47,391 nt of DNA, from the NCBI GenBank assembly GCA_016931085.1, contig JAFGFO010000410.1, positions 1 through 47,391 on the forward strand, written 5' to 3'. The DNA comes from Thermoflexales bacterium. GTDB taxonomy: Bacteria; Chloroflexota; Anaerolineae; Fen-1058. A program made the translations under genes and the position numbers. Every line of letters starts with the position of its first letter. Position 1 is the stretch's first letter. This document shows positions 1-47,391 of this stretch, in pieces. The notes beneath the pieces are model-generated. The model did not search any database. It was not told the origin of the DNA and was given only the letters and a program-made list of their open reading frames with translations.

Positions 1-5
1 CAAAA

Positions 6-84
6 AACGCGCCCAGGCGCGTTAGCCTGCTTTCAGCAGGCTTGCGACCATCGGGAGTATCAGCCCTGAAATTCATTTCGGGGC
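6..84. repeat. Three consecutive hairpins in non-coding DNA
   Basis: Three inverted repeats follow one another: 6-13 with 16-23 (8 bp, perfect), 25-30 with 36-41 (GCCTGC/GCAGGC, perfect, 5-base loop) and 63-71 with 76-84 (9 bp with one T-G wobble, 4-base loop). There is no T-run after any of them, so they are not classic rho-independent terminators. They may be a dispersed palindromic repeat or the end of a structured RNA. The left edge of the window hides whatever lies upstream. Confidence 0.55.
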
Positions 85-138
85 GACCACCGCCCTATTA
101 GTGCAAAACTTTGACGCGCACCCGCGGCGCTGCGGCGC

Positions 139-167
139 TTGTCCTGTGGGGCGTCTTGTGGTATCAT
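139..167 (+). promoter_or_regulatory. Likely sigma70-type promoter for the small gene at 249
   Basis: A TTGTCC box (139-144) and a TATCAT box (162-167) are separated by 17 bases, which fits a housekeeping -35/-10 pair. Transcription would begin near 174 and leave a leader of about 75 bases before the GTG start at 249. Confidence 0.4.
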
Positions 168-248
168 GGATGCAAGTGCATTGCATTATCAGTGCGGTTC
201 GTCAGGCTCGCCGTGCATGGCAGCATTGAAAACAGAAAGGATGGATCT

Positions 249-569
249 GTGGAAAGCCCCAAATCTGACTCGTTGTTTGCAGCCGGCAAGGCCAAGTGGC
301 TATTGCAAAATATCGACAAGCTCTCTGAAGACGAGCGCGGTTTGCTCCTGGCAATCGCCAATCTTGAAAAAGATACCGGGCGTCAGATCACGCCGGAGGA
401 ACAAGCGGCACTGGATCAAGTCGCCAAGACATGTGGGTTTAACCCGTCTGAAATCGCCCAGGCGATCGATCACATGGTCACCGCCAAGGCCAAGCGCCCG
501 GTAGAGGGCTGGCCCGACATCCAGGAGTGGAAGAAGAAGCGCAGGCAAACCGGGCCGCTGGGACAATAG
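249..569 (+). CDS. Small hypothetical protein (106 aa)
   Basis: I do not recognise this family. The frame is open from 111, but the GTG at 249 is preferred because AAAGGA at 236-241 lies 7 bases before it and the upstream part of the frame reads like translated non-coding DNA. The product is charged, soluble and mostly helical. The segment around residues 20-80 is rich in Glu, Lys and Ala and suggests a small helical bundle; the last 20 residues are strongly basic (a KKKRR run). There is no signal peptide or membrane segment. It is convergent with the long minus-strand operon, whose last stop lies 22 bases beyond this gene. The role is unknown. Confidence 0.6.
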   Translation: MESPKSDSLFAAGKAKWLLQNIDKLSEDERGLLLAIANLEKDTGRQITPEEQAALDQVAKTCGFNPSEIAQAIDHMVTAKAKRPVEGWPDIQEWKKKRRQTGPLGQ

Positions 570-571
570 GA

Positions 572-603
572 AGGTTTCAGGTCGCAGGTTTCAGGTTTCA
601 GGT
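572..603. repeat. Heptamer tandem repeat (AGGTTTC type)
   Basis: Four heptamers follow one another, AGGTTTC, AGGTCGC, AGGTTTC and AGGTTTC, plus AGGT. They fill the space between two convergent genes and run into the 3' end of the O-antigen ligase gene, whose TGA stop (593-591) is made from the repeat. The last residues of that protein are therefore encoded by repeat DNA. Confidence 0.75.
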
Positions 604-1874
604 CCGAGCGGATCGTTCGCTGCGGCAGCCGCGGCTATAGCCAGGCCCCAGAGCGCCCATACCAGCACGGCTGGGCGCGTGTTCCACGTGACCGCATCTG
701 TCAATCCGTGCATCACCAGGGCCACCTGGCTGCACAACACTCCCGCACCCAGCCCCATCAGCCACCGCTCGCCCAAAGCCTTACCCAGCCGGTAGGTGCG
801 CCAGGCAGCGGCGATGACCAACACCAATGTCCCTCCCCACGCCAGTAGGCCAGGCAATCCCAGGTCCACCGCCACTTGCAGGAAGACATTATGGGCGTGA
901 GGGATAGTCGCCTCGGGTCCGGCTAAAAAGAGGGGATACATCACATCCACCACGGGCCGGAAGGCACCCATGCCAAGGCCTGTGAGAGGAAAGTCCTGGA
1001 TGATGTACCAGGCGCGCAGCCAAATCTCGGCCCGCGAATCGACGCTGCGGATGGCCTGGGAGGTGAGCAGCAGCGAACTGACCCGTTCCAGGCCGAGCCG
1101 CCACACCACCATAGCCGCCATCAAGGCCAGCAGGCCCACTCCCCACGCGCTGCGCCGGTTCACTAGCAACACCAAGGCCACCAAGGCGGCCGCCAGGCCC
1201 ATCCACGCGCCGCGCGATTGAGTCAGCACTAACACGCCGATCATCCCCACGTTTACCGTCACCAGGGCAGCCCGTTCCGCCCGCCGGTGCTCAGGCCAGC
1301 CGATCCAGCACCAGCCTATCAAGGCTGACACGAGCACGGCCAATATCCCCCCCATCACATTGGGGTTGATCGTCTCGATAAGAGTGGCTGGCAAGCGCGC
1401 CAGCAGCGGTTTGAACGCTGGCAGCTTGGGTATCCATTGTACACCTAGCATGGCCAGGGCACTCAACACCACGCCCGTTCCGGCCAATCCCCAGGTGACC
1501 AGGCGCAAGCCAAGCTCGGCCAGGTCCAACGCGGCCCACACGGCGCAAAAATTGACGACGACGTAATACACGACGAGGCCGGCTGCTAATTGATATACGG
1601 CCGGCCAGGTGAGGTCCGGCAGAGGGGTAGCCCAGAGTGTCACGGGGATCATCAAGGCCAGGCAAGCCAGCAGCCCATCGGCGGGGGTGCGCACGCTCAA
1701 ACGGCGAGCGGTGAGAGCATAGACGGCCCAGGTTACTCCCATTCCAGCGAATGTGGCTGGCGCCCAACGCGGCACAAGCGCCACACAGGCCGCTCCCAGT
1801 GTGACCAAGGCCAAGGCGGCTAGACCGATGTATTTTATCGCGTATTGCGCGCTTCGCGTGCGTATCGAGTGCAT
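591..1874 (-). CDS. O-antigen ligase / Wzy-type polymerase, membrane protein
   Basis: This is a polytopic membrane protein of about 427 residues with roughly 10-12 hydrophobic segments and a large extracytoplasmic loop in the C-terminal half. That loop carries the Wzy_C/WaaL signature: a GLGMGAF stretch followed by an AHNVFLQVAVDLGLPG block with the conserved His. Such proteins polymerise lipid-linked repeat units or transfer a finished glycan to an acceptor. The ATG at 1874 is preferred over the open frame up to 2057, because the extra 61 residues would be read through a palindromic repeat (1896-1935) and into the preceding gene. It is the last gene of the operon. A second Wzy-like gene lies at 11734-13122, so which one polymerises and which one ligates cannot be told from sequence. 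Confidence 0.85.
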   Translation of the reverse strand: MHSIRTRSAQYAIKYIGLAALALVTLGAACVALVPRWAPATFAGMGVTWAVYALTARRLSVRTPADGLLACLALMIPVTLWATPLPDLTWPAVYQLAAGLVVYYVVVNFCAVWAALDLAELGLRLVTWGLAGTGVVLSALAMLGVQWIPKLPAFKPLLARLPATLIETINPNVMGGILAVLVSALIGWCWIGWPEHRRAERAALVTVNVGMIGVLVLTQSRGAWMGLAAALVALVLLVNRRSAWGVGLLALMAAMVVWRLGLERVSSLLLTSQAIRSVDSRAEIWLRAWYIIQDFPLTGLGMGAFRPVVDVMYPLFLAGPEATIPHAHNVFLQVAVDLGLPGLLAWGGTLVLVIAAAWRTYRLGKALGERWLMGLGAGVLCSQVALVMHGLTDAVTWNTRPAVLVWALWGLAIAAAAAANDPLGPET

Positions 1875-1895
1875 CCTAGTGTTCCGAAAATGGCC

Positions 1896-1935
1896 AGGTG
1901 CAACGCACTCGCTTCGCGGGAAGTGCGTTGCACCT
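1896..1935. repeat. Palindromic intergenic repeat (14-bp arms)
   Basis: AGGTGCAACGCACT at 1896-1909 is perfectly complementary to 1922-1935, with a 12-base loop. It fills most of the 74-base gap between the last two genes of the operon, the widest gap in the whole run. It has no T-tract, so it looks like a REP- or MITE-like element or an RNA-stability hairpin more than a terminator. Confidence 0.75.
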
Positions 1936-1948
1936 ACACTCTTCATCC

Positions 1949-3112
1949 CTACAGTCTGCCCCGTATTGCATTGAACAGATGGCGCACTTGCACGGCCAGG
2001 CCGCTTTGCCCGTAGCGCGCGAGCAACCAGGCATGCTCTGGCCACAGGGCACGCCAAAACAGTCGTGCCGCGTCTTGCCAGCGCTCGGCCATCAGCAACA
2101 GGTACACAAAGCGCGCCCCCCCCTCACGCAGGTCTCGCATCTCGACGACGGACGCGGCATTGGCCAGACGATCCAGCAGCCAGGCCCGTTGGCGAGAGGG
2201 CGCCAGTTGGCTCACGGCTGGCCTGGCCTCTTCCAGCCCGGCCAGTTCGACCGCCAGGCTCAGCACCAGCCAGACGGCCGCACTGACACGCCAGGCGCGG
2301 GCCCGCTGCGCGAGCACTTGCCAATCTACCGGCTGCGCCCGGGCCAACAGCACCACATCCACCAACGCGCGCAGCCAGGGATAGGCTAATTGGTGATTGA
2401 TGGCCCAATGCACCGCCAGTTGAATCAGCGCGTCCTCCGGCGCCAGCGCCAGCACCTCATGTCCCACCAAGCTCAGCCCCACGCCCCGGGCACGAAGGCC
2501 GGCCTCGTCCACATTGGCCGCCCGAGAAAGCCACTCGCCGGCAAAGGTGCCCCAATGCAACTCGACCAAACCGCTGCCCGCTTGAGCGCTCACCATTTGC
2601 AGCTCACCGCTGTTTTGCTTCATCATGGCCAGCGGGCGACGAGATTTGGTATGGCACGCGTAGCCGATCGCCTCGAGCGCCGCTCGCGCCTGGGGAATTT
2701 CCTCAGCCATCACCCACAGGTCCAGGTCACCCATGGGGCGGCAAGCCGGGGCGGGGTAAACCGTGTAGGCCAGGGCCGCCCCCTTGAACATCACCGGCTG
2801 CACGCCTTGAGCGCTCAGCGCTTGCAGCACCCTCTTCAACTCGCGCTCGTGCAGCTCGGCGTCGGCCAGGGCTGCATAATACGCGATGTGCAACTCGGAT
2901 GCAAAATCAGGCGGCATGCCTGGTACAGACTGCAAGGCGTGCCAGGCCATAGGGGCCAGTCCCTGGGCGCGCAGCCAGGCAACACCCAGCGCTTCAGCCT
3001 GGGCAGAACACGCCTGGCCAGGGGCCTCTTTTGAGAACAGACCTTCTAAAAGCAAGCGAGCCGGCTGCACCGGGTTAGAAACCGATGTTGCAGGTACATG
3101 CATAACGTGCAC
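1949..3112 (-). CDS. Nucleotidyltransferase-fold protein (PF14907-like)
   Basis: This 387-residue soluble protein resembles the uncharacterised nucleotidyltransferase family (NTP_transf_5) that is common in exopolysaccharide clusters. Its hallmark is a VMFKGAAL block (about residues 107-114) followed by a CRPMGDLDLWV block with Arg125, Asp129 and Asp131, where the DxD pair would bind metal and nucleotide. The rest is helical with a basic C-terminus. The donor and acceptor are unknown; transfer of a nucleotide or sugar-phosphate to the polymer or a carrier is the usual guess. A GTG at 3112 is taken as start, 3 bases after the stop of the preceding gene; an ATG at 3103 is equally possible. Confidence 0.75.
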   Translation of the reverse strand: MHVMHVPATSVSNPVQPARLLLEGLFSKEAPGQACSAQAEALGVAWLRAQGLAPMAWHALQSVPGMPPDFASELHIAYYAALADAELHERELKRVLQALSAQGVQPVMFKGAALAYTVYPAPACRPMGDLDLWVMAEEIPQARAALEAIGYACHTKSRRPLAMMKQNSGELQMVSAQAGSGLVELHWGTFAGEWLSRAANVDEAGLRARGVGLSLVGHEVLALAPEDALIQLAVHWAINHQLAYPWLRALVDVVLLARAQPVDWQVLAQRARAWRVSAAVWLVLSLAVELAGLEEARPAVSQLAPSRQRAWLLDRLANAASVVEMRDLREGGARFVYLLLMAERWQDAARLFWRALWPEHAWLLARYGQSGLAVQVRHLFNAIRGRL

Positions 3113-3115
3113 TCT

Positions 3116-5020
3116 CTACTCTTCATAAGCCTGGGGGCCGGCTGGCGAGCTGCCAAACTCGGGCACCAGGCGACGCAATCCGAGCACGAGCTGGGCGGCT
3201 TCCATTCGACGCGCGCAAGCCGCCATCTCATCGATCTGGCTTTCAAGGTAGGCGCTGTCTTGGGGGGGCAGCGTGTTGCACGAGATAAATATTTTGGCAT
3301 GCGGGGTCGCGGCATAATCTTCGGTCTCGAGCAACAATTCCTCATACAATTTTTCGCCTGGGCGGATGCCTGTGTACGCGATCTGGATGTCATCGCCGGG
3401 TATCAGGCCTGACAGCGCGATCAAGTCATTGACCAGGTCGACGATCTTGACCTGCTCACCCATATCCAGAATAAAAACTTGGCCCCCCTGCCCTAGCACG
3501 GCGGCCTGGAGCACCAATTGGACCGCCTCGGGGATCGTCATAAAGAAACGGCGCATGTCAGGGTGAGTGATCGTCACAGGGCCGCCGGCGGCGATCTGTT
3601 CCTTGAAAATAGGGATGACGCTGCCCCGGCTGCCCAACACATTGCCAAAGCGCACGGCGACGTAGGGCTTGCCGATGCGGGCGGCCGTTTCTTGGACCAG
3701 CATTTCGGCCACGCGCTTGGTGGCGCCCATGACGGAGGTGGGGTTGACGGCCTTGTCGGTCGAGATGAGCACGAAACGCTCGACGCCGTGTTGTTCAGCC
3801 GCACGCAGCATGCACTGTGTCCCCAGCACGTTATTGGTGAACGCCTCTTCCACGTTCGATTCCATCAGCGGCACGTGCTTGTGAGCGGCGGCGTGAAAGA
3901 TCGTCACAGGGCGATAGGCGTGCACGATCCGCTCGATCCGCTCGGCATCGCGGACGTCCGCGATAAGCGGCAGCAGGGGCAAGTGGGGAAAGCGGCGGCG
4001 CAGCTCTCGCTCGACGTTGAAAATGCTAAACTCGCCGTGCCCCAGCAACAACAATTGAGCCGGGTTGTGCCGTGCGACCTGGCGGCACAACTCGCTGCCG
4101 ATCGACCCTCCCGCCCCGGTCACCAACACACACGTATCGCGGATGTAAGCGTCCAGGCCGGCCTGGTCAACCACGACCGGCTCGCGCCGGAGTAAGTCTT
4201 CGATGCGCACCTCGCGCAATTGTTTCAGGGTAACGGTGCCATCCAGCAGCTCGTACACCCCTGGCATCGTCCGGCACAGCACGCCAGCCTCGTTGCAGAT
4301 GCGTTGGACGTCGCGGAGGGTCGAGCCTGGCGCGCTGGGCATGGCCACGATCACCTCGTCGATCCTGTCGGCCTTGACGAGGGCCGGGATGTCGTGGCGC
4401 GAACCCAACACCGGCACGCCGTGAACACGCAGCCCGCCCTTGTCCATATTGTCATCTATAAAGCCAATGGGGCTGAGTCCGAGCGATGGATTGTGCTTCA
4501 TCTCACGCACGATCATCGCCCCCCCGTCGCCGGCGCCTACAACCAAGACCCGGCGTGGGGCGGATATAAAGATACTTTTGAGCAGTTGGCGTTCCCGGGC
4601 GCTGATCTGCTCCTGAGTCATGCGCAGCACCAGCCGGCTGCCGCTGAGACAAGCCAGGTTCAGCAGCCAGTCCAGCACGACGACCGAGTGCGATGGGCAA
4701 TGCTGGATCCGGAGCGCCGGCAAGGCGTAAAAATTCAGCACATAGATCACGGCCGAGCTGAGCGTGCCAGCGGCCAGGATGCTCATCAGCTCACGGGTGC
4801 TGGCGTAACGCCACAAGCGATGATACAAGCCAAAGGCCACATAGACCGGCAAGCGCACCAGCAAAGACAGGTACAGCAGATTCTGATTGTACACCAGGTA
4901 ATGCCATACGTTGAGAGCCGGCTCATAGCGGATGACAAAGCTGGCAGCAAAAGAAAAAACCATGCTGAGCAGATCGATAACGATCGCGTATCGGATACGG
5001 AGAACCGGCAATTTATTCAT
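3116..5020 (-). CDS. Membrane-bound UDP-sugar 4,6-dehydratase (CapD/WbpM/PglF type)
   Basis: This 634-residue enzyme has four N-terminal membrane segments (about residues 8-130), a first Rossmann region (VVGAGDGG, about 160-167) and a second full short-chain dehydrogenase domain (GAGGSIGSE at 302-310). The catalytic stretch STDKAVNPTSVMGATK (420-435) has the Thr-Asp-Lys and Met replacing the usual Tyr, as in the PglF/FlaA1 group. The expected reaction is UDP-GlcNAc to UDP-4-keto-6-deoxy-GlcNAc. ATG 5020 shares one base with the stop of the preceding gene (TGATG), indicating translational coupling; an upstream extension to 5119 would overlap that gene heavily. It works with the aminotransferase, acyltransferase and phosphoglycosyl transferase encoded just upstream in the operon. 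Confidence 0.9.
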   Translation of the reverse strand: MNKLPVLRIRYAIVIDLLSMVFSFAASFVIRYEPALNVWHYLVYNQNLLYLSLLVRLPVYVAFGLYHRLWRYASTRELMSILAAGTLSSAVIYVLNFYALPALRIQHCPSHSVVVLDWLLNLACLSGSRLVLRMTQEQISARERQLLKSIFISAPRRVLVVGAGDGGAMIVREMKHNPSLGLSPIGFIDDNMDKGGLRVHGVPVLGSRHDIPALVKADRIDEVIVAMPSAPGSTLRDVQRICNEAGVLCRTMPGVYELLDGTVTLKQLREVRIEDLLRREPVVVDQAGLDAYIRDTCVLVTGAGGSIGSELCRQVARHNPAQLLLLGHGEFSIFNVERELRRRFPHLPLLPLIADVRDAERIERIVHAYRPVTIFHAAAHKHVPLMESNVEEAFTNNVLGTQCMLRAAEQHGVERFVLISTDKAVNPTSVMGATKRVAEMLVQETAARIGKPYVAVRFGNVLGSRGSVIPIFKEQIAAGGPVTITHPDMRRFFMTIPEAVQLVLQAAVLGQGGQVFILDMGEQVKIVDLVNDLIALSGLIPGDDIQIAYTGIRPGEKLYEELLLETEDYAATPHAKIFISCNTLPPQDSAYLESQIDEMAACARRMEAAQLVLGLRRLVPEFGSSPAGPQAYEE

Positions 5021-5661
5021 CAGCAACGCCACAGTGGCAGCCCATAACGCCGCCAGTAAAATACGAGCTTGATCAACTCGTTGACGACGGCCACAAGGCC
5101 ATCTTCCTGCAACCACCAATCGTCAGGGCCATAACGGAGATCGCGCGGGGGATCATAGTACAGCTCAATCCCACTGCCATCCAACTGCTGCTGGATCACA
5201 CACAACGCCCGGCGACTGTGAGACCAGTTGGTCACAATTAAAAGCGAGCGCACGTGCCGCTGCCTGGCCAAGCCGGCAATCGCCTGGCCATCTTCCCAGG
5301 TACTGGTGGTAGCCAGCAAGTGAATGGACTCGGCCGGCACGTCCTGCTGGACGGCAAAGCGGGCAAAGGACTCGCCATACGAAAAAGTCATTTCAGGTGC
5401 GATGCCATCGCCCGTGTACCACAGCTCGCCGGCCTGGATGTGATGATAGAGTTCCACCCCATGTCGAATCGCCAGGGGGCCAGACCCACCCAGCACGATC
5501 ACGGCATCCGCCTGGCCGGGCCGGGCAGGCACAGCCAACCAACGCCCAATGGCGGGCAGCCACCAGCCGGCCGTCACCCACAGCAGCACGCCGGCTGCCA
5601 ACATACAACCCACCCACAGACCCACGCAGCGGGGCCACGTGCAACGTACGACTGGACGCAC
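5020..5661 (-). CDS. YdcF-type DUF218 protein
   Basis: This 213-residue protein has one N-terminal membrane segment (about residues 12-36) and a DUF218 domain: DAVIVLGG near 52-59, a YTGDG turn, TTSTWEDG in the middle and an LLIVTNWSHSRRAL strand-helix. Family members (YdcF, SanA, ElyC) act at the membrane in envelope polysaccharide metabolism, but the reaction is not settled. GTG 5661 is chosen because AGGAG lies 8 bases before it. The gene sits 21 bases after the aminotransferase gene and overlaps the dehydratase gene by one base, so it probably serves the same pathway. Confidence 0.85.
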   Translation of the reverse strand: MRPVVRCTWPRCVGLWVGCMLAAGVLLWVTAGWWLPAIGRWLAVPARPGQADAVIVLGGSGPLAIRHGVELYHHIQAGELWYTGDGIAPEMTFSYGESFARFAVQQDVPAESIHLLATTSTWEDGQAIAGLARQRHVRSLLIVTNWSHSRRALCVIQQQLDGSGIELYYDPPRDLRYGPDDWWLQEDGLVAVVNELIKLVFYWRRYGLPLWRC

Positions 5662-5682
5662 TATGACATCTCCTCTAGACTT

Positions 5683-6867
5683 TCACGAGACCCTGAGGGT
5701 CCGCAGCAAGTGCTGGCAGACATCATCCACCTGCTCCTCGGTCATGATCGAAGAGAAGGGCAAGGCCAGGCAATTGTCCCCCAGGGATTCGGTGATCGGG
5801 AAATTGCCCCGGCCATAGCCAAACTTGTGCTGGTAAAAGGGCTGCAAGTGAATGGGGGTGAAGTAGGGGCGGCTGGGGATCCCCACCTCCTCCAGGCTGC
5901 GCATCACCTCATCCCGGCTGGCCGGCGGCCTGATCCTGACCACGTAAACGAACCAGCTCATGCGAGTCGTCGTCACAGCGACACAAGGCGGCTCGACCAG
6001 TTCTTGGCCGGCCAGGCGCTCGGTGTACCAGCCGGCCACCCTGGCCCGCTTGGCCAACAACTCTTCGATACGCCGCATCTGAGTTACCCCCAGTGCCGCG
6101 CTCATCTCGTCCATGCGGTAGTTGTATCCCAAGCGGGTGTGATTGAGCCAGGCGTCGAACACGTCTCGCCCCTGGTTACGCAAGGATTGAAAGAGCGCGG
6201 CCCAATCCTGGCGATCGGTGACGATCATGCCACCCTCGCCGGTGGTGATCTGCTTGTTGGGATAAAAGGCAAATATTCCTGCGTCAGCCAATGTGCCGGC
6301 CGGGCGGCCTTTGTACTCGGCGCCGATCGCTTCGCAAGAATCTTCGATGACCGCCAGGCCATGCTCGCGCGCCACGGCCAGGATGGGGTCCATGTCAGCC
6401 GGTTGGCCAAAAGCGTCGACAGGCAGGATGGATTTGAGATGGCGGGGGGCAGATTTTGGATTGCGAAGCGTTGGAGGCAGCCAACGCCTGGCGGCGGCGG
6501 TCTGGCGGCGCAAATCGTGAGCGGCCTCGGCGACCAGGGCCGGGTCGATGTTGCCGGTCAGTGGGTCCACGTCGACGAAAATGGGCACGGCCCGCTCGTA
6601 GAGAATGCAGTTAGCCGAGGCGATAAAGGAGAAGGGCGTAGTGATGACCAGGTCGCCTTCCTCGACGCCGGCGGCGATCACCGCCAGGTGCAGGCCGCTG
6701 GTGCCCGAGTTCACACTCACAGCGTGTGCAGAGCCTACGTAGGCAGCCACGGCCCGTTCGAATGCCTCGACTTGGGGGCCAATGCTGAGATAGGACGTTT
6801 GCAGAACGTGGTTGACGGCGTCCATCTCAGGCGTCGTCAGGTCAGGCGAAGACATAGGTATACGCAT
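5683..6867 (-). CDS. DegT/DnrJ/EryC1/StrS PLP aminotransferase (PglE-like)
   Basis: This 394-residue enzyme belongs to the sugar aminotransferase family. The PLP lysine is Lys205 in FYPNKQITTGEGG; VIEDSCEAIGAEY supplies the cofactor-binding acid and VNSGTSGLHLA the phosphate contacts. It probably transaminates the 4-keto-6-deoxy sugar made by the neighbouring dehydratase. ATG 6867 has GAGGAG 6 bases upstream. Unlike its relatives it has about 24 extra residues (around 121-144) between the NIDPALV strand and the ILPVDAFGQP strand, encoded by palindrome-containing DNA (see the repeat at 6436-6507). A second member of this family lies at 25845-26978. Confidence 0.92.
   Translation of the reverse strand: MRIPMSSPDLTTPEMDAVNHVLQTSYLSIGPQVEAFERAVAAYVGSAHAVSVNSGTSGLHLAVIAAGVEEGDLVITTPFSFIASANCILYERAVPIFVDVDPLTGNIDPALVAEAAHDLRRQTAAARRWLPPTLRNPKSAPRHLKSILPVDAFGQPADMDPILAVAREHGLAVIEDSCEAIGAEYKGRPAGTLADAGIFAFYPNKQITTGEGGMIVTDRQDWAALFQSLRNQGRDVFDAWLNHTRLGYNYRMDEMSAALGVTQMRRIEELLAKRARVAGWYTERLAGQELVEPPCVAVTTTRMSWFVYVVRIRPPASRDEVMRSLEEVGIPSRPYFTPIHLQPFYQHKFGYGRGNFPITESLGDNCLALPFSSIMTEEQVDDVCQHLLRTLRVS
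6436..6507. repeat. Repeat element inserted in frame within the aminotransferase gene
   Basis: This 72-base stretch encodes residues that usual family members lack. It contains the perfect 7-bp inverted repeat GCGTTGG (6468-6474) / CCAACGC (6481-6487), next to an AATCCAAAATC stretch that looks like the low-complexity intergenic repeats of such genomes. The reading frame is kept and both flanks align well to the family. The borders are approximate, judged from protein alignment by eye. Confidence 0.5.
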
Positions 6868-6877
6868 GGGGCACTCC

Positions 6878-7534
6878 TCATACTCGTTGTAATGGTCTAG
6901 CTGGAACGCCGGCGACCGTCAGCCCGGCCTGTACAGACTTGGTGACACAAGCGCCGGCGCCGATCACGACATCATCTTGGATGACAATAGGCTCGTCTTG
7001 CGTGCCGTTAATAATCACAGCGCCTGTGCCGACGTAGACACATTGACCGAAATGGACACAACCCGAGACGTGAACGCCTGGCGCCAGGGTGGTATAGTCA
7101 CCCATGACCACGTCGTGGCCGATCGTACAATCCAGGTTAATCTGCACGTGCTGCCCCAGGGTGATATTTGTTGTCAGGATATTGCCGGCACAGATCAACG
7201 CGCCCAAGCCGATATCAATCCATCGCGAACGCTCAACCCTGGGATGAATGATCGTTTCAAAGCCAAAACCGGCTGCGGCAGCCTTTTCCATCACCGCTTG
7301 TCGAATCCTGGGATTGCCTATCCCTCCGACAACACACGCTGATGGGAATCGTTCACGAGCAGCCGGCAGGCTCATAACCAGGATGTCGTTGACGAGCTGT
7401 CCCTGGATCTCCACCTTATCCTCGATAAAGCAAACTACCTGATAAAGCTCTTTCTCCACATTACACGACTGGACCAGCCAAGCCACTTCCCGGCCGAAAC
7501 CACCCGCACCATATACTGCGATTTGCTTCACCAT
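6878..7534 (-). CDS. NeuD/PglD-type sugar O/N-acyltransferase (left-handed beta-helix)
   Basis: This 218-residue enzyme has an N-terminal Rossmann-like domain (IAVYGAGGFGREVAWL at about 5-20, binds the UDP-sugar) and a C-terminal hexapeptide-repeat beta-helix (about 100-205). His140 in the TIGHDVVMGDY segment corresponds to the catalytic base of PglD. It would acetylate the 4-amino group of the UDP-amino-sugar made by the neighbouring aminotransferase. AGGAGG is only 2 bases before ATG 7534 and 5 bases before the next codon, GTG 7531, so either may be the true start. It lies between the phosphoglycosyl transferase and the aminotransferase genes, as expected for a bacillosamine module. Confidence 0.88.
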   Translation of the reverse strand: MVKQIAVYGAGGFGREVAWLVQSCNVEKELYQVVCFIEDKVEIQGQLVNDILVMSLPAARERFPSACVVGGIGNPRIRQAVMEKAAAAGFGFETIIHPRVERSRWIDIGLGALICAGNILTTNITLGQHVQINLDCTIGHDVVMGDYTTLAPGVHVSGCVHFGQCVYVGTGAVIINGTQDEPIVIQDDVVIGAGACVTKSVQAGLTVAGVPARPLQRV

Positions 7535-7552
7535 TTCCTCCTGCAAAGGGCA

Positions 7553-8170
7553 TCAAAGCTGGCGACCAGGTGAGCCTAGGAATTCTTGGGCCGTCGCCTG
7601 GCCGGGCTGATTGATACCCTCGCGCTTCAAGATTTTCCATAGAGTCAGGGCAACGATTTTTATATCCAGCCAGAAAGACATGTGATCCACGTACCAGACG
7701 TCCAGCTCGAATTTCTGCTCCCAGCTCAGCGTGTTGCGGCCGTTGACCTGGGCCCAGCCGGTGAGGCCGGGTTTGACTTTGTGGCGGCGCGCTTGCTCCG
7801 GCGTGTAGCGCTCCAGGTAGCGCATCAACAAGGGACGCGGGCCGACCAGGCTCATCTCGCCGCGCAGCACGTTCACCAGCTCGGGCAGCTCGTCCAGGCT
7901 GGCGCTGCGCAGGAATTGGCCGAAAGGCGTCAGGCGCTCGGCGTCTGGCAGCGAGTTGCCCTCCGCATCGCGCGCGTCGCGCATCGTGCGGAATTTGAGC
8001 AAGGTAAAGAGCCGGCCGTGCCAGCCAGGCCGTTGTTGGCGGAAAATAACAGGAGTGCCCAGCTTGACCCACACCAGCCAGGCAAGCACCATCAAGACTG
8101 GCGAAAGGGCGATCAAAGCCAACCCGGCCACCACCAGGTCCAGAATGCGCTTGCCGCAGTGACGATACAT
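7553..8170 (-). CDS. Monotopic phosphoglycosyl transferase (PglC/WcaJ C-terminal type)
   Basis: This 205-residue protein transfers a sugar-1-phosphate from a UDP-sugar to undecaprenyl phosphate, the first membrane step of glycan assembly. It has one N-terminal re-entrant hydrophobic helix (about 10-35), the KFRTM motif (59-63), the catalytic Asp93-Glu94 pair in SLDELPEL, the VGPRPL motif and the KPGLTGWAQVNGRN block. The size and the position of the Asp-Glu pair match PglC. ATG 8170 follows the preceding stop by one base (TGAGATG) and has a GGGG stretch before it; ATG 8197 is an in-frame alternative that would add nine residues. It lacks the large N-terminal membrane domain of WbaP/WcaJ. Confidence 0.93.
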   Translation of the reverse strand: MYRHCGKRILDLVVAGLALIALSPVLMVLAWLVWVKLGTPVIFRQQRPGWHGRLFTLLKFRTMRDARDAEGNSLPDAERLTPFGQFLRSASLDELPELVNVLRGEMSLVGPRPLLMRYLERYTPEQARRHKVKPGLTGWAQVNGRNTLSWEQKFELDVWYVDHMSFWLDIKIVALTLWKILKREGINQPGQATAQEFLGSPGRQL

Positions 8171-8171
8171 C

Positions 8172-9440
8172 TCAACCCCGCCCGTTTGCTTCTCCATGCC
8201 GCAAGCCCTCTAGCAAGCGCCGCGCCAGCACAGAGTAGTCGTGATTTTCCCGCACAAAAGCCCGCCCTCGCCCCCCCATGGCTTGCCGTTCCTCGACGGG
8301 CATTCGAGCTAACTGGAGTATTTTTTGCGCCAGGTCCACAGGATCATCCGGCGAAGCAGACACGCCACATCGAGCCTGTTCGACAAGATTATTATGTTCG
8401 GCCAGCAGGGCAAAGACGATGGGCTTGGCGGCAGCCATGTAATCGAAGAGCTTGTTGGAACTGCCATACAACACTTGCTTTTGCACCAGCACCAAGATGT
8501 CCGCTTCGGCCAGGCGATCAGGCACCCGTGCACGGGGTACCGCCTTCTCAAAGCGTACGTTGTGCAAGCCCCGTTCCTTGGCCAAGTGCTGCAAGCGGCC
8601 TTTCTCCGGCCCATCGCCCACGAAACAAAAGTCAATGCCGGCAGATTGGCCACCGGCCTGTTGATTGATCACTTGCATAGCGTCTAGGATCAGCTCCAAT
8701 CCATTCGTAATACCCATAGCGCCAAGATACATGGCACACACGGCTCCAGGTTCCGGGCGTCGACCAAGCCCATTCTGTTCAAAACGGATCAGCCGGGTGC
8801 CGTTAGGAATATAGAGCGTCTTTTCGGCCCAAGTTGGAGAGTATTGAGCCAGGTAGTCACCTGTCAAAGGTGAAAGCACAATGATTTTCTCGGCCCGCTG
8901 GTACAGAAATTGTTCCAAGCAGCGGAAAAATCGCACCTGTGGCTGTCCCTCACGCCAAACCCCCATATCCAGAAAAGTCTGGGGCCACAAGTCGCGCACT
9001 TCCATCAAAAAACGCGCACGATAATGACGGCTCAAACCATAGGCCGCCAGCACAGCGAACAGATGCACGGCGCATCCCATAATGACGTCGGGCGGCCTGA
9101 CTCGGCGAGCCAGGCGAGTCAAGCGGCGCCCTAGCCAATACGCCCGCCACGTATAGTCCAACATATTCGCCAGTCGCCGCCAATCGTTCCCCTGGTAAGC
9201 CATCGAAGGCAACCAGACGAAGCGCACACCGTCCAGCTCTTCCAGTGCCCATGGGCTTGCGTCCAACAAGCGTGTTTTTTTGCGCAGGCTGTGATTAAAC
9301 GCCGAGGCGAAAATGGTCACGTCATAGCCCAGGCGAGCGAGCTCACAGCCCAAGTCAAAATGGCGCGTCCCACCCGGCAAATCGGGTGGCAGCGCATAGT
9401 GGTTCAACATCCAAATGGAAGGTCTCTGACTGTGTTCCAC
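8172..9440 (-). CDS. Glycosyltransferase family 4 (WbuB-like)
   Basis: This 422-residue GT-B enzyme has an N-terminal domain with PGGTRHFDLGCELARLGYDV, typical of WbuB-like transferases, and a C-terminal nucleotide-sugar domain with MYLGAMGITNGLELILDAM and a NKLFDYMAAAKPIVFA donor motif. GTG 9440 overlaps the preceding stop by one base (TAGTG). Because it directly precedes the phosphoglycosyl transferase gene, it may add the second sugar to the lipid-linked primer, as PglA does. The donor sugar cannot be read from sequence. Confidence 0.9.
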   Translation of the reverse strand: MEHSQRPSIWMLNHYALPPDLPGGTRHFDLGCELARLGYDVTIFASAFNHSLRKKTRLLDASPWALEELDGVRFVWLPSMAYQGNDWRRLANMLDYTWRAYWLGRRLTRLARRVRPPDVIMGCAVHLFAVLAAYGLSRHYRARFLMEVRDLWPQTFLDMGVWREGQPQVRFFRCLEQFLYQRAEKIIVLSPLTGDYLAQYSPTWAEKTLYIPNGTRLIRFEQNGLGRRPEPGAVCAMYLGAMGITNGLELILDAMQVINQQAGGQSAGIDFCFVGDGPEKGRLQHLAKERGLHNVRFEKAVPRARVPDRLAEADILVLVQKQVLYGSSNKLFDYMAAAKPIVFALLAEHNNLVEQARCGVSASPDDPVDLAQKILQLARMPVEERQAMGGRGRAFVRENHDYSVLARRLLEGLRHGEANGRG

Positions 9441-10594
9441 TAATTCAACAATTCCTCATACAGCTCGATCAATTTGAGCGATTCTTTCTCCCAATGGTAC
9501 TCGCGCTCAATGCGTGCTCGACCCTCAGCACCCATCCGGCGGCAAAGGTTGGGATCATCCAGCAGATGGACGATAGCCTCAGCAAAGGCTCCAGGGTCAT
9601 CAGCTCCGACCATAAGGGCACAAGCGCCGTCCCCCACAAAAGGCCGGCTGGGCGGCAAGTCACTCAATACAACCGGCATCCGCAGTGCCATATACTCAAA
9701 GAGCTTTTGCGGTATATTGTTATAGTACTTGGGCAAGTTCGGCAGAGGGATGATGCCAATACGAGCCTTGCGCACCTCTGCCATGACTTGATCATGAGGA
9801 ACAAGCTCTCCGATCCGGAATCGCTCTTCGGCATGGCGCTTTTCCACTTCCGCCAAAATCCAAGCTCGTTCGGGCATGATCCCAAACAGGTACCACGTCA
9901 CGTGTCGGCCGCGTGCCTGCAGCGCTTCGTCTATCTTCAATATGGCCTCAAAGTAGTGCCTGCCCAAGCCGCCATGAAAAACCAAGTCGTACAGGGGGGC
10001 ATTTTCTTCCGGCACATCTGGGAAGGCGCTCAAGACGGGCAGGTTATACAACGCTAACATCCGGCGTGCCCAGGGGCGGAAATAGTCTGCAGTGCCTTGA
10101 TCGGCTGTCACGATCGCATCCAAGCCCAGCGCAGCTCTTTGTAACTGGCGCCGCGTGTATCTCAGCACCAGGGGCCTCAGCCAGCCTGGGATGCCAGGTC
10201 TCTGCTGAACATAACCCTCGAAGTCTTCCATACAATCAAAGATGACAGGCTTGCCTGTTTGCTTCCGCAAGGCCAAGGCATACGATATAAATTCCGGGCT
10301 GTAGAATTGAAAGATATCGGCCTCGGATCGGAGAGCAATCTCAAAAGCCCGGCGGACTCGCCACAAGCGCTCCAAGGGGCGAATGGTGAACGACGGCTCG
10401 TACTCACCCACCTGGTAAAAGTGGATGCCATCTAAAAAATCGTTTTCGGCATCTTGCTGGGCCACCAAGTCCACCTGGTAACCGTGTTCGACCAAGCTGG
10501 TACATATACGGTGATAAGTCCGTACATAATGTGCTCTATGATTAGTGGCAAGCACACATACTTTTTTAGGAATCACACCTTCTCTCCGTACCAT
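9440..10594 (-). CDS. Glycosyltransferase family 4
   Basis: This 384-residue GT-B protein has an N-terminal segment VCVLATNHRAHYVRTYHRIC and a C-terminal donor-binding stretch YYNNIPQKLFEYMALRMPVV, in which the second Glu of the usual E-x7-E is kept. It has no membrane segment. ATG 10594 begins 12 bases after the preceding stop; the GTG at 10576, preceded by GGAGAGAAGG, is an alternative start. It is one of three consecutive GT4 genes. Donor and linkage are unknown. Confidence 0.88.
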   Translation of the reverse strand: MVRREGVIPKKVCVLATNHRAHYVRTYHRICTSLVEHGYQVDLVAQQDAENDFLDGIHFYQVGEYEPSFTIRPLERLWRVRRAFEIALRSEADIFQFYSPEFISYALALRKQTGKPVIFDCMEDFEGYVQQRPGIPGWLRPLVLRYTRRQLQRAALGLDAIVTADQGTADYFRPWARRMLALYNLPVLSAFPDVPEENAPLYDLVFHGGLGRHYFEAILKIDEALQARGRHVTWYLFGIMPERAWILAEVEKRHAEERFRIGELVPHDQVMAEVRKARIGIIPLPNLPKYYNNIPQKLFEYMALRMPVVLSDLPPSRPFVGDGACALMVGADDPGAFAEAIVHLLDDPNLCRRMGAEGRARIEREYHWEKESLKLIELYEELLN

Positions 10595-10606
10595 TTGTAA
10601 TGCTGC

Positions 10607-11752
10607 TTATGACAGAGCGATTACCTGAGTATACACTTGTGTGAGCATATTTGCAACACGTTCAGGGTTAAAACGATCATGGGCGTAAGCTGAGATCCGG
10701 GCGGGATCGAAGTCGCCAAGCTCTTTGATCAGGCGCACGATAGCTTCAGCTAACGCCTGGGGATTGCCCGGCTCGACCAGGATGCCCATACCAGGCGGCA
10801 CGATCTCCTCTGGCCCGCCACAACAGGTTGTGATGACCGGCCTGCCGCAAGCCATCGCCTCGATCAGCACAACGCCAAAGGTCTCGTGATGGCTAGGCAG
10901 CACGAGCGCGTCGCAGCGCTGCATCTGGTCGCGGACGTCCAGGTGAGATAAGGCTCCCGCAAAATGGCACGCATTGGCAACGCCTAACTGCTTCGCGAAT
11001 GCTTCAGCCTCGGCCCTGGCCTCCCCGTCGCCCACGAGCGTCAAATGAGTGCCGGTTGTCAGCCTGGAACGCACCAGGGCCAGGGCCTGCAATAATTCCG
11101 GCCCTCCTTTTCTGCGGTAATGATGGGGAGCTAGCGAGCCTACCCACAGCAAGTGTATAACCGAGCTATCCCTGGCCAGCTCTGGCGGCGGGAGAAAAAA
11201 CACCTTTGGGTTCACGATATTGGGCACAACGACAAATGGAGCCGTTATACCCCCGCGCTCGATCTCTTGCTGGGCTGCCTGGCTTACGACCAAGACACGT
11301 CGAGCTTGCTTGATCGTCCAGCCTACAAGCCAGCGGCGCGGCCATGACGCCACGAGCGCCTTAAAGTTGGCCGTGTGCTTGGTCAGCACAAACGGTTTGC
11401 GATACCAGCGGCTCAGGAGCGCAGCCGTAAACCCGGCCGGGATGGCAAAGTGGGCGTGAACGACATCGACCGTAGTCCAATCGATCTGGCGGGCGCACCA
11501 AAAACACGTCAAAAGATAAAACAACCACCAGATGCCGCGTCCGTACCAACAGCGTGGTCGGTAAACGACCCCAGTCTCCTCCAGGCTGGATGGACAAAGC
11601 TGTTCACGGACATCTCCCCAGCGCGCCAGCTCGGGGGCGAGCACAGTCACCTGGTGAGTTTTGGCCAGCGCCAGCGCCTGTTGTTGAACGAACGGCCGGT
11701 TCTTGACGAGATCGCGGCGTGTGTATTCAGACGTCAAGATGACGATGTGCAT
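10607..11752 (-). CDS. Glycosyltransferase family 4
   Basis: This 381-residue GT-B enzyme has the complete family signatures: an acceptor-domain start IVILTSEYTRRDLVKNRPFV, the HAHFAIPAGFTAALL helix, LLWVGSLAPHHYRRKGGPELL at the domain boundary, the E-x7-E motif ETFGVVLIE followed by AMACGRPVI, and a GGPEEIV loop. ATG 11752 has GGAG 5 bases before it and overlaps the 3' end of the upstream gene by 19 bases. It is probably a retaining transferase acting on a lipid-linked intermediate at the inner face of the membrane. Confidence 0.92.
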   Translation of the reverse strand: MHIVILTSEYTRRDLVKNRPFVQQQALALAKTHQVTVLAPELARWGDVREQLCPSSLEETGVVYRPRCWYGRGIWWLFYLLTCFWCARQIDWTTVDVVHAHFAIPAGFTAALLSRWYRKPFVLTKHTANFKALVASWPRRWLVGWTIKQARRVLVVSQAAQQEIERGGITAPFVVVPNIVNPKVFFLPPPELARDSSVIHLLWVGSLAPHHYRRKGGPELLQALALVRSRLTTGTHLTLVGDGEARAEAEAFAKQLGVANACHFAGALSHLDVRDQMQRCDALVLPSHHETFGVVLIEAMACGRPVITTCCGGPEEIVPPGMGILVEPGNPQALAEAIVRLIKELGDFDPARISAYAHDRFNPERVANMLTQVYTQVIALS

Positions 11753-13122
11753 TCTTTCTCCGCTTGTCCCGCCTTGTCGTGGCCTGGCTGGAGATCAACG
11801 AGCGCGCTGGAATAACCCACTCCAACCATAAGCCAAAAAAGAGACATTAACTGAAGCTCGTAAAACGTTTCGATGAATACATTCGACGCCAGGTAAGCCG
11901 CCGTGACAGACAGGATGGACAACGCCATCGTCCATTGCGGCGATCTGTAGGGGTAGGCGTGCAACAACTTCCAGCAAAAGCGAAGCACCTGCCAATAAAG
12001 CAAGAGATAACACGCCATGCCGAGCAAGCCATAACGACGCAGGGTCAATACATAACCATTATCCGTAACCGTTGCCTGGCTTGACTTGGCCGGTCCCCAA
12101 CCGAGAATGGGGGACTGGGAAAAATTCTCCAAATTCTCTTGCCAAATACTAACCCGGATATCTCGCGACTCTTCCGATTCGCTGAAGCGGGCCACCATGC
12201 GATACAGTAACCCTTGCCGAGCATACCGGAGCAATTCCCACTCGTTCGCGCCCTCCAGGGATTCTAGCTGTCCGAGCAGCCACGTACCACTTATCAGCCC
12301 CACCACAGCCAAGACGATGAGGAGCCCCATGACCCGTCCCAGCCGCCGGTGCAAAGCGTCAGGCCGCATAGCCAGGCGTAATCCAACCACAACAGCCAAG
12401 GCCACCACCATCCCCAATATACCAGAGCGGGAGATGGTCAGCACAGAAGCCACGCCATACAGGCCTGCCAATACCATCGAAAACAAGCGGCGTCTATACC
12501 CGCCCTCGACATTGACAGCGAACGCCATGCCGGTCGCCATCAACATCGAAAAGTAGATCGGGCTTGTCATTGTGCCGATGACTCGATCGCTCTCAACGTG
12601 ACCCAGGTCTTGCCCATAAAAAGCCTTGGTCAGGCCTCCGATCCCCAAGAAGTTATTCCCCTGCACGATGCCAATCAGCGCCGCCAGCCCCATACTGCCC
12701 ACCAACCACCTTGTGATACTGCCAAGATCATCCTCGGTCCAACGGTAGAGCGCCAGGCGAAAGAAAACCCAGAACTTGGCCAATTTGACCAGTTCCATAA
12801 GATCGCGCGGGGAAAAAGATATCCCCTTGCCAATCGTTCCCCACAACATAGACAAGACGGTCGATACGCCAACCAGGCCAAAACAGACATCGATCCGATT
12901 CCAACGCGTACGCAGGCGAGCGAGAATAAAAGGCAGCAAGACAAGCACGACGAGTTCTTCTGGGCGGATGCGGATAAAAGGGGTAGGGATGGCTGGTCCC
13001 AGGATACTGAGCACGATCAAGGTAATGGCCAGGCGGCGATGCGTCAGTGTGGCAAGCCATGCCAAGGCAAACACACCTCCTATTAACACACTCACTATCA
13101 CACCCAAGATCATTTCGTTCAT
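11734..13122 (-). CDS. Wzy-like polysaccharide polymerase / O-antigen ligase family membrane protein
   Basis: This 462-residue protein has about 11-12 hydrophobic segments spread along its length and a long extracytoplasmic loop (about residues 270-350). A Wzy_C-like block follows: PILGWGPAKSS and then TDNGYVLTLRRYGLLGM. The position occupied by His in the other family member (591-1874) is Asp here, which may mean a different role, polymerase instead of ligase. ATG 13122 overlaps the preceding stop by four bases (ATGA), with GGGTGGG just upstream. It lies among glycosyltransferase genes, as Wzy genes usually do. Confidence 0.82.
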   Translation of the reverse strand: MNEMILGVIVSVLIGGVFALAWLATLTHRRLAITLIVLSILGPAIPTPFIRIRPEELVVLVLLPFILARLRTRWNRIDVCFGLVGVSTVLSMLWGTIGKGISFSPRDLMELVKLAKFWVFFRLALYRWTEDDLGSITRWLVGSMGLAALIGIVQGNNFLGIGGLTKAFYGQDLGHVESDRVIGTMTSPIYFSMLMATGMAFAVNVEGGYRRRLFSMVLAGLYGVASVLTISRSGILGMVVALAVVVGLRLAMRPDALHRRLGRVMGLLIVLAVVGLISGTWLLGQLESLEGANEWELLRYARQGLLYRMVARFSESEESRDIRVSIWQENLENFSQSPILGWGPAKSSQATVTDNGYVLTLRRYGLLGMACYLLLYWQVLRFCWKLLHAYPYRSPQWTMALSILSVTAAYLASNVFIETFYELQLMSLFWLMVGVGYSSALVDLQPGHDKAGQAEKECTSSS

Positions 13123-14351
13123 TTCAACCCACCCGGAACAGGCACTTGGAACAGAACCAGGTCGTCAAAATAGACCTGACCTGCGCCCATGTTCAGGAAC
13201 AATGGGACGAACACCGTTGCCCCCTCAGGAGCACGGGCCGCTGCGGCGATGTGCTGCCAAGCTTGCGCAGGACGCTCTCGAGCCACGTGCCAGTACAGCA
13301 AATCCGTAGTGGGGTCAGTGCGCCAGATCCCGCCCAAGTAGCCGTTGCCGGCCTCGGTCACGCGCATCCGACCTCCCATAACGTACAGGCTTCCCGCCTT
13401 CACCGAGAGCTTGTAAAGCGTCGTCAGGCCATTAAAAGCTGCGTTGGAACTGACAACGACGGCAACCTGGGTAGCGTACTCACCAGCCTGGTCCAGGTCA
13501 AGCCGGTGACGAGTGCGCAGCAGATCCACGTAATCTCGACGATCACGAATCAAGGCGGCCTGGGCATCCTGGTAACCGGCGGGGACGATGGCCATGGTCG
13601 ACAAGTCGCGCTCGAATCCGCCGTTAGGCAAAATATTGTCAAGCGTACCCAATTGATACAGGCGGTTCTGGACCCGCACATACACCCAGCCGTCTGCCTG
13701 CCAGCGCGAAACGCCTTCAGGCGAGCCGGGCAGCTCCCAATAAAAAGTGACGGGAATCGGGTCCACACCTCGTTCCAGGCTCATTTCATCCAGGTCATAG
13801 CCCAGCAAACGAGCTTGAGCGGCCAGCGACGTGCTCACCGGGTATTCAGGTGACAACGTGTACAACGCCTGGGCGCGCGGCTGTGCCAACGCGGCTTGTC
13901 CAAGCTGCATGCCCAAGTCATACACCTTATACCCCGCCTCGACCCAGCGGCCATCGTCGGCGAAAGCTTGCTGGTAAGATTCCAGCGCCAACGCCAGTTC
14001 TTCCTGGCGTTCCCAGCTCAGGCCCTGGTCATACGCGCCCTGGGCGCGTTGCCGTGCCAGCACGACCTGGCTCTGCATGCGCGCCCCAAGCCTTTGCGCC
14101 TGTTGGTTGTGCCCCAGGCGATCCGCCGTCCAGGCATCACCGGCCTTCTCTCCCCATTCAAGCGCAGCAAAGAGTTGAGATTCCGCCTTGGCCTGTCCCG
14201 GCACGAACGCCCAGCGAGCTAACGCCACGTGCGCCAGGTCGGAACACAGGCTGCGATACAGGCTGGCGGCCAATAGCACTAGCCCCAGGGTTACACCCGC
14301 CAGGATCACCACGCGACCCCGCTTCGAACGACCTATCCGTGCAAGAAACAC
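13119..14351 (-). CDS. Membrane-anchored protein with helical-repeat and carbohydrate-binding-like domains
   Basis: I do not recognise a named family. This 410-residue product has a short basic N-terminus, one membrane segment (about residues 13-33), a helical TPR-like region (about 45-180, including a LALALESYQQAF helix) and a C-terminal half that reads as a beta-sandwich: NGGFERDLS at its start, LYVMGGRMRV in the middle and AGQVYFDDLVLF at its end, which resembles CBM_4_9-type carbohydrate-binding modules. GTG 14351 is chosen because AGAGGG sits 5 bases before it and it starts one base after the preceding stop. It directly precedes the Wzy-like gene, suggesting an exported protein that binds the growing polymer. 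Confidence 0.6.
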   Translation of the reverse strand: MFLARIGRSKRGRVVILAGVTLGLVLLAASLYRSLCSDLAHVALARWAFVPGQAKAESQLFAALEWGEKAGDAWTADRLGHNQQAQRLGARMQSQVVLARQRAQGAYDQGLSWERQEELALALESYQQAFADDGRWVEAGYKVYDLGMQLGQAALAQPRAQALYTLSPEYPVSTSLAAQARLLGYDLDEMSLERGVDPIPVTFYWELPGSPEGVSRWQADGWVYVRVQNRLYQLGTLDNILPNGGFERDLSTMAIVPAGYQDAQAALIRDRRDYVDLLRTRHRLDLDQAGEYATQVAVVVSSNAAFNGLTTLYKLSVKAGSLYVMGGRMRVTEAGNGYLGGIWRTDPTTDLLYWHVARERPAQAWQHIAAAARAPEGATVFVPLFLNMGAGQVYFDDLVLFQVPVPGGLK

Positions 14352-14352
14352 G

Positions 14353-15444
14353 CTATCCCTCTTCCGACTCTCTATTGTATAGGATCTGTTCAATCCGGCT
14401 TCCATCCGGGGCCTCGGGGCGTGCCAAATGGTAACCGCGATAATCCCACGCGCCCCGCAGGCGGCCGGCCATACGCAGCGTCGTACGGAACCAAAACAAG
14501 AGCAAGTGAAACGGGACGAGCAACAACGCAAGTCCACGATATTCACGCACCAGCCGTTCCAGAACGGCCCGCCCGCCCTTCATCAGGACATGCTGGCGGG
14601 CAAAGGCCAGGCACGATACACCCAAAGCCAGCCGACCAAGCCAGTTGTGCTTCACCAGCAGCCAGAGCGGCAGCGAGGCGATCACCAGTCTTTCTACATT
14701 CAACGCCGCAGTCTTGAGCTGGCGCTTGGCAGTTCCCCGCGTCGTGTTTTCAATCAGTGCCATCAGGTGTCCCTCCTGGTATTCGGTTCTCATCCAGAGC
14801 GACACGCTATCCTGATGCTTGTGGTAAACAATCGCCTGGGGAGCCACGCCAAATGTATAGCCCTGGGCCAGCAGGCGACGCACCAGGTTGGTCTCGTCTC
14901 CCCGGTACCTGAAGTAAGGATGAAAGCCTCCAATCTGGCGGACAATGGGACAGCGGTAGGCCATGTTGGCTCCAATGATGTGGCTCACGTATTCCTTAGG
15001 GCCAAATTCTTGATGGTAACGCACGATATGGTTGAAGCGGGCGATCTGTGATTCGCGGTTTAACAGCTCAATGCGCCCGCCGACCACGGCAAGCTGGTCA
15101 GTCGAGAATCCTTCGAGCAGCCTGGACAGCCAATCGACGTGCGCGACAGCATCCTGGTCGATAAAAGCGACGATCTCGCCTTGCGCCAAATAGATGCCTG
15201 TGTTCCGCGCGTTGGCCAGGCCCGCATTTTTTTGATAGACATACGCGAGTTTCGGCAGTTGGCCGGCGTGGCGGTCGAGGATCGTCTCACAGATTTGTCT
15301 CGAGCTATCTCGAGAACCATCGTCGACAAGAATGATCTCGTAGCGATCACGGGGGTAACCTTGAGCCAGCAGAGCCTCAACACAGCGCCGGAGATACTCC
15401 TCGCCGTTATAGATGCACACCACGACCGACAGATCGAGTTTCAT
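14353..15444 (-). CDS. Glycosyltransferase family 2
   Basis: This 363-residue GT-A enzyme begins LDLSVVVCIYNGEEYL, has DDGS at 41-44, a FIDQDAVAH metal-binding region, the acceptor-side GGFHPYFRYRGDE motif, and two hydrophobic stretches near the C-terminus that may anchor it to the membrane. ATG 15444 is preferred: GAGG lies 6 bases upstream and the preceding stop ends at 15447. The open frame runs up to 15615, but that part overlaps the upstream gene and carries no family sequence. It is probably an inverting transferase that extends the repeat unit. Confidence 0.9.
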   Translation of the reverse strand: MKLDLSVVVCIYNGEEYLRRCVEALLAQGYPRDRYEIILVDDGSRDSSRQICETILDRHAGQLPKLAYVYQKNAGLANARNTGIYLAQGEIVAFIDQDAVAHVDWLSRLLEGFSTDQLAVVGGRIELLNRESQIARFNHIVRYHQEFGPKEYVSHIIGANMAYRCPIVRQIGGFHPYFRYRGDETNLVRRLLAQGYTFGVAPQAIVYHKHQDSVSLWMRTEYQEGHLMALIENTTRGTAKRQLKTAALNVERLVIASLPLWLLVKHNWLGRLALGVSCLAFARQHVLMKGGRAVLERLVREYRGLALLLVPFHLLLFWFRTTLRMAGRLRGAWDYRGYHLARPEAPDGSRIEQILYNRESEEG

Positions 15445-15446
15445 GC

Positions 15447-16310
15447 TCATCCTCGTCCAGCCAGGTCGACTTGAATATATTCCCGCAGGGCGGCTGGCCA
15501 GGGGCGCATCCAGTTCATACCTCTCAATTCCAATTGATAATTTCTGGCCGCTTCCATCCTGGGGCGAGGCGCCGGCAGAGGGAAATGGGCCGAGCTGACC
15601 GGTGTGAGCCGGCAAGTCTTGATAGCGGCGAATTCCAATATCTTTTCTGCCACCTCAAAGCGGCTGCAAGGTGCGCCCGTATTGACCATGTGGTAGGTGC
15701 CGAACAAGCCGGTTTCGACCAGCTTGTCTATCCCAGCCGAAATATCTCGGGTATAGGTCGGAGAACCGAACTTGTCATCCACAACTTTGAGCTCATCTCG
15801 CGTCGAGGCCAACTCTATGATTTTAGCCACAAATTTTTTATCTTCCTGGCCCCCTCCAAACATCCAGCCAGCCCGCACGATGTAATAGCGAGACAGCAAG
15901 GACTCGACAAAGCGCTCGCCCTGGTATTTGGCGTGGCTGTAAAAGCTGTGTGGATTAGGCGTGTCGAACTCGACATAGGACGTACCCTTGGTCCCATCAA
16001 AGACGCTGATAGTGCTGACGTAGAGCATCACCGCGTCAATGCGCTGGCAAGCCAGGGCAACGTGCTGAGTCCCGAGTGCGTTGGTATGGAAAGCCTCGTC
16101 CGGGCATTTCTCGCAGTAATCAACGTCTGTCAAGGCTGCCAGGTGAATGACACACTCGGGCTGCCGCTCCTCGACAGCTCGAAAAACCGACTGTACATCT
16201 CTCACGTCCAGGTCGTCAATGTCAGTCGATGTGACTGTGTGCCGGCGCGAGAGAGTGGCAGACAGATCTGTCCCCAACATGCCTCGCGCTCCCGTGATCA
16301 AAATTTTCAT
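15447..16310 (-). CDS. RmlD-like NAD(P)-dependent sugar-nucleotide reductase
   Basis: This 287-residue short-chain dehydrogenase has the dinucleotide motif GARGMLG at 7-13, the HLAALTDVDYCE active-site loop typical of RmlD (dTDP-4-keto-rhamnose reductase), a Ser in VSTISVF and the catalytic Tyr124-Lys128 pair (YSHAK). ATG 16310 has AAGGAG 6 bases upstream. RmlA, RmlB and RmlC are not in the window, so either they lie elsewhere or the enzyme reduces another 4-keto sugar, for example the product of the CapD-like dehydratase. That second reading is inference. Confidence 0.85.
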   Translation of the reverse strand: MKILITGARGMLGTDLSATLSRRHTVTSTDIDDLDVRDVQSVFRAVEERQPECVIHLAALTDVDYCEKCPDEAFHTNALGTQHVALACQRIDAVMLYVSTISVFDGTKGTSYVEFDTPNPHSFYSHAKYQGERFVESLLSRYYIVRAGWMFGGGQEDKKFVAKIIELASTRDELKVVDDKFGSPTYTRDISAGIDKLVETGLFGTYHMVNTGAPCSRFEVAEKILEFAAIKTCRLTPVSSAHFPLPAPRPRMEAARNYQLELRGMNWMRPWPAALREYIQVDLAGRG

Positions 16311-16321
16311 AGCATTCTCCT

Positions 16322-17572
16322 TCATGCCAAGGCAGGCTTCTGCGTCTGCCCGAGCAAACTCACGCCGGCGTTATGCGCCGGGTAGCGGGATTGTAACAGG
16401 TCACACAGCGTTGGGCACACGTCGATCAGATCAGCTTGTGGCACGCTGCGCTTGACTATGTCTCTGGAATAGACGATAAGCAGGCCTTTCGAGTTATCAT
16501 CCTCTGGGCAATAGCCGTGCATGGCCCTCACCGCTCGAGAGCGGTGAAAATAGTCAGGAAAAATGGCAGTTCCAGCATTGGCCCACCAGATCAACTCACC
16601 ATAGCGTGGGCCTGGCGCAGGCACGTGGTAAGCCTGGCCCAGTCCAGATGTGAGCAGTTGGCCATGCCCTGCCAAAAAGTCCCGAAAGACTTTTTCAATG
16701 GGCTGGCGTGCCTCCGGCTTGAGGAACCAAAAACGCGCCATGGTTGAATCCAAAAACATCACATAGTCGCGCCCGTGGACCAGTCTCACCTGGTCGATAT
16801 GCTTCTGCACGTCGACGTAATGCTCCACATCGACCATGCCGTGGTCGCCCAATACCAGGAAATTGACGGATTGGTAGGCCGCTTGAAATCGCTGGCGAAT
16901 GTCTGCAATACGCCTATCCAACTCCTGGCAAACGCGGTGGCGGTGTGGCGACTGCGTGCCACACTGATGAACGACCGAGTCGGTTGCCCCAATGTAGAGC
17001 AAATAGAGATCCCATCCCTCATCGGCGTGCTGGAGCACCAGTTGCTGCCGCGCATCGTCGTTGCCATTCCGCATCCCCAGGGCCGTAAAAGAATCATAAA
17101 AAAAACGCTTGCCCTCACCCGCCATGACGTCAAGCACAGACTCGATGGCCAAGCCACCTGGCCGGTCCAGGTCACGGCTGTCCTCCGTCAAGGAGAAGAG
17201 GGGCAGCATCCACAGTGGGATGTGGTACAGCGGGAAATTTTTCCCGCGCAGCCTGAGGTACGCGCCCAGCGCCCGGCGAACGTACCGCCCCTGGAGCAAC
17301 TTGTCGAGGGGAGAAAGCAGCCTCAGCCAACTGCGCGTGCCGGCCAGGGGAGCGTGGGCCGGGTCATACGTAATGGCTGTAAAGTTGCCGCTGACGTCCG
17401 GGCGCGCGCCGGCAAAGATCTCGGAGCGTTCGCAAAAGCCAAAGCTGGGCACCAACTTCTGAACGTGCAAACCCTGCTGGGCCATCGACCAGAGCACCGG
17501 CGTATCGGCCTGGTTCAAATAGTCCCAACGAAAGGCGTCCAGCAAGATCAACACGGTAGTCTTTTCGTGCAT
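16322..17572 (-). CDS. Alkaline-phosphatase-superfamily phosphodiesterase-like protein
   Basis: This protein of about 416 residues has the type I phosphodiesterase/nucleotide pyrophosphatase fold: ILLDAFRWDYL (Asp12) for metal 1, GATDSVVHQCG for metal 2, LGDHGM and a late AMHGYCPEDD His. It lacks a signal peptide, which is unusual for this superfamily. The usual Thr/Ser nucleophile segment is replaced by SFGFCERSEIFAG, so the nucleophile is uncertain (Ser43, Cys47 or Ser50). In a polysaccharide operon it could move or remove phosphate-containing groups. ATG 17572 begins one base after the preceding stop; ATG 17581, with GAGG 4 bases before it, is an alternative. Confidence 0.8.
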   Translation of the reverse strand: MHEKTTVLILLDAFRWDYLNQADTPVLWSMAQQGLHVQKLVPSFGFCERSEIFAGARPDVSGNFTAITYDPAHAPLAGTRSWLRLLSPLDKLLQGRYVRRALGAYLRLRGKNFPLYHIPLWMLPLFSLTEDSRDLDRPGGLAIESVLDVMAGEGKRFFYDSFTALGMRNGNDDARQQLVLQHADEGWDLYLLYIGATDSVVHQCGTQSPHRHRVCQELDRRIADIRQRFQAAYQSVNFLVLGDHGMVDVEHYVDVQKHIDQVRLVHGRDYVMFLDSTMARFWFLKPEARQPIEKVFRDFLAGHGQLLTSGLGQAYHVPAPGPRYGELIWWANAGTAIFPDYFHRSRAVRAMHGYCPEDDNSKGLLIVYSRDIVKRSVPQADLIDVCPTLCDLLQSRYPAHNAGVSLLGQTQKPALA

Positions 17573-17573
17573 C

Positions 17574-18683
17574 TTACACATCCATCCTCAGTTGAGCTGC
17601 CATGGCACGCGCAGCCTCCCAATCCAGCTCGGACAAATTGCTGCGCGTGACCCGGCCTAGCTCCAATTGAGCCAGGCCCAAAAAGCCGGCATCAACTTTT
17701 TCTGGCTCAAAAGCGAGCAGCAAGAACAGTTGAGCCAGGTTCACACTGACGTGTTTCTCGTGCCTCAAACTGCGCCTCACGAGCACGTGCGCCAGACGGC
17801 GTAAAACGCGCCTGGGATTATTGCGGTAGTACCAGGTATACGCCGGCCAATCTCGAAACTTGCGCTGATACATCGCGCCCACAAAGCTCCACATGGTATC
17901 CAGGTACACACGGCGCACCTGGAACCAGCGCTCGACGACATCGTAACGAACATCCCGTGTGGGACGCAGTTTAAACTCGGTTGCCTCTCGAATCAAGGTC
18001 AGCCTATCCGTCCGATCGCCAAAGGCCGCCTCGAAGCGGCGGAGCCGCTCGGCGTAGCTAGGGTGGTACAAGCCATGCAGGATCAACAGCGCATCAGAAC
18101 AAGCCAGCAGAGCTTTGGAAAACTGGCAAGCCAAAAAGAAGCGCTCCTCCTCTGTCGCCGTTTGCGCCAGGAAACGCGTGGAAAATGGGCCCAGGAAGCA
18201 CCACAAGCGGACGTAAAATTGAATCTCTGCCTCGGCCAACGGCATTTTCTGGGCGACCATGTCTGGAATGAGCGCCAAGACACCTGGATCGCCATAAATC
18301 ACCCGGCCCGCGTACTTGAGATCATAGTGATACATCGTATAGGCCAGTTTTTTCCACCGGGCCGGGCTATATACGCTGATATCTACCCACGATATTCCGA
18401 GCTGTTGTGCCAACTCACGCCGGAGTTGGCCGAGAAAGTCCCGGTCGACCGGCCGCTGGTTGAGCATCACGAGGTCATAATCGTTAACGGGCGTGAGGTC
18501 TCCCTTTTCGCACAAGACAGACCCTTCGCCGCGCCCAAAACCACCCACCAGCACCAAGGCTTCCAGTTGGGGGAACGCCGCGAGCAGGCGCTCACGCAGC
18601 AAGGCCACGTCAGAGGCGATACGCACATCGACAGCCTGGTCATGATGGACGGTATAATGGGACGATTCTAGCTCACAGTTCAT
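17574..18683 (-). CDS. Pol-beta-type nucleotidyltransferase-fold protein
   Basis: This 369-residue protein of unknown substrate has a clear minimal nucleotidyltransferase site: GGFGRGEG at 47-54, then NDYDL with Asp68 and Asp70, and a third acid at Asp101 in WVDISVY. The remaining two thirds are helical, with many aromatic and basic residues, and could bind a lipid or glycan acceptor. It differs from the other nucleotidyltransferase (1949-3112) in motif and layout. ATG 18683 overlaps the preceding gene by 11 bases. It sits next to the phosphatase-superfamily gene, suggesting one enzyme adds and the other processes a phosphate-linked group; this pairing is inference. Confidence 0.72.
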   Translation of the reverse strand: MNCELESSHYTVHHDQAVDVRIASDVALLRERLLAAFPQLEALVLVGGFGRGEGSVLCEKGDLTPVNDYDLVMLNQRPVDRDFLGQLRRELAQQLGISWVDISVYSPARWKKLAYTMYHYDLKYAGRVIYGDPGVLALIPDMVAQKMPLAEAEIQFYVRLWCFLGPFSTRFLAQTATEEERFFLACQFSKALLACSDALLILHGLYHPSYAERLRRFEAAFGDRTDRLTLIREATEFKLRPTRDVRYDVVERWFQVRRVYLDTMWSFVGAMYQRKFRDWPAYTWYYRNNPRRVLRRLAHVLVRRSLRHEKHVSVNLAQLFLLLAFEPEKVDAGFLGLAQLELGRVTRSNLSELDWEAARAMAAQLRMDV

Positions 18684-19836
18684 CTATTTTATCGATCACC
18701 CTATCAAAATATTTAGCAAATTCAAATTCCTCGTTGTAGCACCGCACGGCGTTCGAGCTGAACTGGGAATAATCAGCTAACACTCTCGCCACGGCGCTCT
18801 TGATCTCGCCCGCATCGCCAATGCACACGCCGCACTGGGAGCGCTCGACCAGGCGGCGCAAGCCAGGTGAATCGCTCGTCACTATGGGCAGGCCGCACTT
18901 CAGGTAACGAATCAGCTTACCCGAAGCGCCGGCGATGTTGGCGTAGTTAGCCCCCTTTTTCGAGTCGTACAGGGCCACCCCGATAGCCGCCGAGCTGTAC
19001 AAGCGTTCGACATCCTCGTAGGGCACCATGTCCAGAGAAAGCACCACACGCGAGTCAGTCGCCAGGCGCTTGATTTTGTCCAGGTAGGCCGCCTGCGAAC
19101 TCACCGCGTAACCGTGCAAAACCAACACCCACTCGGCCGGCCAGGTCAACGCGCTCTCGGCCAGTTCCAGGCACATCGCCCAATCAATGATGTTGCCGGC
19201 GTACAGAACAATCTGGCGATCGCCGGCAATGCCGAGTCTGTCATTCAAATAGCTGCTCTTGTTACGCGCCGCCCGGCCCAACGGAGAATTGGGGACAATC
19301 ATGATCTGCGAGCGGTCGATGCGATTATCCTCAAGCAGGCAAGCCGCCCGCTCATCGTCCTGTATGAGTGTGAGCCAGGTAAAGCGATTGCAGATGCGTT
19401 CCAAGCTCTTGTTCAAGCGCTTGCGCCACCCTCGTGCCTCACTAGATGGGTATAACTCCATCGAAAAATACACCGCCGGCGTCCTGACGAACATACTGGC
19501 CAGCGTGGCGACGATCATCCCGCCCTGATCTATGCCAAAAAAGCACGCGTAGCCACCCCGGGCGCGCGAAAGCCGTACAATCTCGGCAATGATGCGCAAA
19601 AAACCCAAGCCGGGTATCTTGAGCTTGCCCCTGGCCGGCAAGGGACAAAGCGTGATCTGCCTTTCTGAAAAATGCGGCGTTGGGATGTGGTCGACGCTGG
19701 CGATCGAGATGAGATCGAGCTGGTAACCGCGTTCCACCAACCTGCCCATCGCGCTGACCACCGCCGGCAACGCGCCGATGTGGGGCGTCAGGTTGACAAA
19801 AGCGACCCTGCGTCGGTCAAGTCTCTCGCTGTCCAT
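18673..19836 (-). CDS. Glycosyltransferase, GT-B fold (family 4-like)
   Basis: This 387-residue protein starts MDSERLDRRRVAFVNLTPHI and has PHIGALPAVVSAM in the acceptor domain, IVLYAGNIIDWAMCLELAES at the start of the donor domain and ASGKLIRYLKCGLPIVTSDS near the C-terminus. The acidic pair of the E-x7-E motif is not obvious, so the family is assigned from overall layout. ATG 19836 lies one base after the preceding stop. An in-frame ATG at 19863 would overlap the upstream gene. Confidence 0.82.
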   Translation of the reverse strand: MDSERLDRRRVAFVNLTPHIGALPAVVSAMGRLVERGYQLDLISIASVDHIPTPHFSERQITLCPLPARGKLKIPGLGFLRIIAEIVRLSRARGGYACFFGIDQGGMIVATLASMFVRTPAVYFSMELYPSSEARGWRKRLNKSLERICNRFTWLTLIQDDERAACLLEDNRIDRSQIMIVPNSPLGRAARNKSSYLNDRLGIAGDRQIVLYAGNIIDWAMCLELAESALTWPAEWVLVLHGYAVSSQAAYLDKIKRLATDSRVVLSLDMVPYEDVERLYSSAAIGVALYDSKKGANYANIAGASGKLIRYLKCGLPIVTSDSPGLRRLVERSQCGVCIGDAGEIKSAVARVLADYSQFSSNAVRCYNEEFEFAKYFDRVIDKIDEL

Positions 19837-19837
19837 G

Positions 19838-20791
19838 TTAGAAATAATTCTCCTGAAGGACATACCGGCGCAAAGACGGGCTGGCCAACAACCTGAGCGA
19901 GTGAAGAAACTGGGCCCATGCATGGCTGGCAGCCATCCAGCAGCGCATCTTTTCCGTTTGGCTTTTGAATGCCAAGGCCGATTTGAGGCTCAGTCCGGTA
20001 TAGCGAGACGACGCGACCAGCATCCGTCGCAGCACATTGACCAGGGATGGGGCAGTCCTGAAAGCGGCGTAGGATTCGCTAATGCCCTGGTCAAAGGCTC
20101 GCCTTTGAAAATAGGCTGGCCTCAGCCGGCTGGCCGGCACGCGATGGCGCAGGCACGCGCCGGGCACGTAGATCACTTTGTAACCGGCGTGATAGACCTT
20201 GTACTGCAAGCCTGTCTCGCCGTCTCCCCTCCGCCAAATCAGACGCCGATCTCCAAAGCCGTCTGGGTTAAAGCCACCCACTTCGAAGAGCACCGGCTTG
20301 CGAACAGACATATTACAGCCATAGACCGTCCTGGGCCAGGCCAACTCGCTGGTCTCTTGGTCCAGGTCAAGCAGACTGAGATAAGCCAGGTTCACGCCTG
20401 AAAGCCAGGCGGGCGGTTCCAGCTCCCAGTCCGCCACCACCTTACCCCCTACGCACGCCACCTGGGGGTCCTCGTAGGGTCCGCACATCGCCGCCAACCA
20501 TCCAGGTGGGCAAAGCACGTCGTCGTCAATATAAACCAGGATTTCCCCCTCGGCTGCTTTGGCACCGGCATGCCGGGCGTTGTGCAGGCCACAGTTGGCT
20601 TCGTGAACATAACGCACCGGCGGCGATAACGTGGGGCCATCTAAAGCCACCAACTCGGTGGGCTGCGGCGCGTTGTCCACAACGAGAATCTCGTATTGAT
20701 CGTGGGGGAAAGACTGTGTCGCCACGCTGGCCAATGCATCCTGCAGGAACCGCGTGCGGTAGTACGTGGGAATGATAACCGAAACCAACAT
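19838..20791 (-). CDS. Glycosyltransferase family 2
   Basis: This 317-residue GT-A enzyme has LVSVIIPTYYRTRFL at the N-terminus, VVDNAP, a CGLHNARHAGAKAAEG helix and the metal motif YIDDDVLCPPGWL. A GCNMSVRK motif and the FGDRR/GDGETGL region follow. The C-terminal 70 residues are basic and helical. ATG 20791 matches the usual start of the family; a GTG at 20809, directly after the preceding stop, is an alternative adding six residues. Donor and linkage are unknown. Confidence 0.9.
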   Translation of the reverse strand: MLVSVIIPTYYRTRFLQDALASVATQSFPHDQYEILVVDNAPQPTELVALDGPTLSPPVRYVHEANCGLHNARHAGAKAAEGEILVYIDDDVLCPPGWLAAMCGPYEDPQVACVGGKVVADWELEPPAWLSGVNLAYLSLLDLDQETSELAWPRTVYGCNMSVRKPVLFEVGGFNPDGFGDRRLIWRRGDGETGLQYKVYHAGYKVIYVPGACLRHRVPASRLRPAYFQRRAFDQGISESYAAFRTAPSLVNVLRRMLVASSRYTGLSLKSALAFKSQTEKMRCWMAASHAWAQFLHSLRLLASPSLRRYVLQENYF

Positions 20792-20809
20792 AACGACACT
20801 CTCACTCAC

Positions 20810-22279
20810 CTACGCTTGCGGTTGCGCCAGGATACTGCGTCCCAAGTGAACCATTCGCCGCACCATCGTTACATCAAGGATATACAGCATTAAGCCGTAG
20901 CTGGCCACCCCTACGAGCGACAGAACGAGCAGTTCTACCCAATCCACAGAACCTGACAAGGGTCGTAACATGTATTGAGTGAACCCAACAACTACTGCCA
21001 TGCCTGCTGCGGCTAGAAACGGCACACGCAGGTAAGCAAATAGAGTTCTGTAATCAATATGCAGAAATTTGACCGCCAACAGCAGATGAAGCGGCATGCC
21101 AATCAGGACCACGACCAGCTTGGCATAACAGAAAACCACCAAATTTTGCTGTGCGCCCAGGACGTAAATAGGAATCGTGTACAACAGTTTCAATGCCTGG
21201 AATTTGGGCATAATATCGGCTCTGCCCACAGCTTTATAGACTTCAGGATTAGCCGCAACAACCCAAGACAAGCCCTGTTGAATAGCCAGAATGCTCAGGG
21301 GGACATCTAGTCCAATCCACTTGCCGCCGTAGATGAGTGAGGTGGCCGGGCGTGCGATCAGGGCAATGCCCACCCCGATGGGCAACGAAATGAGCGCACT
21401 GATACGCACCAGGTCCAGTAAACGATCACGCAGCTCAGGCATGTTGTGCTGGAGGCGGCTAAACGCAGGAAACGTTATAGAAGATACGGGGGCCAGGAGA
21501 GTGCCCAGTATCATGACCACCAGGTTATAACTGACGGTGTACAGGCCGAGGTCAGAGACGTCAAGATAATGTCCCACAATGGCGTTGTCGCCGTAGACGT
21601 AGAACCAGCCCATCAGCGCTTCCAATGCGCACAGAAATCCAAACACGAGCAACTGGCGTCCCAGGCCAAAATCGTATTGGAACTTGGGCCGCCAGGAGGT
21701 ACGCCACCACAACAAAGCCGTTTGCACGATTGAGGCCGCCAACGAACCCACGACCAGGGACCAGACCCCCCAACCTATATAGGCTAGAGGAATAGTCACG
21801 AACAAGGGGATCAAGTTAGGCAGCAAATCGACGACGAACAGCTTGTCAAACTCGATCCGGCGCACGAGGATGTTTCTGTGCACGGCCCCCAACGAGGCCA
21901 CAATCAGTTGGAACCCCAGAACACGCAGGACCGGGACAGCGCTCGGTTGATGAAAAAAGCCAGCTATCCAAGGGGCGCTGACCAAGAGCATCCCATACAG
22001 GACCAGGCCAAACACAAGATTCGACCAAAAGACGATGTTGAATACATGGTCTTCATTTTCGTCACTCTGGATCAAGGCCCTCGACATACCCATATCTCGC
22101 AGGATATCCAGCAAGGCAATCGTCGTGGAGGCGATAGCCACCAGTCCATAAACGGATGGGGCCAACAAGCGTGCCAAAATGACGGTTGTCAAAGGTCGAA
22201 GGAGCTTGGGAAAAGCGGTTTGCAAGTACACCCATTTCACTGCTCCGACGGATTTTTTGTTAACGTCGTCAAATGCCAT
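20810..22279 (-). CDS. Polysaccharide flippase, MOP superfamily (Wzx/WzxC-like)
   Basis: This 489-residue integral membrane protein has about 12-14 hydrophobic segments. It matches the polysaccharide transporter layout: an N-terminal KWVYLQTAFPKLLRPLTTVILARLL helix region, LAPSVYGLVAIA, the DLGLYTVSYNL segment at mid-protein and a PVSSITFPAFSRLQ loop. It would flip undecaprenyl-linked repeat units to the outer face of the membrane. ATG 22279 has AGGGG 4 bases before it; the codon at 22303 is an in-frame alternative that overlaps the preceding gene. It is the only flippase gene in the window. Confidence 0.93.
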   Translation of the reverse strand: MAFDDVNKKSVGAVKWVYLQTAFPKLLRPLTTVILARLLAPSVYGLVAIASTTIALLDILRDMGMSRALIQSDENEDHVFNIVFWSNLVFGLVLYGMLLVSAPWIAGFFHQPSAVPVLRVLGFQLIVASLGAVHRNILVRRIEFDKLFVVDLLPNLIPLFVTIPLAYIGWGVWSLVVGSLAASIVQTALLWWRTSWRPKFQYDFGLGRQLLVFGFLCALEALMGWFYVYGDNAIVGHYLDVSDLGLYTVSYNLVVMILGTLLAPVSSITFPAFSRLQHNMPELRDRLLDLVRISALISLPIGVGIALIARPATSLIYGGKWIGLDVPLSILAIQQGLSWVVAANPEVYKAVGRADIMPKFQALKLLYTIPIYVLGAQQNLVVFCYAKLVVVLIGMPLHLLLAVKFLHIDYRTLFAYLRVPFLAAAGMAVVVGFTQYMLRPLSGSVDWVELLVLSLVGVASYGLMLYILDVTMVRRMVHLGRSILAQPQA

Positions 22280-22299
22280 TTTTCCCCTACTCGCCTGGG

Positions 22300-25041
22300 T
22301 CAATGATCAACTGCAGCAGCCTTGAGCAACTTGGCGGCTTCTCTCACAGCGATCGTGCTGCGATCTTCTAACTCGGGCACAACACGTTCCAGTTGCTCCC
22401 GAATAGCCGCCCTGGTCTGGACAACACTTTGCACCTGAAGCCATACCTCCTCATAACACGCAAATTCCATATCGTGCTGGACAAAGCACTGCGGCAAGCC
22501 ACATAGATCAGCCAGCCCTTTGAGCTTGGTTTGCTGGTACACGCCACTCGCCAGGCCTACAAATGGAATCCGCATAGAGGCCGAAAACACAGTAAAATGA
22601 TAGCGTGCTCCAAGTGCCAGATCGAACAAGCCTATCAGGCCCTTTAACGTCGAATCATCATACTCTCCCTCTACACAGCGAGCGTGTTCCGGGTAAGCCA
22701 TGCCAGCCACAATCTCTCTATGTATCTCCCGATCATCTACACCCTGACAGTAATCCGTAGGGATAAAGAGAATTTTCGCATTAAATCCTCGCACAAGCCC
22801 GTCAGCGATCTGGGCCATCAGGCTTATTTCACGTTCAAGCCCAGGCTGGCGACCTTGACCCTTGAAAACCTTTAAAGAGCCTTTTAAATTCATGGCCACC
22901 GCCAGAGAGGTCTCCAGGTCGAGCCAGTCCTGTCCAGCTTCTGCAAGCAAAACACGCCCAGCTTCTCGAGCGGGTATACATGGGATGGTCATGGCATCGT
23001 CGGCTGCATCCAGCACTTCAGGCATGGACACACCAATGGCGCGCAGACGTTGGTGCGATGTATGCTTGTCGCGAAAGGTGATCATGTGAACGCGATCCAG
23101 GCATAAGCGCGCATACCAAGCGTCCAGCCGGTCGGTAAAGGGGCCAATCGTTTGACCTGACACAATAACCGTTTTGCCCAATATACGGGCCGCCAGGTAT
23201 TGCGTGCATTTTTTGTACAGCTCCTGCGGAATCACGCTATTGAGATTGCCTCCTCCGACGTTGAACAGCATATCCGCGCTGGCAATCTCGTCCAGTGCAA
23301 GCCGGGCGGAGGTCCACAATCTCAAGCGCAGGCCATAGCGTTCAGCCAACGCAGCCACCAGAAAGAGAAGCGTGGCTCCCAACGTGACAATCTTGGCCTT
23401 GAGATTTGAGCCTGGCCTCAGTCCCAGCGCTCTCACATCGTGGACAGCTCGCTCGCCATGAAAGGCAGCGGTGTAAGCCGGGTCGTGCGAAAGCATCACG
23501 ATCTCCACATCGTTCTCCAACAAGGTCTTCAAGTTCAGCCTGTCGGCGTGTGGCATCGCCTCGTCGCCAATGTCATGGGCACCAAAGCCACCGATCATGA
23601 CCACCTTGCAAGATCTCGATCGCTGCGGAGGCGGTCGCTTTTCAAGCGCAAACGCTTTCAGCATGCGTGCCAGCAAGCTGAACCCGCGTTGGAATTGGCG
23701 TCCGAGTTGCTTGAGCAGGTAGTCAAAGCTGATAATCTTGTCCAGGAGCCAAAAAGGAAGCGCATGCTCACCCATCAAAACATTGAGGGAAAACCTGAGC
23801 GTTCTGAGGAAATCCACCCGCCGAATGGGCAAATCGTGGGTATAAATGGGCACCTTTCGCCCCAATCGTCGCCACACGCTCAAGCGGATGCCTATATTCA
23901 TCTTTTTTGTCAAGCCCTGATCACGAACCACATCGTCAACCCCCATTGGAGCGGCCTGAATAAGCTCTGCTCCAAGCATTTGGCGGACAATCTGCTCGGC
24001 TGCATCGCTCCTCGTAATCACCGTAGCCGTCCCATGAGGTCTTCCCAACCCGCCTTGCCAATTATCGCCCACAGAAAAATCGGCCCACTCCGACAGCTTG
24101 TCGAAATAAAGCCACTCGCGTACCGGATAGAAAAAATAGGGGAAAGTATGTCCCCAATACGTCCAATCCAAATGATTGACAAAACGTTCTGTACCATCCT
24201 TCAAGACGAGTCGCAGCCGGCCGGGCACACCCTCTCCGCGATATTCAAGTTGTGCCAGATCTTCAGGTCTCACGCCCTGCTTGTAACATAGAAATTCGGT
24301 GGCACGGCGACTTGGGACGTGACTGGTAAACAAAGACAGCACATACGGGAGCCTGTTTCGCAAATCAGGGTACACTCTTTGCAGCAAACGCAGTCCGTGT
24401 ACGTGGGCCGGCAAGCCAACAAAGGCCAGACGACGATCGTGATCCTCACCACGAATGATGGGTTTGAGAACCTGATTCAAGGGCACGGGGCAATACTTGG
24501 ATTTCTGTGCTGCTATCAACTCGTCCCTGGTGTGTGCGATGTAGCTCAGTGCTTCCAGGGGTGCGGCGGGATTCATGCGGGTAACGATAGCGCCATCGAC
24601 CTCGCCTACCGAGAGAAGATGACAAAGTATTTGTGTCACCATCCCGCCTGAGGCGCCATTATCCCGAATAGCAACATCCAGCGAGCAAGCCCGCCAGATA
24701 CCCCGATGGGGACCGACTAAGGGATGACAGGGCAGTGCTTTCTGTGATTCTGGCCGTTCGTATAAATCCAACTCGAACCCGGGGCATACCATCACACACA
24801 ATTCGCACTGTGTGCACAGCGCGTCATCCACACATGGTTCATAAATCCCCTTGCCAGAATTGTAACGCACCTGAACAGCATCTGTCGGGCAAACAGCCTC
24901 GCAGGTAGCGCAACCCGTACAAAGCGAATTTTTGGCGACAAAGCCAATATGCTTGCCCACGTTAAAACCCACTTCAGCAGCGGACAGGCGTTGATAATGA
25001 CGCTGTATACGGAGATTCTGCCCAGTACGATCGTTATTCAC
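22300..25041 (-). CDS. Fusion: FrhB-like iron-sulfur protein plus polysaccharide pyruvyl transferase
   Basis: One frame of 913 residues carries two proteins usually encoded apart. Residues 41-51 and 76-86 are two ferredoxin-type 4Fe-4S motifs (CTGCATCEAVC and CTQCELCVMVC). Residues of about 110-400 are the FrhB domain of coenzyme F420 hydrogenase beta-subunit-like proteins, with SGGMVTQIL near 131 and ADFSVGDNW near 320. Residues of about 478-913 are a polysaccharide pyruvyl transferase (CsaB/WcaK type), with GGFGAHDIGDEAM, NVGGGNLNS, SGQTIGPF and GARYHFTVFSAS. The transferase puts ketal pyruvate on sugars from phosphoenolpyruvate; the role of the FrhB part is unknown. Two Cys usual in these FrhB domains are replaced: Ala212 in VGLPAHVHGLR and Thr239 in LSLFTSHVPS. 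GTG 25041 is the start, with only a weak ribosome site. Confidence 0.88.
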   Translation of the reverse strand: MNNDRTGQNLRIQRHYQRLSAAEVGFNVGKHIGFVAKNSLCTGCATCEAVCPTDAVQVRYNSGKGIYEPCVDDALCTQCELCVMVCPGFELDLYERPESQKALPCHPLVGPHRGIWRACSLDVAIRDNGASGGMVTQILCHLLSVGEVDGAIVTRMNPAAPLEALSYIAHTRDELIAAQKSKYCPVPLNQVLKPIIRGEDHDRRLAFVGLPAHVHGLRLLQRVYPDLRNRLPYVLSLFTSHVPSRRATEFLCYKQGVRPEDLAQLEYRGEGVPGRLRLVLKDGTERFVNHLDWTYWGHTFPYFFYPVREWLYFDKLSEWADFSVGDNWQGGLGRPHGTATVITRSDAAEQIVRQMLGAELIQAAPMGVDDVVRDQGLTKKMNIGIRLSVWRRLGRKVPIYTHDLPIRRVDFLRTLRFSLNVLMGEHALPFWLLDKIISFDYLLKQLGRQFQRGFSLLARMLKAFALEKRPPPQRSRSCKVVMIGGFGAHDIGDEAMPHADRLNLKTLLENDVEIVMLSHDPAYTAAFHGERAVHDVRALGLRPGSNLKAKIVTLGATLLFLVAALAERYGLRLRLWTSARLALDEIASADMLFNVGGGNLNSVIPQELYKKCTQYLAARILGKTVIVSGQTIGPFTDRLDAWYARLCLDRVHMITFRDKHTSHQRLRAIGVSMPEVLDAADDAMTIPCIPAREAGRVLLAEAGQDWLDLETSLAVAMNLKGSLKVFKGQGRQPGLEREISLMAQIADGLVRGFNAKILFIPTDYCQGVDDREIHREIVAGMAYPEHARCVEGEYDDSTLKGLIGLFDLALGARYHFTVFSASMRIPFVGLASGVYQQTKLKGLADLCGLPQCFVQHDMEFACYEEVWLQVQSVVQTRAAIREQLERVVPELEDRSTIAVREAAKLLKAAAVDH

Positions 25042-25062
25042 TGCTCGAGTCGACTCTATATC

Positions 25063-25848
25063 TCATGCGGCATTGCTGACGAACAGCACATTCCAGGTCG
25101 TATCGTTGGGGGACTGGGTCATGTCGCCAAAAGCGCGAATGTCCAACAAGCGCAAGTTCGCCTGGCTCATAAAGAGCGCCAGTTCCTGGGGGAAAAAGTA
25201 GCGCATCCAGTGAGCCTCTGCGCTTTCGTTGACGACCTGCTGGCCGGCGAGTCGCCAAACCAGGTAACGCACCTCGCACAGATGGCGATAGCTGTCCAGG
25301 ACGCCCGAGGCCACCCGGATCACCTTGCCGTCCTCGGTTGGGATAACCTTCACGCGCTCGCTGGGGCGGACGTTGAGCACGGCCGGCCCATACCAGACGT
25401 CGCCCACGAAGAGGCCGCCGGGGCGCAGGTGGCGGCGCACGGTGCCCAGCGCCGCCAACACGTCGTCATTCGTCGCCTGGTAACCCAGCACAGCAAACAT
25501 CATCAAGACTGCATCGAACTGCTGGTCCAGCTCAACTGTCCGCACATCGCCGGTCTGAAAGGTGGGCATGTGAGGCGTTTGAGGCGGCAAGTTGGCCTGC
25601 GCCTTGAGCCGGGCGTGAGCTAGCATCTCGGCCGAAAGATCGACCCCTGTGACCTGGTAACCGCGCCGGGCCAACGGCAGAGTGTGATTGCCGGTGCCAC
25701 AGCCCAGATCCAAGACGGAGTGCACAGGTGCGCTGGCGTACTGTTTAAACACTCCCTCCAGCATGTCACATTCTGCTTCATAATCCTTGTCGCCGTAGAG
25801 CAAATCGTACTGCTCGGCGTATCCCGCCCCAAAAACTGAATCGCTCAT
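25063..25848 (-). CDS. SAM-dependent methyltransferase, class I
   Basis: This 261-residue methyltransferase has motif I VLDLGCGTGNHT (46-57), the acidic residue Asp70 ending the next strand (VTGVD), the DVRTVEL segment and LRPGGLFVGDVWYGP near the middle. It belongs with the small-molecule or sugar methyltransferases. ATG 25848 has GGAGG 7 bases before it and overlaps the stop of the aminotransferase gene by four bases (ATGA). It probably methylates an O or N atom of a sugar nucleotide or glycan made by the neighbours. Confidence 0.88.
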   Translation of the reverse strand: MSDSVFGAGYAEQYDLLYGDKDYEAECDMLEGVFKQYASAPVHSVLDLGCGTGNHTLPLARRGYQVTGVDLSAEMLAHARLKAQANLPPQTPHMPTFQTGDVRTVELDQQFDAVLMMFAVLGYQATNDDVLAALGTVRRHLRPGGLFVGDVWYGPAVLNVRPSERVKVIPTEDGKVIRVASGVLDSYRHLCEVRYLVWRLAGQQVVNESAEAHWMRYFFPQELALFMSQANLRLLDIRAFGDMTQSPNDTTWNVLFVSNAA

Positions 25849-26978
25849 CCTAACACCTCCCTGACTGCATCACACACTTGATCCAACTGCGCTTCTGTCA
25901 ACGCCAAGCCGGAGGGTAAATACAGCCCCTGGCGGGCGATTCGCTCAGCCACCGGGTAGCGCTCGCCCCGGAACAGCCCTCGCTCTTGCAAGACCGGCTG
26001 TTCGTGCATACCCAGGAAAAATGGGCGCGTGTCAACGCCGCGCTCCTTGAGCCGCCTGGCAAACTCGACGGCATCCAGCCCATAGCTTTCATCCAACACC
26101 AGCCCGTACATCCAATACACCTGCCTGGCCCAAGACTCCTCTAGCGGCAACTGAAGGCCAGGGATACCCTGCAAGCGCTGGGTGTAGGCGTGCCCCATCC
26201 AGCGCTTGCGGGCCACGATGTCGTCTATCCGCTCCATCTGCGCCACTCCCAGGGCGGCCTGCAGATTCGTCAGGCGAAAGTTGTAACCCAGTTGAGTGTG
26301 ATAGAAGCGGCGCTGCGGCTGGAAACACAGATTGCGCAGCGAGCGCGCTCGCTCGGCATACGTGGCGTCGTTGGTCAACACCATGCCGCCCTCGCCCGTC
26401 GTGATCAACTTGTTGGCGTAAAAGCTGAACGTGCTGATATGCCCCAGCCCGCCGCAGCGTTTCCAGGCCGGGTGAGGCCCGGCGCGCCCGGAGAGGTATT
26501 CTGCTCCGTGGACTTCGGCCGCATCCTCGATGACCCTCAGTCCATGCTTTTCGGCCAGCGCCAGGAGCGGGTCCATGTCCACCGGGTGTCCGTAGATGTG
26601 AACGGGCATGATGGCGCGGGTGCGCGGCGTGAGCCTGGCTTCGACCTGGCTGACGTCCATGCACCAGGTGCGCGGCTCGGCGTCGACCAAGGCCGGCACG
26701 AGCCCGTTGGACACCAGCGCCAGGGCGCACGAGATGATGGTGAAGGTTGGCATGATCACCTCATCGCCCGGCTCCAGCTCCAAGCAGCCAATCGCAACCT
26801 GCAAGGCGGTCGTGCCGTTGCTGACGGCGACTCCATACTTCATGCCACAGTAAGCGGCCCATTTTTCTTCGAACTCGTGGATAAAGTGGCCGGCCGAGGA
26901 GACCCAGCCCGTGCGGACACACTCGGTCACGACCTCCAGCTCTCGTTCGCCCAGCCGTGGTTCATTTACCGGGATCAT
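25845..26978 (-). CDS. DegT/DnrJ/EryC1/StrS aminotransferase (perosamine-synthase-like)
   Basis: This 377-residue PLP enzyme has VSNGTTALQVAIG for phosphate binding, VIEDAAEVHGAEY for the pyridine nitrogen and Lys190 in FYANKLITTGEGG. The [15 protein letters not shown] start and the HIYGHPVDMD segment are closest to GDP-perosamine-synthase-type enzymes, but the substrate is not fixed by this. The start overlaps the cupin gene stop by one base (TAATG) and has AAGGAG 8 bases upstream. Together with the cupin, epimerase and methyltransferase genes it forms an amino-sugar module apart from the bacillosamine-like one. Confidence 0.92.
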   Translation of the reverse strand: MIPVNEPRLGERELEVVTECVRTGWVSSAGHFIHEFEEKWAAYCGMKYGVAVSNGTTALQVAIGCLELEPGDEVIMPTFTIISCALALVSNGLVPALVDAEPRTWCMDVSQVEARLTPRTRAIMPVHIYGHPVDMDPLLALAEKHGLRVIEDAAEVHGAEYLSGRAGPHPAWKRCGGLGHISTFSFYANKLITTGEGGMVLTNDATYAERARSLRNLCFQPQRRFYHTQLGYNFRLTNLQAALGVAQMERIDDIVARKRWMGHAYTQRLQGIPGLQLPLEESWARQVYWMYGLVLDESYGLDAVEFARRLKERGVDTRPFFLGMHEQPVLQERGLFRGERYPVAERIARQGLYLPSGLALTEAQLDQVCDAVREVLG

Positions 26979-27388
26979 TAAAAGCGCTCCTTCTCATCTA
27001 CCCCCGTGTAAGGGCCTTGCTTGATCTCTAAAAAGACCGTGTCTTCCAGCATGCGAAAGCCGTGCCCGCCGCTGACCATGAGCATCACGTCGCCAGGGCC
27101 AAGCTCGCGGCTGGCCACAAGCTCGCGTTCGTCGTTATAGATGTCGATTTCGCAGCGCCCGCGGCGAATAACCAGCACCTCCGAAGTGCCCACCAGGTGG
27201 CGCTCCAGGGGGAGGTGGACGTGGCGGACGATTTCGCCGTCCTTCGGGTAGACGACAAAACCCACCTGCTGCTTGAATTCGGGCGGCGTCACAAAAGTTG
27301 TTTTGGCCGGCAGAAAGTCGGCTCGAATGATATAGGCCAACAGTTGATCGCGCCAATAAATCCGTTCGATCAATTCCTGGTCACTCAC
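26978..27388 (-). CDS. Cupin-fold protein of amino-sugar clusters
   Basis: This 136-residue protein reads as a single beta-barrel cupin: [23 protein letters not shown] gives the first cupin motif with its His residues, and [17 protein letters not shown] gives the second. The tail [16 protein letters not shown] is characteristic of small cupins found next to sugar aminotransferases and epimerases. It may isomerise or epimerise a keto-sugar, or bind metal; the reaction is not known to me. GTG 27388 overlaps the preceding stop (GTGA) and has AGGAGG 7 bases before it. Confidence 0.8.
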
Positions 27389-28512
27389 GGGTGTCCCTCC
27401 TGTGTGTCCCATTTCACAAGCGCATCCACAATCCGCTGCGCCGCGTGGCCATCGCCATACGGGTTCACGGCTTGTGCCATTTCAGCATACTCGGCCGGAT
27501 CGTCCAGCAGCCGCCGCGTCCAGTTCACAATACGGGCACGATCAGTCCCGACGACGCGGACTGTCCCGGCGTCGACCGCCTCCGGTCGCTCGGTCAGCTC
27601 GCGCAGCACCAAGACCGGCTTGCCCAGCCCCGGCGCCTCTTCCTGGATGCCGCCCGAGTCTGTCAGCACCAGGGTCGCACGCTTCATCAGGTAGACCAAC
27701 GGCAAATAATCCAACGGATCGACCAGCATGATGCCAGGCACTCCTCCCAATACGCGATAGACCGGCCCTTGCACGTTCGGGTTGAGGTGTACGGGGTAGA
27801 CAACGTGAACGTCGCCGGCGTAAGCCTGCACGACCTCCTGCAGGGCCAGGCAAATCTGTTCGAGGGGGCGGCCGAAATTCTCACTTCGGTGAGCCGTGAC
27901 CAAGATCAGGCGCTTGTCCCAAGGCACAGCCGCGAGCGGGCCCGAGGCTGGGTCATACGGCAAATTGGCGACGGCCTGCAAAGCGTCGATGACGGGATTG
28001 CCGGTCACGAGAATCATCTCGTCAGGCACACCTTCGCGCAGCAAATTCTGCCTGGCACGTTGGGTGGGCGCAAAATGCAGGTCGGCCACCACGCCGGCCA
28101 CTCGGCGGTTGATTTCCTCGGGAAAAGGCTGGTACTTGTCGTAGGTACGCAAGCCAGCTTCCACGTGTCCCACCTTGGAACCGGCGTAGAAAGCGGCCAG
28201 CGCGGCGGCGACGACAGTGCTAGTATCGCCCTGGGCCAACACCCAGTCGGGCTTTTCAGCCTGCAAGATCGGTTCCAGCTTGCTCAGCACCGCCGCCACC
28301 ACCTGGGTAGGCGACTGGCTATCTTGCATGACGTTCAGGTCATACGCCGGCGCGATGCCAAACAAGGTCAGGACCTGGTCGAGCATCTGCCGGTGCTGCG
28401 CGCTCACGCACACACGGCTGACAATACGGTCAGGGTGTTTTTCGAGCAGATTGACCACCGGCGCCATCTTGACCGCCTCGGGCCGCGTGCCAAAAACTGA
28501 AAGGACTTTCAA
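27385..28512 (-). CDS. wecB: UDP-N-acetylglucosamine 2-epimerase, non-hydrolysing
   Basis: This 375-residue enzyme interconverts UDP-GlcNAc and UDP-ManNAc. It has [13 protein letters not shown] at the N-terminus, the catalytic residues Asp96 (GDTSTV), Glu118 (VEAGLRT), Glu132 (FPEEINR) and His208 (TAHRSENFG), and the [10 protein letters not shown] donor site. TTG 28512 is the likely start, since AGGAG lies 7 bases before it. No UDP-ManNAc dehydrogenase (WecC) is in the window, so ManNAc may be used as such or passed to the following aminotransferase and cupin genes. Confidence 0.94.
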
Positions 28513-28548
28513 CTCTAGGCTCCTATAAACTCCAGGCAAGCCATGTTA

Positions 28549-31266
28549 TCATACTCCGTGGGCCTTGTCCAGGTAAGGCAGGCCGGTCTCTTCGGTCACG
28601 ATCCAATTCCAGGCGCGATTCCACCACGCGCCTGGCTCGCCTCCCAGCCGGCGAGTGATCTGCCCGGCCCACAGATACTCGATGCTCCAGGCGGCCAGCA
28701 AGCCCAACAACAATCCACTGAAGCCGCCCAGGGCCACACCAATCAGCGGCGAAAAAACACGCTGGACAGGCAGCACGGCCGGGGCGGCAAAACGCACCTC
28801 GCTGCCGGTCACGGAGCCGGCGATGTCCGTCTCGGACTGTTTGCGCGCCATGGTCAGATAGGTTTCCGAGGCCAGGTCACGCGCCTGGATCAGGCCATGC
28901 TCAGTCGCCTGCTGCCGCTCCAATTCAGCCCGCATCTGGTTGATCTCGCCCTGCAATTGCTCGATGGCCTGGTGGAGAGGTTCAGCCGCCGCCGAATAGG
29001 CCGGCAAGGATTCCAGCTCATCTAAGCGCAGCATCTCGCCAATCCCTTGGAGTCCAGACGCCGCCGCCGCGCTGTCGGCAAAGGTGGACTCGCTCAGTTG
29101 CGCCAGGCCCCCCACCTCAAACAGGTGCGGGTACTGCTCTTGAATCGTCACCAGGAGTGGCGTCGTAGGCGAGAGCACCAAAGACGTCTCTCCAAGCGCC
29201 CCCAGGCCGAACAACTCGTCATACCTGGTCATGATAGCCTGGCCCAACGTGCCATCCTCAGACGCCGTATCCACCGCCGTGGTCAGCGCCCCCAGGCCGA
29301 ACAACTCGTCGTATTTGGTCAGGATAGCCGCCTGCAGTTGGGTGCTGGCCGTACCGCTCAAGGCGCCAGCCTGGGCCAGCGCACCCACGCCAAATAGCTC
29401 CGCGTACCTGGCAAGGATGGCCTGGGTCAAGTCACTGCCTTCCGAGGCCCGGTCGGGAGCCTGGGCCAGCGTCCCCACCCCAAACAACTCGTCGTACCTG
29501 GCCTGGATAGCCGTCTGCAGTTCGCTGTCCACCGTATTGCTCAGCGTAGCGGCTGCACGAGCTAACTCGTCCACCTCAAACAATGCGGCATACTTTTGCT
29601 GCGTGGCCGTGTAGAGTGGATCACCTTCGGCTCGTTCAGCGTTCAGCAGCTCGTAGCCCTGGTTGTCAAACAGATGTTTGGACAGCCGGTCAATAGCAGC
29701 CTCTGACTCGGCCAGGCGGTTCTCCAACGTCCCCACCAAGGCCTGCAAATCGGCCAATTGGCTCGCGCTGTCCGTCTTCACGCCATCCACTCCGCTCAAT
29801 TGTAACTGCAGTTGGCCCGGCAAATCCGCCGAAGACGCGTACGCCTCGGCCTTGAGCAACAGGACCGCCAGGCTGTTGGTGGGCACGCCGGCTTCGCCGG
29901 CCTGGCGCGCCTGGCGCTGCAAAGCTCTCGCGTCGGCCAACAAGCGCTCGGTCTTGAGCTTGGTCGCGTAAGCGTCCGCCAGGCTCTGCAAGCGGGACTG
30001 CACCTGCTGGTCAAAAACGGCCAACTTGGCCCGTTTGTCGGCATCGGCATACGCCTGGAAGATGTCACGCTTGGCCTCCTGTTCCTTGGCCAGCGCGGCC
30101 ACGCGATTATCCAACTCGGCCGTCACGTACTGGGTAAATAAGCGGCTGCGCGCCTGGCGGTCCGCATCGACCGCCGCCAGGCGGCTGTTGGTTTCCGCTT
30201 CGACATAGGCCTCGAACAAGCGGAGACGGGCCTGCCGGTCTCGCTCAAAAGCCAGCGAGTTGTTTTCAAGCTCGGCCTCGGCGTACTGGGTGAACAAGCT
30301 GGTGCGGGCCTGCCGGTCCTGGTCAAAGGCCAGCAGCCGGGCCTCGATTTCGGCGTCGACGTACTGGGCAAACTGCTTGACGCGCGCTTCCCGGTCCTTG
30401 CGAAAAGCCATCAAGCGGGCATCCGTCTCGGCATCGATCAACTCGGCGATCATTGCCCGGCGAGCCTCTTGCTCCTTGTTAAAAGCCAACAAGCGATTTT
30501 TGGCCTGGGAGGTGGAATAAGCGTCGACGATGGCCTGGCGGATTCCTATTTCCTCGTCGACGATGCTGGTGATGGTTGTTTGCTTGGCCCTTTGGAGGGA
30601 ATCGATGATGTGCTGTTTGTCTGAGATCGTGCGAGCGAGCCTGTCCAATTGGCTCCGCTCGACAAATGTCTCCACAGCGGTCTGCGCCTGTTCATACTTG
30701 TACCGCGCCTGTTCCAGCTCTGTCTGGATCGACTTGGCGTACTGTTCTGGCGCGCCCCCGCCATAGAGGCCATTCACGTGGCGCTCGTAGGCCCGCGCCC
30801 AAGCGTTCGCGAGGGCCGCGGCATGCCCCGGATCGGGGTCCGTCACGTGGATATGGATCAGATCGCTGTCCTTCACCAGCCCGGCGCTCACTTTTTGGAG
30901 CAAGAGCGCTGGAGTACGTTCGCTAGGGCGCAGCATATCCCCCATTTCCTCAATCACCTGGTACGCGACGGAACCGTTTTCCACCAGGCCTGCCAGCGCT
31001 TGGCGGCGTGCCTCGGCCCCCATCGCCTGCGCGTAGCCTGAACCCAGTGTGTCCTCCGAGGTGGTTTTGAAGCGAGAGTCAAACTCGATGGAAGTTTTTA
31101 TCTTGACAATTGCGACACCGGCTACAGCCCGGTAAGGCGAGGGGAAAGCCAAGGCCAACACAGCCGCCACAAGGGTCATACCAAGCGTCAAGGAAGCGAC
31201 CAGCCGCCAGCGCCGCAGCAGGGCATCGATAACCTGGCGTACATCCAAGCCCAGCTCGTTTTCCAT
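28549..31266 (-). CDS. Wzz/chain-length-determinant-like protein with expanded coiled coil (905 aa)
   Basis: This inner-membrane protein has two membrane segments: one near residues 25-48 (LVASLTLGMTLVAAVLALAF) and one near 845-870 (GVALGGFSGLLLGLLAAW). After the first segment comes a Wzz-type domain (about 50-200), then a long extracytoplasmic coiled coil with seven full 26-residue repeats plus a partial eighth, and a second repeat block of six units of about 31 residues containing YDELFGxGxL. Such proteins set glycan chain length. No Walker A kinase domain follows. ATG 31266 is preceded by GGAGAGG and aligns with the start of its paralogue at 33406. It is far longer than usual Wzz proteins (about 330 aa). 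Confidence 0.85.
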   Translation of the reverse strand: MENELGLDVRQVIDALLRRWRLVASLTLGMTLVAAVLALAFPSPYRAVAGVAIVKIKTSIEFDSRFKTTSEDTLGSGYAQAMGAEARRQALAGLVENGSVAYQVIEEMGDMLRPSERTPALLLQKVSAGLVKDSDLIHIHVTDPDPGHAAALANAWARAYERHVNGLYGGGAPEQYAKSIQTELEQARYKYEQAQTAVETFVERSQLDRLARTISDKQHIIDSLQRAKQTTITSIVDEEIGIRQAIVDAYSTSQAKNRLLAFNKEQEARRAMIAELIDAETDARLMAFRKDREARVKQFAQYVDAEIEARLLAFDQDRQARTSLFTQYAEAELENNSLAFERDRQARLRLFEAYVEAETNSRLAAVDADRQARSRLFTQYVTAELDNRVAALAKEQEAKRDIFQAYADADKRAKLAVFDQQVQSRLQSLADAYATKLKTERLLADARALQRQARQAGEAGVPTNSLAVLLLKAEAYASSADLPGQLQLQLSGVDGVKTDSASQLADLQALVGTLENRLAESEAAIDRLSKHLFDNQGYELLNAERAEGDPLYTATQQKYAALFEVDELARAAATLSNTVDSELQTAIQARYDELFGVGTLAQAPDRASEGSDLTQAILARYAELFGVGALAQAGALSGTASTQLQAAILTKYDELFGLGALTTAVDTASEDGTLGQAIMTRYDELFGLGALGETSLVLSPTTPLLVTIQEQYPHLFEVGGLAQLSESTFADSAAAASGLQGIGEMLRLDELESLPAYSAAAEPLHQAIEQLQGEINQMRAELERQQATEHGLIQARDLASETYLTMARKQSETDIAGSVTGSEVRFAAPAVLPVQRVFSPLIGVALGGFSGLLLGLLAAWSIEYLWAGQITRRLGGEPGAWWNRAWNWIVTEETGLPYLDKAHGV
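29095..29610 (-). repeat. Six repeats of about 31 codons inside the longer Wzz-like gene
   Basis: The protein segment repeats the pattern [AT]I-x-x-[RK]Y-[DA]ELFG[VL]G[AT]L six times, with linkers rich in Ser, Thr and Ala. The paralogue has only two such units. The DNA copies are similar enough (CGCCCCCAGGCCGAACAACTC occurs in near-identical form) to suggest recent expansion by slippage or recombination. Confidence 0.75.
29950..30530 (-). repeat. Seven-and-a-half 26-codon repeats encoding the coiled coil
   Basis: Each 78-base unit encodes 26 residues of the form FxxYxxAExxxRLxAFxxDRxARxxL. Seven full copies and a partial eighth follow one another without linkers. The neighbouring paralogue gene has three full copies and a partial fourth. 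Units differ enough to be individually recognisable but keep the hydrophobic spacing, so they should form one long helical arm. Confidence 0.8.
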
Positions 31267-31309
31267 ACGCCCTCTCCTTTTCATACTTCCAGGCTGCAGG
31301 GTTCAAGTT

Positions 31310-33406
31310 TCATGTTTCTTCCGACTCAGCCGGCTCTCGTCCCGTCTGTTCGGCACGACGGCGTTCTCTCCCCCCTACCGGCAAGCCAGGGCCTGAAGCC
31401 AATAGCCAACTGGGAATTCGATTCCAAAAGGCATTCGGGTTGCCCCAGCCAACCTGCAATCCTGTTGACCCAGCCAGGTAGTCAATGCCAAACACGAGAA
31501 GGACACCCAGCAGAGCGCCCAACAGCGCGGCGGTGGCCACCCCCATGGCCCGCGAAGCAAGGCGGGTGGTAGGCGTGACGGCTGGAGCGGCAAAGCGCAC
31601 TTCACTGCCGGTCACGCTGGTCGCGATACTGACCTCGGAGCGCTTGCGCGCCAGGGTCGTGTAAGTGTCCCATGCCAGGTCACGCTCCTGGGTCAGTCTC
31701 TTTCGAGTCGCCTTCTGCTGCTCCATCTCGGCCTCCATCTGCCGGATTTCCTGGTGCAGTGTGCCGCTTGCCTCGCCCAGCGACTCGGTGGCGGCCGCAT
31801 AGGCCGGGAGGGATTCCGCAGACACGAGTTGTGCCAACTCTTTGGCCCTCTGGTCGGCAGCCAGCGCCAGGGGGTTGTCGGAGGGCACAACCTGCGCTAG
31901 TTGGGTGAGTTGGCCAAGGGTAAACAGCTTGGGGTAGAGCTGCTCGATCTCGGCAAACAAGGGCGTGCCGCCGGCGGTCTGCTGCGCGGCCTGGGACAAG
32001 CCGCCAATCTCGAACAACTTTTCATAGTAGGCCTCGATGCGGGCCGGCAGGGAATCCGTGGCAGCCATCGTAACAGTCAAGGGTGTCGTCACATCCTGCA
32101 GGAAATCATAGCCCGTGCCGGTCGACAACGCTTCAGACAAGCGGCGAATGTCGCCATCCAGGTCCTGGCGGCGTTGCCCCAGCGCGGTGATCAAGCTGTC
32201 CAGGTCAACCAGTTGCTGGGCGGCCGTGCTGGTGGGCTGGCCATCCAATTGCACTTGCAGATTGGCCGGCAAATCATCCGAGGAGGAAAAAGCTTGCGAC
32301 TTGAGCAAAAGCATGGCCAGTGTGTTGCTGCTGGCCACCGCGTCGCCACCCTGAATCAGTTGCGCTCGCATCGCCCCAGCATCTGCCAACAGGTGCTCGA
32401 TGCGCAGCCGGGCAGCGTAATAATCAGACAAACGCTGGGTCTTGTCCAACGCCTGTTGGTCCACGACAGCCAGCGTCCCGCTAATCTCAGCCTGGACGTA
32501 GCTGGCAAACAGCTCGGCGCGCGCGTCCCGGTCACGGTTAAAGGCGGCCAGGCGGCTGTTGACTTCACTATCGATATAGGCCGACAAAATTTTACGCTTG
32601 GCCTCCTGTTCCTTCTGGAAGGCTAACAAGATATTGGCAGCCTGGGCATCCATATATTTGGTCACGATCTGGGTGCTAGCGTTTATCTCCTGGGTAACCA
32701 CAGTCGAGAGAGCCAATTGCTTGCCGGCCTGCAGGATATCGAGAACCTGGCTTTTCCCCTCGATAGATCGTTGCAGCTCATCAACCTTGCTCTGGGCGAT
32801 GAAGGTTTCCAAGGCGGTTTGTTTCTGGTCATATTCTTGCTGAGCCTGTTCCCATTCGGCCTGGATCGACGAAGACTGATCGAGCGGCACGCCGCTGTAG
32901 AGATTGTTGACAAAGCGTTCGTAGGCCCGCGCCCAGGCGTTGGCGATAAGCGCGGCCTTCTCCGGGTCGGCATCAGTCACCTCGATCTGAATCAAATCAC
33001 CTTTCTGCAGCGTCTGAGCGTTCACTTTGCGCATGAGGTTAGCCGGTTTGCGCTCTCCGATCGACAGTTGATCACCCAACTCCCGGATCACCTGATTGGC
33101 AATGGCGCCGTTCTGCACCAGGCCCACCAAGGCGCTGCGCCGCGCATCATCCCCTCCCATCGCCCGCGCGTACCCGGCTGAGCTGAGCAAATCTTCCGAG
33201 ACGGTTTTAAAGCGCGCGTCAAACTCGACATCTGTCTTGACCTTGATGAGGGCAACACCAGCCACGGCTTTGTAGCCCGGTGGGAAGGCCAATCCATACA
33301 ATCCGGCCGCGCCGGCCGCGATCAGAGCCGCCAGGACAATGATCTTCCAACGCCGCACCAGGGCATCCACATACTGCCACACGTCAATTCCTAGTTCGTG
33401 TTCCAT
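31310..33406 (-). CDS. Wzz/chain-length-determinant-like protein (698 aa), first gene of the operon
   Basis: This is a paralogue of the 905-residue protein encoded next, with the same start (MEHELGIDVWQ against MENELGLDVRQ), an N-terminal membrane segment near 22-45, a Wzz-type region with FDARFKTVSEDLL, a coiled coil with three full and one partial 26-residue repeats, two YxxLFxxGxL units and a C-terminal membrane segment (about 640-662). The tail after it is about 40 residues, basic then acidic, with no kinase domain. ATG 33406 lies about 40 bases after the predicted transcription start. As first gene it would be made in step with the entire pathway. Confidence 0.85.
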   Translation of the reverse strand: MEHELGIDVWQYVDALVRRWKIIVLAALIAAGAAGLYGLAFPPGYKAVAGVALIKVKTDVEFDARFKTVSEDLLSSAGYARAMGGDDARRSALVGLVQNGAIANQVIRELGDQLSIGERKPANLMRKVNAQTLQKGDLIQIEVTDADPEKAALIANAWARAYERFVNNLYSGVPLDQSSSIQAEWEQAQQEYDQKQTALETFIAQSKVDELQRSIEGKSQVLDILQAGKQLALSTVVTQEINASTQIVTKYMDAQAANILLAFQKEQEAKRKILSAYIDSEVNSRLAAFNRDRDARAELFASYVQAEISGTLAVVDQQALDKTQRLSDYYAARLRIEHLLADAGAMRAQLIQGGDAVASSNTLAMLLLKSQAFSSSDDLPANLQVQLDGQPTSTAAQQLVDLDSLITALGQRRQDLDGDIRRLSEALSTGTGYDFLQDVTTPLTVTMAATDSLPARIEAYYEKLFEIGGLSQAAQQTAGGTPLFAEIEQLYPKLFTLGQLTQLAQVVPSDNPLALAADQRAKELAQLVSAESLPAYAAATESLGEASGTLHQEIRQMEAEMEQQKATRKRLTQERDLAWDTYTTLARKRSEVSIATSVTGSEVRFAAPAVTPTTRLASRAMGVATAALLGALLGVLLVFGIDYLAGSTGLQVGWGNPNAFWNRIPSWLLASGPGLPVGGRERRRAEQTGREPAESEET

Positions 33407-33451
33407 ATCTTTTCCCCCAACAATGATGAGCAGTCTCTATCACGAAAGTTG

Positions 33452-33480
33452 ATTATCTCGCAATCGAGCCAATTAGTCAA
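33452..33480 (-). promoter_or_regulatory. Strong sigma70-type promoter of the polysaccharide operon
   Basis: Read on the minus strand, TTGACT (33480-33475) and GATAAT (33457-33452) are separated by exactly 17 bases. Transcription would start near 33445, giving a leader of about 39 bases before the ATG at 33406. No other promoter of this quality was seen in the short gaps of the following 32 kb, although I did not search inside the genes exhaustively. Confidence 0.7.
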
Positions 33481-33499
33481 GGTCAGGGGCACACAAGAT

Positions 33500-33527
33500 T
33501 TGCTTTACATCCAAGCTCGAGTATAAT
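33500..33527 (+). promoter_or_regulatory. Promoter of the divergent gene at 33549
   Basis: A perfect TATAAT (33522-33527) lies 16 bases after TTGCTT (33500-33505). The -35 box is weak. Its distance to the opposite -35 box is about 20 bases, so the two promoters lie back to back and could share a regulator. AGGAGG (33538-33543) and the ATG at 33549 follow directly, leaving a very short leader. Confidence 0.6.
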
Positions 33528-33548
33528 TGATTCTATCAGGAGGTGTGT

Positions 33549-34151
33549 ATGATTCAACGTGAACATTCCAAGCCACGAGCGCGCAGCCAGGCCAAACGCG
33601 CCACAGGACGCCAGGTCAAGAGCCGGCCGCCGGCCGCCAAGCTAACGTTCGTAGAAGCCCTCCAGGCCAGCAGCCCCTTGCTGGACGACTTTGTCTTTAT
33701 GATGACCGAGGGTAAGGCCAGCTTGACCGACCGGCGCATCAAGGCCAGCACCAAGAAAAAACAAGGCCCGCTGCCGCCGTCGGACAAGTGGGCCTGGTTC
33801 GAATATGACGCGGGCGAATACCCCGTCAAGCTGTTCCAAAAGCTCTTTGTGAAGCAAGGCTTCAAGATCCTCAACCTGACCGTCGAGAGTGACGAGGAGG
33901 GCCTTCAGCGCGCGGTCGCGCTCAGCCCCTACTGCCTGGTCTATGTCAACCACGTGCGGATCGGCGACAAGATCGTGATCAACTGTATCAAAGACGAGCG
34001 CACGCCGTTCAAGCTGGGGGTCAAGATCGCCAAAACATTTTGCGCCTCGCTCAGCGCCGCCTTGCAAGCCGACCCCAAGCTGGGGAAAAAGCTTTTCAAG
34101 AGCCAGGGCTGGGTGTTCAAGGCCAAAGAGATGGCCAAGATTATCCGCTAA
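33549..34151 (+). CDS. Hypothetical protein, divergent from the operon (200 aa)
   Basis: I do not recognise this family. ATG 33549 has a perfect AGGAGG 5 bases before it. The first 30 residues are highly basic and probably disordered. The rest reads as a mixed alpha/beta domain: WAWFEYDAGEYPVKLFQKLF, then FKILNLTVESDEEGLQRAV and a strand-rich CLVYVNHVRIGDKIVINCI segment, closing with a Lys-rich helix. No signal peptide, membrane segment or clear helix-turn-helix is seen. Its divergent promoter and basic character would allow a nucleic-acid-binding or regulatory role, but that is a guess. Confidence 0.7.
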   Translation: MIQREHSKPRARSQAKRATGRQVKSRPPAAKLTFVEALQASSPLLDDFVFMMTEGKASLTDRRIKASTKKKQGPLPPSDKWAWFEYDAGEYPVKLFQKLFVKQGFKILNLTVESDEEGLQRAVALSPYCLVYVNHVRIGDKIVINCIKDERTPFKLGVKIAKTFCASLSAALQADPKLGKKLFKSQGWVFKAKEMAKIIR

Positions 34152-34200
34152 TCTACGCGAATTCACACAAATATCTCATGTGACAATGTTACACTCGTTA

Positions 34201-34290
34201 ATCACGAATGACACGAACGGACTCCGAAGCGGATGACACGAATTTGCCTAAAAATATTCGTGAAATTCGCCGATTCGTGAAATTCGTGAT
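34201..34290. repeat. Intergenic direct and inverted repeats (ATTCGTGA type)
   Basis: ATTCGTGAAATTCG occurs at 34256-34269 and again at 34273-34286. ATCACGAAT at 34201-34209 is the reverse complement of 34282-34290, so the ends could pair. The region separates the unknown gene from the GH94 gene and holds no reading frame. I see no clear promoter in it; the AGGAG before 34308 lies just outside. Confidence 0.6.
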
Positions 34291-34307
34291 AAAAAACAGG
34301 AGTCTGT

Positions 34308-36704
34308 ATGCAGTACGGTTACTTTGACGACGAAGCGAAAGAGTACGTGATCACCCGGCCCGACACGCCCCAATCCTGGAGCAACTATCTAGGCTCGACC
34401 GAGTACGGCGCCATCATCACCAACAATGCCGGCGGCTATGGCTTTTACCGCTCGGGCGCGCGCGGGCGCTTCCTGCGCCTGCATTTCAACAGCGTCCCCC
34501 TCGACCAACCCGGACGCTATTTCTACCTGCGCGACGGCGAGAGCGGCGATTACTGGTCGGCCTCCTGGCAGCCGGTGGGCAAGGCGCTCGAGCAGTACCA
34601 ATCCACCTGCCGGCACGGCACGGCCTACACGACGATCGAAGCGCGCTACGCCGGCATCGCTACCGAGGCGACTTATTTTGTCCCGCTGGGGCAAACTTTC
34701 GAATACTGGCGACTAAAGGTCACCAACGAGAGCAGCCACCCGCGCGAGATCTCGGTCTTTAGCTTTTGCGAGTTCACCAACCAATGGAACACATTCCAGG
34801 ATCAGGTCAACCTGCAATACTCGCTCTTTATCGTGCGCGGCACACTGAGCGACGGGTTGCTGCGCATCTCGATCCACGACAATCTGGCATCATCCGACCC
34901 GGATGACTTTATCATCCACGATAGTTCCTACCAGGCCTGGATGGGATTGGCCGGCGCGCCGCTGGAGGGCTACGACACCAGCCGCGAAGCTTTTCTCGGC
35001 CCGTACCGGGCGTATCGCAATCCGCTGGTGGTCGAGCGAGGCCAGAGCGGCAACAGCCATGCATACGGCGACAACGCCTGCGGCAGCCTGCACACCAAGC
35101 TGGCCCTCCAGCCCGGCGAAAGCCGCGAGCTGCTCGTCATGCTGGGGATCGGCGACGCCCGCTCGGCGGGCAAGCGCGCGGCAGCCGAGTTTGGCTCAGT
35201 GGAACGGGCCGAGCTCGAGTTGCAAAAATTAAAAGACCACTGGCACGCCCGGCTGGGCAGCCTGGTGGTGGAAACGCCGGACGAAGAGTTGAACCACACG
35301 CTCAACGTGTGGGGCCTCTACAATTGCCTGATCACCTTTGCCTGGTCGCGAGCCGCCAGCCTGGTCTACAATGGCGAGCGCGACGGGCTGGGCTTTCGCG
35401 ACTCGGTGCAGGACATCCTGGGAGTGACGGCGGCTGTCCCTCAAGAAGCCCGGGAGCGCCTGGAATTGATGCTCACCGGCCAAGTGTCTACCGGTGGGGC
35501 CATGCCTCTCATCCAGCCCTTCGGGCACCAGCCTGGTTACGAAACGGCCCCCCAGGCCGAAGAGTATCGCTCTGACGACTGCCTGTGGTTCTTCAACGCC
35601 GTCCCAGCCTGGGTAAACGAAAGCGGCGAGGTGGATTTTTACAACAAGGTGCTGCCCTACGCCGACCAAGGCCAAGCCACCGTTCTGGGTCACCTGCGCC
35701 GCGCGCTGGAGTTCAACCTGGAACGCACCGGCAAGCACGGTCTGCCGTGCGGCCTGTTGGCTGACTGGAACGACTGCCTGCGGCTCGGCTACCACGGCGA
35801 GAGCCTGTTCGTTGCCTTCCAGGTGCGCTTGGGGCTGACGACTTATGCCGAGATCGCCACATACCTGGGCAAAGCGGACGAGGCGGCCTGGGCGCTGGCC
35901 CAACGCGCGGGCCTGGACGCCAGCATCCAAGCCTGCGCCTGGGACGGCGACTGGTTCATCTGGGCCATCGGCCAGGACGGCACCGTCTATGGCACGCACG
36001 ACTACGAGGAAGGCCAGGTTTACCTCAACACCCAGGTCTGGTCAGTCATCAGCGGCGCGGCCACGCCCGAACAAGCAGCGGCCTGCATGCAGACCGTCCG
36101 CGAGCGCCTGGCGACGCCGTACGGGCTGATGCTTGCCGCCCCACCCTTCGTCAAGACCTCGCGCGACGTGATGGGCGCGGTGGTCTTCAACCCCGGCATC
36201 AAGGAAAACGCCGGCATCTTTAACCACACCCAGGGCTGGGGGGTGATGGCCGAGTGCATGCTGGGGCACGGCGAGCAGGCCCACGAGTATTACCGGGCTT
36301 CCATGCCAGCCGCCTACAACGACCGGGCCGAAATCCGCCAGATGGAGCCTTACGTGCAGGGGCAGACGACCTATTCGACTTGCTCGCCCCGGGCCGGCAA
36401 CACCCGCACCGCGTGGTTGACGGGGGCGGCCGCCTGGGCCTATGTGAGTGCCACGCAGTACATCCTGGGGCTGCGGCCCGAGCTGGACGGCCTGCGCATC
36501 GACCCGTGCATCCCCGGCACGTGGCCGGGCTTCAAGGCCACGCGCCGTTTCCGCGGCCGGACGATCCAGATCGAGGTTGAAAACCCCTCCGGCGTCTGCC
36601 GCGGCGTTCAGTCGATGACGTTGAACGGCGAGAAGCTGGATAGCAAGCTGGTGCCGGCAAACAGGCTGGGCGAGCATAACCAGGTCAAGGTCGTGTTGGG
36701 ATAG
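34308..36704 (+). CDS. GH94 glycoside phosphorylase (cellobiose/chitobiose phosphorylase type)
   Basis: This 798-residue cytoplasmic enzyme has the full GH94 layout: an N-terminal beta-sandwich (about 1-280, starting YGYFDDEAKEYVITRPDTP), a linker and an (alpha/alpha)6 barrel (about 310-720). The catalytic acid is Asp486 in ADWNDCL; GFRDSVQDILG and the ENAGIFNHTQGW / TYSTCSPRAGNTRTAW segments are in the right order. It would split a beta-linked disaccharide with phosphate into a sugar-1-phosphate and a free sugar. Length and motifs fit cellobiose and N,N'-diacetylchitobiose phosphorylases; the substrate is not decided. It has no signal peptide. ATG 34308 has AGGAG 5 bases before it. Confidence 0.9.
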   Translation: MQYGYFDDEAKEYVITRPDTPQSWSNYLGSTEYGAIITNNAGGYGFYRSGARGRFLRLHFNSVPLDQPGRYFYLRDGESGDYWSASWQPVGKALEQYQSTCRHGTAYTTIEARYAGIATEATYFVPLGQTFEYWRLKVTNESSHPREISVFSFCEFTNQWNTFQDQVNLQYSLFIVRGTLSDGLLRISIHDNLASSDPDDFIIHDSSYQAWMGLAGAPLEGYDTSREAFLGPYRAYRNPLVVERGQSGNSHAYGDNACGSLHTKLALQPGESRELLVMLGIGDARSAGKRAAAEFGSVERAELELQKLKDHWHARLGSLVVETPDEELNHTLNVWGLYNCLITFAWSRAASLVYNGERDGLGFRDSVQDILGVTAAVPQEARERLELMLTGQVSTGGAMPLIQPFGHQPGYETAPQAEEYRSDDCLWFFNAVPAWVNESGEVDFYNKVLPYADQGQATVLGHLRRALEFNLERTGKHGLPCGLLADWNDCLRLGYHGESLFVAFQVRLGLTTYAEIATYLGKADEAAWALAQRAGLDASIQACAWDGDWFIWAIGQDGTVYGTHDYEEGQVYLNTQVWSVISGAATPEQAAACMQTVRERLATPYGLMLAAPPFVKTSRDVMGAVVFNPGIKENAGIFNHTQGWGVMAECMLGHGEQAHEYYRASMPAAYNDRAEIRQMEPYVQGQTTYSTCSPRAGNTRTAWLTGAAAWAYVSATQYILGLRPELDGLRIDPCIPGTWPGFKATRRFRGRTIQIEVENPSGVCRGVQSMTLNGEKLDSKLVPANRLGEHNQVKVVLG

Positions 36705-36709
36705 AACAC

Positions 36710-36734
36710 GAGGTAGACCCTAAGGGTCTACCTC
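36710..36734. terminator. Perfect 11-bp hairpin between convergent genes
   Basis: GAGGTAGACCC (36710-36720), a TAA loop and GGGTCTACCTC (36724-36734) form a perfect stem in the 61-base gap between the GH94 gene and the convergent anchored-protein gene. Neither strand has a T-run after it, so it could be a two-way terminator that works without one, or a dispersed palindrome. Confidence 0.5.
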
Positions 36735-36765
36735 TGTCTAGAGAAAAAGTCATGCTGATAACTAC

Positions 36766-37209
36766 CTATGGGATCTCGACCGTCACAGTCTTGAGCTGTA
36801 CCTGTCCACCCTGCAGCCCCACAGCGAGCAAGTAGTAATCATAGGTAAAGCCAGCCTCCGCAGTCATGTCGCGAAAGTCATATTGAGGCTTGGTGATCAA
36901 GTTGCTGTTCACCTGCACAAAAGCGTTTGTCCCGCTCTCTGCCCGGTAGACGTGGAAACCCTTGAGGTTACGCTCGCTCTGTATTTCCCACCTGAGCACA
37001 GGCCGGCCGCGATCCACCTTGGCGGTGAAAGATTTCAACGTTACATCCAAGCCGGTGCCCCCCCCGGCCGTGCCCCCCAGGGAAGATGCCGCCAGCGACC
37101 ACCAGCCCAACTGGAAACCGGCCACGGTGAGCAGCGTGACCGCGACCAAGAGGGAGCCCACCACGGCCAGGCCAGTCCCACTCCTCAACCAGCGTTCGAT
37201 TCTCTTCAC
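36766..37209 (-). CDS. Small membrane-anchored protein with FN3-like domain
   Basis: This 147-residue protein has a basic N-terminus, one hydrophobic segment (about 13-32) and a Gly-rich linker, then a single beta-sandwich of about 90 residues with LRWEIQSERNLKGFHVYRAE and a YDYYLLAV strand, the pattern of fibronectin type III-like domains in extracellular proteins. GTG 37209 has GGAGG 6 bases before it. It is the last of three exported-protein genes on this strand. The function is not known; adhesion or interaction with the larger neighbours is a guess. Confidence 0.7.
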   Translation of the reverse strand: MKRIERWLRSGTGLAVVGSLLVAVTLLTVAGFQLGWWSLAASSLGGTAGGGTGLDVTLKSFTAKVDRGRPVLRWEIQSERNLKGFHVYRAESGTNAFVQVNSNLITKPQYDFRDMTAEAGFTYDYYLLAVGLQGGQVQLKTVTVEIP

Positions 37210-37320
37210 AGTGCACCTCCAGAATTAAAACCTTGGTGAACCTTCGTGGAGACAGGTTCTTATTTTTATCTCTACATGAATAGTCGCCAGCCCAGGTCGA
37301 AATGGGTCGTGCCATGGCGT

Positions 37321-37348
37321 GTAGGGGCGGTTCGCGAACCGCCCCTAC
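37321..37348. repeat. Perfect 28-base palindrome
   Basis: GTAGGGGCGGTTCG (37321-37334) is followed directly by its exact reverse complement (37335-37348). Another CCCGCCCCTAC follows at 37351-37361. The element fills part of the 152-base space between the 925-residue protein gene and the small anchored protein gene and looks like a dispersed REP-like repeat. I see nothing else in that gap beyond a degenerate low-complexity stretch. Confidence 0.8.
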
Positions 37349-37361
37349 GACCCGCCCCTAC

Positions 37362-40139
37362 CTACATCTCGCGCAGTACCACGGGCAAATAGATGTGCGT
37401 CCCAAGAACGATACGATGCGTATCGCTGACACAGCCAGCCACATTCATCGCCGTGACAGTTATGGCCCACTCACCCCACCCAGCCCAGCTAAAAGCGACC
37501 GTGTCGGTCGTGCCGCCCATCGTGTGCACCACGGGACCGGCCTGCCCACTCGCCTCCCAGGTATAAGTGAGCGGCATAAAGGCCGTGCCCAGGGTTGAGG
37601 TGACGCTGGCGCTAAAGGGGTAGACGGTGTCAAGCTCGCCAGTGCTCGGACCGGTGATGAGCACCTGCGTCGGTGAGACAGGCACGCGAACGAGGATGGC
37701 GTGCGCGTCCGTCAGCACGCCGCCGGCATAGGCGGCCGTGATGGCAACGGTCTTGAGGCCGGGTGCGTTCCATGTGTAGCTTGCAAGGCCGGTGCCCTGC
37801 CCGCTGTCCGGCTCAGGCGTCCAGCTATACGTGAGAGGAGCAGTCGCCGTGATGGGGCTGACATCTGCCACGAAAGTGTAGGGCGTGTCGACGTAACCCA
37901 AGTCGGGGCCGGTGATCGTTACATCGCCTGGCGCAGAGAAAATCACGCGGGCGTATTTGAGGTCTTTGCCGGTATAGTCGTAATAGCTGATGTGCGGAAG
38001 GTCTACGCTATCTAGCGCCAGCGAGCTGTACTCACCTACCCGCCCGGCGCTATCGACGGTCTGAACGAGCCAGGCGAGCCCATCCCAGCGGGCGTATTTG
38101 AGATCATCTCGCGTGTCGTTGTAATAGCTCATGTGCGCCCTACCCGCGCCATCCAGCGCCAGGGAGTTATACTTGCCCACATCCCCCGTGCTGTCGACGG
38201 TCTCGACAAGCCAGGTGAGACCGTCCCAGCGGGCGTATTTGAGGTCGCCGTTGGTCCCGTCATAATAGCTGATGTGTGCCCATCCTGCGCCGTCCAACGC
38301 CAGGGAGCTAGACGCGCTCTGCCCGTCGACGCGATCGACGATCTGAACGAGCCAGGCGGAGCCGTCCCAACGCGCGTATTTGAGGTCGCCGCTGACGCCG
38401 TCGAAATAGCTGATGTGTGGAAAGCCCGCGCCATCCAGCGCCAGCGAGCTAGAATCGCCCGCACGCCCGGCGCCGTCGACGATCTGGGTGATCCAGGCAT
38501 GGCCGTCCCAACGCGCGTATCTGAGATAAAAGTCGATCCAGGTGTAGCTGATGTGCGGATAGCCGGCCGCATCCAAGGCCAGGGAGGTCGATTTGCCTAC
38601 ATCGCCAGTGCTTTCTACGGTCTGCGTGAGCCAGGCAAGACCATCCCAACGCGCGTACTTGAGATCGTGCACCTCGTCGCCCCTTCGATCGCCGTAGCTG
38701 ATGTGGGCAAGCCCCGCGCCGTCCACCGCCAGGGAGCCATATTGCCCCACGTCGGAGGCGCTATCCACGGTCTGAACGAGCCAGGCATGGCCGTCCCGCC
38801 GGGCGTATTTGAGGTCAGCCTGGATGCTGTCGTAATAGCCCACGTGGGGCAGCCCCGCGCCGTCCAGCGCCAGCGAGCTATAGCGGCCCACGTCCTCGGC
38901 GCGGTCGACGGTCTCGAGGCGCCAGGCGAGACCGTCCCAGCGCGCGTATTTGAGCTCGTAAAAGATCGAGTCGATCCAGTCGCAGTAGCTGACGTGCGGC
39001 TGGCCCGCGCCGTCCAGCGCCAGGGAAGTGAACCAACCCACATCCTCGGCATCGTCGACGGTCTGAAGGCGCCAGGCGAGACCGTCCCAGCGCGCGTACT
39101 TGAGGTCATTGTTCGTGTCGTCGTAATAGCTGATGTGCGCCAGGCCTGCGCCGTCCAACGCCAGGGAGCTGTCCTCACCCACATAGCCAGCGCTGTCGAC
39201 AGTCTCAAGGCGCCAGGCGCCGCCGTCCCAACGCGCGTATTTGAGGTCGCCGTTGGTCAAGTCGCTGTAGCTGACGTGCGGTCGACCCGCGCCGTCCAAC
39301 GCCAGGGAGGTATCCCAACCCACAAAGCCATCGCTGTCGACGGTCTCAAGGCGCCAGGCGCCGCCGTCCCAGCCGGCGTACTTGAGGTCACTGTTGGTCC
39401 CGTCGTAATAGCTGATATGTGGGAAGCCGGCATTGTCCAGAGCCAGGGAAGTAAACCAACCCACATCCTCGGCGCTGTCGACGGTCTCGAGGCGCCAGGC
39501 GAGACCATCCCAGCGGGCGTATTTGAGGTCGCCGTCGACGCCATCGTAATAGCTGATGTGCGGCCTACCTGCGCCGTCTAGCGCCAGCGAGCTATCCATG
39601 CCCACATCCTCGGCGTCGTCGACGGTCTCGAGGCGCCAGGCGATGCCGTCCCAGCGGGCGTATTTGAGGTCACCGTTGGTCCAGTCGTAATAACTGATAT
39701 GTGGGAGGCCTTCACTATCCAGCGCCAGCGAGCTATACTCGCCCACCCGCTCGGCGCCATCGACGAGCTCTGAATGCCAGCGCGTGCCATCGTGCCAGGC
39801 GTAATACAGGTGGCGCCTGCCGTAGGCGATGTGGGGGCGGCCATCCGCATCCAGGCGCAGGCTGCGCTCGTCCAGGTTGTCAAAGTTGTGGGGGCAGTCT
39901 GCGCACTGGATCTCCCACGGCCACGCCAACGCCGATTGGCGCGCCGTCGTGACCGGCTGCATTCCCCGTTCTTCTCTCTCGAGGCCTGCCCGGCCTGCCA
40001 TCTCCAGCCGCAAGCGGCCCGGCACGTCCTCACTTGTGGGAAAGGGAGTCAGCGCCGTCAGCGCTTCCGGGGCCGGGGCGCCGGCCAGCAGCGCCAGGGC
40101 GGCGCACGCAGAAATGACGCGGAACAGATTCGTTTTCAT
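37362..40139 (-). CDS. Secreted repeat protein with 47-residue repeats and PKD-like domains (925 aa)
   Basis: A signal peptide is evident (MKTNLFRVISACAALALLAG). From about residue 92 to 730 the protein repeats a 47-residue unit with core SSLALDGAGxPHISYYD and LKYARWDGxAWxxETVD: one degenerate, twelve full and one shortened unit. The pattern suggests one or two beta-propellers. Two Ig/PKD-like domains (about 740-905) follow, each starting with ITGP. The C-terminus is HIYLPVVLREM, like that of the next protein. ATG 40139 has GGGAGAGG upstream and lies 12 bases from the preceding stop. No catalytic site is seen; it is probably a surface or released binding protein. Confidence 0.85.
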   Translation of the reverse strand: MKTNLFRVISACAALALLAGAPAPEALTALTPFPTSEDVPGRLRLEMAGRAGLEREERGMQPVTTARQSALAWPWEIQCADCPHNFDNLDERSLRLDADGRPHIAYGRRHLYYAWHDGTRWHSELVDGAERVGEYSSLALDSEGLPHISYYDWTNGDLKYARWDGIAWRLETVDDAEDVGMDSSLALDGAGRPHISYYDGVDGDLKYARWDGLAWRLETVDSAEDVGWFTSLALDNAGFPHISYYDGTNSDLKYAGWDGGAWRLETVDSDGFVGWDTSLALDGAGRPHVSYSDLTNGDLKYARWDGGAWRLETVDSAGYVGEDSSLALDGAGLAHISYYDDTNNDLKYARWDGLAWRLQTVDDAEDVGWFTSLALDGAGQPHVSYCDWIDSIFYELKYARWDGLAWRLETVDRAEDVGRYSSLALDGAGLPHVGYYDSIQADLKYARRDGHAWLVQTVDSASDVGQYGSLAVDGAGLAHISYGDRRGDEVHDLKYARWDGLAWLTQTVESTGDVGKSTSLALDAAGYPHISYTWIDFYLRYARWDGHAWITQIVDGAGRAGDSSSLALDGAGFPHISYFDGVSGDLKYARWDGSAWLVQIVDRVDGQSASSSLALDGAGWAHISYYDGTNGDLKYARWDGLTWLVETVDSTGDVGKYNSLALDGAGRAHMSYYNDTRDDLKYARWDGLAWLVQTVDSAGRVGEYSSLALDSVDLPHISYYDYTGKDLKYARVIFSAPGDVTITGPDLGYVDTPYTFVADVSPITATAPLTYSWTPEPDSGQGTGLASYTWNAPGLKTVAITAAYAGGVLTDAHAILVRVPVSPTQVLITGPSTGELDTVYPFSASVTSTLGTAFMPLTYTWEASGQAGPVVHTMGGTTDTVAFSWAGWGEWAITVTAMNVAGCVSDTHRIVLGTHIYLPVVLREM
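37950..39866 (-). repeat. About 14 tandem 141-base repeats within the secreted protein gene
   Basis: The unit is about 141 bases. Several neighbouring copies are nearly identical at DNA level, for example GAGGCGCCAGGC with the following CCGTCCCA stretch, which occurs in most units. This points to recent expansion. The copies are coding and in one frame; they are not a CRISPR array. Units 6, 8 and 9 differ in length by a few codons. Confidence 0.85.
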
Positions 40140-40151
40140 GGTAGCCTCTCC

Positions 40152-43100
40152 CTACATCCCGCGCAGCACGATTGGCAAATAGACCGGATGGGCGGGCGGC
40201 TGGGGCGCTTCTCCCTCCTGGATGGGGGTGTAGAGCGCCGCATAGTTGTTGTGGAGGTCGACGTCGAAACCCTTGATCCTGTCGAGCGGATCGACGAACG
40301 AGGACGCCCTGGCGATGTTGACGAGCACGCCCCCCACGTGCAGGGGAAGCTGGAGCGTCGACTGCAGCGTCGCCGTTTCGCCAGGCTCCAGCGGGCCCAG
40401 GTTACAAGACACGTCCGTGACGTAGGTGAAACACCTGTCGTCGAGCGCCACCACCGTCGTGGCCCACGGCAAGGCGTTGTACACGTTGACGCGCGGCACC
40501 GGGCCTGGGCCGGCGTTCCTCACCGTGATCGTGTAGACCAGTTCCTGGCCAGCCCAGACCGGTCCCGGCCCGGCCGACATGCTCACCTCCAGGTCATAAT
40601 CCTGTTGTGGGAGTGGATCGACGCACAGCTCGGTGTCTCCGCGGTCGAGGTCTTGTTGATCGGCCGTGATGGTACAATTGCCGTCGAGCGACACCTCCTT
40701 CGCGTTCAGGCCGGGATCGACCTGCAGCGTCATCTCGACGACGAACTGGCCCTGGCGCGGCGCATCGCCCAGGCTGCACACGACCTGCTCGCCTGCAAGC
40801 ACGCACTCACCCTGCTGGACGGAAGACAGCGTCGTGCCGGGCGGCAGCGTGATGGTCACGACCAGGTTGCTCGCCGCCAGCGGCCCGGCGTTGCCCACGT
40901 GCCAGGTGTAGGTGATCAAGTCGCCGGCCTGGGCCCTCTGGTGGAGGTGCGCGTACAGGTCCGTAAAGATGGCGCCGGGCGCATACACCCCCAACTCGTA
41001 GCGCGCGCAGCCGGAGCGGACGTTTACGCCGCACAGCTCCAGCTCATAGCCCCGAGTAGAAAGCGGCGTATCCGGCGTAGAGTCGACCTGCAGGTACATG
41101 GAAAGCGGCGGGGTGATCGGAACGTGCATATCCAGCGGCACGCCATCGCCGGAATGGAGGTGTACCGTCGTCGAAGGCAGCGTGGTATGTTGGAGATACA
41201 CCGCGCTCACCGGCTGCGCCCAGCCATTCAGCGACCTGGCCTCAAACGGCAGCGTGACACTTTCACCGGCCAGGATATTGACGCGCTCGACAGGCCTGGT
41301 CTGGGGGCGTTCGACTCTGAAATCCGGCTTGACGATGTCGTAATAGATGGTGTGGCTGGAGGCGGCCAGGGAGGAAGACGCCCAAAGTTGTATAAACGGG
41401 CGATCATCCCGATCGCCATCACCGGTGGCGGACTGCCGCTGGGTATCCGTGATCAGCAGCCTGGCGGATTGGCCCGGCCACACCACGTCCTGGCTCAGAG
41501 CGTACGACAGGTCTTGCAAGCCATCCACAGACAGCTCGACCGGCTCGGTATGGTTCTGGAAATGACGGATGTCCACGCTCAGGCTGACGCTCTCGCCCTC
41601 GCCCAGGACAATGCGATCCGGCGTCACGCGTAGATCGATGTAGGGGTTTGTAACGGTCACCGGCAGATAGGCGTAACGCAGGTCGCCGCCGCCGGCCGCC
41701 ATGATGACCTCAGACCACGAGCCCTCGGCGGCTGTCTTGGGAGCGAACACGGTGCCTGTCACCACCACCCCGGCCCGGGTAGGCGTGACGGTATCTTGCG
41801 CAAAGGCGGTATGCAGGTCCACAGCATCCAACCTCAGCTCTTCTTCGTCCACGCCGTACAAGCGCACCACGTTCGGATAAGTAGCCAGGGGGGTGCGGAG
41901 CGTCACGGTAAAGGTGCGGCTCTGCCCATTGGAAAACTCGAGGCCGGGCGGTTCTACGCTCAGGCTGAAGGGAGCGCTGCGCGGGCAGGCCGTTATTTGC
42001 TCCGAATGTGACACGCGGCCCGTCCGGGTATCCACGGCGTCTATCCACAGCGTGTACGCTTGAGCGGGGTCCAGGCCCGTGAGGCTAAAGTGATGCGCGT
42101 CGCCCAGTTCGTGCTGCATGGTCTGGGTCGATTGGTCGCTGGCATACAGGATATACTCGTCCACGTCAGCGCTGGGATTGTCCTGCCAGCTTACGTTCAG
42201 GGTGCGGTAGCTGGCCACGGCGGCCAGGCCGGCCTGCCAGTTGTCCGCCCATGGCAAGACGACCTGGATGGGCGTGGGGATATAGACCCGCGTGGGCGGA
42301 TTGTGTTCTTCCAGAGCCTCGATCCAGACGTGATACGTGCCGCTGGGCAGGCTGCCGAGCAAGTCAAGCGTGTAGCTTTGCGGCGAGCCATTCACCCAGC
42401 TCGCGTCCGAGCCGCTCAAGCCGTGGGCCAGTCGCTGCCCGGCAAAGTAGGGTATCTCGATGGTGGCCGTCAAGCCATCGCTGCCGGTGACAATGGAGGT
42501 GGTGGTGATCGGGCCCGGATTGGCAAAGATGCTGATCTTGGTATCGGCCTGGGGTGAGGTCAAGCGCCAGGCCACCTCGGCCTCCGTCGCATCGCGCAGG
42601 CTCACGCTCACGTCGCTCAACTGGGGCGCCGGCACCATGCCGAGCGCCTTGAAGACGTAGGTGCCATCTGGCTTGACGTCGCCGCCCAAGACGGCCTGCC
42701 AGGTACCCACCTGGGCTTGCCGGACCTGGTACAACACCTGGCTGTTCTTGTCGGTGGCCAGGTCGGTGTTGAGCACAGCGTTATAACCGCCCGGCAGTCC
42801 TACCAGGAACAGGCTGTACACCTGCCCTTCCTTGAGCGCCAAGCCTGGCAGGCTGGCAAGCTCCGTCGAGCTGCCAGCCTGGCGTATCTCCAGGTCATAG
42901 ACGCCGCCGGCAAGCTGGGCGTAGCGGCTGGCCGCCTGGTAAGCGACGTTCTCCACCAGGGCCGGGCCGTTCCGCACGGCCAGGTCCACCGCCGGGGCGT
43001 CCGGCGAAAGCGCCACCAACCGCAGGCGCGCCTGGCCCAGGGCCGGCAGGCGGTTGTCGTCTTTCAGCCAGAGCGGGACGATATTACCCGGCTGCCCGGC

Positions 43101-46100
43101 AGCCACCATGGTATAATCCTGCCCACCCTCCAGGTCAAGCGTCAGGCTGATCAGGTGGGTCGTGCTGACGCCGGCCGGGGTGACAATGAACTGAGCCAAC
43201 TCGCCTGGATCAGCCGCGTAGGCCGTGACCTGGCTGTACGGGACACTGCTCCAAGCGAGACTGGCCTGGGGTGTCACACCCGGCCAGGCGTGCAGCACAT
43301 CCACGTCAGGCCCGCCGGCCACGGCGTTCACAAAGCGCACCTGGGAAGGCGGGGCGGCATCCAGGCTCGAGACGAGCTGCAAGCCGGGCGTGATGCCGGC
43401 GGTGCCCACCAGGAAGACGCTGTAAATGCTGCCCTGGGTCAAGGTCAGGGCGCTCGTGTCAAGCAAGATAGCGGCCTGGTCGGCCAGCCGCACCTGCACA
43501 TCGTGGCGCCCACCCACCAGCTCGACGTAACGGCTGGCCGTCTTGAACGGCACATCGCCGGCATAGTAGCTGCCGTACGGGTCGGTCAGGTCCACCGCCG
43601 GGGTGCCCGGCGCGAGATGGACCAGGCGCAGCAGGGCGTGGCCCTGTGGCAGCGGCATGTTCTCGTCCACCAACAGCCAATGGCCGCGCTCGGCGCCAAG
43701 CAGAACGAAGGTATAGTCGGTGTACTGCGCCAGGTCAACGCTTGTGCTCACAAGCAGCGTGCTCGTGATGCCGGCCGGCGTCACCTGGATCGCGTGCCGG
43801 CCCTCTGCAAGCGCTATGTACCTCGACAGACCGTAGCGGCCCAAGTTGCTGGCATAAGGATCGTCGTCCACCCACACGTCCAGCGCGCCCGCGTCCGGCC
43901 AGGCGTGCAAAAAGCGCAATTGGGCGCTCGTCGCCCCGGCCGCAGCCTCTGCGGCTGAGGCCGGCAGTTGGACGGCGACGCCGCCCCAGTCATCGCCCAT
44001 GTGGCGCGCGATGCGCTCCGGCACCGGGAGAGAGCCGGCCAGGCTCGGCTGGCCGCTAGCGGGTGCTTGGGATGCGCACAAGCTCAGGCGAAGGCCGTCG
44101 CCGGCGAGCGTCCGTGTCTCGGCGGCCGGGAGCAGGCTAAAGGTGGACGAGGCGGCCTGGCCGTGCTTGACGGTGTAGGTCACAAACTCGTGGTATTCGA
44201 CGCCGGCCGGCAAGTTGGCGGGAGAGATGGGCGTACCATCCGGCGCGACCAGGCTCAGCGTGGGCGCATCACCCAGGCGGGCCAGGCTAAAGATGGCCTC
44301 GCGGGTCTGTGTGATGGGCACGTCGATCACGATCTCGCCGGCCGCGTTCAGGCGGATATAGTCGAACTCCCGCAGGCTATCCGGCAGCTCGGCCCCGGCC
44401 GCGCGCAGCTTGGCCGCACGCTGGGCCTTGAGCACCGTGGCCGGGGTGACCAGGCGGTACGACTCGACATTCCCGAACACGATGTTGTTCCGGCTGTCGA
44501 TGTAAAAGCCATAGTTGGCGCCGAGTATGGTCACGTAACCCTTGAAGCCCCACGCGCCGTTGCTAAACTCGCCCACGTCCACCCCGACCGAGTAATGGAT
44601 ATTCCAGGGCGGGATGGTGACGCAGGTGTCTTCTAGCCAGCACGACACGACCGGGTACGACCAATTGACACACGTTCTCCACCACCGCCTGCCCCAACAC
44701 GTTCGTCCGTGCACCCAGCTCGTGCTGCAATGCGGCACCGGCACACAGTAACTCGCGATCGAGCCCTTGTCGATGGCCAGGGTCAGTTGGGCGCTGCCGG
44801 TCAGGTGGAAACCGCGCGTATCGCTCCAGGCATTGACCGCCAGCTTGCCCTGCAGGTATTTCATATCGATCCACAAATTAGCGCTAAAACTGTTGGACGT
44901 GATCTTGGCGTCGGCGCCGCCGACCTGAATGCTAAAGAGCTTGATCGTGCCCAACATGACCAGGCTGAAGGGATCGGTCGTGAGCGTCGTGTCCAGGTCG
45001 CCGCTGAGGACCGACATGCCGAACAGAGTCGGGCCGGCCGTCAGCGACAGCTTGACATTCACCTGCGTGCTGTTGCCGTCCAGGGTCACATGCCCCGACA
45101 ACGCGGTGATGTACACACCGGTCGAGGCCACCGGGATCTTGCAGTTCACCATCCCCAGGGTGGCTTCTTTGAGCTTGAGACTGTAGCCGCCTGGCGCAGC
45201 CGGGCCATACGGAGCTGGCACCGTGTACGCGGCGTAGGTCGCTTCCGCCGGCAAGATCTGGAGCACAGTCTGGCCCGTCTGAGTGGCATACAGCACCACG
45301 CCGACCTGGATGCCGCTGCAGCCCACCGCGGCGCCAAAGCCCGGGATGGCGATGGTCCCGTGGGCCGAGATCTGATAGTCATTGCCGACCTTGAGCAGCG
45401 ATCCACTCAATTGCAGCTTGAAACCGCCCACGCTGATCGTCGGCAGCTCGAACGAGCCGCCGCCGATGCTCAAGGCTCCGTCCTTGGAGATGGTCACGTT
45501 TTGCAGGGTTGCCCCCCCGCCGCCAAAGGCGGCCGGCAGCTTGAGCGTGGCTAACTCGATCGAGAGCGAGGCGTCAGACGAGAAGCGGATATTCTTGGCC
45601 TCCAGCGTCAGGCCGGCTATGCTGAGGCTAAAGCTGGCGACCGATCCGCTCAGGTGGCCGGCATTGTCGATCGAGACGGTCCCGCTGGCGCTGGCGCTTT
45701 GCCCGGCGACGCTGATGCTCAGCGTGCCGCTCAGGGTCAGCTTGTAAGAAGAGGCCGAGCCGTTGCTGCTAAACTCGATCTTGAGCCGGGCGCCGCTGAC
45801 CTTGAGATTGGTCGAGGCGCCGCCCAGGCTAAAATCGGGGAAGGAAACCGTGGCAGCGCCACCGCCGACCGAGAGGCCGTCTTTGGTGATCTTGACGTCC
45901 GTCAACGCGCCCTCGACGCCGCCCAGGAGGTTGGGCAGTTTGAGACTGGCCGACGCGACCGTCAGGCCGGCGTTGTTGAGCGTGACGCCCGAAAGCGTCA
46001 GCGAGGCCGTGGCGATCTTGAGCGTGATCGAGCCACTGATACTGGCGCTCAAGTTGCCGTTCGAGTCCAGGCTGGCCGTGATGGGAATGTCCTGGCTGTT

Positions 46101-47391
46101 GTCGGGCAGGCGCAGCGACAGCGTGCCGCTCAGATCGAGCTTGTAAACGCCACCGGACATCGTCAGTGTCGCCGTCAACCTTTGAAGCTTGACCTTGCTG
46201 CCGTCGCCAAACTTGATGTCGGGCAGAAGGATGCTGACCTGGTCAAAGCTTATGCCGTCCTTGGTGATCTTGAGTCCAGACACCGCGCCGCTCGCCCCGC
46301 CCAGGCTGGCAGGCAGCGTCAAGGATACCTTTTCCCCGGCAAGGCCGGCGTTGCTGAGCGACATGTTGTCGATGGACAGCTTACAGCCGGCCAGGGTCAG
46401 GTCGAGCTTGACAATCGTCGCTTTGAGATTGCCGTCCGGTTCCATCGAAAAGGCGAGCGAGACGGTTTGCGGGGGGTTACCGGGCAGGTTGATGAGCAAC
46501 GTACCCTGGGCGTCAAAGCCATACCTGGCGTTCTTGGTCTTGAGCAAAGCCCTGGCGCCTGTCACCTTGACTTTGCTGCCGTCGCCAAACTTGATGTCTG
46601 GGAAGCCAATCTCGGCCTGAGCAAAGACCAGCCCGGCCTGGGTAATGCTGATCCCCTGTATGGACGCGCTGGCGCTGCCCAGGCTGGCCGGCAGCGTCAA
46701 CGTGGCGCTATACACCGATACGCCGCTGTTGTCGAAGGCCAGGTTCCGCATAGCCAGATTGGCTCCAGCCACCGTCAGGCTCAGGCTGGCCGCCTGCCCG
46801 CTGGCGTTGCCCTGCGGGTCGATCGCAAAGGTCAAGTCGGCCTGGGCACTCGTGCCAGGTAAGGTCACGCTCAATCTGCCATGGGCGCTAAAAGCATAGC
46901 CTGCTGTCTCTGAACTCACGGTGGCCGTGATGCCGCTGACCACCAACTTGCCGCTGCCGATGTTGATGTCCGGCAACGCGATCTGGGCCTGGGCAAAGAC
47001 CAACCCGGCGTTGGTGATACTGATACCGCTGATGGACGCGCTCGCACTCCCCAGGCTGGCTGGCAGCGTCAGCGTGGCACTGACGACCGACACACCCTCG
47101 TTGCTAAAGGCCAGCTCCTTCATGGCCAGCGTCGCCCCAGCCACCGTCAGGCTCATGCCGGATAGAGCGCCACTCAATTGGGCCTGCCCTCCCACATAGG
47201 CCAGCTTGACCGTCGTCGTAATGTTCTGCACATTCGCAGGCAGGCTGATCGCCAGCGTGCTCGTGATCGCAAATTCGTACCCCCCCTCCGGCATGGTCAG
47301 CCTGGCACGGTTGCCCGTCAACTTGAGCTTGCTGCCATCGCCAAACTTGATGTCCGGAAAGTTGATGACAGCCTCGGCAAAGCTCAGGCCG
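40152..47391 (-). CDS. Giant secreted surface protein, start beyond the window (at least 2412 aa)
   Basis: The frame is open through the right edge, so the start and signal peptide are missing. Visible order: at least six copies of a repeat of about 125 residues (to about 45400), each with an LPASLGSASASI block and a PDIKFGDGSKVKV block; a beta-rich region; a Cys/Trp-rich stretch (about 44612-44755); a beta-sandwich start; four DUF4397 domains (about 43930-42720, first one RFLHAWPDAGALDVWVDD); FN3-like domains (about 42600-42000); Ig-like domains; two DUF11 domains (about 40980-40280); and the tail HPVYLPIVLRGM. No enzyme motif is seen. It is likely a cell-surface stalk or adhesin co-transcribed with the 925-residue protein 12 bases downstream. 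Confidence 0.85.
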   Translation of the reverse strand, partial: GLSFAEAVINFPDIKFGDGSKLKLTGNRARLTMPEGGYEFAITSTLAISLPANVQNITTTVKLAYVGGQAQLSGALSGMSLTVAGATLAMKELAFSNEGVSVVSATLTLPASLGSASASISGISITNAGLVFAQAQIALPDINIGSGKLVVSGITATVSSETAGYAFSAHGRLSVTLPGTSAQADLTFAIDPQGNASGQAASLSLTVAGANLAMRNLAFDNSGVSVYSATLTLPASLGSASASIQGISITQAGLVFAQAEIGFPDIKFGDGSKVKVTGARALLKTKNARYGFDAQGTLLINLPGNPPQTVSLAFSMEPDGNLKATIVKLDLTLAGCKLSIDNMSLSNAGLAGEKVSLTLPASLGGASGAVSGLKITKDGISFDQVSILLPDIKFGDGSKVKLQRLTATLTMSGGVYKLDLSGTLSLRLPDNSQDIPITASLDSNGNLSASISGSITLKIATASLTLSGVTLNNAGLTVASASLKLPNLLGGVEGALTDVKITKDGLSVGGGAATVSFPDFSLGGASTNLKVSGARLKIEFSSNGSASSYKLTLSGTLSISVAGQSASASGTVSIDNAGHLSGSVASFSLSIAGLTLEAKNIRFSSDASLSIELATLKLPAAFGGGGATLQNVTISKDGALSIGGGSFELPTISVGGFKLQLSGSLLKVGNDYQISAHGTIAIPGFGAAVGCSGIQVGVVLYATQTGQTVLQILPAEATYAAYTVPAPYGPAAPGGYSLKLKEATLGMVNCKIPVASTGVYITALSGHVTLDGNSTQVNVKLSLTAGPTLFGMSVLSGDLDTTLTTDPFSLVMLGTIKLFSIQVGGADAKITSNSFSANLWIDMKYLQGKLAVNAWSDTRGFHLTGSAQLTLAIDKGSIASYCVPVPHCSTSWVHGRTCWGRRWWRTCVNWSYPVVSCWLEDTCVTIPPWNIHYSVGVDVGEFSNGAWGFKGYVTILGANYGFYIDSRNNIVFGNVESYRLVTPATVLKAQRAAKLRAAGAELPDSLREFDYIRLNAAGEIVIDVPITQTREAIFSLARLGDAPTLSLVAPDGTPISPANLPAGVEYHEFVTYTVKHGQAASSTFSLLPAAETRTLAGDGLRLSLCASQAPASGQPSLAGSLPVPERIARHMGDDWGGVAVQLPASAAEAAAGATSAQLRFLHAWPDAGALDVWVDDDPYASNLGRYGLSRYIALAEGRHAIQVTPAGITSTLLVSTSVDLAQYTDYTFVLLGAERGHWLLVDENMPLPQGHALLRLVHLAPGTPAVDLTDPYGSYYAGDVPFKTASRYVELVGGRHDVQVRLADQAAILLDTSALTLTQGSIYSVFLVGTAGITPGLQLVSSLDAAPPSQVRFVNAVAGGPDVDVLHAWPGVTPQASLAWSSVPYSQVTAYAADPGELAQFIVTPAGVSTTHLISLTLDLEGGQDYTMVAAGQPGNIVPLWLKDDNRLPALGQARLRLVALSPDAPAVDLAVRNGPALVENVAYQAASRYAQLAGGVYDLEIRQAGSSTELASLPGLALKEGQVYSLFLVGLPGGYNAVLNTDLATDKNSQVLYQVRQAQVGTWQAVLGGDVKPDGTYVFKALGMVPAPQLSDVSVSLRDATEAEVAWRLTSPQADTKISIFANPGPITTTSIVTGSDGLTATIEIPYFAGQRLAHGLSGSDASWVNGSPQSYTLDLLGSLPSGTYHVWIEALEEHNPPTRVYIPTPIQVVLPWADNWQAGLAAVASYRTLNVSWQDNPSADVDEYILYASDQSTQTMQHELGDAHHFSLTGLDPAQAYTLWIDAVDTRTGRVSHSEQITACPRSAPFSLSVEPPGLEFSNGQSRTFTVTLRTPLATYPNVVRLYGVDEEELRLDAVDLHTAFAQDTVTPTRAGVVVTGTVFAPKTAAEGSWSEVIMAAGGGDLRYAYLPVTVTNPYIDLRVTPDRIVLGEGESVSLSVDIRHFQNHTEPVELSVDGLQDLSYALSQDVVWPGQSARLLITDTQRQSATGDGDRDDRPFIQLWASSSLAASSHTIYYDIVKPDFRVERPQTRPVERVNILAGESVTLPFEARSLNGWAQPVSAVYLQHTTLPSTTVHLHSGDGVPLDMHVPITPPLSMYLQVDSTPDTPLSTRGYELELCGVNVRSGCARYELGVYAPGAIFTDLYAHLHQRAQAGDLITYTWHVGNAGPLAASNLVVTITLPPGTTLSSVQQGECVLAGEQVVCSLGDAPRQGQFVVEMTLQVDPGLNAKEVSLDGNCTITADQQDLDRGDTELCVDPLPQQDYDLEVSMSAGPGPVWAGQELVYTITVRNAGPGPVPRVNVYNALPWATTVVALDDRCFTYVTDVSCNLGPLEPGETATLQSTLQLPLHVGGVLVNIARASSFVDPLDRIKGFDVDLHNNYAALYTPIQEGEAPQPPAHPVYLPIVLRGM
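45400..47391 (-). repeat. Tandem repeats of about 375 bases in the giant surface protein gene
   Basis: The segments GLVFAQAxIxxPDIKFGDGSK recur about every 375 bases (near 47390, 46990, 46615, 46240, 45870 and 45460). Between them run the alternating strands of LSVTLPG and DGNLxA type. The first visible copies are the most alike and the last two have diverged. Short alternating hydrophobic strands with many Ser, Gly and Asn suggest a long beta-solenoid or beta-sandwich stalk. The array continues beyond the window. Confidence 0.8.

Follow-up and report, generated by a model that had tools for sequence, protein, structure and literature searches.

Iron-sulphur flavoproteins of the FrhB type and polysaccharide pyruvyl transferases (PSPTs) are the closest described systems to the protein examined here, in which the two are joined. 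7-Hydroxymethyl chlorophyll a reductase is a ferredoxin-fed FrhB-type enzyme carrying [4Fe-4S] clusters and FAD, and both it and BciB differ from our protein in having chlorophyll as substrate and no transferase domain. BciB is likewise described as a ferredoxin-fed FrhB-type reductase with [4Fe-4S] clusters and FAD in the available text of PMC13297055. The zeta subunit of ACDS and FwdI of an ethane-oxidising archaeon, which resemble our protein in placing an N-terminal dicluster ferredoxin ahead of the FrhB-type domain, contain three [4Fe-4S] clusters plus FAD, whereas our protein is devoid of the ligands of the middle cluster (accessible parts of PMC11493965). In the relatives that have been solved or modelled, according to the portions of the sources at hand, this core cluster is the step from ferredoxin to flavin (PMC3591093, PMC13297055, PMC11493965). 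The ketal pyruvyl transferases CsaB, WcfO and Pvg1p share PF04230 with our protein, though unlike it they have no flavin domain as far as the available text describes them, and the donor of CsaB is given as PEP (PMC6801904, in part).

The window, by which we mean the whole 47,391-nucleotide stretch analysed here, encodes a protein of 913 residues whose parts follow one another in the order dicluster ferredoxin, FrhB-type flavoprotein and PSPT (Table 1). As the original prediction had it, the FrhB-like part and the pyruvyl transferase form one polypeptide, in which PF04422 (residues 116-193, 7.1e-20, 71.4 bits against a Pfam gathering score of 22), PF04432 (residues 203-365, 1e-18, 68.1 bits against 23.3) and PF04230 (8.8e-20, 72.2 bits against 25.3) all score above the gathering score. 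Two CxxCxxCxxxC motifs (Cys 41, 44, 47, 51 and 76, 79, 82, 86) identify the dicluster ferredoxin, and the alignment bore out the presence of all eight of these Cys. FrhB (3zfs_C) can be aligned to residues 109-381, and the protein resembles FrhB of the F420-reducing hydrogenase and the F420-dependent sulfite reductase (Fsr) in its FrhB fold, as judged from Pfam and sequence, and in the retained Lys-Tyr pair that contacts the flavin; Fsr also fuses ferredoxin, FrhB-type and catalytic domains. It departs from both in the absence of the four core-cluster ligands and in having a pyruvyl transferase as its partner. Scores stay below the cut-offs of the frhB equivalog TIGR03289 (50.3 against 331.5), the CsaB equivalog TIGR03609 (82.6 against 213.1 bits) and the WcaK equivalog NF007452 (22.7 against 399 bits). 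The best PDB matches by sequence are 8rja_E and 8riu_B, presumably structures from the paper on the ACDS zeta subunit and FwdI, and a profile search for solved relatives of the PSPT half gave no meaningful match.

Table 1. Positions of the fused gene, its domains and key residues, and the neighbouring genes in the window.
Feature	Residues	Position	Strand	Remarks
Fused gene	913 aa	22300..25041 including stop (22303-25041 without)	minus	GTG start
Ferredoxin-like domain	36-91	24769..24936	minus	Fer4_7 at 41-87, 8.8e-08, above gathering score
FrhB-type flavoprotein domain	about 109-400	23842..24717	minus	PF04422 and PF04432
PSPT domain	about 476-913	22303..23616	minus	PF04230 at 504-831; relatives without FrhB exist
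Lys182-Tyr183	182-183	24493..24498	minus	match Lys75-Tyr76 loop near FAD in FrhB; K in 35/39, Y in 39/39
Ala212	212	24406..24408	minus	in place of cluster ligand Cys104 of FrhB
His215	215	24397..24399	minus	39/39 in cluster-less clade
Thr239	239	24325..24327	minus	in place of cluster ligand Cys134 of FrhB; 39/39 in clade
His241	241	24319..24321	minus	39/39 in clade; Arg in 32/32 cluster-bearing fused rows
Glu309	309	24115..24117	minus	in place of cluster ligand Cys192 of FrhB; Glu 37/39, Asp 2/39
Tyr312	312	24106..24108	minus	in place of cluster ligand Cys195 of FrhB; Tyr in 36/39
Flippase, next gene		20810..22303	minus	PF13440 4.4e-85; relatives adjoin fusion in L001 and L003
SAM methyltransferase, preceding gene		25063..25848	minus	PF13649 6.9e-23
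DegT-type aminotransferase		25845..26978	minus	TIGR04181 3.6e-95, under its cut-off
Protein without Pfam match	144 aa	26978..27412	minus	42% identical relative in L003

The junction between the two halves is not peculiar to this genome. Seventy further fused homologues of 769-938 residues align across it at 38-74% identity, and since the same junction is spanned in so many other proteins a frameshift is excluded; that the fusion reflects a sequencing or assembly error has practically no chance of being correct and is already refuted. The gene cluster around the fused gene is a polysaccharide cluster, and the window is the sole locus in which the genomic context of a member without the core cluster was viewed. 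The fused gene and the flippase reading frame share 4 bases, and locus L003 also holds a relative, 55% identical, of the DegT-type aminotransferase.

The FrhB half of the window protein retains none of the four Cys that ligate the core [4Fe-4S] cluster. The replacement of two of them by Ala212 and Thr239 had been recognised correctly, but Glu309 and Tyr312 had been overlooked; the view that only two Cys were replaced is hence rejected, as all four core-cluster ligands are missing, and the suspected loss of a third cluster alongside intact ferredoxin Cys was well founded. With four ligands missing, the window protein is not classed as a functional FrhB-type iron-sulphur flavoprotein. Among the 71 fused proteins the loss is all-or-none, 39 having no ligand and 32 having all four, whereas only 4 of 88 split homologues of the FrhB half have none (81 have all four and 3 are partial), so that most split homologues do not share the condition. 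The proteins without the cluster fall in one group of 43 rows with an SH-aLRT of 99, implying one change, in trees that are quick, carry SH-aLRT support only and include some long and unsure branches. At the level of sequence, architecture, four-ligand loss and restriction to a single clade are each well established.

The positions that switch between the two kinds of fused protein are confined to the FrhB part and the linker, so that neither the ferredoxin nor the PSPT domain contains any (71 fused rows), and ten or more positions of the FrhB core are re-fixed, not drifting, in the cluster-less clade. His215, His241 and Glu/Asp309 stand at or beside the former cluster ligands. In the 81 split proteins that bear the cluster, His215 occurs in 38 and His241 in 30, with 16 proteins having the two together, which weakens the idea that a two-His-one-Glu site arose entirely within the cluster-less clade; the two His may predate the loss of the cluster.

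The ferredoxin and flavin motifs are preserved. All eight ferredoxin Cys are found in 60 of the 71 fused rows (nine of the others are short at the N-terminus and two carry one replacement each), and S131 G132 G133, the Ser-Gly-Gly at the helix start of the FAD site, is present in 38 of 39 cluster-less rows, with one gap. The counterpart of Lys182-Tyr183, the Lys75-Tyr76 loop of FrhB, lies near FAD (PMC3591093, in the part available). These flavin motifs are equally conserved in cluster-less and cluster-bearing relatives, and their retention suggests that the FrhB half would bind FAD. The domain had been thought to have kept its electron input, which is unsupported in that form: because the lost cluster links ferredoxin to flavin in relatives, the known electron route is cut in this clade, with its first part seemingly intact.

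FrhB and PSPT genes lie together much more often than chance predicts, and their pairing and fusion are recurrent. In drawn genomes, which are phylum-level groups around centres reached via the A1 scan and not a random sample, 10 of 36 PSPT genes had an FrhB gene at most 1.5 kb away, all on the same strand, where about 0.04 were expected; the other 26 had none inside 1.5 kb, and merely 9 of 114 PF04432 matches lay near a PSPT. In split pairs from polysaccharide loci the same two proteins have separate genes, which lie next to each other and often overlap. Of six annotated FrhB regions on plasmids, five show an overlapping PSPT gene; one such pair is DSHI_RS20755 (FrhB) and DSHI_RS20760 (PSPT) on plasmid pDSHI04 of Dinoroseobacter shibae. 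FrhB-PSPT fusions are also found in distant lineages (L051, L125 and, in reverse order, L064). A nitroreductase is fused to a related PSPT in P0229 and adjoins a PSPT in L006 and L071, while the sole plasmid nitroreductase match has nothing annotated as a PSPT nearby. Six of 24 PSPTs were without any of the flavin partners sought (profile A3). PF12831 oxidoreductases, considered as a third equivalent flavin partner, were set aside, as their neighbours in the loci checked are not polysaccharide genes (CoA transferase, Memo, xylose-isomerase-like and universal stress proteins). A distant-DNA query with the Parabacteroides pair gave no match to a related pair in E. coli genomes. Fusions, nitroreductase partners and gene pairing together form a genetic tie between a PEP-transferase-type and a flavin reductase-type domain, and the claim that fusion ties the two activities stands insofar as they very probably act together, given the fusions and the adjacent or overlapping pairs; the product of that joint action we infer.

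We tentatively propose, giving it appreciable but less than even credence, that the protein may be a two-step glycan-modifying enzyme that makes a 1-carboxyethyl (lactyl) ether by a logic like that of MurA and MurB, which are unrelated in family and are two separate proteins. MurB performs the flavin-dependent reduction to the lactyl ether. MurA performs the enolpyruvyl transfer from PEP (PMC6801904, in part). PEP would supply a three-carbon unit, enolpyruvyl or pyruvyl, for the PSPT half to place on a sugar, and the FAD-bearing FrhB half would reduce that unit prior to ketal closure. Electrons in most relatives would travel from ferredoxin through the core [4Fe-4S] cluster to FAD; in this clade the cluster was probably lost once and its pocket apparently refilled by the fixed Thr239, His241 and Glu/Asp309, with His215, Ser317 and Trp319 near. 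The absence of the relay argues against an ordinary ferredoxin-fed reductase, and electrons might enter as a hydride passed directly to FAD from a soluble donor, or through a relocated ferredoxin domain. No corresponding change is seen in the transferase half, so the product has probably stayed as it was and electron entry alone has changed. Reaction, product and electron donor in this scheme are inferred. An improbable variant is a self-contained lactyl-ether synthase for surface glycans, of separate origin from MurA and MurB, in which the relay cluster has been swapped for the set of His215, His241 and Glu/Asp309; these two His and one carboxylate might hold one metal ion or donate a proton, the flavin receiving its electrons from a different source.

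Other readings place the reduction elsewhere or dispense with it. The FrhB half might reduce or deoxygenate the sugar itself, the PSPT adding an ordinary pyruvate ketal and the fusion channelling one acceptor, and this has a modest chance of being right. 7-Hydroxymethyl chlorophyll a reductase, an FrhB-family plant enzyme, converts a CH2OH to a CH3 group, Fsr in the same family oxidises F420H2 to reduce sulfite, and pairing alone is silent on which group is reduced. FrhB-family reductases indeed take quite different substrates, such as a vinyl group in the case of BciB (available text of PMC13297055). Against this, nitroreductases occur as partners of the same PSPT subfamily too, a pattern more readily understood if what the two flavoproteins have in common as substrate is the PSPT product.

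It is unlikely, though worth weighing, that in this clade the ferredoxin-FrhB part has ceased to be a reductase and instead turns the PSPT half on or off, either as a scaffold or as a sensor of redox state or oxygen. With the relay cluster gone and both the ferredoxin Cys and the flavin motifs retained, electrons may reach the ferredoxin yet not the flavin, as such a role would allow; a sensor or scaffold sits less well with ten or more core positions that are re-fixed and with flavin motifs no less conserved than in cluster-bearing relatives. Quite improbable is an ordinary ketal pyruvyl transferase attached to a decaying flavoprotein, for although PF04230 is the family to which ketal pyruvyl transferases belong (PMC6801904, in part), decay would not leave all 39 of 39 rows with Thr239, His215 and His241 and with an acidic residue at 309.

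For the two-step lactyl-ether proposal, the literature offers some points of contact. Lactyl ethers are present in the Klebsiella K22, K37 and K66 capsules, and a study of Shigella boydii type 17 is said to have described a pair of genes for glucolactilic acid. Klebsiella K8, K22, K37 and K66 possess a pyruvyltransferase gene with pyruvate absent, and Klebsiella cps loci include genes for nitroreductase (n = 2) and for coenzyme F420 hydrogenase (n = 1), which the passages concerned assign to no type (PMC4616057). Lactic acid ethers beyond muramic acid are also described in Rhodococcus equi capsules (PMC12786566, in part). For muramic acid itself, the NMR signals of the lactyl group are placed near 1.4 and 4.4 ppm (PMC9912281). 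Among the matches listed for open-licence PMC we found no description of a pyruvyl transferase and a flavoprotein acting together; open-licence PMC gave no paper in which polysaccharide pyruvyl transferase is named along with coenzyme F420 hydrogenase, and the review of pyruvylation PMC6801904 uses neither 'reductase' nor 'F420' in its main text.

The combination of fusion and cluster loss points to a possible, unstudied way to make and reduce an acidic sugar decoration. As the gene pair is found in several phyla, has been fused more than once and has either FrhB or a nitroreductase in the same position, it poses a directly testable question. That a relay cluster is either wholly kept or wholly lost within one enzyme family also represents a natural experiment in the rewiring of an iron-sulphur flavoenzyme.

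The window's minus strand carries a polysaccharide gene cluster (glycosyltransferases, a flippase, an O-antigen-ligase-like protein, two DegT-type aminotransferases, WecB and an RmlD-like protein), and within it lies the 913-residue protein joining an FrhB-type flavoprotein half to a polysaccharide pyruvyl transferase (PSPT), whose ORF overlaps that of the flippase by four bases. That these domains form one polypeptide, as originally predicted, is borne out by 70 further proteins with the same fusion, found among 7991 scored candidates (769-938 aa, 38-74% identity, query coverage of 81-99% or more, PF04230 and PF04432 listed for each). Among assembled species genomes the fusion is less common. 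When each species was represented by one genome and scanned with two short patterns of our alignment A1, six relatives were confirmed: four fusions (L001, L002, L003 and L005, the last cut off), a split pair of neighbouring genes in Victivallales (L004), and a lone PSPT adjoining a nitroreductase (L006). Of 301 genomes from the phylum-level group around G002, the centre alone carries the fusion. L003, from a Deltaproteobacterium MAG, retains the FrhB-core cluster cysteines; it has a flippase and glycosyltransferases nearby, and two further neighbours are related to the 144-aa protein (42%) and the aminotransferase (55%) of the window.

Coordinates of the fused gene, its domains and other features
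Feature	Sequence	Position	Strand	Remark
Fused gene, 913 aa	window	22303-25041	minus	within polysaccharide cluster
Fer4_7	913-aa protein	residues 41-87		Pfam, above gathering score
FrhB_FdhB_N	913-aa protein	residues 116-193		Pfam, above gathering score
FrhB_FdhB_C	913-aa protein	residues 203-365		Pfam, above gathering score
PS_pyruv_trans	913-aa protein	residues 504-831		Pfam, above gathering score
Cys184 codon	window	24490-24492		
369-aa ORF	window	17574-18683	minus	inside cluster
911-aa protein	window	28549-31284	minus	
698-aa protein	window	31310-33406	minus	
Tandem repeat array	window	37977-39746		within 925-aa ORF
PSPT-FrhB reversed fusion	L064	252-3008		PSPT 56-372, FrhB 561-804
PSPT / FAD-oxidoreductase pair	L056	7242-8666		PF12831
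PSPT / FAD-oxidoreductase pair	L065	7050-8468		PF12831
PSPT / FAD-oxidoreductase pair	L059	6633-8063		PF12831
674-aa PSPT protein	L072	5824-7848	minus	

Elsewhere in the window, the 911- and 698-aa proteins resemble chain-length regulators and contain repeated segments of coiled-coil-like character; no Pfam family matches the former at E 0.001. Neither Pfam nor NCBIfam matches the 369-aa ORF at E 1, and the 925-aa ORF, containing about 12 tandem copies of a 141-base unit, matches BNR_4 weakly.

The original prediction correctly described the eight ferredoxin cysteines and the replacement of two others by Ala212 and Thr239. These two residues, together with Glu309 and Tyr312, align to Cys104, 134, 192 and 195 of Methanothermobacter marburgensis FrhB (PDB 3zfs), which in the published description encircle its [4Fe-4S] cluster; density interpreted as the flavin ring lies some 8 Å from that cluster (PMC3591093). 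Cluster 1 of Fsr is described as bound by the same kind of pattern, PCX40CX54CX2C, receiving electrons from FAD and passing them to two ferredoxin clusters (PMC10229431). Across the 71 fused proteins, query included, all four core cysteines are present in 32 and none in 39, with no intermediate among the 71; all eight ferredoxin cysteines occur in 60 rows, nine being short at the N-terminus and two having one replacement. Loss of the FrhB-core cluster is almost certain. Searching with the FrhB half gave 88 proteins: 81 with all four cysteines, three with an incomplete set (one Cys is missing from P0105; P0083 and P0140 are truncated or wrongly aligned in that region) and four split homologues with none, of which P0078, P0080 and P0081, whose alignment fails in or after the 309-328 stretch, look broken and P0072 looks whole.

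A tree was computed from 158 FrhB parts, with nine columns at and beside the trait positions removed and the too-short P0159 excluded. In it the cluster-less rows fall into a single 43-member group (SH-aLRT 99) nested within cluster-bearing fused and split proteins, and a single change is needed. From these sequences, the loss appears to have arisen once and then become fixed. Positions where at least 85% of the 39 cluster-less fusions share one residue and at least 60% of the 32 cluster-bearing fusions another are 175, 236, 239, 241, 298, 309, 312, 313, 317, 319, 374 and 416; none falls in the ferredoxin or PSPT domain in this comparison. The flavin motifs are the same in both classes. Cys184, directly after the flavin-loop Lys-Tyr and a candidate catalytic residue, is present in 37/39 cluster-less fused, 27/32 cluster-bearing fused and 71/81 cluster-bearing split rows. 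A separate second loss, of three of the four core ligands, occurs in one genome (L144), in a split FrhB beside a PSPT fragment at the contig start. The split FrhB proteins of L075, L081 and L083-L088 keep the core cysteines and carry cysteine at just four of the eight ferredoxin sites, sufficient for one cluster, a simplification opposite to the window's; L081 and L083-L088 are plasmids of Parabacteroides, Paracoccus, Ensifer, Dinoroseobacter, Alloyangia and Sinorhizobium.

The two halves are very probably functionally coupled. Across 148 genomes drawn from the phylum-level group around G003, PF04432 lies within 1.5 kb of 10/36 PF04230 matches (one being the centre, picked for its fusion) and within 4 kb of 12/36, always on the same strand, against about 0.04 pairs expected from random placement in genomes taken as 3.5 Mb. 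Only 9 of the group's 114 PF04432 matches are near a PSPT, so most of its FrhB genes serve other roles. The FrhB query matched 107 plasmid records, seven regions of which were inspected; with the PLSDB gene table incomplete, six were annotated and one was not, and five of the six have an overlapping PSPT gene, none being shown in the sixth. Beyond the window clade, fusions occur at L051, L125 and L064, the last with the domain order inverted; in a 68-row tree, the branches of L064 and L051 are long.

Other flavoproteins also accompany PSPT. The PSPT profile A3 (E <= 1e-30), run against 938 genomes that span four phylum-level groups and include their four centres, gave 28 matches, 24 outside the centres. 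Scored with profiles built in this analysis, eight of these 24 have FrhB fused, adjacent or close by, nine adjoin a PF12831-type FAD oxidoreductase (Pfam-checked in three; L056 and L057 score equally and may be near copies), one has a nitroreductase (L071) and six have none of the three. The oxidoreductases, of 470-480 aa, directly adjoin PSPT at L055-L057, L059 and L065-L069 and constitute a conserved pair with it; the loci whose neighbourhood was inspected are not obviously devoted to polysaccharides. The centre L006 provides a second nitroreductase neighbour, whose sole plasmid match has no PSPT annotated nearby, and P0229 is a PSPT-nitroreductase fusion (E 5e-46 to the window PSPT). The L072 protein has about 260 residues N-terminal of its transferase domain, without a Pfam family at E 1e-4.

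Pairing of a PEP-dependent transferase with flavoproteins of two unrelated families suggests that the transferase product is then reduced. The flavoprotein partner would convert it to a lactyl ether, a possibility we put forward tentatively. The established precedent for such an order is MurA and then MurB, the latter using flavin reduction to give a lactyl ether. MurA is described as transferring enolpyruvyl from PEP (PMC6801904). A Klebsiella capsule survey fits this reading. Its text reports K8, K22, K37 and K66 as having a pyruvyltransferase gene and no pyruvate, and among 79 loci counts a nitroreductase gene twice and a 'coenzyme F420 hydrogenase' gene once, assigning none to a locus (PMC4616057). 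We guess that K22 and K37, whose loci are much alike, hold the two nitroreductase genes. Lactyl ethers are a feature of the K22, K37 and K66 capsules.

The original interpretation was half right. A cluster is indeed gone and the activities go together, but the electron input it took to be kept is, as far as the known route goes, exactly what vanished. In an AlphaFold3 model of BciB, the iron-sulphur centres are given as 7.9 Å apart, with a further 7.0 Å to the flavin (PMC13297055). Adding these modelled steps, absence of the nearer cluster would leave a gap of about 15 Å or more. This is near or beyond the usual electron-transfer limit of about 14 Å, so the electron donor or its docking probably differs in the cluster-less clade; the product, we think, is unchanged, because the transferase half has no parallel switch.
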